Source: a virus. Taken from it: a stretch of 39,291 nucleotides of DNA. The DNA is taken from IMG/VR virus record IMGVR_UViG_3300009183_000175, positions 1-39,291 of that record; one strand, 5' to 3'. Under the pieces are notes generated by a model, which was given only the letters and a program-made list of their open reading frames with translations, ran no database searches and had not been told where the DNA came from. Below, in pieces: positions 1 through 39,291 of the stretch (position 1 is the first letter of the stretch; each line of letters begins with the position of its first letter). Both the position numbers and the translations under genes were made by a program.

Positions 1-96
1 AAAGATAAGACAAAAGCTGGGTACTGGAGTTGCAGACTCAATAAATATGGCCATTTGTGGGAGGGAAAACTTATCCGGGATTCTGGTAATATATGA
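1..96 (+). CDS. C-terminal end of an unknown protein (partial)
   Basis: Frame 1 is open from the first base to a TGA at 94-96 and encodes 31 residues rich in W, G, K and R, ending in KLIRDSGNI. The stop overlaps the next start as ATGA (93-96), the junction type repeated at the next two gene boundaries, so this is probably the 3' end of the first visible gene of a coupled operon. The product is not recognisable from so little sequence. Confidence 0.6.
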   Translation, partial: KDKTKAGYWSCRLNKYGHLWEGKLIRDSGNI

Positions 97-647
97 AACA
101 CTTAAAAACATATAAAATATTTGAATCGTCCGAAGAAGATGATTATGTGGACTCACTTTTGGATAAAATATCTAAAAAAGGAATAGATTCTTTAAGTGAC
201 TCTGAAAAAAATAGATTGAATAAAATAACATCAGACAATATTGAGGATAGAACTCTCAGAATCATAAATGGTGAAATTTACATTGGAGATGTTTCCCACG
301 ATAGATTTAATTCTCCAGAATATAAAAAACATATTTATCCTAAATCAGATATCATTTCAGATGCTAATAGAATGTTCTTTTCAGAAATAAAAAAGATGAA
401 TATTGACCAAATAGAATTAAATTCTAAAATATATGAATTTGAGATTATAGAAGAAATGTCTGGTGAACATCTTAAGATTGGTGACTACATATTAAATCCT
501 TTTTGGGAAGGAAGTAAAGAAATATCTATAAATCACTTGAATAAATATTATACTTATCCATTAAAATATATACCAATATATAAAAATGAGATGGTTGATT
601 TTATAAAAGACTTCCTATCTAAAATATTACCAGAAATAATAGAATGA
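93..647 (+). CDS. Putative head-packaged protein, 184 aa, with capsid-targeting-like N-terminus
   Basis: Function unknown. The protein opens MKHLKTYKIFES, a basic/aromatic leader ending in I9-F10-E11|S12, which fits the (I/L)xE cleavage rule of T4-type gp21 prohead proteases. The next gene starts with almost the same leader and then diverges. Residues about 17-45 (YVDSLLDKISKKGIDSLSD and following) match a short two-helix motif found in Bacteroidota proteins (DUF6576-like) and in two other proteins of this window. The rest has no motif I can name. It is coupled by ATGA overlaps to both the upstream and downstream genes. Head packaging is inferred from the leader only. Confidence 0.8.
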   Translation: MKHLKTYKIFESSEEDDYVDSLLDKISKKGIDSLSDSEKNRLNKITSDNIEDRTLRIINGEIYIGDVSHDRFNSPEYKKHIYPKSDIISDANRMFFSEIKKMNIDQIELNSKIYEFEIIEEMSGEHLKIGDYILNPFWEGSKEISINHLNKYYTYPLKYIPIYKNEMVDFIKDFLSKILPEIIE

Positions 648-1180
648 AATACTTAAAAACATATCAATTATTTGAATCTAGTATAACTGCCACTAGATTA
701 GAGATTCCGTATGAAACATATGCAAAAGATCCCCAAACCGGTGGATTAGATCCTAAAAATAAAATTTCTGGAAAGTCTAAGATTATTGATTATGCTGATA
801 GAAAAATAGTTGTCTTTAATGTTAATGGAATTCACGTTCCATTTTATTTATCATCCGGACATGGTGGTAAAAAAGATGTAACTAGTGGAAAATGGTATCC
901 ATTTTTTGGAATATATGAACCAGATAGATGGTTAAATAAGTCAACCTCCAGTGATATCAATAATTATTATGGAGTAGATTTATTAAAACAAATTTCTCAA
1001 TCACTTGATAGTAAAATAGGTGATATTAGAAATGATAGTTCTACACCAAAAGTTTCACCAAATGGCACACATATAGATTTTATCAATAAAGATTTAACAC
1101 CAGTTGAGAATGAAAGACCTGATACTAAGATTAAATTTATTCAAAATTTAGAAAATTTAAAAAGAAAATTAGGTGTATGA
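644..1180 (+). CDS. Putative head-packaged protein, 178 aa, with capsid-targeting-like N-terminus
   Basis: Unknown function. The N-terminus MKYLKTYQLFES repeats the leader of the preceding gene, with a predicted prohead-protease site L9-F10-E11|S12. The body has a central block (about residues 63-105) with FYLSSGHGGK, GKWYPFFGIYEPDRWLNKS and an NYYG segment, which looks like a conserved globular domain, but I cannot assign an activity. No signal peptide or membrane segment is visible. The start overlaps the previous stop by ATGA and the stop overlaps the next start by ATGA. The only thing shared with the upstream gene is the tag, which suggests that the tag is the functional unit. Confidence 0.8.
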   Translation: MKYLKTYQLFESSITATRLEIPYETYAKDPQTGGLDPKNKISGKSKIIDYADRKIVVFNVNGIHVPFYLSSGHGGKKDVTSGKWYPFFGIYEPDRWLNKSTSSDINNYYGVDLLKQISQSLDSKIGDIRNDSSTPKVSPNGTHIDFINKDLTPVENERPDTKIKFIQNLENLKRKLGV

Positions 1181-1446
1181 CACTTCCATTTCAAGAAACT
1201 AAATTAAGTGATAATGAATTTATCAGAGAATTCAAACAAGATACTGATTCTGGAGAGATGGTTTGGCACCGTGATAGAGAAGATAGAATAATTGAATCTA
1301 TTGGTGAAACAGACTGGTTAATTCAAATTGACAATGAATTACCTAAAGAAATAAAAGGAGAAGTATTTATACCAATGGGTACTTACCATCGATTAATAAA
1401 AGGAACAAATGATTTAAAAATTAAGTTAATAAAAAACCCATCCTAA
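1177..1446 (+). CDS. Small conserved phage protein, cupin-like (89 aa)
   Basis: Small acidic protein with VWHRDREDRIIE near residues 29-40, then IQIDNELPKEIKGEVFIP and a MGTYHRLIKG segment. The sequence of short beta strands with H/D/E residues and a 'VFIPxGxYHRLIKG' turn looks like a single-domain cupin-like barrel. I recall similar small proteins in T4-like marine phages, with no established function. It is coupled by ATGA to the gene before it and is the last gene of the cluster. Its TAA stop lies in the loop of the terminator hairpin at 1433-1458. Confidence 0.75.
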   Translation: MTLPFQETKLSDNEFIREFKQDTDSGEMVWHRDREDRIIESIGETDWLIQIDNELPKEIKGEVFIPMGTYHRLIKGTNDLKIKLIKNPS

Positions 1447-1460
1447 AGATGGGTTTTTAT
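1433..1460. terminator. Bidirectional hairpin terminator
   Basis: Arms AAAACCCATC and GATGGGTTTT with a 5-base loop (CTAAA), an A-run on the left and a T-run on the right. It lies between two converging genes (stops at 1446 and 1462), so it can end transcripts from both sides. Confidence 0.9.
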
Positions 1461-1461
1461 T

Positions 1462-2586
1462 TTAGTCAGATTTGACTTTATAATTTTCATTGTATATCTT
1501 AATGACTTCATCAAATTCATTTACAATTCCTGATTTGAAATTATCACTATCATATTTTTGTTTCAAGATATACTCTTTGATATAATCTTCGTATTCTAAT
1601 TGAACAGATATTTCCATTCCATTTTCATCAAATTCAATGTCATTGGATTCATTTACTTCTTCACCATCTACTAATTCTTTAGTAATATCATCAATATACT
1701 CTACAGAAGCAAAATTACCCTTCTCTAACATCACTTCTAGTTTTCTACGAAGCTTTCTATTACTAATTAAAAGATTGTTTGATATAGCTAAATCTATATA
1801 ATCCTTAGTATCTTTTAACTCATCTAACTTATCAATATCTTCTTCGTTAACAACTCTGAATTTTTTAAATACAGGAGAATATGTATTTGGCTCGAAGGTA
1901 ATTTTATCACTTGATAAATCAAGTATAGTTATACCCTTTTGATCTCCCATATCATTTCTATCCATTTGGTAAGGAGATCCAATAAATGAGAAATTCTTGT
2001 TTGTTTGACGAATGTGAATATGTCCTGAGAATACATGTTTATATCTTCCAAAGTTATCAACATCAATCTTATCAGCATTTCTATGAGCTACTGAATTTAA
2101 GTGCATTAAACATCCATTTAAATCAGAGTGACAGAAAAGATAATCACCTGGATTACTATCAATTTCTTTAATCATATCTAACCTCTTTTCCACCCAAGGC
2201 ATAAGAATCAGTTTTTGGTCATCTAACTCAATAGATGTTGTTTCTGTATAAACTGATACGTTTGGAACGTGATTGAATAATCTAACTGAATTTATATCAT
2301 TAGATCCTTTATTCCAAAGGTCATGATTACCTACTATAATATGTAGTGGTAGTATTTTAGATAGTTCTATAAGTATTTTCTCTGCCTTATATGATGCAAT
2401 TATAGGAATAGATGTTCTATTGTCGTATAAGTCACCACAATGAATAAGAATGTCTCCTGGTTTTGAATTTTCTTTGATGTATGGGATAAAAGAGTTGTAG
2501 AAGTAATCTTCCATCATATCTAACCATTTATCTAGGTTATTTAGATATACTCCAAAATGCCAATCGGTTGTAATAAAAACTTTCAT
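1462..2586 (-). CDS. 47: Recombination nuclease subunit, Mre11/SbcD family (T4 gp47-like)
   Basis: Calcineurin-like metallophosphoesterase of 374 aa. All metal-binding motifs are present in order: D8-x-H10 (TTDWHFG), G51-D52 with D55, GNHD at 86-89, H153 in CHSD, and GHIH at 188-191. In T4 gp47 pairs with the ATPase gp46 to resect DNA ends for recombination-dependent replication, and it is the phage counterpart of SbcD. No gp46-like gene lies in the window. The C-terminal third (about 245-374) is acidic and would be the capping/partner-binding part. The gene ends against a bidirectional terminator shared with the coupled cluster to its left. Alternative: a stand-alone phosphoesterase, less likely given the length and motif set. 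Confidence 0.88.
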   Translation of the reverse strand: MKVFITTDWHFGVYLNNLDKWLDMMEDYFYNSFIPYIKENSKPGDILIHCGDLYDNRTSIPIIASYKAEKILIELSKILPLHIIVGNHDLWNKGSNDINSVRLFNHVPNVSVYTETTSIELDDQKLILMPWVEKRLDMIKEIDSNPGDYLFCHSDLNGCLMHLNSVAHRNADKIDVDNFGRYKHVFSGHIHIRQTNKNFSFIGSPYQMDRNDMGDQKGITILDLSSDKITFEPNTYSPVFKKFRVVNEEDIDKLDELKDTKDYIDLAISNNLLISNRKLRRKLEVMLEKGNFASVEYIDDITKELVDGEEVNESNDIEFDENGMEISVQLEYEDYIKEYILKQKYDSDNFKSGIVNEFDEVIKIYNENYKVKSD

Positions 2587-2612
2587 TAAAAACGTTTTCT
2601 TTTTATATGAAA

Positions 2613-2960
2613 TTATTCTGAAATTGTTTCTTTTCTTCTAGATTCTCTAGAGCATTTCTCACATCCACTTCCGGCATATAGATGTGCATTTGGTGTTTGT
2701 TCAAATTCTCCGTGTATTGGGCATATTATTTTAACTAAACTTCTACAATTTTCATACAATACTAAATCATAGTTGTATTTATTATCGTGTTTTTCTTTTG
2801 ATTTTTCAACAAAATCTTTACTCTTTTTACTTTTTCTATTGAGTGATTTTAATTCTTTTGCTATAGATTTTTCTTTTGAATTACAATTTTTATTGCAGAA
2901 TTTTCTATCAGGTCTACCCCAAGTTATTTCTTTATTGCAATATCTATAATTACATTTCAT
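2613..2960 (-). CDS. DUF723-type zinc-ribbon protein, possible homing-endonuclease relic
   Basis: 115 aa from the preferred start (MKCNY). A longer form starting at 2990 is possible, but the late-promoter-like box at 2966-2974 would lie inside it, and the predicted transcript start falls exactly on the ATG at 2960. The N-terminal part has Cys at 3, 8, 22 and 26 (a small zinc finger). The C-terminal part has the pattern KHxxKYNYD...ICPIHGEFEQTPNAHL...GCEKC, typical of the DUF723 zinc module seen in phage homing-endonuclease-like proteins. No nuclease motif (GIY-YIG or HNH) is visible, so it may be a DNA-binding fragment. It lies between gp47 and the tail tube gene, as a mobile intruder often does. 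Confidence 0.7.
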   Translation of the reverse strand: MKCNYRYCNKEITWGRPDRKFCNKNCNSKEKSIAKELKSLNRKSKKSKDFVEKSKEKHDNKYNYDLVLYENCRSLVKIICPIHGEFEQTPNAHLYAGSGCEKCSRESRRKETISE

Positions 2961-2965
2961 ATATG

Positions 2966-2996
2966 TATTTATTAAAAGTGGAAATGGCATTTTTTA
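2966..2996 (-). promoter_or_regulatory. Late promoter with A6TG upstream element
   Basis: On the minus strand a TAAAAAATG element starts at 2996 and a TAATAAATA box ends at 2966, 30 bases further on. The same arrangement precedes the genes at 20078 and 24862. If the box is at -13 to -6 as in T4, transcription would begin at the A of the ATG at 2960, a leaderless mRNA. Confidence 0.5.
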
Positions 2997-3039
2997 CAAC
3001 ATAATATTTAAAAATCTAGCTAAAGGTATTGTTTGAAAA

Positions 3040-3047
3040 AATATATA
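3040..3047 (+). promoter_or_regulatory. Late promoter box for the tail tube gene
   Basis: AATATATA 26 bases before the tube ATG, in line with the TTAATATATA box of the other structural genes. Confidence 0.5.
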
Positions 3048-3072
3048 ACTTATAAAAAATAATTAAAAAAAT

Positions 3073-3699
3073 ATGCCATTACCACATTACACACAGTTGA
3101 TAAATGTAGGATCACCAGGTGGACCTGGAACATTCCCGGATGAAGTAGTTTACCTTAACTTATTTGAGGTGACATTCGTTTTACCTACAATTTTGGTTGC
3201 TCAAGGGAGAAACCCAGTTTTGTTATTACAAAACGCACTTAATATTGATATGAACTTAACTCAATTTGACGTTGGTATCAAAGAACAAAGATTCAAGTAT
3301 TCAACTCGTCAATTTTTGACAACTCCAACTAAAACCGCTAGTGAGTTTAACATTAAATTCAATGTTAACGTAAATCAAGCAGGTTCGATGGAGGTATGGA
3401 ATGCTTTGAAAGCTTGGTATGATTTAGTATTCAATTCTCAAAATGGTTCATTACACTATAAGAGTGATATCATTGGTACAGTTATCGTTAATCAACATGA
3501 TAAAAAAGGTGTTGTATTAAGACGTGTTACTTATCAAAACGTACAAATCAAACAATTAGCTGGTTATGCACTTGACTGGTCTTCTAATAACATTATGGAG
3601 AATCTTCAAGCTGACTTTATCTATGACTACTTTATTGATGAGTATATTGATAATGACTTCACGATTACTAATCCAATTGTTTCCGGATATGGTCAATAA
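3073..3699 (+). CDS. 19: Tail tube protein (T4 gp19-like)
   Basis: 208 aa. Features typical of the contractile-tail tube family: a short glycine-rich start, a beta-rich core (FEVTFVLPTILVAQGRNP...), a 'SMEVWNALKAWYDLVFN' helix and a VIVNQHDKKGVVLRRVTYQN strand pair, then QADFIYDYFIDEY near the C-terminus. The tube monomers stack as hexamers around the DNA channel inside the sheath. It is monocistronic: a late promoter box in front and a strong terminator behind. The sheath gene lies nearby but on the opposite strand, unlike T4, where 18 and 19 are adjacent and co-directional. Length is close to T4 gp19 (163 aa) with a modest extension. Confidence 0.85.
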   Translation: MPLPHYTQLINVGSPGGPGTFPDEVVYLNLFEVTFVLPTILVAQGRNPVLLLQNALNIDMNLTQFDVGIKEQRFKYSTRQFLTTPTKTASEFNIKFNVNVNQAGSMEVWNALKAWYDLVFNSQNGSLHYKSDIIGTVIVNQHDKKGVVLRRVTYQNVQIKQLAGYALDWSSNNIMENLQADFIYDYFIDEYIDNDFTITNPIVSGYGQ

Positions 3700-3715
3700 T
3701 ATTTAAATATTAATT

Positions 3716-3745
3716 AAAACCATCAATTTTTATTGATGGTTTTTT
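3716..3745 (+). terminator. Terminator of the tail tube gene
   Basis: Arms ACCATCAAT and ATTGATGGT around a TTTT loop, flanked by A4 and T7. It follows the tube stop by 17 bases. Confidence 0.9.
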
Positions 3746-3764
3746 TATGCCTTTTTATTGCATA

Positions 3765-3789
3765 AAAAAACCCACCGAAGTGGGTTTTT
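3765..3789 (-). terminator. Terminator of the minus-strand hub genes
   Basis: CCCAC / GTGGG stem with a CGAA tetraloop, A-run and T-run on either side. It lies just past the minus-strand stop at 3797 and back to back with the tube terminator. Confidence 0.88.
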
Positions 3790-3796
3790 ATTTTAA

Positions 3797-4048
3797 TTAA
3801 AATTTGGGTATGTTACTTGAGAAACTAGATGCGTTTTTCATCATTGAGTTTGCGTCGAAGTTCGGCATTCCTTTTGATTGTTCTCCTTCTTGTTTCTTTT
3901 TCTCTGAATCTTCTTCTTCTATGATTTCGTTTACCAGTTTTATGTTTTCTTCAAACATCCAAAATGGCCACTCATCCATTGAGATTTCTTGAGTTTTGAA
4001 ATGCTTTTGTAGCAATAACTTATTCTTTAATATATGCTTCAAAGGCAT
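3797..4048 (-). CDS. Small hub-assembly protein, possibly gp51-like (83 aa)
   Basis: Preferred start is the ATG at 4048 (MPLKHILKNKLLLQKHF), overlapping the 3' end of the hub gene by 29 bases in another frame. The reading frame is open further upstream to 4114, but only with a GTG start. The block 'ISMDEWPFWMFEENIKLVNEIIEEE' resembles the small proteins called baseplate hub assembly catalyst (gp51) or tail chaperone that sit next to gp26-type genes. The C-terminus is low-complexity (Asn, Ser, Met rich). The assignment is by position and a short motif and is tentative. The overlap raises the possibility of a frameshift product (see findings). Confidence 0.6.
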   Translation of the reverse strand: MPLKHILKNKLLLQKHFKTQEISMDEWPFWMFEENIKLVNEIIEEEDSEKKKQEGEQSKGMPNFDANSMMKNASSFSSNIPKF

Positions 4049-4964
4049 CGTGAATAACGAAAATACCTGAGGCTCCGTTGGGAAATTGCATGTCGGTGTG
4101 GACCTCCTCACCACACGTACAGGTTTTCTTCAATTCCTTGATACCAAAAGTCATTTTACTTACAGCTGCATTTAAGAATTGGAATGAAATATCATCTATT
4201 TCTTCAAAATCTTTAAGTTTAGCTTTGATTCCTTCATATGTAATTGTAGTTCTTCCACCTAACATAAAAGGAATAATCTTTAAGAAAGAAAGATTTGGAG
4301 TTCTTTTCTCATTATTCTCTCTTAAGATATAATCCGTGAAAGCTTTCTGAAGACCAATATTTGGTGGTGTTAGTTCAAAGTTTCTTCCATTTACTGTAGA
4401 AAAATGATATGTTCTATCAGATAAACTGAAATATCTATCCAATTTTTCATCAACATCATGAAAAGTAAAGTTTTCTCTTTTAAGATCAACTGATAATTCG
4501 GTAGAACAAACTCCACACTTCGCTGGAATTGTTAATGTATTTCCTTGTTGGAAAGTAAGTTCTCTTATTAAGAATAGTAAATATAATCTATCTTGATCTT
4601 TTACTTCTAGATAAGATCCGACTTTACCATCTGTGTATTTAATTCTTATACAAGATTGTAACATATCATTCATTTTTTCTACTATATCATAAAAGTTATT
4701 ATCATCAACCATTGAATATGCTTGAATTTCTCTCACTTTTGCTGGTCTTACCATAAATAGTGTACCAGTTGGGTAGAAATCACCACAAGGTAACTCTTCA
4801 ATATTGAAGTTAAAATACTGAAGGTCAGTTGTTCTTGTATTATCAACTTTTGGTTGAGCTACAAACGGAATATCAGAGTTTTGTGAGTTATTACTTGAGC
4901 TATCTATACCACTAAGATGTTTCTTAAGGTAGTCTTCTTCACTCATTTCGTTTTCATTAGACAT
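4020..4964 (-). CDS. 26: Baseplate hub protein, T4 gp26-like, with zinc site
   Basis: 314 aa. A disordered, Ser/Asn-rich N-terminus (1-45) is followed by LPCGDFYPTGTLFMVRPAKVREIQAYS, the entry motif of the T4-type baseplate hub subunit/assembly family. Cys150, Cys153, Cys282 and Cys284 (CGVC and CTCG) form a likely zinc site. The T4 protein is shorter (about 208 aa). It overlaps the small downstream gene by 29 bases. A late promoter box lies 26 bases upstream. It could also be called a tail-assembly chaperone; the family role in hub assembly is known in T4 but is not shown here. Confidence 0.65.
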   Translation of the reverse strand: MSNENEMSEEDYLKKHLSGIDSSSNNSQNSDIPFVAQPKVDNTRTTDLQYFNFNIEELPCGDFYPTGTLFMVRPAKVREIQAYSMVDDNNFYDIVEKMNDMLQSCIRIKYTDGKVGSYLEVKDQDRLYLLFLIRELTFQQGNTLTIPAKCGVCSTELSVDLKRENFTFHDVDEKLDRYFSLSDRTYHFSTVNGRNFELTPPNIGLQKAFTDYILRENNEKRTPNLSFLKIIPFMLGGRTTITYEGIKAKLKDFEEIDDISFQFLNAAVSKMTFGIKELKKTCTCGEEVHTDMQFPNGASGIFVIHDAFEAYIKE

Positions 4965-4989
4965 ATTTTTTTATTATTTTTTATTTTAT

Positions 4990-4998
4990 TATATATTA
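4990..4998 (-). promoter_or_regulatory. Late promoter box for the hub genes
   Basis: TAATATATA on the minus strand, 26 bases before the ATG at 4964. A TATATTTG sequence further up (5027-5034, minus) could be a host-type -7 element, but I see no matching TTTG element. Confidence 0.5.
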
Positions 4999-5090
4999 GT
5001 ATTTGTTCTCTCTTCTGTTTTTTGAACAAATATATTTTTATCGTTAGTTTTATAATGAAAAAAGAGTAGAAAGTTTAACTATTTTAAAAT

Positions 5091-5122
5091 AAAAAAACCA
5101 GATATTTCTATCTGGTTTTTTT
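5091..5122 (-). terminator. Terminator after the sheath gene
   Basis: CCAGATA / TATCTGG stem with a TTTC loop, A7 on the left and T9 on the right. It lies 18 bases past the sheath stop on the minus strand, separating it from the hub promoter. Confidence 0.88.
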
Positions 5123-5139
5123 TATTATTTTATTATTTA

Positions 5140-8100
5140 TTATCCATTCATGAAACCACCTGCGTTGATTGCTCCAGTTCTAAGAATTGTAATGTTATTA
5201 ACAATTATTCCCATACCTTTGATTGGTTCAACATATGTATCAAGGACACCAATTTGGTTATCGATAATCTCATTAGTGTTATTTTCCTCATCCATTTTAT
5301 TGAAGTAGTTATATAAACCGTTTCTAGAAACGTAAGTCTCACAAATTACGTCAGCTCTAAGTTTAATCTCAGCTCTAATATCAGGTGTATTAAATTTCCA
5401 TTGGAAGTCTAATAACATTCTTGATAATTCTCTTTCAAGTTCGATAAGTACCTCTCTAACGTGAATGTAAGAAAGAGCTGATTTGTAAAGTGTTTGAGCT
5501 GTGTTTTCAGTCTCAATTACATTTCCTCTATTTCTCTTGAACACGATAGGGTTCATTTGAGCTTGGTTAATATATTCGATATCAGTTAAAGTGAAATCCA
5601 TTTCAGTTTCCACTATGTTAGTGATTCTACCATTAGTAACACCCGCTGCAATTGTCCAAGGAGTTATACCACTTGCATTTGAGTTTTGTTTTCTCATATA
5701 TGTAGTTGCTACCCATGCTGCTGGTGGAACATCAACTGGTCTACCATTATCATTTGTAACTACATACGGCATAAAGTAACCAACACAAGTTGAACCCGCT
5801 CCGTCACCGAATGAGTAAAGGAATGCTGGTGAACTTTCAGGGTCTCCTCCACTCGCTACATACTCTAATTGTAAAACTCCTTCAGAGTTAACAAAAGATG
5901 GAGAAGATGAGTTTTTGAATGACTTCATTGAAGGCATGTTTAAGATACCAAATGCGTCTAATCTATCACCACATATATCAACTAATTGTTGTTTAGATCT
6001 TTCAGTCAGACCAAGTCCAAATGAATCTATTAAATATCTAAAGTCAATAGCTTCTTTGTTAGTTATTGCTTTGAACAATGGTGTTCCTTTAGCAACTAAG
6101 TTAAGAATAGAGTTTTGTCTAGCTTCAGTTCCATCAGGTAAAGATGCTTGTCTAATTCTAAATCCTTTAAGTGATATAGCTTTATAAGTTGTTGCGTAAT
6201 TATCAACAGAAGTATATCTTGTAGCTTGTAATGCGGAACCACTCCAACTTGTTGCGATTCTAGAATCACAAGTTATTTCAACTAAAGTAGGATCTCCACT
6301 ATATTGTCTCTTAGAAATAATTCTTGTAAGTTTTCTTGGAACTTCACCAACTTCTAATAAACTTGAGTCATAGTATGCTGATAAGAAGTCACCAACTCTT
6401 ACTTCAGTGTATCTTGTTCCTGTTACAAGTATCTTATTAGGTACTTGAACATATCCAGCTGGTAATTCAACTTCGATAGTTTGTTTGAAGTTTGATTTAG
6501 CTGATTGAATAAAGAATGTATTGTTTGCTGTTACATCTACCGGTTCAGTTGCTGTATATGTTTCATCTTTGAATTCAACTTCTAAATCACCATAGTTATC
6601 TAAATACATTTTTAAGTAATGTTTGATTTTGAAATCAAATATAGTATTTACATTAAATACCTCTTCGTATACTACCTCTTCAGATACTTCATATGCGTAG
6701 TATCCAGCGCCATAACCAAGGTCTGAAGCTAATTGAGGATCGTTATTTACGATAGTAAATGTACCAGTATTCTTTTCTGAATTAGGAACTATAAATTGGT
6801 CATAAACTGACCATGCTGGGTCAACACTACTATCAATCACTACATAATTGTATCCAGCGAATGAAGAAGTTGGTCCCATATTTGTTCCACCATTTGTATT
6901 ATCTTCACCATCAATGAATATTACATTTGCAGTATCTCCAATTGAGAATGGAGGCATTGTAATTTTATTTGAGTAGAAGTAGTCTCCTGTATTAATTATA
7001 CCATCAAAGTATCTTGAGTAGAATTTAGAGTATTTACCAACAACACCATTAGCAACTGTTGGTTGAGCTTCTTTTGTAGATACTGAATCAGTACCAAGGA
7101 TAAACTCGTTATCTACTGTGTAGAATGATAAGTAACCTTTTAATACATCAGCAAGTTCAACATTAGTTAAACCAGTGTTTAATACAAATGATTTATTTGA
7201 TGTTGTTGTTGTTGCAACAATATCAGTTATAGTCATTGATGAAAGACTTACTTTTCTATATCCAAGATTTGGACCTAAACATATAGCCATCTTATCTTTA
7301 TTAGCTGAGCTAATCAAGTCAACTAATTTATAGAACATCTTAAATCTTCTATATTGTTTGTAGTTAGCTGGTGTTGCAGATGTGTTCGTGTTTTGGAACT
7401 CAACTTTAATTGAACCTGCTGTACTTTGTGTTGCGATAAAATAATCATCTGTAAGTGACGTACCAAATTTGTAATCAACAAAACCTGATGTTGTACTACT
7501 TGTTCCAATATTTACTGGGTTTATTTTCACAGATGTTGGAATAATTTGTTGATTTATCATACTAAATGTAGCGTATCCAAGAACGATATCACTTAAAGCA
7601 ACCGTTGGATTTGCTGGTGTTCCTACTGGACTACCTACTAAATTACTTGTTACTGAAATCTCACCTGTTGAATCAAGTGTGAATACAGACGCGAATGTTA
7701 ATTGTGATCCTGAAAAAGCATAATCACTAGCTGTTATTAATAATGATGTTGTTCCAGAAACAGGAACTTCTTTATCACCAATTACAGCAAATGCTCCAGA
7801 TGCAACATTATATGATATAGATATTGATGCAGATGCTGCTGAAACTGTTGAGTCTTGAACAACATTATGAACATAATTCTCACCAAACCAAGCAGTTCTG
7901 TTATCGAAGTTACTAGCATCTATAACACCACTTGATACAGGACTATCTCCTGCTAAACTTGAGTCAAATGCGTGACCATCTTGAACATAACTAAAACTAC
8001 CACCTAAGACAGCTGTTACGTTACCTGGTAAGTCAAGAGGAACTGCTGTAATCTCAATTGATTCAGCTATAGTTTCTTTATAAGATAAGAATTCAATATT

Positions 8101-9057
8101 AGTCTCATTCTCACCAGCTATTGTATTACCAACTAAGTCTAATAAACCATTGTAATAGTCTGTTTCAACTAAATCAGCATTGAATGAACAGAACAATCCA
8201 GTTCTATCAGTATCTCTGTTAATTGTAGTTTCAATAAATATATTTGTTCCGTTTGCATCTCTAAAATATGGAATTAATGACAATCCTTCGTAGTATGCTA
8301 ACAATGTAACATTTCTATCATTAGCGAAAGCTCTTAATTGAGTTTTAACTAAACCAGATGCGTTAAAGTAAGCACTCCATCTTGTGTCAATTGCCAATTC
8401 TTGGTAGTTTGACCAGTCACCACCAACAACGATAACATCAACTAAATAGTCAGATGCGAAATCATTAGCATTAACATATGCTGGAAGTTTTTCAACAGAA
8501 CCATACCATTCGATTAATGTTCTATCAAATCCAGTTCTAGCACTTTTTACTACAAATGCAGTAACAAACTTATCAGATAAGTTTGTTAAGCTGAATGCTC
8601 TTTCAGAATATCCAACATTACTTTTTGTAAGATTCATGAAAGACTCAGCGTCTCTTTTCCAGAATCCAGTAGTATCAAAGAATCTTCTATAAGGTCCTTC
8701 TCTTTCTATATCATTTAAATATCCTGAAGATGCTGATAAAGATTTATATTCAATTAAATCTAATGTATCATCCGTATTTAAAAGATTGATAGCGAAAACA
8801 GGAGATGACTCTAACATCTTAGCTATTGTTCTGTGGAAAAAAGAACCTTTTCTTTCTAAACCTCTGTCCATTTGACCAAAGATAGATTCAAGATCACCTG
8901 TAGTAGTTAATCTAATAGGAGTATTAACTGGTCCTTTTTTAGACACACCAATTACCATGTTTGTAATTCCCTCTACTATTGGGCTACTGATAACTGAATT
9001 GTCAAATTCTTCTATGAAGATTCCTGGTCTTTTGTATTTTCCAATTTGAATTGCCAT
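5140..9057 (-). CDS. 18: Contractile tail sheath protein, giant form (T4 gp18-like)
   Basis: 1305 aa, about twice T4 gp18 (659 aa). The N-terminus has the sheath signature YKRPGIFIEEFDNSVI, followed by the first core block to about residue 95 (VIGVSKKGPVN...GDLESIFG). The C-terminal core (about 1000-1305) has DFRYLIDSFGLGL, the VREVLIELERELSRMLLDFQWKFN helix and a final VEPIKGMGIIVNNITI strand, which in sheaths makes the inter-subunit handshake. Between them lies a long beta-rich, Ser/Thr/Val/Gly-rich stretch (about 330-900), presumably insertion domains facing outward from the tail. Transcribed alone from a late promoter, with its own terminator. Confidence 0.9.
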   Translation of the reverse strand: MAIQIGKYKRPGIFIEEFDNSVISSPIVEGITNMVIGVSKKGPVNTPIRLTTTGDLESIFGQMDRGLERKGSFFHRTIAKMLESSPVFAINLLNTDDTLDLIEYKSLSASSGYLNDIEREGPYRRFFDTTGFWKRDAESFMNLTKSNVGYSERAFSLTNLSDKFVTAFVVKSARTGFDRTLIEWYGSVEKLPAYVNANDFASDYLVDVIVVGGDWSNYQELAIDTRWSAYFNASGLVKTQLRAFANDRNVTLLAYYEGLSLIPYFRDANGTNIFIETTINRDTDRTGLFCSFNADLVETDYYNGLLDLVGNTIAGENETNIEFLSYKETIAESIEITAVPLDLPGNVTAVLGGSFSYVQDGHAFDSSLAGDSPVSSGVIDASNFDNRTAWFGENYVHNVVQDSTVSAASASISISYNVASGAFAVIGDKEVPVSGTTSLLITASDYAFSGSQLTFASVFTLDSTGEISVTSNLVGSPVGTPANPTVALSDIVLGYATFSMINQQIIPTSVKINPVNIGTSSTTSGFVDYKFGTSLTDDYFIATQSTAGSIKVEFQNTNTSATPANYKQYRRFKMFYKLVDLISSANKDKMAICLGPNLGYRKVSLSSMTITDIVATTTTSNKSFVLNTGLTNVELADVLKGYLSFYTVDNEFILGTDSVSTKEAQPTVANGVVGKYSKFYSRYFDGIINTGDYFYSNKITMPPFSIGDTANVIFIDGEDNTNGGTNMGPTSSFAGYNYVVIDSSVDPAWSVYDQFIVPNSEKNTGTFTIVNNDPQLASDLGYGAGYYAYEVSEEVVYEEVFNVNTIFDFKIKHYLKMYLDNYGDLEVEFKDETYTATEPVDVTANNTFFIQSAKSNFKQTIEVELPAGYVQVPNKILVTGTRYTEVRVGDFLSAYYDSSLLEVGEVPRKLTRIISKRQYSGDPTLVEITCDSRIATSWSGSALQATRYTSVDNYATTYKAISLKGFRIRQASLPDGTEARQNSILNLVAKGTPLFKAITNKEAIDFRYLIDSFGLGLTERSKQQLVDICGDRLDAFGILNMPSMKSFKNSSSPSFVNSEGVLQLEYVASGGDPESSPAFLYSFGDGAGSTCVGYFMPYVVTNDNGRPVDVPPAAWVATTYMRKQNSNASGITPWTIAAGVTNGRITNIVETEMDFTLTDIEYINQAQMNPIVFKRNRGNVIETENTAQTLYKSALSYIHVREVLIELERELSRMLLDFQWKFNTPDIRAEIKLRADVICETYVSRNGLYNYFNKMDEENNTNEIIDNQIGVLDTYVEPIKGMGIIVNNITILRTGAINAGGFMNG

Positions 9058-9087
9058 ATTATTTATAATTTTTTTTATGTTATGTAG

Positions 9088-9119
9088 TATATATAAAACT
9101 TAAAAAACGATATTTTTTC
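9088..9119 (-). promoter_or_regulatory. Late promoter with A6T upstream element (sheath)
   Basis: On the minus strand TTTATATATA ends at 9088. GAAAAAATATCG starts 31 bases upstream at 9119. The same GAAAAAATATSG-N-box pattern, at the same distance, precedes the gene at 29896. Confidence 0.5.
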
Positions 9120-9685
9120 TATTTTTGAGTTTCTGAGGATATTTTTTTAATATAATCCATCATTTCTTTTTCTACATTAGACATTTTTGTATCAAGAGCC
9201 TTTTGAGCATCCGAAATATCTTTAACTAATGATGATATAGTCGTATTTTTAGTCGATATTCTTGTATTTATATCGGTTAACTTTTTACTAACAGCAGCTT
9301 TTGTGCTAGTTTCAGTTGCTAAACTTAGTTCTTCTTGAAAATCATCTTTTGATATTTTATCCTTAGTTATATCTTTTTGAAACTTATCTACTTTTCTTTT
9401 AAGATTAGCTACATGTAAATATTCTACTAAAAAAGGATTTCTATCTTTTTCTGGTAAGGCATCAGTCTTACCAACTATTCCATCTACAGCTGATTTTAAA
9501 TCAATATCAGTTAAAGCTGTTAGATAAGCTTTATCAAGTAAAGGTTTTTTAGTCTTATAATCAGTGAGATTTTTCTTTAATGTTTCTAACTTTTCCTTAG
9601 ACATTTTTAAATCTGGTTCATCAGTGATATTTGTCTCAAAATCAACTTCTTCCGTAAATAGTTTGTACTTTTTTAAGTATTTCAT
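9119..9685 (-). CDS. Coiled-coil protein with capsid-targeting-like N-terminus (188 aa)
   Basis: Unknown function. It begins MKYLKKYKLFTEE, a variant of the tag shared by the genes at 93 and 644. A prohead-protease cut after the FTE or TEE region is possible but is not a perfect (I/L)xE site. The remainder is very rich in K, D, E, T and S, with long heptad-like stretches (about 28-60, 95-185), so it should be mostly helical coiled coil. It starts 2 bases past the stop of the 961-aa gene upstream and very likely shares its transcript. A prohead core or internal head protein is a reasonable guess. Confidence 0.78.
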   Translation of the reverse strand: MKYLKKYKLFTEEVDFETNITDEPDLKMSKEKLETLKKNLTDYKTKKPLLDKAYLTALTDIDLKSAVDGIVGKTDALPEKDRNPFLVEYLHVANLKRKVDKFQKDITKDKISKDDFQEELSLATETSTKAAVSKKLTDINTRISTKNTTISSLVKDISDAQKALDTKMSNVEKEMMDYIKKISSETQK

Positions 9686-9686
9686 T

Positions 9687-12572
9687 TTATTTTCTAACCA
9701 TTGAAGTGTTATTTATTCCATCTACTTTAATATTAGGAAATCCACCAATATTTTTAATTTTTTCTGATATATTTTTAGTTAATTTATATCTTGTATTTTC
9801 CTTATCTACTTTACATAAAGTATAACAAGTCTGTATAGACATTTCCTCAGTTCCTGAAGTTGCTGATTGACTTGGTGTATTCTTTTTACTTGAATATTTT
9901 GTTAGATATTTAATAGTAAAGTTTTTACCTGTTAAAAGAAACTGACCATCTTTATTAATTAGATTTTCTAATTTTATTTTAGATGCTTTAATTTGATATT
10001 CCCCATCTTCATTTGTTTGATCCATTTCAATTCTTTTCTCTAAATTTCCTTGAAAGTTATCTCCTTTAAGTCCTTGTCCTGACTCCTTAATATATCTCTT
10101 GAAGAAGTAAAAACTTTCACAATATGTAAAATAAGCAATTCCATTATCTACTGACTGAACATAGAAGTAAATCTGTTTTTCTTTTCCTTTATTATCTTTA
10201 CATCCACATGCGAAGAAAGATCCTGATATTTCGTCAAGTTTTTCCATTTTAACCAATTCTTTCTTAAATTGTAAATTAAGAGGGTCTGGTATGGTAGTAG
10301 AATTTGATGTATTTTCTTTTGCATCTGATTCTACTATAACCAATCCACCATTTAAATCATCTTTGGTGGCTCCAAAGTATTTCTCTATGAACTCTGCTTG
10401 TTTACCCATCGCTTTATCTCCGTAGCTTTTAGATGGTTTGTAAAGTTCTTCACCATCCAACATATCATTGATGAATTTTAAAAGATTTTTACCAGCATCT
10501 TTAATAATATTTCCGTCTTTTGTTTTAAGAATGGTTTCTTCTCTAAATATTGCCTGATTTTCTGGTTTTTTTATTATATCCTGAACCTTACTTTCCCATT
10601 CATTAAAAATCATATTATTTCTATATGGCCCACCTGATATACCAGCCGTCATTCTTGTTCCATCTCCAAAAGGTGTATAGTTGGCGAATTCAGATGCTGA
10701 TACTCTACCATCACTGGTTTCAACATTTGGAATAACTTTAGTTGTGTGTAGTTTATAAGCTCTGTTAAATAATTTAACTATTTCAATAATAGGATCTAAT
10801 CCATTTATTTGAATTTCTTTAGATGCTGTTATTTTTTCGAAATTAGCTACTATCCTAGCTACTTCAGTTCTCTCTAAAACGAAAGATTTTACATCAATTT
10901 TCTTATCCCAATAGTCAATAATCTTTTGAGAAGTTGTCATTACAACTGGATCTGATGCTTCTGTATCTTCGTCAGCTTCTTTTATATAAGATAAGAAAGA
11001 ACTATATTTACTAATAACAGATTCTTTTGTTAAATCTGATTCTTTTTTAGAGTATTCTTTACCATCTTCAGTTGTGAAGTAATAAGAACCATCTTTAATT
11101 TTTTCAATTTTTTTAGAAATTTCTTTTCCTTCTTTATTTTTCCATTTTACAACATCACCAACTTTAAACTTAGTAGTTACTTCAGCAGGTTTTGCTTCAT
11201 CCGGTTTTATTAACATTATAGATTTCATACCTTCTACAAATGGTTGTAGATTCTTTCCAGTCTCTCCTAAACCACCATATAAACCTTCTCCATCAAATTG
11301 TAAAGCTCTTTTAGTAAATCTAGCTATTTTTTCAGCAACAACAATCTTTTTGTTTTTGTCTGAAATTATTTCTATACTTTCTTTATATAATGGATCTGTA
11401 GAAGCATTTAGTGTTGCTTTTTTATCACCAACTAAATATCTATTAACCTCTGTGAAAAGAGATTTTATTATTTCTTTATTTTTAGTGTCTAAGGATTTTG
11501 AAGTTATTTCATTTAAGAACTTAACATCTACTCCAATTCCTTTATCTTTAGGAGATTCTAATGTTTCAATAGCTTTCTTTAATTTAGTAAAAGCTTGTGT
11601 TAAATGGTCTTCACCACCTTTGATATTAGATCTATCAGGACTTCCACCTTCACCAATTGCTTCAAACATAAAACTTTCCATTACAAGAACTAATCCAGCC
11701 GGCATAGTAACATTATCCTTTGGATATTTTAGTAAAACTTGAGTATTTTTAGTTCTGATGTCAGTTGCTGCTAATTTTTTAGGATTAGCTTTAATATCTT
11801 TTTGAATTTTCTCAATAGTATCACCAGCAACAGTAGTGTATGTGAATTTACTTTTTGTAGTTGTTGATGCGTTTGTTGTAGATATATTCTTAACTTCTTT
11901 ATAGTGAGATAATACTAAAGCTAATGACTTCAAAGTTTTTATCATAGTAGGATACATAGATTCTGATGTTTTAGAACCTTTTTCTACTACAACTTCTTTA
12001 TTTTCTCCTTTTTCTTCACCTTCACCTTTTTCTCCCTCATCTTCATCACCTTCACCAATAGGTTCTCCACCCTCAGTGTCTTTAAATTGTTCTAAGAACT
12101 TTTTAAATTCTTCTAACTGGCTTAATAGAGATTCTTTGTCTTCAAGACCTTCAATTTTTGATATATTACTTATAGCATCGTTATTAAGTCTTTTTATCTC
12201 ACCTACGTTACCACCTTCTCTAACAACTTTTTCTAACTCTTCTAAAAGTTTAGAAATCGTTAGTCTATTTTGATCATTTTTATTTTCTTCTGATAGAGTT
12301 GCTGTAGTTGATCCATCTAATAGATTACTAAACGCTTCCTCTAGTCTTTTACCCACCGGTTTTATTCTAAGTAAGTTAGCACCCATTCTAGCTTTTCTTA
12401 TACCAAAGTTAATTAATCTACCAATTAATGAGTTACCCCAAGGGATATCATTTGCAAACGGTCCACTAGTATCAGCTTCGTTTAATTCCTGTAAATCAAT
12501 ATCAGACTTATATTCATCTATTTTTTTAAAACTTCTTTTAAGGAACTCATCTCTATTACTAAGATACTTCAT
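9687..12572 (-). CDS. Large putative head-packaged protein with LysM-like segment (961 aa)
   Basis: The frame opens at 12596, but that ATG lies inside the late promoter box. I choose the ATG at 12572 (MKYLSNRDEFLKRSF), 18 bases past the predicted transcript start. The leader ends LQELNE|ADTSG, a good (L/I)xE prohead-protease site at residue 32, followed by DIPWGNSLIGRLINFGIRKA. Residues about 165-195 are acidic low complexity. About 244-299 look like a LysM module (YTTVAGDTIEKI ... MPAGLVLVM). About 475-530 look like a small Tudor/KOW-type barrel (FKVGDVVKWKNKEGKE...). The C-terminal half is unassigned. LysM suggests peptidoglycan contact after ejection; this is inference. It heads an operon with the 188-aa coiled-coil gene. 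Confidence 0.78.
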   Translation of the reverse strand: MKYLSNRDEFLKRSFKKIDEYKSDIDLQELNEADTSGPFANDIPWGNSLIGRLINFGIRKARMGANLLRIKPVGKRLEEAFSNLLDGSTTATLSEENKNDQNRLTISKLLEELEKVVREGGNVGEIKRLNNDAISNISKIEGLEDKESLLSQLEEFKKFLEQFKDTEGGEPIGEGDEDEGEKGEGEEKGENKEVVVEKGSKTSESMYPTMIKTLKSLALVLSHYKEVKNISTTNASTTTKSKFTYTTVAGDTIEKIQKDIKANPKKLAATDIRTKNTQVLLKYPKDNVTMPAGLVLVMESFMFEAIGEGGSPDRSNIKGGEDHLTQAFTKLKKAIETLESPKDKGIGVDVKFLNEITSKSLDTKNKEIIKSLFTEVNRYLVGDKKATLNASTDPLYKESIEIISDKNKKIVVAEKIARFTKRALQFDGEGLYGGLGETGKNLQPFVEGMKSIMLIKPDEAKPAEVTTKFKVGDVVKWKNKEGKEISKKIEKIKDGSYYFTTEDGKEYSKKESDLTKESVISKYSSFLSYIKEADEDTEASDPVVMTTSQKIIDYWDKKIDVKSFVLERTEVARIVANFEKITASKEIQINGLDPIIEIVKLFNRAYKLHTTKVIPNVETSDGRVSASEFANYTPFGDGTRMTAGISGGPYRNNMIFNEWESKVQDIIKKPENQAIFREETILKTKDGNIIKDAGKNLLKFINDMLDGEELYKPSKSYGDKAMGKQAEFIEKYFGATKDDLNGGLVIVESDAKENTSNSTTIPDPLNLQFKKELVKMEKLDEISGSFFACGCKDNKGKEKQIYFYVQSVDNGIAYFTYCESFYFFKRYIKESGQGLKGDNFQGNLEKRIEMDQTNEDGEYQIKASKIKLENLINKDGQFLLTGKNFTIKYLTKYSSKKNTPSQSATSGTEEMSIQTCYTLCKVDKENTRYKLTKNISEKIKNIGGFPNIKVDGINNTSMVRK

Positions 12573-12595
12573 ATAATTATATAATTTTTTCAACA

Positions 12596-12605
12596 TATAT
12601 ATTAA
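12596..12605 (-). promoter_or_regulatory. Late promoter box, exact TTAATATATA
   Basis: An exact copy on the minus strand. The last A of the box is also the A of an ATG at 12596, so that ATG cannot be the start of a transcript made from this promoter. The ATG at 12572 is the likely start. Confidence 0.65.
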
Positions 12606-12706
12606 AATACTTTTACTTAAATTTTCTTTATTTTAATATTATTCGTATATTTGTATATAATTAAGTATTAAAGAAAAATCATAAAACAAAAAAATAATAA
12701 ATAAAA

Positions 12707-12737
12707 TTTGTAGATTCAGGAATTATCCTTATATTTG
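12707..12737 (+). promoter_or_regulatory. Host-type (Bacteroidota) promoter
   Basis: TTTG (12707-12710), 19 bases, TATATTTG (12730-12737). This matches the Bacteroidota housekeeping consensus TTTG-N17-23-TAnnTTTG. It lies 32 bases before the ATG at 12770, which has no late box, so this gene is probably expressed early by host polymerase. A second TATATTTG is at 12646-12653. Confidence 0.7.
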
Positions 12738-12769
12738 TATAACAAAATAAACCACTAAAAAAGAAGACT

Positions 12770-13228
12770 ATGAAATTCGACATCAACAAAGTAATCTGTA
12801 TCAGCTTAAAGTCACACAACGACCAACAATTAAAAGCTATCTCTGAAGTTTATAAATTAGATTTTGATACTTTAGTTAAAGTTAAATCTTGTTCTTCTAA
12901 GATTTGGATAGAAGCGGGTGGTGATTATGCTATCGCTTTCATCACAGTTGATAATAATGTTCCACAAGTTAGTGAGAATTTTTGTCCAATCACTAAAAAA
13001 GAAAAAGACGCTTTGTATAAAATTCAACCAATCAAAACTCCAAAGATGCCAAAGGTTTCAAGAGTAGTTGATACTAAAGTTGAAGACAAGGTTTCTAATG
13101 TTTTCATCGAAGATTTAATCTCTGACTTTGATGTTGTTTTAGATGTAGACACTATCTTAGACAAGATTACTGACAAAGGTATGAAGTCTTTAACTAAAGT
13201 TGAATTAGACTTTTTGAACAACCAATAA
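12770..13228 (+). CDS. Unknown protein (152 aa) with DUF6576-like C-terminal motif
   Basis: No enzyme motif recognised. The N-terminal half (1-70) looks like a small alpha/beta domain (INKVICISLKSHNDQQLKAISEVYKL). A Pro/Lys/Val-rich linker follows (about 85-110), then a C-terminal TILDKITDKGMKSLTKVE segment (about 128-147). That motif also closes the protein ending at 32162 and opens the body of the protein at 93, and is common at the C-terminus of Bacteroidota proteins. Its codon use favours C-ending codons more than its neighbours do (for example TTC, GAC, ATC near the start), which suggests strong early expression or a different origin. Monocistronic: host-type promoter before, terminator after. 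Confidence 0.8.
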   Translation: MKFDINKVICISLKSHNDQQLKAISEVYKLDFDTLVKVKSCSSKIWIEAGGDYAIAFITVDNNVPQVSENFCPITKKEKDALYKIQPIKTPKMPKVSRVVDTKVEDKVSNVFIEDLISDFDVVLDVDTILDKITDKGMKSLTKVELDFLNNQ

Positions 13229-13260
13229 TAAATTGAAATAACCTATTTTTTCATAAATCT

Positions 13261-13292
13261 TAAAAAACCGGGAATAATTCCGGTTTTTTTAT
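13261..13292 (+). terminator. Terminator after the 152-aa gene
   Basis: AAAAAACCGG ... CCGGTTTTTTT with an AT-rich 8-base centre that can pair further (GAA/TTC). Confidence 0.88.
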
Positions 13293-13330
13293 TTTAAAAT
13301 ATATTTTTTTTAACCACCACCGTTTTTTGA

Positions 13331-13377
13331 TAAAAAATCAAGGTCAATTATTTAACTGTTCAAAAATTGAATATATA
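13331..13377 (+). promoter_or_regulatory. Late promoter with A6TC upstream element
   Basis: TAAAAAATCAA starts at 13331 and the TGAATATATA box ends at 13377, 46 bases on. This is the arrangement found before the protease-scaffold and capsid genes (47 bases). The element here also sits in a small palindrome, TTGAT-A5-ATCAA. Confidence 0.5.
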
Positions 13378-13400
13378 TATTATACAATTAAATTTTTTGT

Positions 13401-13703
13401 ATGAGATACATAGAGTTAAAATATCGTAATAAGACTTATACTACAGAGGTAGAAATCGATGATATTCTTTTAAGTGAGAATTTTTATTGGTTAATCGACT
13501 CAGAAATCGAGAATGCTCAAATTGAGATAGAAAAAGACACACTTATTTGGAATGGTGGTAGTTTCTTTACTGGAGACTGGCACTATGGTATTTTTAAAAA
13601 TGGTGATTTTTATGGAAATTGGGAAAACGGAATATGGGAGAGTGGTAATTTTGGAGGTAAATGGCATAGTGGTGTTAATTTAACCCAAGATATAAAAAAA
13701 TAA
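13401..13703 (+). CDS. Small protein with W-x-x-G repeats (100 aa)
   Basis: Unknown function. The first half is a short beta-rich domain. From about residue 50 it runs as a repeat of aromatic-Gly turns: LIWNGGSFFTGDWHYGIF, then KNGDFYGNWENGIWESGNFGGKW. Such WxxGxF/W repeats form small beta-solenoid or MORN-like surfaces and occur in hypothetical T4-like phage proteins. Late promoter upstream. The next gene starts 9 bases after the stop, so the two are probably co-transcribed. Confidence 0.75.
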   Translation: MRYIELKYRNKTYTTEVEIDDILLSENFYWLIDSEIENAQIEIEKDTLIWNGGSFFTGDWHYGIFKNGDFYGNWENGIWESGNFGGKWHSGVNLTQDIKK

Positions 13704-13712
13704 CAAATTATT

Positions 13713-14168
13713 ATGAAGAGAAAAAGAATTGTTCTTGAAGAAGAAAGAGCTAAGGAAATTTTGAATCAAAATGTAATCAGAGTTAAAAAAGAATCAGGTG
13801 ATTATTTTTTTGAAATAGGAAAAGAGTCAACTTCTGACATTGCAGAAGGTGTATCAATTCTTATGAGAAAATTAGAATGGAATGATCCGATTTGGAATAC
13901 CGAGATAGATAAAATAATTTATGAAGATATAACACCTGAGAAGGCACTATTTTGGTTGACGGGTGGATATGCAGAGTGGAGAACACTAAACCACTATAAT
14001 AGACCTTGGTGTGATAGTTATTTAGAATTCCAAGAAGAATTTGGATTTTTAATAATAAACATCATTAAGAAGTCAAAAAAATTAGCAGATGTAAGAGACG
14101 GATTTGTAAAGTATCTTAATTTACCAACATTATACAACTTTGCAATTAGTCGAGATATGGTAAAATAA
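13713..14168 (+). CDS. Unknown protein (151 aa)
   Basis: Not recognised. Basic start (MKRKRIVLEEERAKE), then a mixed alpha/beta region with WNDPIWNTEIDKI and a 'WLTGGYAEWRTLNHYNRPWCDSYLEF' aromatic block. No signal peptide or membrane segment. Second gene of a two-gene unit with the WxxG protein, closed by a hairpin terminator. Confidence 0.72.
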   Translation: MKRKRIVLEEERAKEILNQNVIRVKKESGDYFFEIGKESTSDIAEGVSILMRKLEWNDPIWNTEIDKIIYEDITPEKALFWLTGGYAEWRTLNHYNRPWCDSYLEFQEEFGFLIINIIKKSKKLADVRDGFVKYLNLPTLYNFAISRDMVK

Positions 14169-14191
14169 TAAAATTTTTATATGATTAAATT

Positions 14192-14220
14192 AAATCCCAT
14201 CTAAATGATGGGATTTTTTT
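14192..14220 (+). terminator. Terminator fused to the next late promoter
   Basis: AAATCCCATC / GATGGGATTT stem with a TAAAT loop. Its T-run runs directly into the TTAATATATA box at 14221-14230. Confidence 0.9.
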
Positions 14221-14230
14221 TTAATATATA
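14221..14230 (+). promoter_or_regulatory. Late promoter box, exact TTAATATATA, leaderless
   Basis: The box ends at 14230 and the start codon begins at 14236. With T4 late spacing (last A at -6), the first transcribed base is the A of ATG. Confidence 0.65.
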
Positions 14231-14235
14231 ACTAC

Positions 14236-14511
14236 ATGGAAGAATTAAAATCAATTTGTCGAAATCCTTGGTGTAAAGCAACCTTTGTTTATAGAAAAGA
14301 AGATATGGTTCCTGTGAATCCAGATGTTAAAATATCAAAAAATGAACCAATGGATGATATTGAAATGATGGCTCCTTTATATTGTTATAAATGTAAAAGC
14401 TTTGATTCTGAACTTAGTGGTGGAATTGAATGGAAAGATAAAGAATATGAAGGAAGTAGATTTGATGGTATGCCTCATCAGGTAAGATATAAAGTAACAA
14501 ATTTTAAATAA
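14236..14511 (+). CDS. Small zinc-binding protein, unknown (91 aa)
   Basis: Cysteines at CRNPWC (8 and 13) and YCYKC (about 50 and 53) make a likely zinc ribbon. The rest is charged. The WCKATF ... CYKCKSFDSELSGGIEW pattern has no function I can name. The stop overlaps the next start (TAATG), so the two genes are coupled. No Shine-Dalgarno sequence; the start is dictated by the adjacent late promoter. Confidence 0.72.
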   Translation: MEELKSICRNPWCKATFVYRKEDMVPVNPDVKISKNEPMDDIEMMAPLYCYKCKSFDSELSGGIEWKDKEYEGSRFDGMPHQVRYKVTNFK

Positions 14512-15356
14512 TGAAAGCTCACTTCTTTGACATTGATGTTATATTAAATACTAATAGTATGGTTTGGGTTGTGGATAAAGCTGTGCCTAGTATACCTATA
14601 TTAAAAATATCTCAATCTGAGTTTAATTTAATAAAAAAAGGTATTTATAAAGGTCAAGAAAGCTCTATGAAGTTTGGAGGAACCGATTATTGGGTTTCTT
14701 CGGATTTTATGAATAAGATAAAAGTTAAATCTAAAAACCACCAAGCTAATTTTTCTAATCTAATATTCTCTATGCAGGAATTTATGAATAAAGAGTTAAT
14801 GGAGAATTTAGAATATACACTAAATTTAGATAATATACTACATCTTAAAAATACAGATGATGATATTTACTTTATATGTTCTAGAAATAATAAAAGAAAC
14901 TATGAAGTAATGATTTCTAAAATAGAAGAGAAATTAAAAGAAAATGGATTAAAAATTAAAAAGTATTATTTCATCTCTGAGACATTCTATAATAGAAATA
15001 GTGATGATATATCTTATAAAAAAGCTAGATTATTACTACAACACATTATAGGATTGAAAACAGAAGGTGATAAATTCACTGAAGAAGAGTTACAGAAATA
15101 TACTGAATTTTATTTTTATGATGATGAAGAAAATGCTATAAAATTAGCAATTGATTCAAATAAACTCTTAACCGTTTTACTTTCTAATACCGATCCTAAT
15201 TTAAAGGATAGAATTAAAAGTGAATTAAAACAAGAAGAAAGATTACTTTTTGTTAACCTTGTTACTGGAAATAGAGTTAATCGATTCGTTACAACAAAGG
15301 TAAAAATTGAATTTAGTAACTTGATTAAGGCTTTTGAAAGTTTTAAGTATAGATAA
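14511..15356 (+). CDS. Putative HAD-like hydrolase (281 aa)
   Basis: The N-terminus MKAHFFDIDVILNT has the D-x-D of HAD motif I (D7, D9). Later come a possible motif II (YFICSR, about residue 122), a Lys in SYKKAR and a YDDEEN acidic pair (about 203-206) that could be motif IV. Strand-helix spacing suits a HAD Rossmann fold, followed by a helical tail. Substrate unknown. Motif matches are short, so the family call is moderate. It is coupled to the zinc protein before it and abuts the minus-strand terminase small subunit candidate tail to tail, with no bases between. Confidence 0.6.
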   Translation: MKAHFFDIDVILNTNSMVWVVDKAVPSIPILKISQSEFNLIKKGIYKGQESSMKFGGTDYWVSSDFMNKIKVKSKNHQANFSNLIFSMQEFMNKELMENLEYTLNLDNILHLKNTDDDIYFICSRNNKRNYEVMISKIEEKLKENGLKIKKYYFISETFYNRNSDDISYKKARLLLQHIIGLKTEGDKFTEEELQKYTEFYFYDDEENAIKLAIDSNKLLTVLLSNTDPNLKDRIKSELKQEERLLFVNLVTGNRVNRFVTTKVKIEFSNLIKAFESFKYR

Positions 15357-15992
15357 CTACTTAGAATCTTTATCTTTCCCTATCATCGCATTTTTAATCA
15401 AATCATTCAACTTTCTGTTATCCATGATAGCACCTGTATCTGATTCTGGCATTTCTCCTGAGAAGTCATCTATGGCTTTTTGAACATCTGGACTTTCAAT
15501 CTCATTTAAACCTAAATCTTTTCTCAATCCTTTATAAAATTTTTCAAGTTCAGTTCTTTGTGTTGATGAGAATTTGGAGTTTTCTCTAATTTGACCAATT
15601 GTTTGGTTGACAACTTCGTGCATTCTTGCTGAATTATCACCATTATCCACTTGTCTTAATTGAGATAAGAAGTTCTTTCTAGTCATTTTTGATAAGAAGA
15701 TTGTTTCAGCATAAACTAAAGCATCATCTCTCATCTTATTTCTTATATATGGGTGTTCTTTTAATTGAGGTACGTCACTTAGATATAAATCAACAAGAGA
15801 TTCTAATACTTCCATTGATTGTTGTGAAGCAACGGTCATATCTGAGTCATAATCATACATCTCAATTGCTCCTAAATCTGGTAAATCTTCAGGTCTTGCT
15901 AAGTGTTTGCTGATATCAAATTCCCCGCTTTCAGATTGAATTTCATCAAATTCATCCTTAATTCTATTTCTTTCATTTTCTGCTTTTGACAT
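15357..15992 (-). CDS. Putative terminase small subunit (T4 gp16-like)
   Basis: 211 aa, acidic, predicted almost wholly helical, with a low-complexity N-terminus (MSKAENERNRIKDEFDEI). The centre has helices such as LESLVDLYLSDVPQLKEHPYIRNKMRDDALVYAETIFLSK and FSSTQRTELEKFYKGLRKDLGL, a composition like the ring-forming T4 gp16 group. The call rests mainly on its place: it shares a palindromic promoter with the large terminase gene at 16043. No catalytic motif is expected. Alternative: another small head or neck protein. Confidence 0.55.
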   Translation of the reverse strand: MSKAENERNRIKDEFDEIQSESGEFDISKHLARPEDLPDLGAIEMYDYDSDMTVASQQSMEVLESLVDLYLSDVPQLKEHPYIRNKMRDDALVYAETIFLSKMTRKNFLSQLRQVDNGDNSARMHEVVNQTIGQIRENSKFSSTQRTELEKFYKGLRKDLGLNEIESPDVQKAIDDFSGEMPESDTGAIMDNRKLNDLIKNAMIGKDKDSK

Positions 15993-16009
15993 AGAAGGTG
16001 GTTTTTTAC

Positions 16010-16019
16010 AATATATATT
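16010..16019. promoter_or_regulatory. Bidirectional palindromic late promoter (terminase genes)
   Basis: AATATATATT is a perfect palindrome between two divergent genes, 23 bases before the large-terminase ATG and 17 before the small-subunit ATG. It reads TTAATATATA-like on the minus strand and CAATATATA on the plus strand. Confidence 0.5.
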
Positions 16020-16042
16020 AAAAAGATATTGTTCCTAAAATT

Positions 16043-18172
16043 ATGGCAGTAACTAAACAACAAGAAAGACAGATGATTTTCACTACTAAATTAGTAGATG
16101 AAGCAACAGATAAAATAAACGATGGAGTAGTCGTTAAAAGATACCAAAATCCTTGGTTAAAAAGTGAGGTTGGTCTTCGAAGAGCGGGTGCCTCATTTAA
16201 GATGACACCTGATGAACAACAGGAGTATGTTAGATGTGCCTTAGATGTTCACTATTTCACTGAGAAATATTGTAAGGTTAAAACAGAGGATGGTTCTATT
16301 AATAATATTTTATTAAGAGATTATCAGAAAGAAATGCTTGATAACTTTGTTAATAATAGATTTAGTATTTTAATGGCATCTCGTCAGGTAGGTAAGACTA
16401 TCTCATCTTCTATTTTCATGTTACATACTATTCTATTTAATAATGATAAGAATATAATGATTGTTGCCAACAAAGGTGATACTGCTGTTGAAATTGTCGA
16501 TAAGATTAAATCTATCTACTCATTATTACCTTTCTTCTTAAAACCAGGTATTAAAACTTGGAATCAGAAGTCTTTAACATTTGAGAATGGTTGTAGAATT
16601 AAAACATCAGCTAGAACAAAGACTCCAGCTATCGGTTTTACGATTGACGTACTTTACTTAGATGAGTTTGCTCACATTCCATCAAATATTATTGAACCTT
16701 ACTATACTGCTGCTTTTCCAACCGTATCAGCCGTTCAAAATTCAAAGATTATTATTACATCTACACCAAATGGTATGAATTTATTTCATAGATTATTGAC
16801 AGATGCTGAGAGACCAGATGGAGATCCATTAAAGAATAACTATAAAGCGATGAGAGTTTATTGGTATCAAGTTCCTGGTCGATTCATAACCTATATTAGA
16901 TTAAACGCTCATAAAATGTATGAGTATGGTGTTACTAAAGAAGAGATATTTCAAGTAGTACAGGATAGATGGTCTCAACATACAAAACTTGAGATGAAGT
17001 ATATCACTGATAATATGAAAGATGTTATCTATGTTTATAATAATGATAAATGCACAGATGAAGAAGTTAAGAAAACAACTTTTATTGATAAGAATGGGTT
17101 TGAAGTTCCTATTTTAGCTATATCTGAAATGACAACTTGGAAAGAAGAGGCTATAAAAGATATCGGTGGCGAGGATGCCTTTAATCAAGAGTATGGGTTA
17201 AGATTTATTAATGCTTCCAAGTCTTTACTTAATGAGGCTATTATTGATGATTTGTTGAGAAATAAAAAGAACTATGTATTTGAAGAAATACAAGAATTTG
17301 ATAGAAAACTTAAATTTAGTTATAACGACTTAAAGTGGGTTGATGATGATGATTTATTTTTACCACTCAAAAGAAAAGATTATAAAATTGTTATTTCAGT
17401 TGATATATCTGAAGGTTTAGGTCAAGACTACTCTATAATAAACATTTTTAGAGTTTCTGAGAAACCGAAAGATCTCATAGAATCTCAAAAAGCGTCTTAT
17501 AAATCTATTGTTGATTTCTTTAGACTAGAACAAATTGGTATTTTCAGAAATAATTTTATTTCAGTTAAACAATTAGCTGAGTTACTTTATATGATCGTCT
17601 TTGAATACTTAAATCCAGAAAATATTAAAGTGGTAGTCGAGTTAAATAACTATGGTAATACTTTATTTGCTGAGTTACCACATGTTTTTGATGGTAATAA
17701 TAACTATGGTTCTTCGGTTTTTGTTAGATATAAACATAGAGCTGACGCAACTGAAGAAAAAATGGGTTTAAAGGTAGGTGAGAATAAAAATCTTATGGTT
17801 AAAGATTATCAAGACCTAATGCAAAGTAAATCATTTGTTATAAACAATGAAGATAATATCAGAGAAATAACAACTTTTGTCAAGCACACAACAACAGCCG
17901 GTAATACTAGATATGCGGCTGATGTTGGGAATGATGATAGTGTTATGACTATAGTTAATGCTACTACTATATTTAGTAGACATGAATTTTCTGAAATGGT
18001 AGAGGATTGGTCTAGTAAATTTGTTGATAAAGAATTTACAAACTATGTTCAAGAAAGTCTTAAAAATATGGACTATGTTGACGGAGTTGATTATGGACAA
18101 GTCCTGAAAATAAGAAAGCAACAAATGAATAGATATAAAGGTAGTCAGGGGAAAAACTGGTTTAATAGTTAA
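16043..18172 (+). CDS. 17: Terminase large subunit (T4 gp17-like)
   Basis: 709 aa packaging motor. ATPase: Walker A SRQVGKT at 113-119, Walker B VLYLDEF with D207/E208, coupling motif TSTPNG at about 239-244. RNase H-like nuclease: D454 in VISVDISEG, E533 in VVVELNNYG, D631/D632 in ADVGNDDS. These are the three acidic residues expected for a T4-type nuclease. It is about 100 residues longer than T4 gp17, the surplus lying between ATPase and nuclease (about 265-395). Its stop shares the palindrome TTAA (18169-18172) with the stop of the converging ClpS gene. Confidence 0.95.
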   Translation: MAVTKQQERQMIFTTKLVDEATDKINDGVVVKRYQNPWLKSEVGLRRAGASFKMTPDEQQEYVRCALDVHYFTEKYCKVKTEDGSINNILLRDYQKEMLDNFVNNRFSILMASRQVGKTISSSIFMLHTILFNNDKNIMIVANKGDTAVEIVDKIKSIYSLLPFFLKPGIKTWNQKSLTFENGCRIKTSARTKTPAIGFTIDVLYLDEFAHIPSNIIEPYYTAAFPTVSAVQNSKIIITSTPNGMNLFHRLLTDAERPDGDPLKNNYKAMRVYWYQVPGRFITYIRLNAHKMYEYGVTKEEIFQVVQDRWSQHTKLEMKYITDNMKDVIYVYNNDKCTDEEVKKTTFIDKNGFEVPILAISEMTTWKEEAIKDIGGEDAFNQEYGLRFINASKSLLNEAIIDDLLRNKKNYVFEEIQEFDRKLKFSYNDLKWVDDDDLFLPLKRKDYKIVISVDISEGLGQDYSIINIFRVSEKPKDLIESQKASYKSIVDFFRLEQIGIFRNNFISVKQLAELLYMIVFEYLNPENIKVVVELNNYGNTLFAELPHVFDGNNNYGSSVFVRYKHRADATEEKMGLKVGENKNLMVKDYQDLMQSKSFVINNEDNIREITTFVKHTTTAGNTRYAADVGNDDSVMTIVNATTIFSRHEFSEMVEDWSSKFVDKEFTNYVQESLKNMDYVDGVDYGQVLKIRKQQMNRYKGSQGKNWFNS

Positions 18173-18453
18173 TCATTAGACTCCATAGTTGCTGAAAGCC
18201 CAGCACCTCTTAGTTTATCTTTCATTGTTGAGATTGTTTCTAAATCTCCGTATTTAACATCACACTTTCCTCTATAGTGAATTATATGAGCACATTGATT
18301 AGCTTGTTCTAACTCGTGGTTACAAACTTTCATTAAACAAGTAATAACCCAATCAAATGTATTGTGATCATCATTGTGAAGAATTAACTTATAAGGTTTT
18401 GCTAAAATTTCTTGTACTTTCGATTTTGTTTTCTTTTTTGTAATTGTTGCCAT
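18169..18453 (-). CDS. clpS: ClpS-like adaptor of the Clp protease
   Basis: 94 aa, the usual ClpS length. A basic flexible N-terminus, then YKLILHNDDHNTFDWVITCL with the substrate-pocket motif N27-D28-D29-x-x-T32, and IIHYRGK with H59 equivalent to the second pocket histidine. The C-terminal GLSATME strand is also typical. ClpS binds proteins with N-end-rule destabilising residues and delivers them to ClpA/ClpC-ClpP. A phage copy could steer host proteolysis or speed turnover of processed phage proteins. It is 3 bases downstream of the HAD gene on the same strand, probably one transcript. All key residues are present, so it is likely functional. Confidence 0.88.
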   Translation of the reverse strand: MATITKKKTKSKVQEILAKPYKLILHNDDHNTFDWVITCLMKVCNHELEQANQCAHIIHYRGKCDVKYGDLETISTMKDKLRGAGLSATMESND

Positions 18454-18456
18454 AAA

Positions 18457-18984
18457 TTATATATTTTTATATTTAGTCTCTTCTTTTTTAATAACGTCTA
18501 CTATTGTTACATCAACATGATGTTCAGATGCCCATTCTTCAAATTTAACTAAGTGTTCGTGTCTATCATCATACATAACAAACTCTTTAACACCAAGTTC
18601 TTCTATTTTTTCTTCAAATAGTTTAGTTTTAAAGTTATATGTGTCACCTCCCCAGTTTAAGTGGATTTCATCAAATGATAAATTGTGTTGATTTAGAATA
18701 CTCATAACATTAGCAAGCATTCCTTCCTTCTTTTTAAGACGACCAGTTGCTAAAATAACATAGTTATCTGGATCAGATACTGCTTCTAAATATTTAGCGT
18801 AGACCCATTGATTTAATGGCACGTAGAATATTTCTGGGTCAATACTTTCTGGTCTACCCCACCAACCATTGTATGGCCAATCTGTTCCGGTTTTTTCTTT
18901 CCAAATTTTTTCACCTTCTTCGGGTTTTGGCGTGTGACATAAGGTGTCATCAAAATCGAATGATATTAATCTTTTATACTTCAT
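18457..18984 (-). CDS. HAD-family phosphatase, 'Swiss Army Knife' RNA-repair type
   Basis: 175 aa. Motif I D10-F-D12-D13-T14 (SFDFDDTL), then the family-specific WPYNGWWGRPESIDPEIF block, motif II LATGR (about 78-82), FDEIHLNWGG with a conserved Lys after it, and YDDRHEH (about 138-144). This pattern is that of the HAD_SAK group linked to RNA-end repair and predicted to act as a 3'-phosphatase. In the phage it may repair host-cleaved tRNA, but no ligase is in the window. A host-type -7 element (TATATTTG, 19011-19018) stands upstream, so it and ClpS may be early genes. Confidence 0.8.
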   Translation of the reverse strand: MKYKRLISFDFDDTLCHTPKPEEGEKIWKEKTGTDWPYNGWWGRPESIDPEIFYVPLNQWVYAKYLEAVSDPDNYVILATGRLKKKEGMLANVMSILNQHNLSFDEIHLNWGGDTYNFKTKLFEEKIEELGVKEFVMYDDRHEHLVKFEEWASEHHVDVTIVDVIKKEETKYKNI

Positions 18985-19010
18985 TTACTATTTATAAATT
19001 TTATCGAATG

Positions 19011-19018
19011 CAAATATA
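19011..19018 (-). promoter_or_regulatory. Possible host-type -7 element
   Basis: TATATTTG on the minus strand, 26 bases before the HAD-gene ATG. No TTTG element is seen at the right distance, so this is half a promoter match only. Confidence 0.35.
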
Positions 19019-19064
19019 GTGAAAATATTAAAAAGATAATAATTTATCACGAAACATTTATTAT

Positions 19065-19074
19065 TTTATATATA
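19065..19074 (+). promoter_or_regulatory. Late promoter box for the spanin-like pair
   Basis: TTTATATATA, 22 bases before the ATG at 19097. Confidence 0.5.
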
Positions 19075-19096
19075 TCATTAAAATTAAAAAGTTTTT

Positions 19097-19513
19097 ATGA
19101 AACTGGATATTAAATCTATACTGATTTTGGTATTACTTGGATTCTCACTTATATTTTTCTATATGTGGTATTTCAGAGGAAGTGATAACTATAAAGATGA
19201 CTTAAAAAAATTAAAACAAGAGAACAAAGAACTTCATGAAAAGAGAGATTCGATTCAATTACACTTAAACTCTCTTAATATTAGTTTTAATGAGTTGAGA
19301 AAACAAGATTCTCTATTAAAAATTAAAATTTCTGATCAAGAATTAGAAATACAGAAATTTAAAACTAAAGCTAATGCTTCTAAAGAACAACTTAATAAGT
19401 TATTAAAGGAGATGGAAGAAACAAGAAAGAAAATTCAAGAATTAAAAAATAATCCTCCTAATAGAACTGGTCAGGATTTAATTAATTCTCTAAAAATTAA
19501 AACAATAAAATGA
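19097..19513 (+). CDS. Membrane-anchored coiled-coil protein, possible inner-membrane spanin
   Basis: 138 aa. One N-terminal membrane helix (about 8-27, ILILVLLGFSLIFFYMWYF), then a charged coiled coil to about residue 115 and a short polar tail. This is the topology of a type II inner-membrane protein such as an i-spanin (Rz), which helps fuse inner and outer membranes at lysis. It overlaps the next gene by ATGA. No cell-wall enzyme lies beside it, so the lysis role is inference from topology and pairing. Confidence 0.65.
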   Translation: MKLDIKSILILVLLGFSLIFFYMWYFRGSDNYKDDLKKLKQENKELHEKRDSIQLHLNSLNISFNELRKQDSLLKIKISDQELEIQKFKTKANASKEQLNKLLKEMEETRKKIQELKNNPPNRTGQDLINSLKIKTIK

Positions 19514-20019
19514 AAAATTTAATTAAATATATTATTTGTGTATCTTTTTTATTTTTAACAATGAGTGTTTCGGCTCAAGTAATAGAATATCCTAGATTTG
19601 AGACTGACTCATTGGGTCAAAAAGTTATTGTGATGACAATTGAACAAGCACAAGCACTTGATAATAAAACAGATTTAATTCCACTTTTTGAAAAACTTAA
19701 TGTTCAAATAGGATCAGTTGATTCAGCTTGTATTAAAGTTATTAATGAGAAAGATGTGGTAATTGCTAGTCAAGAGATTCAATTGAATAATCAAAAGTCT
19801 TTATTAGTGGTTAAGGATAAAGAAATATCAAACCTACAAAGTCAAATTATTGATTATAAAAATAAAGAGGTCACATATATTAAAGAACTAGAAAATAAAG
19901 ATAAAGAAATAGAATTACACTTAGATAAAATACACAAACAGAAAGTAAAAATGATTATTGGTGGTGGTATCGGTGGAGTAGCTATAATAGGTTTAGTATT
20001 ATCTTTACTTATTCATTAA
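19510..20019 (+). CDS. Exported coiled-coil protein with C-terminal membrane segment
   Basis: 169 aa. N-terminal signal peptide (LIKYIICVSFLFLTMSVSAQ, cut likely after SVSA), an alpha/beta stretch to about 70, a coiled coil (about 75-145), then a Gly-rich hydrophobic helix (MIIGGGIGGVAIIGLVLSLLIH) at the extreme C-terminus. There is no lipobox Cys, so it is not a classical o-spanin. Its C-terminal anchor would place it in the inner membrane with a periplasmic coiled coil that could pair with that of the upstream protein. Candidate lysis partner. Possibly an unusual unimolecular or two-component spanin. Confidence 0.65.
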   Translation: MKNLIKYIICVSFLFLTMSVSAQVIEYPRFETDSLGQKVIVMTIEQAQALDNKTDLIPLFEKLNVQIGSVDSACIKVINEKDVVIASQEIQLNNQKSLLVVKDKEISNLQSQIIDYKNKEVTYIKELENKDKEIELHLDKIHKQKVKMIIGGGIGGVAIIGLVLSLLIH

Positions 20020-20023
20020 ATGA

Positions 20024-20053
20024 TAAAAAATGAGTTTTTAGACTTAATATATA
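20024..20053 (+). promoter_or_regulatory. Late promoter with A6TG upstream element
   Basis: TAAAAAATGAG starts at 20024. An exact TTAATATATA box ends at 20053, 29 bases on. The segment between resembles the one before the gene at 24862 base for base at most positions. Confidence 0.6.
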
Positions 20054-20077
20054 ATCTATAAAAAATATTCAAATAAA

Positions 20078-20767
20078 ATGAAGCATATTAGAACATTTGA
20101 AACCTATCGTATTAAAAAGAACAGAGAGGAAATTATTAAAGAGTCTGTTTTTCAAGTAAACGATATCTATAAAGTTAAGACTATGATTGATATTCCTCAA
20201 TCATTAATTAATGCTTATGTGAAGAAAGTAAAAGATACTACTGGTAAAAACCTTCGTCAATTTTTTGGTGATGTTGACATCGCTGAAGAAATCGTTAAGT
20301 ATATCAATATGAACAACTTAGATGTTGAAAAAATTCCAGGTGGAGCATTAATGGGTGGTCAAGCACAAGGACAAACTCAAGCACAAGGACAACCACAAGT
20401 ACAAACTGAAGGTGAGGCTCAACCACAAGCTCAAACTCAACCACAGGCTCAACCAGAAACTCAGCCACAAGCTCAAGGTCAAGCACAACCACAAGGTCAA
20501 GCACAACCACAAGGTCAAGCACAACCACAAGGTCAAGCACAACCACAAGCTCAAGCACAACCACAAGCTCAAGCACAACCAGCTCAAGGACAAACTCAAG
20601 GTGAATTTGAAGAACCAGCTCAAGGTCAAGCACAAGGTCAAGCACAAGGTCAAGCACAAGGTCAAGCACAACCAGTTCAAGGACAAGCTCAACCAGCTCA
20701 AGGTGAAGAAGAGGAAGAAGAAGAGGAAGAAGAAACTGAAGAAGGTGAAGAAGAATTACCTCTTTAA
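20078..20767 (+). CDS. Gln-rich repeat protein with acidic tail, putative head-core protein
   Basis: 229 aa. The leader MKHIRTFETYRIKKN and a good (I/L)xE site, I20-K21-E22|S23, suggest head packaging. Residues 30-88 form a small helical domain (LINAYVKKVKDTTGKNLRQFFGDVDIAEEIVKYI). From about 90 to 205 the sequence is almost only Q, A, P and G in hexapeptide units (QGQAQP and variants), and it ends in about 20 residues that are mostly Glu. Long open frames on the opposite strand and in another plus frame here come from the repeat and are not genes. The role is unknown; the order globular-disordered-acidic resembles a scaffold/core component. Terminator follows. Confidence 0.75.
   Translation: MKHIRTFETYRIKKNREEIIKESVFQVNDIYKVKTMIDIPQSLINAYVKKVKDTTGKNLRQFFGDVDIAEEIVKYINMNNLDVEKIPGGALMGGQAQGQTQAQGQPQVQTEGEAQPQAQTQPQAQPETQPQAQGQAQPQGQAQPQGQAQPQGQAQPQAQAQPQAQAQPAQGQTQGEFEEPAQGQAQGQAQGQAQGQAQPVQGQAQPAQGEEEEEEEEEETEEGEEELPL
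20352..20690 (+). repeat. In-frame tandem repeat, 18-base unit and shorter variants
   Basis: Within the Gln-rich gene. The clearest run (about 20470-20560) repeats an 18-base unit coding QGQAQP four times. A second run (about 20620-20665) repeats a 12-base unit coding QGQA. Near identity at DNA level suggests recent expansion by slippage. Confidence 0.85.
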
Positions 20768-20790
20768 TCTATAAATATTCAAAGAAATTA

Positions 20791-20820
20791 AAACCCATCA
20801 AGAAATTGATGGGTTTTTTA
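20791..20820 (+). terminator. Terminator with GAAA tetraloop
   Basis: AAACCCATCAA / TTGATGGGTTT stem closed by GAAA, followed by T3 and the next late promoter. Confidence 0.9.
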
Positions 20821-20821
20821 T

Positions 20822-20831
20822 TTAATATATA
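20822..20831 (+). promoter_or_regulatory. Late promoter box, exact TTAATATATA, near-leaderless
   Basis: The box ends at 20831 and the ATG begins at 20836. The predicted first transcribed base is 20837. If transcription began there, the in-frame ATG at 20851 would be used. Confidence 0.6.
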
Positions 20832-20835
20832 GATT

Positions 20836-21468
20836 ATGAGAAATAGAAATATGATAAAATTAAAATATATTAAGCTGTTTGAAAACTTTAGTAAAGAAGA
20901 TGTGGTAATTATCTCTAATTCATATTCAAAAGATGGATTTAAAATCTATTTTGATGATAAAAAATGGAAAAATAAATTACCTAAAGTTAATGGACAATAT
21001 TTATTTCATAACACTTCTAGTAAAAACTTAGATTCTATATTATCAAATGGACTAACTTTAAATAAATTAGGTATATCTGCTAGTAATCATATGGACTCAC
21101 ATTTTGGTTGGGATATTATATCACATCATAATGGTGATGTCTCACTAGTTGTTATTTTTAGTGATGATGAATATACTAAACTAAGAAGTGGTATAGAAAA
21201 TGGTATTAAATATAATTTTTATATTAAAGATGGTGTAATTCCATCTGAAAGAATTCTTGGATATATAGAAATTCCAAATACTAACGACGGAAAACACAAT
21301 GAAAGTTTGGTATTCTATCCTAATGATAAATTTAACCTAAATGTAAAACTAAATATTGAAAAGGAAAAAATTAATGTAGATGATGATGTTTTTGGTGTTG
21401 TAAGGAATCGAACTAACGATGGAGAAATTGATTCTGATATAATTGATTTTGGAAGAGATTGGGATTAA
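20836..21468 (+). CDS. ADP-ribosyltransferase-like protein with capsid-targeting-like N-terminus
   Basis: 210 aa (205 from the internal ATG at 20851, where the tag MIKLKYIKLFE|N begins, with L14-F15-E16|N17 as a good prohead-protease site). The body has YLFHNTSSKNLDSILSNGL (about 55-73), the strand-helix entry of the ART fold (H-x-T/S ... I-L-x-x-G-L, as in DarT and Tpt1-like proteins). DGVIPSERILGYIEI (about 137-151) resembles a later ART strand region. I cannot point with certainty to the catalytic Glu. The tag plus ART arrangement recalls T4 Alt, which is packaged, trimmed by gp21 and injected to ADP-ribosylate host RNA polymerase. Function here is a hypothesis. Confidence 0.6.
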   Translation: MRNRNMIKLKYIKLFENFSKEDVVIISNSYSKDGFKIYFDDKKWKNKLPKVNGQYLFHNTSSKNLDSILSNGLTLNKLGISASNHMDSHFGWDIISHHNGDVSLVVIFSDDEYTKLRSGIENGIKYNFYIKDGVIPSERILGYIEIPNTNDGKHNESLVFYPNDKFNLNVKLNIEKEKINVDDDVFGVVRNRTNDGEIDSDIIDFGRDWD

Positions 21469-21482
21469 AAATAAATTTTATT

Positions 21483-21492
21483 TTTATATATA
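21483..21492 (+). promoter_or_regulatory. Late promoter box, near-leaderless
   Basis: TTTATATATA ends at 21492 and the ATG begins at 21497. Confidence 0.55.
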
Positions 21493-21496
21493 GTAT

Positions 21497-22108
21497 ATGA
21501 AATTTCTTAAAACATTTGAAAGTTATAACTCCGATACTCTTATAGTAGTTGATGTTCAGAAGTCATTTAAAAAGTATTTCTCTGAGATGTATTTAAATGA
21601 ACTTAAAAAGTACTGTAAAAACTTTCAAAATGTTTATCAACTTTGGGACAACCACATCGATGGTAAAAATGTAGATAAAGATTATTTATATGATGAAACT
21701 CCAGAGATTCCAATCCATAAAGACCTTTATCATTTTACTAATCAAAAAGACCTTATAGAAAAAAGATACAACTATGATGTAGATGCTGATTTTTATAAAA
21801 AGATTTTAGATAAAGAAGTTTATAACAAAGTTAGTAAAATGGAAGAAGAGAAAACTTTGAAAAAAGGTGATATCTTCAATACTAAAGAAGGAACTATTAT
21901 TACTTTTATTAATAACAACCACGTTTGGTTTCATTGTCCTATTAAATTGTATGAACTACTTAAATCATTAAAAGGTAGAGAAGTAGTTATTGTTGGTGGT
22001 GCTGATTCTGAATGTTTGGAAGATGTAGTTACAACTGCTGAAAGTTTAGGAGTTAAAATTAAAAGAGATTATAAGTATATTTATACTGCTAGTAGTTGTC
22101 CTATTTAA
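21497..22108 (+). CDS. Isochorismatase/nicotinamidase-like hydrolase with tag-like N-terminus
   Basis: 203 aa. After MKFLKTFESYNS comes TLIVVDVQKSF with D19, the nucleophile-activating Asp of the cysteine-hydrolase (isochorismatase) fold. REVVIVGGADSECLEDVVTTAESLGVKI (about 161-188) matches the catalytic Cys strand-helix, with C173. The usual catalytic Lys is not obvious and the middle is longer and more charged than in the family. The tag resembles those of neighbours but ends TFE|S, which is not a perfect (I/L)xE site. If active on nicotinamide it would complement the ART-like neighbour, whose reaction releases nicotinamide. That link is speculative. Confidence 0.55.
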   Translation: MKFLKTFESYNSDTLIVVDVQKSFKKYFSEMYLNELKKYCKNFQNVYQLWDNHIDGKNVDKDYLYDETPEIPIHKDLYHFTNQKDLIEKRYNYDVDADFYKKILDKEVYNKVSKMEEEKTLKKGDIFNTKEGTIITFINNNHVWFHCPIKLYELLKSLKGREVVIVGGADSECLEDVVTTAESLGVKIKRDYKYIYTASSCPI

Positions 22109-22173
22109 TCCTCTTCGGGTTCGGGCATATCAAAACATATTCTAATTACATCTCCGTCAAATCCAACTGAACA
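22105..22173 (-). pseudogene. Possible remnant of a small reading frame
   Basis: Open stretch of 22 codons on the minus strand, reading CSVGFDGDVIRICFDMPEPEE and D, with a protein-like composition but no usable start codon. One base of frameshift would join it to an ATG at about 22176. It lies between the stops of two converging genes. Weak evidence. Confidence 0.25.
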
Positions 22174-22195
22174 TAATTAAAAATTTTACTGAGTT

Positions 22196-22570
22196 TTAGA
22201 TAACAGTTACATAAACTTCATATTCTGATATAGTGAAGGCTATTTCCATCCATTCTTGATATCTTTCAGGGTCTTCATATATGTTTACTTTTAATGTGTA
22301 TGGTAATCCAGATATTTCTGGTATATATGATTGTATTTGTTGATTAAGATCTCCTTGTATTACATCAGCTGATAACCTTGTATCGTGTAGTAATTCTACT
22401 AAATTTCCTCCAAAATTTGGTAATCCAAAAACATCACCTTTATTAGTGAATAATATCATCTCCCATTTTTGTATAATAACACTTATAACATCATCTTCGA
22501 TGATTTTTGAATCAGTGAATCTTGGGTGACCTGGGTATAATATGTAGAAATCTGTAAAATCAGCTGGCAT
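22196..22570 (-). CDS. 25: Baseplate wedge protein (T4 gp25-like)
   Basis: 124 aa, the normal size. The family core is present: DVISVIIQKWEMILFTNKGDVFGLPNFGGNLVELLHD (about 27-63), corresponding to the 'LLTxxGER...P.FG..L..lLFE' motif of gp25/GPW proteins. gp25 forms the conserved inner wedge that contacts the first sheath ring and seeds sheath assembly. A near-leaderless late promoter lies in front. Confidence 0.85.
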   Translation of the reverse strand: MPADFTDFYILYPGHPRFTDSKIIEDDVISVIIQKWEMILFTNKGDVFGLPNFGGNLVELLHDTRLSADVIQGDLNQQIQSYIPEISGLPYTLKVNIYEDPERYQEWMEIAFTISEYEVYVTVI

Positions 22571-22574
22571 AACA

Positions 22575-22584
22575 TATATATTAA
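22575..22584 (-). promoter_or_regulatory. Late promoter box, exact TTAATATATA, near-leaderless
   Basis: On the minus strand the box ends at 22575 and the gp25 ATG begins at 22570. Confidence 0.6.
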
Positions 22585-22601
22585 ATATATTATACTCTTA
22601 T

Positions 22602-23564
22602 TTAATTTAAAATGTCTCTAAACTTCCCAATTATAGTCAATCCTAATATTATCGGATCTGTATTAGTTTCTAATTTAGAGGAATAATCAGCTATAATAAA
22701 ATTACAATCAAACAATTTATCTACATTCTTACTTTCAGATATAGACCAATCAATGAAAGGTTTTCCTAATAGTTTAATCATTACATCAATCTTCTCAGCT
22801 CCAAAGTTAGTCATTAAGAAGTGGTAAATCTTTTCATAATCCATCGACTTATCATAAATACAAGAGTATAAATCTAATTTTACTTTATTGGATACGTTAG
22901 ATGTGTTCTCTCCTAAGCTACCAGTTTCTAAATAGTTTTGAACTTCAACCATTATAGACCTAAAGTCAGGAAACTTTTTAGTAATAATAGAAACTAAATC
23001 TTCTTTAGGAATTTCTTTACCTTCTTTAGGTAGAATTACATTATTGATTCTTTTATAAACTTCTTGTTTAAGATATTTCTCTTCTTCAAGATTTTGACAA
23101 TCAAAATTTATTTGAGGTATTCTTGATTTAATGCCATCTGAAATTTTATTTAAGTGATTCGTTGTAATGATAAATCTAACATTCTTATTATATTTTTCAA
23201 TAAATGCTTTGAATGCGTCTTGGAATTGAGCCGACACTCTTTCAAACTCATCTAAGAAAATATATTTAATATCGGAGTCAGTCTCCATCATTGGAGTGAA
23301 CTTACAGAAATCTTCAATCTCACTTCTTAAAACATCAATAGATGTGTATAAAGAAGAGTTGAGTTCTAAAAATGGTTTGTCTTTTGTGTATTTTCCGATG
23401 AGAATTCTAGCCAAACTTGTTTTTCCGGTACCAAAGTGACCATAGAATATAAAGTTTTGGTTAACACCGAGTTCAAAGTGTTTCCTGATTCTAGGTAAAA
23501 GAATAACATCCTCCATAGTTTTTGGACGCCACTTTTCCCATAATAGTAATGATTTAACAGACAT
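22602..23564 (-). CDS. 44: Sliding-clamp loader ATPase (T4 gp44-like)
   Basis: 320 aa from the ATG at 23564 (MSVKSLLLWEKWRPKTMEDV), matching T4 gp44 (319 aa). The frame extends upstream to 23663 but adds a hydrophobic stretch foreign to the family. Motifs: WEKWRPKTMEDVI, Walker A GHFGTGKTS (42-50), Walker B YIFLDEFE (101-108), sensor-1 region TTNH (134-137) and an SR arginine finger (148-149, the SRC box). It loads the clamp for replication, and in T4 the loaded clamp also activates late transcription through gp55, encoded about 3 kb away here. No gp62 partner seen. Confidence 0.9.
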   Translation of the reverse strand: MSVKSLLLWEKWRPKTMEDVILLPRIRKHFELGVNQNFIFYGHFGTGKTSLARILIGKYTKDKPFLELNSSLYTSIDVLRSEIEDFCKFTPMMETDSDIKYIFLDEFERVSAQFQDAFKAFIEKYNKNVRFIITTNHLNKISDGIKSRIPQINFDCQNLEEEKYLKQEVYKRINNVILPKEGKEIPKEDLVSIITKKFPDFRSIMVEVQNYLETGSLGENTSNVSNKVKLDLYSCIYDKSMDYEKIYHFLMTNFGAEKIDVMIKLLGKPFIDWSISESKNVDKLFDCNFIIADYSSKLETNTDPIILGLTIIGKFRDILN

Positions 23565-23616
23565 ATTTATTCGATTAATTAATAGGTATATAATCTCATG
23601 AAGAGAAAGTTTATAT

Positions 23617-23626
23617 TTAATATATA
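23617..23626 (+). promoter_or_regulatory. Late promoter box, exact TTAATATATA, leaderless
   Basis: The last A of the box (23626) begins an ATG in frame with the gene, but the next in-frame ATG at 23632 coincides with the predicted transcript start and is the likely start. Confidence 0.65.
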
Positions 23627-23631
23627 TGACT

Positions 23632-24783
23632 ATGATAGGAGAAAGATTTAATTTCGAAGACATATTTTTTAGAGATCTTACCGTTTGTGTTTTAGATACA
23701 CTTGAAGGTCAGATAAAATGGATTAATAGATTTTCCTCAGGTGATAAATTTGTTCAGGTTCCTTTTTACTACTCTCTTACAGGAGATGAAAGATTTTTAC
23801 TAGATTCTTTTCAAGATGATATTGTTTCTGAAAACAGATTTGTTGAATTAAACACTGATTTAATACCAAGAGGACATCTAACTATGACTGGATTTAATAT
23901 TAAATCTGATGAATTCGCCAACCCTAATGTTTGGTTAAGAATGGTTGTTGAGAATGAGGTTGAGATTAGAAAAGTTTTAGCTAAAGTTAGAGCAGTTCCG
24001 GTTACGGTAAATTATGATTTAGAAATATTACTTAGTTCTGAAATAGATACTTTTAAATGTAGTCAAGCAATATTAGACACACTTTGGTTGTATAAATTTA
24101 TGTATTTTGAACATAACTTTATGAATATAGATGCTGTTATATTGATGCCTGATAGTAACTCAATAGAAATGGCTAGAGAGAAAAATTTAACATCTGATAA
24201 TAATATTAAGTTAAAAGTTTCTTTTACTGTTGAAACTTATTATCCCGCTTTTAGAAGAGATAGAATTAATTCAACTGGATATCCTCAAACACAAGGTTCG
24301 GGTATGTCTGATTTGAATGGTTTTGCTTTAGCTGGTGGAATTTCTGATAGTTTTGCACAACCTGGTTCTCCGGGTTATGGTAGTTCAAATTCTTTTGGTG
24401 GAGTTCCTGGAACTTTCCCTGGTTCTCCTGGTTCTGGAAATCAACAAAATCCTAGTGGATATGTCGGTGGTGGTCCTGGTGGATCTAGTGGCCCTGGTGG
24501 AGGAGCTATCAATCCGGCATTTGGTACCGTTGGTGGTAGTGAGAATGCTGGTGGTAATCAAGGTCCAAATGGGAATATTGGTGTTACTGGATCGTTCTAT
24601 AATACACAAGGTTCTACAAGTCCGGGAGATCCTTTAGGTTCTTTTGCGAATACTGACTTTTATGATATTCGACCAAAAAGAACTAGATGGTTTAATAATA
24701 TACTTAAGGCAAGAGAGAAAGCATCAGGTGGGAATATAAATCCTAATGCTCAGGACCCTAATAATGCTAATAATGGAAATTAA
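23632..24783 (+). CDS. 15: Tail sheath stabiliser/terminator (T4 gp15-like) with Gly-rich tail
   Basis: 383 aa from the ATG at 23632. Residues 1-210 show the gp15-type order: LDTLEGQIKWINRF, QVPFYYSLTGDERFLLDSF, LIPRGHLTMTGF, then VRAVPVTVNYDLEILLSSEIDTFKCSQAILDTLW and VSFTVETYYPAF. gp15 caps the sheath and tube and joins the tail to the neck. Residues about 220-345 are Gly/Ser/Pro/Asn-rich and disordered (GPGGSSGPGGG and similar), a feature not in T4 gp15; a short basic C-terminal part follows. The assignment rests on motif order and neck context, not on strong identity. Confidence 0.55.
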   Translation: MIGERFNFEDIFFRDLTVCVLDTLEGQIKWINRFSSGDKFVQVPFYYSLTGDERFLLDSFQDDIVSENRFVELNTDLIPRGHLTMTGFNIKSDEFANPNVWLRMVVENEVEIRKVLAKVRAVPVTVNYDLEILLSSEIDTFKCSQAILDTLWLYKFMYFEHNFMNIDAVILMPDSNSIEMAREKNLTSDNNIKLKVSFTVETYYPAFRRDRINSTGYPQTQGSGMSDLNGFALAGGISDSFAQPGSPGYGSSNSFGGVPGTFPGSPGSGNQQNPSGYVGGGPGGSSGPGGGAINPAFGTVGGSENAGGNQGPNGNIGVTGSFYNTQGSTSPGDPLGSFANTDFYDIRPKRTRWFNNILKAREKASGGNINPNAQDPNNANNGN

Positions 24784-24803
24784 AAATAAATTTTCAAAAA
24801 TGG

Positions 24804-24833
24804 TAAAAAATGACTTTTAAGCCTTAATATATA
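24804..24833 (+). promoter_or_regulatory. Late promoter with A6TG upstream element
   Basis: TAAAAAATGAC starts at 24804 and an exact TTAATATATA ends at 24833, again 29 bases on. Confidence 0.6.
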
Positions 24834-24861
24834 TGTTATATAAAAAAAAATATTTTAAAAT

Positions 24862-26145
24862 ATGAAGAATCTTAAACTTGAATTGTTTAACTTCAAAAAG
24901 AACTTAACTCTTGAACAGGAGGAAGTATCTGGGATAGTTGAGGGACATATGAATGCTTGTAATGAGTTATCTGAAAAACAAATCATTATCTCTCTTAATG
25001 AGAGGCTTAAACCATACACATACGATAAAAGTGTTAAATCTTTGTTAGAAAATCTTAATGATGATGTGAAGAATTATGAGTTATTATATGAGTTGAAAAA
25101 TTTATATAATGTGATTAATACTAAAAATCAAGGAGAGTTGTATAGACAACCATTAAACGTTCTTCTTCAAACAATTAACTTAGACACTGACCAAGATAGA
25201 ATGTCTAAAATTCTTAATGAATTAGCTATCTATGATTGGGTACCAGAAGTTAAATTATTTGTTCATAATTTGACAAAATCACCTGAAAAAAGAAATAATC
25301 TTTTAAGTGGTGGTAAAGGTGAATCTACATTCACAATTGTTGAACAAGTTGAAGACGGTCACGTTGCTCTTGTTAATGATTCTTGGTTCCTTTTAAGTGA
25401 AAATGCAATTGAGAAAACTCTTTTAGAAAATCATGTTAAAAATGAAGAAGAATTGAAGAGTTTAAGAATGTTGGAAACGGCTATGAAATATGCTTCAGTT
25501 ACTGAAGATAGAGTTAATTTCAGAATTTCAGAATATTTAACTATCGGTCTTTCAGTTGGTAAGAAAAGTAGTTTATTCATCAATGATGATGAGATGAACG
25601 AAGAGACTACATTGGAAAGTGTATTTGATTCTCCAATTATTCCAATTGTTAATAAAAACTTCTATCCTGTTTTACTTGAGGTTTCTAAAAACTTAGATAA
25701 ATTCGTAGAATTAGATGTTGTTAAGAGAGTTAATAACTTAATTAACCCTTATTTAGAAATCTTCGCATTCAATTATAAAAATAGTACATATTTATATAGA
25801 TGTGATGAGAGATATGGTAACTCTTTCTTCAAATATGAATCAGCTTTAGAGTTGGTAAATGAAGTAAGAAATGAATTAAATTATGATTTAACATATTTCT
25901 ACGAAAATAGATTAGATAAAGAATTAATTGTTAAAAGAAAACTTGAAGATAAAGAAAGAGAAATCACTCTTAAATTAGAAGATGTTCAATTTAACATTGA
26001 GAAAGTTAAAGGTTCTATCCAAATGATTGGTGAATCAGCAGTTTTAGTAACAGCTCTTAAAAACTTAGAAAAAAGAAGAGATGTTTTAAACACTGAATTA
26101 AACGCAACAAAAGAGTTACAATATAACGAAAGAGTTAGAGCGTAA
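24862..26145 (+). CDS. Unknown late protein (427 aa), probably virion-associated
   Basis: No family recognised. MKNLKLELFNFKKNLTLEQEEV begins a mostly helical protein. The middle (about 150-300) has beta-rich parts (FTIVEQVEDGHVALVNDSWFLLS). Residues about 355-420 form a long charged coiled coil (KRKLEDKEREITLKLEDVQFNIEKVK...). The leader is related to the tag but lacks an (I/L)xE site near it. Strong late promoter, terminator just after the stop, single-gene transcript: the hallmarks of an abundant structural or assembly protein here. Confidence 0.72.
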   Translation: MKNLKLELFNFKKNLTLEQEEVSGIVEGHMNACNELSEKQIIISLNERLKPYTYDKSVKSLLENLNDDVKNYELLYELKNLYNVINTKNQGELYRQPLNVLLQTINLDTDQDRMSKILNELAIYDWVPEVKLFVHNLTKSPEKRNNLLSGGKGESTFTIVEQVEDGHVALVNDSWFLLSENAIEKTLLENHVKNEEELKSLRMLETAMKYASVTEDRVNFRISEYLTIGLSVGKKSSLFINDDEMNEETTLESVFDSPIIPIVNKNFYPVLLEVSKNLDKFVELDVVKRVNNLINPYLEIFAFNYKNSTYLYRCDERYGNSFFKYESALELVNEVRNELNYDLTYFYENRLDKELIVKRKLEDKEREITLKLEDVQFNIEKVKGSIQMIGESAVLVTALKNLEKRRDVLNTELNATKELQYNERVRA

Positions 26146-26160
26146 TCTCAAAACATATTA

Positions 26161-26192
26161 AAAATCCTCAAATTTATTTGAGGATTTTTTTA
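26161..26192 (+). terminator. Terminator after the 427-aa gene
   Basis: AATCCTCAAAT / ATTTGAGGATT stem with A- and T-runs. Confidence 0.9.
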
Positions 26193-26237
26193 TTTTAAAA
26201 CTTTTATATAAAAAAAGTATATAACATGAAATCATGA

Positions 26238-26252
26238 AAGGTTAAGAACCTT
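26238..26252 (+). promoter_or_regulatory. Hairpin in the leader of the late sigma factor gene
   Basis: Perfect inverted repeat AAGGTT-AAG-AACCTT, 19 bases before the ATG. Two minimal reading frames (MKS, MKG) lie around it and a 13-codon frame starting at 26262 overlaps the sigma-factor start. It could be an operator or a translational control hairpin. Confidence 0.4.
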
Positions 26253-26271
26253 AAAAAAATAATGAATATGA

Positions 26272-26637
26272 ATGTATCTAAACAACAAAGACCTTTATAT
26301 TGAGGTAATCATATCAAAAGCTCAAGGAAAACTCACAAGAAACGCTGAGAAAATGTTAGAGCTACTAGCAAAGAAAACAATTAAAAAAATGAGATATTGG
26401 TCCAATGATGATAAATTGGATTGTTACCAATCAGGTCTACTTGATATGTTTCAAAACTGGTACAACTTCAATGAAGATAAATCGGTAAACGCATTCGCAT
26501 ACTTCACAGAGGTATTTAAAAGAGGAATAGCTAAAGGATTTAATGAGTTGTATAAGAAAAAAGGAGATAATGATAATTTAATTAAATTATTATCAATCGA
26601 GGGATCAAATGATGGCATGGGACTCCACTCACTCTAA
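26272..26637 (+). CDS. 55: Late-transcription sigma factor (T4 gp55-like)
   Basis: 121 aa. YLNNKDLYIEVI at the start matches the YVNNKELLQAII of T4 gp55. Then come the sigma-2-like helices: MLELLAKKTIKKMRYWSNDDKLDCYQSGLLDMFQNWYNFNEDKSVNAFAYFTEVFKRGIAKGFNEL, the region that binds core polymerase and the TATA-type late box. T4 gp55 is longer (185 aa) and ends in a clamp-binding motif (SLDFLYE). This protein stops at GLHSL with no such motif visible, so clamp coupling may differ. An in-frame TGA directly precedes the ATG, so the start is fixed. Its presence explains the TTAATATATA boxes. Confidence 0.82.
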   Translation: MYLNNKDLYIEVIISKAQGKLTRNAEKMLELLAKKTIKKMRYWSNDDKLDCYQSGLLDMFQNWYNFNEDKSVNAFAYFTEVFKRGIAKGFNELYKKKGDNDNLIKLLSIEGSNDGMGLHSL

Positions 26638-26779
26638 TATCAATCTGAAAACATTTGATATAGTTATGACACCAGCATTTGGCACCGCTAATATACCAAT
26701 AACTATATTTCCTTCTAGGCAGAAAAGACGAAAAGAAAAAATTCAAAACATCTTTAAAATAAAAAAACCACTCATTTGA
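26612..26779 (+). CDS. Possible small basic protein (55 aa) overlapping the sigma gene
   Basis: Begins MAWDSTHSNINLKTFDIVMT inside the last codons of the sigma factor gene, in another frame, and ends with SRQKRRKEKIQNIFKIKKPLI. It fills the otherwise empty 130 bases before the terminator; its stop lies in the terminator stem. The basic helical C-terminus looks protein-like. No family is known to me. A role as a second late-transcription factor (T4 gp33 position) is only a thought. Confidence 0.4.
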   Translation: MAWDSTHSNINLKTFDIVMTPAFGTANIPITIFPSRQKRRKEKIQNIFKIKKPLI

Positions 26780-26790
26780 GTGGTTTTTAT
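26762..26790. terminator. Bidirectional terminator
   Basis: ACCACTCA-TT-TGAGTGGT flanked by A6 and T5, between the converging sigma-factor region and glutamine synthetase. Confidence 0.9.
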
Positions 26791-26803
26791 TTTTATTAAT
26801 ATA

Positions 26804-27892
26804 TTAAGCTTCTGTTTCAACTTCACTATATACCGTCTCTAACATTCTTTCTGAAACTAAATAAGGATCACAATTTGATGCTGGTCTTCTATCTTCAAAG
26901 TAACCTTTCTTTTCAATTATAGCTTGTGCTGGAATTCTAATAGAAGTATCTCTTGTAGAAAATCCATAACTGAAATCGTTAATACTTGATGTTTCGTGTT
27001 GACCTGTTAATCTTTCTTCGTTGAATAAACCATAGATTTCAATGTGTTCTTTTTGAAATCTTTTTAACTTAGACATTGTTTCTTTGATTATATCTAACCC
27101 ACCTTCTTCTCTCATCTCTTTAGTTGAAAAGTTAACATGACATCCAGTTCCGTTCCAGTCTCCTTTTAATGGTTTTGGATGTAATGAAACATTAGTATCA
27201 TACTTTTCAGCAACTCTTTGTAGTAAATATCTAGAAACCCATAATTGGTCAGATCCATTTAATGATGTAACTGGACCAATTTGATATTCCCATTGTCCAA
27301 GTAATACTTCAGCGTTTATTCCTGATATATCTAAACCTACTTCTATACACATATCCATATGTTCTTCAACTATATTACGACCAATAACCGTATCAGCTCC
27401 GATTCCACAATAATAATCACCTTGTGGTCTAGGCCCTTTTGATGAGTCTAATCCAAATCCTAAAGGTAATCCAATTCCTTCTCCAAATGGCATATGTGGT
27501 TTGTGAGTAAGAGTATATTCTTGTTCCCATCCAAACCAAGGTTGTTCATTTTTTTCAATTGTCTCAGTTAATCCTAACTGATTCATTTTTTGCTCTAACT
27601 TATTTCGGTGATTAGTTATGTGTGGAGTTCCGTCTGGGTTTAATACTTCACAAAATACTAATCTATGTGGGTATCCTCTGAATGGATCTTTTGTTATAAA
27701 GACCGGTTTTAAAAGACAATCTGTATTTTTGCCTCTTCCTGATTCTGCTTGTAATGTTGAACTTCCATCGAAAGACCACATAGAGTAATCTTTTGCTAAA
27801 AGTGTGTCTGCTTTTTCGACAATTTTAGTTTTACTTCTTAATTGTTGTGGCTCTGAACCATCTAACCAAATGTATTCTAATTTTACGCTCAT
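26804..27892 (-). CDS. glnA: Glutamine synthetase, type II (GSII)
   Basis: 362 aa, typical GSII length (GSI is about 450-470). Beta-grasp start LEYIWLDGSEPQQLRSKTKI, then MWSFDGSSTLQA, DPFRGYPHRLVFCEV, and the catalytic domain with PWFGWEQEYTL, GLDISGINAEVLLGQWEYQIGP, LHPKPLKGDWNGTGCHVNFS, NEERLTGQHETSS and the R-binding STRDTSIRIPAQ ... YFEDRRPASNCDPY. All metal, ATP and glutamate motifs seem intact. It makes glutamine from glutamate, ammonia and ATP, and could support nucleotide synthesis in infection. Unusual for a phage; probably taken from a Bacteroidota-like host, where GSII occurs. A palindrome lies in its upstream region. Confidence 0.93.
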   Translation of the reverse strand: MSVKLEYIWLDGSEPQQLRSKTKIVEKADTLLAKDYSMWSFDGSSTLQAESGRGKNTDCLLKPVFITKDPFRGYPHRLVFCEVLNPDGTPHITNHRNKLEQKMNQLGLTETIEKNEQPWFGWEQEYTLTHKPHMPFGEGIGLPLGFGLDSSKGPRPQGDYYCGIGADTVIGRNIVEEHMDMCIEVGLDISGINAEVLLGQWEYQIGPVTSLNGSDQLWVSRYLLQRVAEKYDTNVSLHPKPLKGDWNGTGCHVNFSTKEMREEGGLDIIKETMSKLKRFQKEHIEIYGLFNEERLTGQHETSSINDFSYGFSTRDTSIRIPAQAIIEKKGYFEDRRPASNCDPYLVSERMLETVYSEVETEA

Positions 27893-27910
27893 TTTAAAGT
27901 TTTTTTTATT

Positions 27911-27929
27911 TTATGAAACTTTTTCATAA
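27911..27929. promoter_or_regulatory. Palindromic operator-like site before glutamine synthetase
   Basis: TTATGAAA-CTT-TTTCATAA, perfect 8-base arms. It lies 19 bases upstream of the glnA-like ATG (minus) and 35 bases upstream of the divergent gene at 27964. There is no T-run beyond it on either strand, so it is not a terminator. Confidence 0.45.
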
Positions 27930-27963
27930 TTGTTTTATAAAATGACTATAAATTATTAAAAAA

Positions 27964-28269
27964 ATGAATAAGGTTATTTTACAACTTTGGGAAGAGTCAA
28001 ATCAGAATGATGGTGTGTTTAGTAATGGATGCTCAATTCATATTAATGAACAAGAGAGATTGAAATTTATTTCAGATATTTATCATAATAGAGAGTCATC
28101 AGTGATTCCGGATGAGTATGATAGTGTTGTTGGTGAAGGTATTGAGGTGTTTATAACTGATAGTATTTATAATTTATTATCTACTTCAAAGTCTGTTAAA
28201 ATATCCGAAGTTGAGTTTCAAAATCTTATAAAATTTGAAGATATAATATATAACACAGAAATGATATGA
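27964..28269 (+). CDS. Unknown small protein (101 aa)
   Basis: Not recognised. Acidic, mixed alpha/beta, no signal peptide. Upstream ACTATAAATTATT may carry a TATAAAT-type late box, but this is weak. It overlaps the next gene by ATGA and is divergent from glutamine synthetase. Confidence 0.65.
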   Translation: MNKVILQLWEESNQNDGVFSNGCSIHINEQERLKFISDIYHNRESSVIPDEYDSVVGEGIEVFITDSIYNLLSTSKSVKISEVEFQNLIKFEDIIYNTEMI

Positions 28270-28610
28270 TTACTTTTTTTTATTATTTTCTTTTAGTCTT
28301 TATATGGACTAAGATATTTCTTGTTTTTAACAAACAAAGATTAGACTTAAACTTTAGAAATAAAGATCTAATGGCTATTAAAAAAATAGACTTAGTTTAT
28401 TACTTCACAGAATTTCTATTTTTTGTTTGGATGATTATAGGATTATGGTCATCTCAAAAAGTATTATTTATTACTTTACTTTCTCTATATCTTCTTAAAT
28501 TTCCATTTTATCATTTAAGTAAAAGGTTATATGCAGTTTGGGATAATATACTACCTAGTATTTCTATCATCTTTATATTGATGATATTTATTTATAGTCT
28601 TATACATTAA
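28266..28610 (+). CDS. Small membrane protein (114 aa), four predicted helices
   Basis: Hydrophobic segments at about 3-20, 45-62, 65-80 and 92-112, with aromatic-rich sequence (ITFFYYFLLVFIWTKIFLVF; IISIIF-type C-terminal helix). Function unknown. Could be a superinfection-exclusion protein or a holin-like protein; nothing in the sequence decides. Coupled to the 101-aa gene. Its 3' end overlaps the converging gp4 gene by 11 bases. Confidence 0.65.
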   Translation: MITFFYYFLLVFIWTKIFLVFNKQRLDLNFRNKDLMAIKKIDLVYYFTEFLFFVWMIIGLWSSQKVLFITLLSLYLLKFPFYHLSKRLYAVWDNILPSISIIFILMIFIYSLIH

Positions 28611-29124
28611 ACTTCTTAAGATGATCTTCAGTTATTATAATGAAGGTATATCCTTTTTTATTACACCATTCAATTACGGTTTCCCACTTTTGTTTATTTT
28701 TATAAGCCATTTTTAAGTCGTACTCAAAGTTTTTTAGTTTCTTAGTTCCTTTATCAGGTACTTCTAATCTTCCTTCATTTAGAGCTTGAACCATTTTATA
28801 CTCTTTCATTGGTTTAACTTCAGCTACTATTTGTTTTAATTCACCATTAACTCTCATTTCATAGTAAAAGTCAACGTGATATATATGGCTCTTAACTTTG
28901 GTATCACCGTTGTCAAAGTGTGTCATTTGATATGGTATTTGTAAACACTCTGCTCCCCATTTTGTAATTTCAGACTTCATGTCTAACCAATACATAATTT
29001 TCTTTTCCCAAGAACTTCTAAAATAAACACCACCTTGTGTATTTAACTTAATTACCTTGTCTTTATTCTTAGGTATATAATTTCCTTGATTATAATTAGA
29101 GTTATTTGGCTTTGAATTTAACAT
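28600..29124 (-). CDS. 4: Head completion nuclease-fold protein (T4 gp4-like)
   Basis: 174 aa. After a disordered Asn-rich start comes YFRSSWEKKIMYWLDMKSEITKWGAE, the gp4 signature, and IPYQM. Then a PD-(D/E)xK nuclease core: D85 (HVDFYYE), E102-V-K104 (VAEVKP), with E40 in the first helix. In T4 gp4 (also called gp50/65) is needed to finish the head after packaging, before tail joining. It shares a palindromic late promoter with the plus-strand gene at 29167. Confidence 0.82.
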   Translation of the reverse strand: MLNSKPNNSNYNQGNYIPKNKDKVIKLNTQGGVYFRSSWEKKIMYWLDMKSEITKWGAECLQIPYQMTHFDNGDTKVKSHIYHVDFYYEMRVNGELKQIVAEVKPMKEYKMVQALNEGRLEVPDKGTKKLKNFEYDLKMAYKNKQKWETVIEWCNKKGYTFIIITEDHLKKFNV

Positions 29125-29140
29125 ATCTATAATAGTTTTC

Positions 29141-29152
29141 TTTATATATAAA
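29141..29152. promoter_or_regulatory. Bidirectional palindromic late promoter
   Basis: TTTATATATAAA is perfectly palindromic. Its centre is about 20 bases from the plus-strand ATG (29167) and 22 from the minus-strand ATG (29124), so one box can serve both genes. Confidence 0.55.
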
Positions 29153-29166
29153 AGAAAATTGAACTC

Positions 29167-29862
29167 ATGGGAGAATTAGTTGATAGAATAGGTCTTAGAA
29201 TGTTAGTTGATGGTGATGGTATAGCTGATAATTTTAAAAATAACTCTTTATATTTTTATAATAAGTATCAAAAATCAGATAAAGATGTTTTTGCTGTTGA
29301 TGTTAAAGATTTAATACCTGATATGTTTTTTCACCTACACTATCTTAATGATTCCAATTGGATGAAATGGTCACCTATTTTTGTCACAAATTATAAAAAA
29401 ATAGGAAATCAAGTAATAGTATTTGGTGTTAATTTAAATTTTATACCACTTGAAGTAAGAGCTTTTCTCTTTGATAAATTTATTACAGAAGAAGATTTAG
29501 ACCAGAATAGACCACTAAAAGTTAATTATGAAGGTATGTATGCTGAACTTATAAAGTTTGGATTTGAATATGCTATAGTTGAATATGATGTTAGATTGAT
29601 TAAACTAGTTCATAGAATTGATATGAGTTTAGTTCCTAGATTTTTAATATCCGGTCATCCTAAAAATAAATATGATCCAGGTAAATTATTTGATATATGG
29701 CAAGTTAAGCTAAAGGATAAGGATAAGAGACATCAAGAAATAATGAACTCGTCTATGGCTGACTTCTATGATGTCAGAGGTGAGATTTCTGAGAAATATG
29801 TTGTGTTGAAAAAACATATACAAAGAATTCAAAGCAATCAGAAAAAATATGGTAATAAATAA
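29167..29862 (+). CDS. Putative virion structural protein (231 aa)
   Basis: MGELVDRIGLRMLVDGDGIADNF opens the protein. Residues about 80-105 (FVTNYKKIGNQVIVFGVNLNFIPLEVRAFLFDKF) resemble the 'GxNLHYLPPxxRxxLLD' segment of a structural protein family common in T4-like phages, whose exact place in the virion I cannot state. The rest is alpha/beta with a basic C-terminal helix (EKYVVLKKHIQRIQSNQKKYGNK). It lies in the head-neck gene cluster between gp4 and portal. Call by weak motif and context. Confidence 0.6.
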   Translation: MGELVDRIGLRMLVDGDGIADNFKNNSLYFYNKYQKSDKDVFAVDVKDLIPDMFFHLHYLNDSNWMKWSPIFVTNYKKIGNQVIVFGVNLNFIPLEVRAFLFDKFITEEDLDQNRPLKVNYEGMYAELIKFGFEYAIVEYDVRLIKLVHRIDMSLVPRFLISGHPKNKYDPGKLFDIWQVKLKDKDKRHQEIMNSSMADFYDVRGEISEKYVVLKKHIQRIQSNQKKYGNK

Positions 29863-29872
29863 TTAATATATA
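29841..29872 (+). promoter_or_regulatory. Late promoter with A6T upstream element
   Basis: GAAAAAATATGG starts at 29841 and an exact TTAATATATA ends at 29872, 31 bases on, as at the sheath gene. The element overlaps the 3' end of the preceding gene. Confidence 0.5.
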
Positions 29873-29895
29873 ATCATATAAAATATACAAGTATT

Positions 29896-30372
29896 ATGAA
29901 ACACATCAGAAAATTTGAAGAATTAGATTACTCAACATATATCAGTGCTGCTGATAAATTAGAAGATTTTGGACAAATCGATAGAGCTAAAGAGTTAAGA
30001 TCACACGCTGTTACTATGTCTAGAAGAGAAGTTGACGAGATGACTTTTGGTATTTTAGTTGGTGGTGTTAGACCTTTTCCTGAGGCTAAGTTCCAAGAGA
30101 TGAGTTTATTTAGATCAGGTGAGTCTTTTTTACTTAGAGCCATATTCAACTCTGGTAATAATACACATAGAATAGACTCTGTTATCGATCCTAAAACAGG
30201 TGATATTACTTGGAGTGAGGGTAATAAATTTTTAGAGAAAAGATCAACTATGAAATTTCAAAAATTAGTAGATGCAATTTCTAAAAATCAAGACGATTTT
30301 CAGTCATTTTTCGTTGAAAGTAAGCTAAATCCAACGGATTTGAAGGTTGTTTTTAGAACTTTCTATGTATAA
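29896..30372 (+). CDS. Unknown protein with tag-like N-terminus (158 aa)
   Basis: MKHIRKFEELDYSTY resembles the capsid-targeting-like leader (MKHIR.FE), though the residues before the Glu are K-F and not (I/L)-x. The body is alpha/beta with SGNNTHRIDSVIDPKTGDITW, no known motif. It precedes the portal gene, with its own late promoter. It may be a head-internal protein. Confidence 0.7.
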   Translation: MKHIRKFEELDYSTYISAADKLEDFGQIDRAKELRSHAVTMSRREVDEMTFGILVGGVRPFPEAKFQEMSLFRSGESFLLRAIFNSGNNTHRIDSVIDPKTGDITWSEGNKFLEKRSTMKFQKLVDAISKNQDDFQSFFVESKLNPTDLKVVFRTFYV

Positions 30373-30409
30373 TTCAACATTATCAATTGTTTGGAGGGAC
30401 TCTTTGATT

Positions 30410-30419
30410 TTAATATATA
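30410..30419 (+). promoter_or_regulatory. Late promoter box, exact TTAATATATA (portal)
   Basis: 24 bases before the portal ATG. Confidence 0.6.
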
Positions 30420-30443
30420 ATATAAATTTTATTAAAACAATAA

Positions 30444-32165
30444 ATGGCTTCTTATAATCAATCTAATCAAGATACATCAAATTCGAATTTCGCTTACACA
30501 AATAGTGCAGTTGAAAACAAAGGACTTTTTAATAGAATTTTAAGAAGTTTATCATCATATGGTATGAATTATGATGATATGATTGTTAGAAATCAAGTTG
30601 GTATTGGTATCAACGAAGATCCATACGCTGCTAGAGGTAACTCAATGTATGATTTCTTTTCTCAGAGAGCCGTTGCTTCAGTATTAAATAGAAAATCTAT
30701 TCCTTACTTAGATAAAGCATATGGTGATAAAAGAAGAATCCTAAGAGAGTATTCTATTAAAGATGAGATTAGAGACTTTGTTAGTTCGATAGCTGATGAG
30801 AGTATCGTTTACAATGATGATAGAGATTTTTGTTCACCAAAAACATTATCTAATGAGTATCCACAAGAAGTAAAAGATAAATATCAAGAGTATTTTGAAA
30901 AGATTTATAATAAGTTTGGATTCGGTGATAGTATCACGGCTTGGAATATGATGAAAGACTTTTTAGTTGATGGTTATTTAGCACTTGAGATTATTTATGA
31001 TGATAAAAAGAAAAATATCATTGGATTTAATAGATTAAGACCAGAAACTTTAGTTCCAGCTTATGAACCAACAATAGGTCACTTATGGATTCAGTTTCCA
31101 GAGGATCCTCAATTAAGAAGAATATTCTTAGATTCTCAAATAGTTTATATTTCTTACTCTACTCAAAATGATTATTCAGAAACTTCTTATGTTGAAGGTT
31201 TAATTAAACCATATAATCAGTTAAAGATTCTTGAACAAACAAGAGTTATGTTTAACATTATTAATGCCACCGTTTATCAAAAATTTACTATTCCAATTAA
31301 AGGTTTATCAAGACAAAGAGCTGAAGAACAAATTGGTCAATTAATTAATGACTATTCAGAAGAGGTTGAATGGGATGACACATTAGGTACTTTAAGTATC
31401 AATGGAGCCAAACACTTACCTTACAATAAACAAATTTGGTTTCCTGAAGGAGATGCTGGTACACCAGCTATGGAATTAGTTTCACCAGAAGGACATAACT
31501 TGAATGAGTCTGATATGTTAACTTGGTTCTATAACGCCTTGAAAAGAGCTTCTAAAATTCCTTTCCAAAGATTTGATAAAGAGAATGGCGGTGGTAACCT
31601 TTTCTCAGATGCTTCTGAGATGACAAGAGATGAGATTAAGTTTTATAACTTTGTTAATAGATTAAGAGCTAACTTTAAAGAATTAATTGTTAAACCTCTT
31701 AAATTACAAATGTTAATTGAGTTCCCAGAATTGAAAGATGATGAAGTTATCATGAATCAAATGGATATTACTTTTAACTCAAATCAAGTATTTGAAGAGT
31801 GGAAGAAATTAGGAAACTTAGCTAAGAAAGCTGAGATATTTGGAACATTAGTTGGAATTATGAATGGTGAGAAACCTTATTTCCACGTTGATTACTTAAT
31901 AGACAATGTATTTAAACTTACTCAAGAAGAAATAGCTGAAAATCAAAGATACTGGGCTAAAGATGCTGCGTCTGTCGCCGCCGCTGCCGCCGCTGCCGGT
32001 GGTGCTCCTGCTGAAGGTGGTGAAGCTCCTGTTGAAGGTGGTGAGACTCCGCCTCCTGCTGAAGGTGAAGCTCCTGCTCAAGGTGGTGCTCAAGCCGCTC
32101 CAGAAGCTCCGGCTGAGGGTGGAGAAACTCCTCCTGCTGAAGGTGGTGGGGAATTCGAATTCTAG
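30444..32165 (+). CDS. 20: Portal protein (T4 gp20-like) with Ala/Pro/Gly/Glu tail
   Basis: 573 aa. The T4-type portal body runs from about 60 to 500: RAVASVLNRKSIPYLDKAYGDKRRILREYS, DDRDFCSP, WNMMKDFLVDGYLALEIIYD, RLRPETLVPAYEPT, LGTLSINGAKHLPYNKQIWFPEGDAGTPAMELVSPEGHNLNE, and RASKIPFQRFDKENGGGNLFS. It forms the dodecameric ring for DNA entry and exit and nucleates prohead assembly. Residues about 510-573 are an Ala run followed by Pro-Ala-Glu-Gly-Gly repeats, absent from T4 gp20. The stop lies in CTAG (32162-32165), which is also the stop of the converging gene. Confidence 0.93.
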   Translation: MASYNQSNQDTSNSNFAYTNSAVENKGLFNRILRSLSSYGMNYDDMIVRNQVGIGINEDPYAARGNSMYDFFSQRAVASVLNRKSIPYLDKAYGDKRRILREYSIKDEIRDFVSSIADESIVYNDDRDFCSPKTLSNEYPQEVKDKYQEYFEKIYNKFGFGDSITAWNMMKDFLVDGYLALEIIYDDKKKNIIGFNRLRPETLVPAYEPTIGHLWIQFPEDPQLRRIFLDSQIVYISYSTQNDYSETSYVEGLIKPYNQLKILEQTRVMFNIINATVYQKFTIPIKGLSRQRAEEQIGQLINDYSEEVEWDDTLGTLSINGAKHLPYNKQIWFPEGDAGTPAMELVSPEGHNLNESDMLTWFYNALKRASKIPFQRFDKENGGGNLFSDASEMTRDEIKFYNFVNRLRANFKELIVKPLKLQMLIEFPELKDDEVIMNQMDITFNSNQVFEEWKKLGNLAKKAEIFGTLVGIMNGEKPYFHVDYLIDNVFKLTQEEIAENQRYWAKDAASVAAAAAAAGGAPAEGGEAPVEGGETPPPAEGEAPAQGGAQAAPEAPAEGGETPPAEGGGEFEF

Positions 32166-32596
32166 TTATCTAGAATCTCTTTATCAAATTTTGTAAGACT
32201 GGATATTCCTTTACTTAATATTTTATCAAGAACAATATCCTTTGTAGTAAAATCTTCTTTGAAACTTAATATTAATTTAAGTATGATATTAGACATATCT
32301 TGTCCAATATTATTTTCAAAAAGAACATCAAAGTGGTTGTCGAAAAATATATCAGTTGATAAATCCACCACTTTGAATTTTATTCCATATTTTTTATATA
32401 GATTTGATATGTCTATTAATAGGTTATCATCTAATATAGCAAACATACATTCATTATCATTATCATCTATGTATTCAATTGCACTAAATTTGGAATATAA
32501 AGATTCGGTATATTCAATCTCAGAAATAGACATTTTATCTATAATTTCATTTAAATAGTCCTGATTTGCTTCTGTTAATATGTTGATAAATTTCAT
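32162..32596 (-). CDS. Putative head-packaged protein with DUF6576-like C-terminus (144 aa)
   Basis: Starts at the second of two adjacent ATGs. MKFINILTE|ANQD ends in L7-T8-E9|A10, close to the T4 gp23 site (LTE|A), so it is a good predicted gp21 substrate. The middle is acidic alpha/beta. The C-terminus (about 118-144) VLDKILSKGISSLTKFDKEI is the motif shared with the proteins at 93 and 12770. Last gene of the minus-strand operon with RNase R. Packaging is inferred. Confidence 0.75.
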   Translation of the reverse strand: MKFINILTEANQDYLNEIIDKMSISEIEYTESLYSKFSAIEYIDDNDNECMFAILDDNLLIDISNLYKKYGIKFKVVDLSTDIFFDNHFDVLFENNIGQDMSNIILKLILSFKEDFTTKDIVLDKILSKGISSLTKFDKEILDN

Positions 32597-33045
32597 CATG
32601 CTGTCATTTTTGGATATGTAAAGTAGAAAGATTTGACTTGATTATCTACTATGTTTTGTTTGAGTTCTAGTTCAACTCCTGATTCAATTAAGTCTCTGAT
32701 AACTTTACCCCATTCAGTAGTCATTGTTTTAATTGTTATTTCTAATTCTAAAACATTATTACCTTTGAGTATAAATTTCATAAACTTTATAGCAGATGAT
32801 GATTTTTTAAGAACATCATAGTCATAATTATCATTTGTTACAACATTTACATACATAACACCAAGAGAATGTGCGGATATATCTAAAGTAAACTCAATCT
32901 TTTTATCTTCTAAAATTGAGTTTACTTTAATATCTCTCTTGTATTCTTTCCAATTACTAAAATTAGATAATAATTTCTCGTATTGTTCTAAAGTATTATT
33001 ATCTAATTTAATATTAAAAGACTTTGTTACACTCCAACCATCCAT
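32596..33045 (-). CDS. Unknown protein (149 aa)
   Basis: Not recognised. Alternating strands with charged ends (SFNIKLDNNTLEQYEKLLSNF, LELEITIKTMTTEWGKVIRDL). No signal peptide or membrane helix. It starts immediately after the RNase R stop (TAA then ATG) and its own stop overlaps the next start, so it is in the same operon. Confidence 0.7.
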   Translation of the reverse strand: MDGWSVTKSFNIKLDNNTLEQYEKLLSNFSNWKEYKRDIKVNSILEDKKIEFTLDISAHSLGVMYVNVVTNDNYDYDVLKKSSSAIKFMKFILKGNNVLELEITIKTMTTEWGKVIRDLIESGVELELKQNIVDNQVKSFYFTYPKMTA

Positions 33046-34926
33046 TTAAAATATTGTAAAATCTATTTGTTTTCTTTCCAAGTCTACTGATTTAACTACA
33101 ACTTTAACAGGATCTCCTAATCTGATTTTATCACCTAATTCATTAGTTATAGTATAGTTATTTGTATCAACTGACCATTTACCTTCTAATGTTTGATATC
33201 TAACCATTCCTTCACATTTACTTTCGGTTAATTCAACATACATACCCCAATCACTTACTCCTGATACGATTCCATCAAATACTTTTCCGATTTTATCTAA
33301 AAGATATTCAGCTTGTTTATATTTAATAGAATCTCTTTGAGCTTTAGCAGCAATCAATTCACGGGATGAACACCATTTAGCTTGGTCTTCAACTTTACCA
33401 GGGTTTCCTTGTTTTCCTTTATTTAAGAAATCAAATAAAATTCTATGTGTGATTAAATCGGGATATCTTCTAATCGGACTTGTAAAGTGTGAATAGTGTG
33501 TAAATCCTAAACCATAGTGTCCTATGTTCTTGATTGTATAAGTAGCCTTAGACATACATCTAGTAACTAATGTTTCTATCATATTCTCTTCAGGAGTTCC
33601 TTTAATCTGAACTAACAAATTGTTAAGTGACTTCTTCAAGTCATTTGCTTCTACATCTACATCTAATTCATATTTAAATGTGTTACAGATTCCAACCAAT
33701 TCATTTAATTTATCGATATTGGGTGTATCATGTACTCTATATACATTTGCCCATCCAGCTGTTGAAAGTGTCTTAGCAACAGATTTATTTGCTAATAACA
33801 TATATTCTTCAATTAACTTATTAGCTTCTTTTTGTTCTTTGAAATAAACACCAATTGGTTTCTTGTTATCTGGTGCTAATTTGAATTTAACTTCAATTCC
33901 ACCCATTTCAATAGATCCATCTTTGATTCTTTTCTTTCTAATCTTTCTAGCAACAGAGTCTAAAAGTCTTATCTCTTTATTATAATCACCATCGAATCCT
34001 TCAATTATCTCTTGAGCTTCTTCGTATGAAAATCTTCTATCTGAATGTATTATTGTCTTACCTTGCCAAGTATCTAATATATTACCATCATAGTCTAATG
34101 TGAATATAACAGAGAATGCTAGTCTATCTTCGTGAGGTTTTAGAGAACATATTCCATTACTTAATCTTTCTGGTAACATTGGAACACATCTATCTACTAA
34201 ATAAACAGAGGTAGCTCTTTTGAAAGCTTCTTCATCTAATTTAGTTTCAGGTTTTACATAGTGAGCAACATCTGCTATGTGTACTCCTACTTCAATTTTA
34301 TTATCACTTATTATATTAACTGATAAAGCATCATCAAAGTCTTTAGCATCAACTGGGTCGATAGTTAAGGTTGTTATACCTCTCATATCTCTTCGAGATT
34401 TAATTTCTTTTTCTGTTATAATCTCTGGTACTAATTCAGACTCATTTATAACATCTTGTGGAAAATCAACAGGTAGGTTATATTCATACATAATTGAGTT
34501 CATCTCGGCGTTGTTATCACCAGAATCTCCTAATATTTTAACTATTTTACCTTGTGGTGATTTACTATCAGTCCACTTTACTAACTCAACAATAACCTTT
34601 TGATTATCTTCAGCTACTAATCCACCTTTGATATAGAAATCAACTGGGATTCTATTACTATCTGGTATTACAAATGTTGATTTTTTACCTATTTGTACTT
34701 TTCCAACGAATTCTGTCTTATATCTTGAAATTACTTCAGTAACTTTTCCTTCTAGCTTTTTTTCAGCTTTGAATATTTCAATTTTCACTTTATCTAAGTG
34801 TAATGAGTTAAGTGTATTCTTTTTATAAATGAATACTTCTTTCTCTTCTATTTTTAGAGATGCGTTTCCGTTTGTCGAAAATTCTATTTGTCCTACAAAT
34901 ACATCTCCCTCTTTTAATTCTATCAT
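33046..34926 (-). CDS. rnr: Exoribonuclease RNase R / RNB family
   Basis: 626 aa, shorter than bacterial RNase R (about 700-810) because the N-terminal helix-turn-helix and part of the cold-shock region are missing. Residues about 1-60 and 65-130 look like cold-shock barrels. The RNB catalytic motif TIDPVDAKDFDDAL is at 188-201, with the four metal-binding Asp among D190-D199. VGVHIADVAHYVKPET, PMLPERLSNGICSL, HYGLGFTHYSHFTSPIRRYPDL follow, then an S1 domain at about 548-626 (VFDGIVSGVSDWGMYVEL). It degrades structured RNA 3' to 5'. All motifs are intact. Rare in phages; it may recycle host mRNA. Confidence 0.93.
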   Translation of the reverse strand: MIELKEGDVFVGQIEFSTNGNASLKIEEKEVFIYKKNTLNSLHLDKVKIEIFKAEKKLEGKVTEVISRYKTEFVGKVQIGKKSTFVIPDSNRIPVDFYIKGGLVAEDNQKVIVELVKWTDSKSPQGKIVKILGDSGDNNAEMNSIMYEYNLPVDFPQDVINESELVPEIITEKEIKSRRDMRGITTLTIDPVDAKDFDDALSVNIISDNKIEVGVHIADVAHYVKPETKLDEEAFKRATSVYLVDRCVPMLPERLSNGICSLKPHEDRLAFSVIFTLDYDGNILDTWQGKTIIHSDRRFSYEEAQEIIEGFDGDYNKEIRLLDSVARKIRKKRIKDGSIEMGGIEVKFKLAPDNKKPIGVYFKEQKEANKLIEEYMLLANKSVAKTLSTAGWANVYRVHDTPNIDKLNELVGICNTFKYELDVDVEANDLKKSLNNLLVQIKGTPEENMIETLVTRCMSKATYTIKNIGHYGLGFTHYSHFTSPIRRYPDLITHRILFDFLNKGKQGNPGKVEDQAKWCSSRELIAAKAQRDSIKYKQAEYLLDKIGKVFDGIVSGVSDWGMYVELTESKCEGMVRYQTLEGKWSVDTNNYTITNELGDKIRLGDPVKVVVKSVDLERKQIDFTIF

Positions 34927-34947
34927 ATGTTTATTCTATTAGTGAAT

Positions 34948-35334
34948 TTAATTTTGTTTATCTCTCTTTGAGATATTATCTACACCATACTTCTCAACTA
35001 GAGTTTTTTTCATCTTAGTAAGAACTTTTTTATTCTGTATTGGGTAGTCGACTCCAAAGTTTTCTCTTAGTGTTTTCTTTCTTTTTACCTCAGAACATTT
35101 TCTACAATAATATTCACCCCAGTTGTTATCATATTTAATATAGTTTTTGAATATCACTTCTTTTTCTATACCACATCCATCACATTTACAAGTTATTTTA
35201 TAATGTGATCCTTTTGACATTAACTCAATAGGTATTTGTATATTTTCCCCAATAGTTACATCATATCCCAAATCTTCATAGTATTGAAAGTTTGATTCAT
35301 TTATTTTAATATCTATTACTCTTGTTAGTATCAT
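34948..35334 (-). CDS. Zinc-ribbon protein, N-terminal homing-endonuclease-like fragment
   Basis: 128 aa from the ATG at 35334; a six-codon longer form would need a TTG start. Two CxxC pairs (KCDGCG and YCRKCS) form a zinc ribbon. It is followed by repeated TLRENFGVDYPIQNK and TLVEKYGVDNISK segments, which are typical linkers of phage homing endonucleases and related DNA-binding proteins. No catalytic domain follows, so it may be truncated. A TTAATAAATA box lies on the minus strand at 35363-35372. First gene of the operon leading to RNase R. Confidence 0.65.
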   Translation of the reverse strand: MILTRVIDIKINESNFQYYEDLGYDVTIGENIQIPIELMSKGSHYKITCKCDGCGIEKEVIFKNYIKYDNNWGEYYCRKCSEVKRKKTLRENFGVDYPIQNKKVLTKMKKTLVEKYGVDNISKRDKQN

Positions 35335-35362
35335 AAATCCTCGAATTTGCAAAAATTTCTAT

Positions 35363-35372
35363 TATTTATTAA
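35363..35372 (-). promoter_or_regulatory. Late-type promoter box for the RNase R operon
   Basis: TTAATAAATA on the minus strand, 28 bases before the ATG at 35334. TATAAATA-like centre, as in T4. Confidence 0.45.
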
Positions 35373-35387
35373 GTTAATCACTGCCCC

Positions 35388-35539
35388 TCTGTAAAAAATC
35401 CATTCACTTAGGAAATCATATTCATTATTTCGATAAATACATTACTTTGAACCTGCTTAGTATAACAAAGTCAATTGTTGTAGAAGTTCTGTAAAAAATC
35501 CACACTTTATTTTTAACGGTTTTTTGAAGTGAATATATA
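35388..35539 (+). promoter_or_regulatory. Tandem late promoters of the protease-scaffold gene
   Basis: Two copies of TCTGTAAAAAATCCA start at 35388 and 35488, exactly 100 bases apart. Each is followed, 47 bases after its T, by the end of a TATA-type box: ATAAATA (ends 35439) and TGAATATATA (ends 35539). This fills most of the gene-free gap 35353-35567, the longest in the window. Confidence 0.6.
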
Positions 35540-35567
35540 CTCTATATTTTAAAAAATAACTATTTAA

Positions 35568-37685
35568 ATGAAACCAGTTTTAATTGTAGAAAATTCGACA
35601 AATGCTCTTATAAGAGAAAGTGTCAATGGTAAGAAAGATTATATACTTGGTGGTACATTCACAGAATTCGGTGTTAAAAATCGTAATGAAAGAATTTATA
35701 CTGCTGACAAATTTCTTCCTGCTTTAAATGAGATGAATGATAGAATGAGTAGTCTAGGTGCTGTTTATGGTGAGTTTGATCACCCAGATGTTTTTGATAC
35801 ATCTCTTTCTAGAGCTTCTCACATAATTACAAAAGCAAATTATGTAAAAGAATCTAACCTTGTTAATGGTGAAATTAGACTTCTTAGTACCTATTGGGGT
35901 AAAGAAGCTAAAGCATTGGTTGATGATGGTTGTCCAGTTTTTGTTTCTTCAAGAGCGGCTGGTATTACTGAATCAGATGGTACTGTTTCCTTAAAGAAAT
36001 TATTTACTTATGATATAGTAGCTGATCCAGGATTTGCATCGGCTAAGATGAGCGTGAAGGTTCTTAACGAGTCTTTGGGTTATAATCAAAACTCCAACTT
36101 TAGGATATATGAAATGTCCGATGAGTCCAAAATAAATCAACTATTTGATATGAACAAAAATGAATTTGTTACTAAACAACAGTTAACTGACTATTCTCAA
36201 TATTTAGTTAAAGAATTAGCTTCTACTAAGAAAGAAGTTAAAGGTGCAATTTCTAAAGGTAACTTAAGTCCTAAAAAACTTGAACAACTTTTAGAGTATT
36301 ACGATGAGTTAAATAACACAAATTCTCAAGTTGTTAAGTACTTGGATTATTTGGCTGAGAAAGTTCAAATTATGGTTAATGAGAATAAGTCTTTAAAAGA
36401 GACTACAAATAAACTTATTAAACATAATGACTATTTAGCCGAAAATCTTGAAAAGGCTGTTAACTACTCTGAGTATTTGGCTGAAAACTTAGATAAAAAT
36501 ATCGAGTATTCAGAATATTTAGCTGAAAATCTTGATAAAAATATTTCTTATTCTGAGTATATCGCTGAGAATTTGGATAAAAACATTTCTTATTCTGAGT
36601 ATTTAGCTGAGAATTTGGATAAAAACATTGAGTATTCAGAATATTTAGCTGAAAACTTAGACAAAAACATCGCTTACTCTGAGTACATCGCTGAAAACTT
36701 AGATAAAAGTATCGCTTACGGTGAGTACATCGCTGAACACGTTGATAATTCAATCGCTTATTCAGAATATTTAGCTGAACACGTTGAAGGTAACATCGCT
36801 TACTCTGAGTACATCGCTGAACATTTAGATGATAATATCGCTTATTCAGAATATATCGCTGAAAACTTAGACAAATCAATTTCTTACCAAGGATTAATCG
36901 TTGAAAAATTAAATTCTGGTAAATTAAATGAAGCATTTGGTGGAGAAGAAGAAGCTTTCCCTTCATTACAAGCTGCTGGTTTCGAAGATGCTGAAGAAGA
37001 AGATGAAAATTGTGGACCTAACGCTACTGAAGAAGATGAAGAAGAATACAATGGTGTTCCTTCAGCTCACGAAGAAGAGGCTTACAATTCTGAAGAAAAT
37101 GAAGAAAATGAAGACGAAGATGAAGAAGAAGTTCATTCACATGACTATGAAGTTGGTGGACATGAAGATTCTGAATTATCTGAATCAATTAATAAATTAA
37201 TAGAAGAAGCTAAAAAACGTAAAGTTTCTGAATCTACAGACTTGAATTTCTTAAAATTCTTAAACAAGTCACAAGTAGATAGCTTTTATGCACTATCAGA
37301 CGAAGAACAGGAATCTGTTAAACTTCACATAAACGAGAGAAGTTATTTCACATCCAAAGATGTATTAGGTCTAATTGCTGAAGCATTATCAACAAAGAAT
37401 GAAACACTTGAAGAAAGAGTAATCAGATTAATGCCTGAAAACACTAAGGCTATCTGGAGTCAAATGAACGAATCTGCTAAAAAATCTATCTTATCACAAG
37501 CTAGACTTTACCCAGCTGAAGTTTTAATGAACGAATCTCAAGTTGAGCACTTCTGGGCAACTAGAAAGCTTAAAACAAATGAATCTGTAACTAAAAAGTT
37601 AGTATCACACGAAAGTCTTATACAAGAAGATAAACTTTCTGATAATGATGTTACTGCTATTATGGAAAGATTCAAAAACATCTAA
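35568..37685 (+). CDS. 21: Prohead protease fused to scaffold (T4 gp21 + gp22)
   Basis: 705 aa. Residues 1-168 are the serine protease: FTEFGVKNRNERIYTADKFL, H72 in YGEFDHPD, VFVSSRAAG with S127/S128 as nucleophile candidates, VADPGFASAKM. Predicted self-cleavage sites are I15-R-E17|S18, L166-N-E168|S169 and L453-N-E455|A456. The scaffold part has eleven 14-residue helical repeats (286-439), an acidic stretch (about 456-545) and a helical C-terminal domain. In T4 the two functions are separate genes. The protease frees scaffold fragments and trims capsid and tagged proteins. It precedes the capsid gene, as in T4. Confidence 0.9.
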   Translation: MKPVLIVENSTNALIRESVNGKKDYILGGTFTEFGVKNRNERIYTADKFLPALNEMNDRMSSLGAVYGEFDHPDVFDTSLSRASHIITKANYVKESNLVNGEIRLLSTYWGKEAKALVDDGCPVFVSSRAAGITESDGTVSLKKLFTYDIVADPGFASAKMSVKVLNESLGYNQNSNFRIYEMSDESKINQLFDMNKNEFVTKQQLTDYSQYLVKELASTKKEVKGAISKGNLSPKKLEQLLEYYDELNNTNSQVVKYLDYLAEKVQIMVNENKSLKETTNKLIKHNDYLAENLEKAVNYSEYLAENLDKNIEYSEYLAENLDKNISYSEYIAENLDKNISYSEYLAENLDKNIEYSEYLAENLDKNIAYSEYIAENLDKSIAYGEYIAEHVDNSIAYSEYLAEHVEGNIAYSEYIAEHLDDNIAYSEYIAENLDKSISYQGLIVEKLNSGKLNEAFGGEEEAFPSLQAAGFEDAEEEDENCGPNATEEDEEEYNGVPSAHEEEAYNSEENEENEDEDEEEVHSHDYEVGGHEDSELSESINKLIEEAKKRKVSESTDLNFLKFLNKSQVDSFYALSDEEQESVKLHINERSYFTSKDVLGLIAEALSTKNETLEERVIRLMPENTKAIWSQMNESAKKSILSQARLYPAEVLMNESQVEHFWATRKLKTNESVTKKLVSHESLIQEDKLSDNDVTAIMERFKNI
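36423..36884 (+). repeat. Eleven 42-base repeats in the scaffold domain
   Basis: Each unit codes YSEY(L/I)AENLDKNI(E/S/A) or a close variant. The first unit is degenerate (HNDYLAENLEKAVN), and a further degenerate unit follows the last. Synonymous codons differ among units, so the repeat is old and kept by selection on protein, unlike the Gln-rich repeat at 20.4 kb. Confidence 0.9.
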
Positions 37686-37686
37686 T

Positions 37687-37737
37687 CTATAAAAAATCCA
37701 CATCTCCGAAAAGTAGATAAAACAAGGGTTATATATA
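37687..37737 (+). promoter_or_regulatory. Late promoter of the capsid gene, with A6TCC element
   Basis: TCTATAAAAAATCCA begins at 37686; its TAAAAAATCCA starts at 37690, and GTTATATATA ends at 37737, 47 bases on, exactly as for the protease gene. Confidence 0.6.
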
Positions 37738-37765
37738 GATAACAAAAAAAAATAAAAATTAAATT

Positions 37766-39291
37766 ATGTCACACATTAGAATAGACAAACAAAAAGCAGT
37801 TAAGAAGTGGACTCCAGTATTGGAGAACATGGGTGTATCTGCTGAAAGAGTTGAATGGATGTCAGAAATGGCTGAATATCACTCAATCAACGAGAATGCG
37901 TATGTTAACGCTTCTAACGTTGCAGGTATGGGAGCTGTTACAGCTGCTCAACCATCTACATTAGCTGGTTCTTTACTAGGTAATAACTGGTCTGGAAACG
38001 GTGGATCTTTAGGTTCAGGAGACGTAGGTCAAAACTTGTTACCTGTAGCAATGAAAATTGCAGCTCAAACAATCGGTTTAGATTTAGTAGCTGTTAAACC
38101 AACTCCAGGTCCAAAAATCGACTTACTTTATATTGATTTTCAATATGATGACGTTCGTTCAGTTAACGGTGCTGATGAAAGACCACAAGTTTTCAAATTA
38201 AATTGTCCAGAAAACGCATCTATTCAAACATCAATTAGAGCTTTCTTAGCTACTAACTCAATCAATGAAACTACAGGTGGTTTAGCAAACGGTAGAGTTT
38301 GGATATCTCTTAATGCTTCTTCAGCTTTATCTCCTACTTATATTACTGTAACTAGTCAAGAAAATGCTGATAAAAGAGGTACTGCTGAATTTTTAGGTTT
38401 CTCTCGTATCGATGGTTACCCAATCTTTAGAGCTTACAGACAAGCTAACACAGCTCATACTGCTACAGCTTTAGCAAGTGGAACATCTACACTTTGGTCA
38501 TTTGATCAAGCAAGAAACACTTTCAACCCTACTCAATCTATGATTGACCAAATTACAAGAGTAGGTACTTATTCTACTATTACGGGTAATGTTACTGCTG
38601 GAACAAAAACTATCGAATTGGTATCTGCATTAGAAGACCATATCCCAGGTTTCTCTGCAAACTGGACAGCTGGTTCAGGTGCTGCTGGTTCTTACCCAAT
38701 GTCTCGTCAGTCAGATGATGATTCATATGCTGGTGTTATCGGACCAAAAATCTCTTCTAAAACTGTAGCAGTTGGTACTATCGAAGTATCTTCAGCTCTT
38801 AGAAGAACTGAAATTGAAGATATCAAAGCTAATACAGGTATGGATATCGTTCAAAAAATGGAATCTATCCTTGTTAACGAATTGTCTCAAACAATTTCTA
38901 AACAAATCGTTGCTAAAATCTTCGAAATGGGTACATTGAACGCGGCTAATGCTCCATTATCTAGTGGTGCTGCTGGTACAGGAACAACAATCTTTGACTT
39001 AAACACAGCTTATGCTACTGGAACTAACGTTGGTGGTGAAACTACTCACGCTGTTCAAAGAAAGTTAATCACTAAGATTGCTCACGCTTCGAACTATATC
39101 GCGACTGAAGGTCGTGTAGGACCTGCTCAATACCTTATCACAAACGGAGGTTTAGCTGCAGCTCTTCAAGATATCGCTGGTTACACGATTAACCCAGTTA
39201 AATCTAAATTAAACGGACAAGGTCAATTATACCCTGTAGGTTCAATCGGAGACATCTCTATCTATGTAGATCCATATATGAGATATAACGA
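37766..39291 (+). CDS. 23: Major capsid protein (T4 gp23-like), truncated by window end
   Basis: 508 codons are visible, the frame still open at the edge. MSHIRIDKQKAVKKWTPVLE begins a 43-residue propeptide ending S40-I-N-E43|N44, followed by AYVNASNVAGMG. T4 gp23 is cut at LTE|A before YNATNIAAG, so the site aligns. The body has VGQNLLPVAMKIAAQTIGLDLVAVKPTPGPK, LLYIDFQYDD, ISSKTVAVGTIEVSSALRRTEIEDIKANTGMDIVQKMESILVNELSQ and IATEGRVGPAQYLIT, the T4-type HK97-fold landmarks. Codon use is richer in C-ending codons than in accessory genes, as expected of the most abundant protein. Confidence 0.95.
   Translation, partial: MSHIRIDKQKAVKKWTPVLENMGVSAERVEWMSEMAEYHSINENAYVNASNVAGMGAVTAAQPSTLAGSLLGNNWSGNGGSLGSGDVGQNLLPVAMKIAAQTIGLDLVAVKPTPGPKIDLLYIDFQYDDVRSVNGADERPQVFKLNCPENASIQTSIRAFLATNSINETTGGLANGRVWISLNASSALSPTYITVTSQENADKRGTAEFLGFSRIDGYPIFRAYRQANTAHTATALASGTSTLWSFDQARNTFNPTQSMIDQITRVGTYSTITGNVTAGTKTIELVSALEDHIPGFSANWTAGSGAAGSYPMSRQSDDDSYAGVIGPKISSKTVAVGTIEVSSALRRTEIEDIKANTGMDIVQKMESILVNELSQTISKQIVAKIFEMGTLNAANAPLSSGAAGTGTTIFDLNTAYATGTNVGGETTHAVQRKLITKIAHASNYIATEGRVGPAQYLITNGGLAAALQDIAGYTINPVKSKLNGQGQLYPVGSIGDISIYVDPYMRYN

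Follow-up and report, generated by a model that had tools for sequence, protein, structure and literature searches.

Does this locus encode a pair of proteins that a phage loads into its head to act together on NAD in the next cell? The stretch of viral DNA that we analyzed (39,291 nucleotides, hereafter the window; IMG/VR record IMGVR_UViG_3300009183_000175) carries, on the plus strand, a gene for a tagged ART-like protein of 210 aa (gene 1, 20836..21468; 205 aa if read from 20851) and, next to it, a gene for a tagged cysteine-hydrolase-like protein of 203 aa (gene 2, 21497..22108). The original prediction took the two for a possible NAD-centered pair, in which an injected ART frees nicotinamide, an injected nicotinamidase removes it, and NAD is recycled. 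We found that the observation behind this prediction was largely right, that the pair is not the favored reading, and that the tag system as a whole is of greater interest.

The gene content of the window is of T4 type (terminase, portal, tail sheath, gp15-like, clamp loader, and head maturation protease), and its source is a giant Mahaphage-type phage. Gene 2 is 71%, 70%, and 32% identical to its counterparts in three complete “uncultured phage” genomes of 634 kb (LR745206), 642 kb (LR756502), and 735 kb (LR756501), respectively. A survey of huge phages classes complete genomes of these sizes as Mahaphages and predicts Bacteroidetes hosts for them (PMC7162821). Contig 3300027759_004078 equals the window over 11,737 bp at 100% identity, and its copy of gene 1 is therefore not independent. 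Two further genes of the window may be recorded in their own right. A glutamine synthetase of the eukaryote-like GSII type (26804-27892, minus strand; PDB E=3e-97) lies within the structural-gene region and has a GSII-type equivalent at the same place in LR745206 (189663-190739). A ClpS-like N-end rule adaptor gene (18169-18453, minus strand; PDB E=2e-7) adjoins the terminase gene and is kept in LR745206 and LR756502.

Each of the two genes has its own promoter-like element. A late-promoter-like TATATA (20826..20831, plus strand) precedes gene 1, and the element TATATATA (21485..21492, plus strand; -12/-10) precedes gene 2, with the same spacing upstream of most homologues; TATATA thus stands at -10 of both genes. 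Across the LR745206 genome, TATATA shows a main positional peak at -10 and another at -28 to -25, and it occurs within 30 nt of 37.6% of the genes with clean upstream DNA, compared with 17/408 (4%) of convergent-intergenic 30-mers. The near-leaderless late-type promoters that had been proposed for both genes are therefore borne out. The start of gene 1 is ambiguous, since translation from 20836 would put the promoter at -10, and translation from the inner Met at 20851 would put it at -25 and yield the tag, discussed below, in its canonical 11-residue register.

By its distribution among viral sequences, gene 2 is a core protein of Mahaphage-type phages: one scan found the family in 242 viral contigs, and distant members occur in other large contigs. 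Across 22 gene 2 sequences (34-89% identity), Asp19 (in DVQ; 21551..21553, 22/22), Asp51, Lys89 (21761..21763), and Cys173 (in GGADSEC; 22013..22015; all codons on the plus strand) are invariant. Asp19, Lys89, and Cys173 follow the order of the catalytic triad in isochorismatase-superfamily cysteine hydrolases such as PncA, namely Asp (DVQ), Lys, and Cys (G-x(4)-C at a helix start). In the AF2 model (pLDDT 79, pTM 0.79), Asp19 falls just after strand 1, Lys89 ends a central strand (predicted strand 3), and Cys173 lies near the start of a helix that follows a later strand. Isochorismatases place their Asp, Lys, and Cys on these same elements.

Profile comparisons show a remote similarity to the same superfamily. 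An hhalign comparison gave E=4e-4, a profile search of the PDB placed yeast nicotinamidase second (E=0.18) with the Asp and Cys regions collinear, and, when a nicotinamidase profile was used, five sequences of the family outscored all LR745206 proteins scored and all shuffles. PF00857 matched 4/22 members weakly, with E of at least 0.09. Unlike isochorismatases and PncA, however, gene 2 has no Pfam match above the cut-off, contains an extra beta hairpin between the Lys and the Cys, and does not conserve the metal-site His; the broadest gene 2 profile (A8) returned no isochorismatase in its PDB list. There was no match in PADLOC, nothing meaningful in NCBIfam, and no relative in bacterial genome contigs. 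Weak matches to NIP7 (Pfam), RbfA (NCBIfam), and others were judged to be chance. HMMER paired the Lys of KKGD with the catalytic Lys, but we discounted that residue because it varies within the family and Lys89 does not. Altogether, these results suggest that gene 2 probably is a remote member of the isochorismatase/cysteine-hydrolase superfamily.

The original prediction had gone further and read the Asp and Cys as those of an isochorismatase/nicotinamidase fold. The residues hold, with Lys89 added to them; the fold was not recovered, as Foldseek gave no significant match for the model (TM up to about 0.33 for the top PDB matches and 0.40 in BFVD), its best results being weak and Rossmann-like. 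Of the nicotinamidase metal site, Asp-x-His...His, the family keeps Asp51 throughout; His53 is present in the window's own subset, but homologues of the 735-kb type and most of the distant ones have another residue there, usually Asn. Because distant members lack this metal ligand and Foldseek gave a negative result, a nicotinamidase assignment is not supported. The Rossmann-like matches would also suit a virion assembly or structural protein without hydrolase activity, in which Asp, Lys, and Cys have structural roles. Such a role would be in line with a core gene that adjoins structural genes, and with the equal invariance of N140, H142, W144, and E172 in the 22 sequences. We consider it somewhat unlikely, given that the three invariant residues occur in the correct order and on the correct predicted elements and that sequence profiles carry the remote isochorismatase signal.

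The evidence on gene 1 is more limited. Its ART signal is weak and restricted to a Tpt1-like first motif, so that any NAD site in it is putative. The region concerned, YLFHNTSSKNLDSILSNGLT (20998..21057, plus strand; His58 at 21007-21009), contains HNTS...ILSNGL and matches Pfam PF00644 (PARP) over residues 44-79 with E=6.4e-4, which is above chance yet weak and below the curated cut-off. It resembles the first motif shared by the Tpt1/KptA RNA 2'-phosphotransferases and the PARP catalytic domain (xxYHGTxxxNxxxILxxGL-like), differs from the H-G-[ST] type by having HN in place of HG, and is the only part of the protein in which the likeness is seen. A candidate third motif, HNESLVFYP (E156), was proposed by eye only and resembles PARP. 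The single-sequence AF2 model has a pLDDT of 31. Apart from the identical contig, no relative of gene 1 was found by tblastn against phages and plasmids, by pattern scans of viral and genome contigs, or in 28 sibling records; one plasmid tblastn match (E=1) was judged to be chance.

Gene 1 had been said to show the same combination as T4 Alt, and the combination itself, a tag plus an ART-like motif, stands. The motif, however, is of the His type and thus on the PARP/Tpt1 side, whereas Alt belongs to the clade defined by an R-S-E active site (PMC9503650); gene 1 has no Pfam match to Alt or the R-S-E families and no PHROG match, and so falls outside the T4 Alt/VIP2 group. With the head-packaged phage ARTs in general (T4 Alt/VIP2, N4-like, and PART families; PMC9503650), gene 1 shares an ART-like domain, a head-targeting-like leader, and a position near packaging genes. 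Unlike them, it is a short protein of 205-210 aa for which no relatives were detected.

Instead of a protein-modifying ART, gene 1 might be a Tpt1/KptA-like enzyme of RNA 2'-phosphate repair or an ART that has decayed. When a profile built from gene 1 and two ART-like proteins of contig L154 (A6) was compared with the PDB, Tpt1 structures ranked first (E=0.02) and 8/9 of the matched sequences were Tpt1 2'-phosphotransferases. In addition, NCBIfam PRK00819 gave a weak 22-residue match (E=0.12) over the PF00644 stretch. These matches span the shared first motif only, and the N-terminal part of Tpt1 is unmatched, so that there is no family-level match over both Tpt1/KptA domains. Moreover, a bona fide-looking Tpt1 of this phage group (L200) is untagged and differs in appearance, and the possible third-motif Glu, seen by eye, is PARP-like. 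We regard the Tpt1/KptA or decayed-ART identity as unlikely.

The tags connect these two proteins with many others. Both proteins open with a short basic/aromatic leader that ends in Glu, namely MIKLKYIKLFE/N in gene 1 (20851..20883, plus strand) and MKFLKTFE/S in gene 2 (21497..21520, plus strand), where the slash marks the predicted cleavage site. Among the 920 genes of LR745206, Phe-Glu is found at residues 7-8 in 29 cases, at residues 10-11 in another 29, and at neighboring positions in about three, an approximately ten-fold enrichment confined to exactly two registers. The tag pattern is found at 72/920 gene starts compared with 21/2887 internal Met codons, which served as the control (0.7%; p=8e-28), and the T4-style spelling MxKKYxxFIxE (also written MIKKYxxFIxE) is found at 20/920 compared with 1/2887. 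The proposal of tag-like leaders on both genes is thus confirmed at a frequency above chance, and, as in T4, a peptide of about 10 residues is common to the N-termini of unrelated proteins.

In T4, the first 10 residues of IPIII suffice for capsid targeting, and the protease gp21 cleaves after L/I-X-E (PMC9026906). Leu or Ile occupies P3 in 18/19 long-register tags, in keeping with this rule, and the LFE/N of gene 1 fits it. Most short-register tags have Thr or Lys at P3, among them gene 2, whose TFE/S misses the rule because its P3 is Thr. Distant gene 2 homologues satisfy the rule (INE, LNE): those at 34-39% identity keep T4-style leaders (EFSINE/N, EFTLNE/K, and NFAINE/N, or MKILTLKEFSINE/N-type), and the homologues of contigs L194 and L203 are untagged. 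A major capsid protein starts with SINE/N. Downstream in the window, a gene on the plus strand (35568..37685; phrog_207 head maturation protease, E=2e-30) encodes a fusion of a prohead protease and a repetitive scaffold that bears YLAE/N and YIAE/N repeats, a candidate for the enzyme that removes the tags.

The likeness to the T4 capsid-targeting sequences (IPI-III and Alt, processed by gp21) therefore lies in a short peptide at the N-terminus that contains aromatic residues and a cut site at Glu, in variable cargo, and in a protease/scaffold, portal, terminase, and sheath of T4 type. The differences are that dozens of genes are tagged here instead of T4's handful, that a second, shorter register without L/I at P3 exists (MKYLKTFE/S), that the protease and scaffold are fused, and that cleavage of the tag is a prediction from sequence. 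Among the tagged proteins of LR745206 are a T4-type RNA ligase, a 2H enzyme, and Nudix-like proteins (L179:10485-11744, L178:8260-9573, L159:10482-11036, and L156:18783-19247), possibly injected RNA-repair or early counter-defense enzymes. A NADAR match among the tagged proteins was a false positive, as the tag pattern had picked up FEGRWRFLSNF, the NADAR motif itself.

The same leader might instead direct proteins elsewhere, such as to the membrane or a replication compartment, or aid the translation of near-leaderless mRNAs. About 8-10% of all genes carry it, which exceeds the T4 internal proteins in PMC9026906, many short-register tags miss the L/I-X-E rule, and TATATA is commoner before tagged genes (21/28 vs 112/326, p=5e-5). 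On the other hand, the promoter is absent from some tagged genes, and the residue code (Lys, aromatics, and Glu in a fixed register) lies at the protein level and resembles T4 capsid-targeting peptides. The leader is also kept in gene 2 homologues though its spelling changes, and the phage encodes a protease/scaffold of T4 type. A role other than head targeting thus appears improbable to us, and the tags of gene 1 and gene 2 probably load both proteins into the virus head.

The region upstream of gene 2 differs among relatives. On its left lies the gene of a tagged, conserved protein (20078..20767, plus strand), which combines a conserved N-terminal domain with a tail of Gln-rich repeats whose length varies among relatives (about 174-251 aa for the whole protein). 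An intrinsic-terminator-like hairpin (AAACCCATC...GATGGGTTTTTT; 20791..20819, plus strand) closes this Gln-rich gene; in relatives with nothing inserted, it stands directly 5' of gene 2 and marks the left edge of an insertion slot. Of 50 distinct slots compared, 33 are empty and 17 are occupied, 14 of the latter by genes with a tag-like start. The contents comprise eight tagged HExxH proteins that are metallopeptidase-like (DUF6782, E=5e-4; motif HESCHMDQW; L031, L034, L044, L045, L054, L060, L067, and L145), with a reading frame that runs up to or into the start of gene 2; three small tagged proteins of the DUF551 kind (tested on one, E=2e-10); two other tagged proteins; three untagged HNH-like genes; and a single ART, that of the window. 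As read from these sequences, what adjoins the core gene is a hotspot of effector type and not the other half of a fixed pair. Elsewhere near gene 2, a tagged SET-domain protein (L074:20650-21093; PF00856, E=2e-11) directly follows it in LR756502, and a tagged DeoC/aldolase-family protein (L194:4090-4950; PF01791, E=4e-14) lies just upstream of an untagged homologue.

One contig of the 735-kb type holds two different tagged ART-like proteins (L154:6609-7034 and L154:10722-11762), one of which (PF00644, E=1.4e-3) is encoded 2 bp downstream of a gene 2 homologue, with the second, ART/Tpt1-like, about 4 kb further on. A functional link between ART-like proteins and gene 2 is therefore possible. 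PF00644 matched four times among 69 records, two of the matches adjoining gene 2; roughly counted, the chance of at least one such adjacency among the three matches that lie outside the window is p ~0.04, which is marginal. In the complete huge phages surveyed for NAD salvage genes (records L077, L078, L079, and L080), LR756501 encodes PncA, PncB, and a NadR-like protein, and LR745206 and LR756502 encode NadV and a Nudix/NadM-like protein. Related huge phages thus encode salvage enzymes of the kind known from phage NAD salvage and reconstitution (NadV-NadM, NadR, and NARP1/2), but these belong to families other than gene 2 and lie far from it, with no link to it. A survey of viral NAD and ADP-ribose systems finds packaged ARTs frequent in myoviruses and mentions neither nicotinamidase nor isochorismatase (PMC9503650). 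An injected ART-nicotinamidase pair, for which the adjacency, the two tags, the separate promoters, and the L154 arrangement speak, is very improbable, since an ART occupies only 1/50 slots and the search of other close relatives turned up none, gene 2 is core and in nearly all relatives has no ART with it, the putative DxH site does not conserve its His53, and the canonical salvage genes are located elsewhere.

The reading that we favor, at somewhat better than even confidence, is that gene 1 encodes accessory cargo of the head and sits in a hotspot, that gene 2 encodes a core, head-packaged Asp-Lys-Cys hydrolase, and that both proteins are injected. Gene 1 would be one of several alternative accessory genes between the Gln-rich virion-region protein and gene 2, and both genes would be expressed late from their own near-leaderless TATATA promoters. 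Their N-terminal tags of 8-11 residues would bring the proteins into the prohead core, a T4-gp21-like protease would cleave after the tag Glu, and the proteins would reach the next cell along with the DNA. There, gene 1 may carry out an NAD-dependent modification of a host macromolecule or act as an NADase, and gene 2 may act as an isochorismatase-superfamily Asp-Lys-Cys hydrolase whose substrate is a small metabolite, amide-like or otherwise, and probably other than nicotinamide.

More tentatively, and short of an even chance in our estimate, Mahaphage-type phages may load tens of proteins (RNA ligase, 2H, Nudix, ART-like, SET, and metallopeptidase-like) through one N-terminal peptide code with DNA-coupled delivery, the conserved Asp-Lys-Cys hydrolase being near-constant and flanked by exchangeable effector slots. 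The ART-nicotinamidase idea would matter less and is not favored. Should the tag prove to be a head-targeting code, sequence alone would suffice to predict which proteins the largest known phages inject, and the set that a huge phage imports before any gene expression would become testable. The finding also points to a conserved, uncharacterized hydrolase-like protein and to effector hotspots that may be mined for counter-defense genes.
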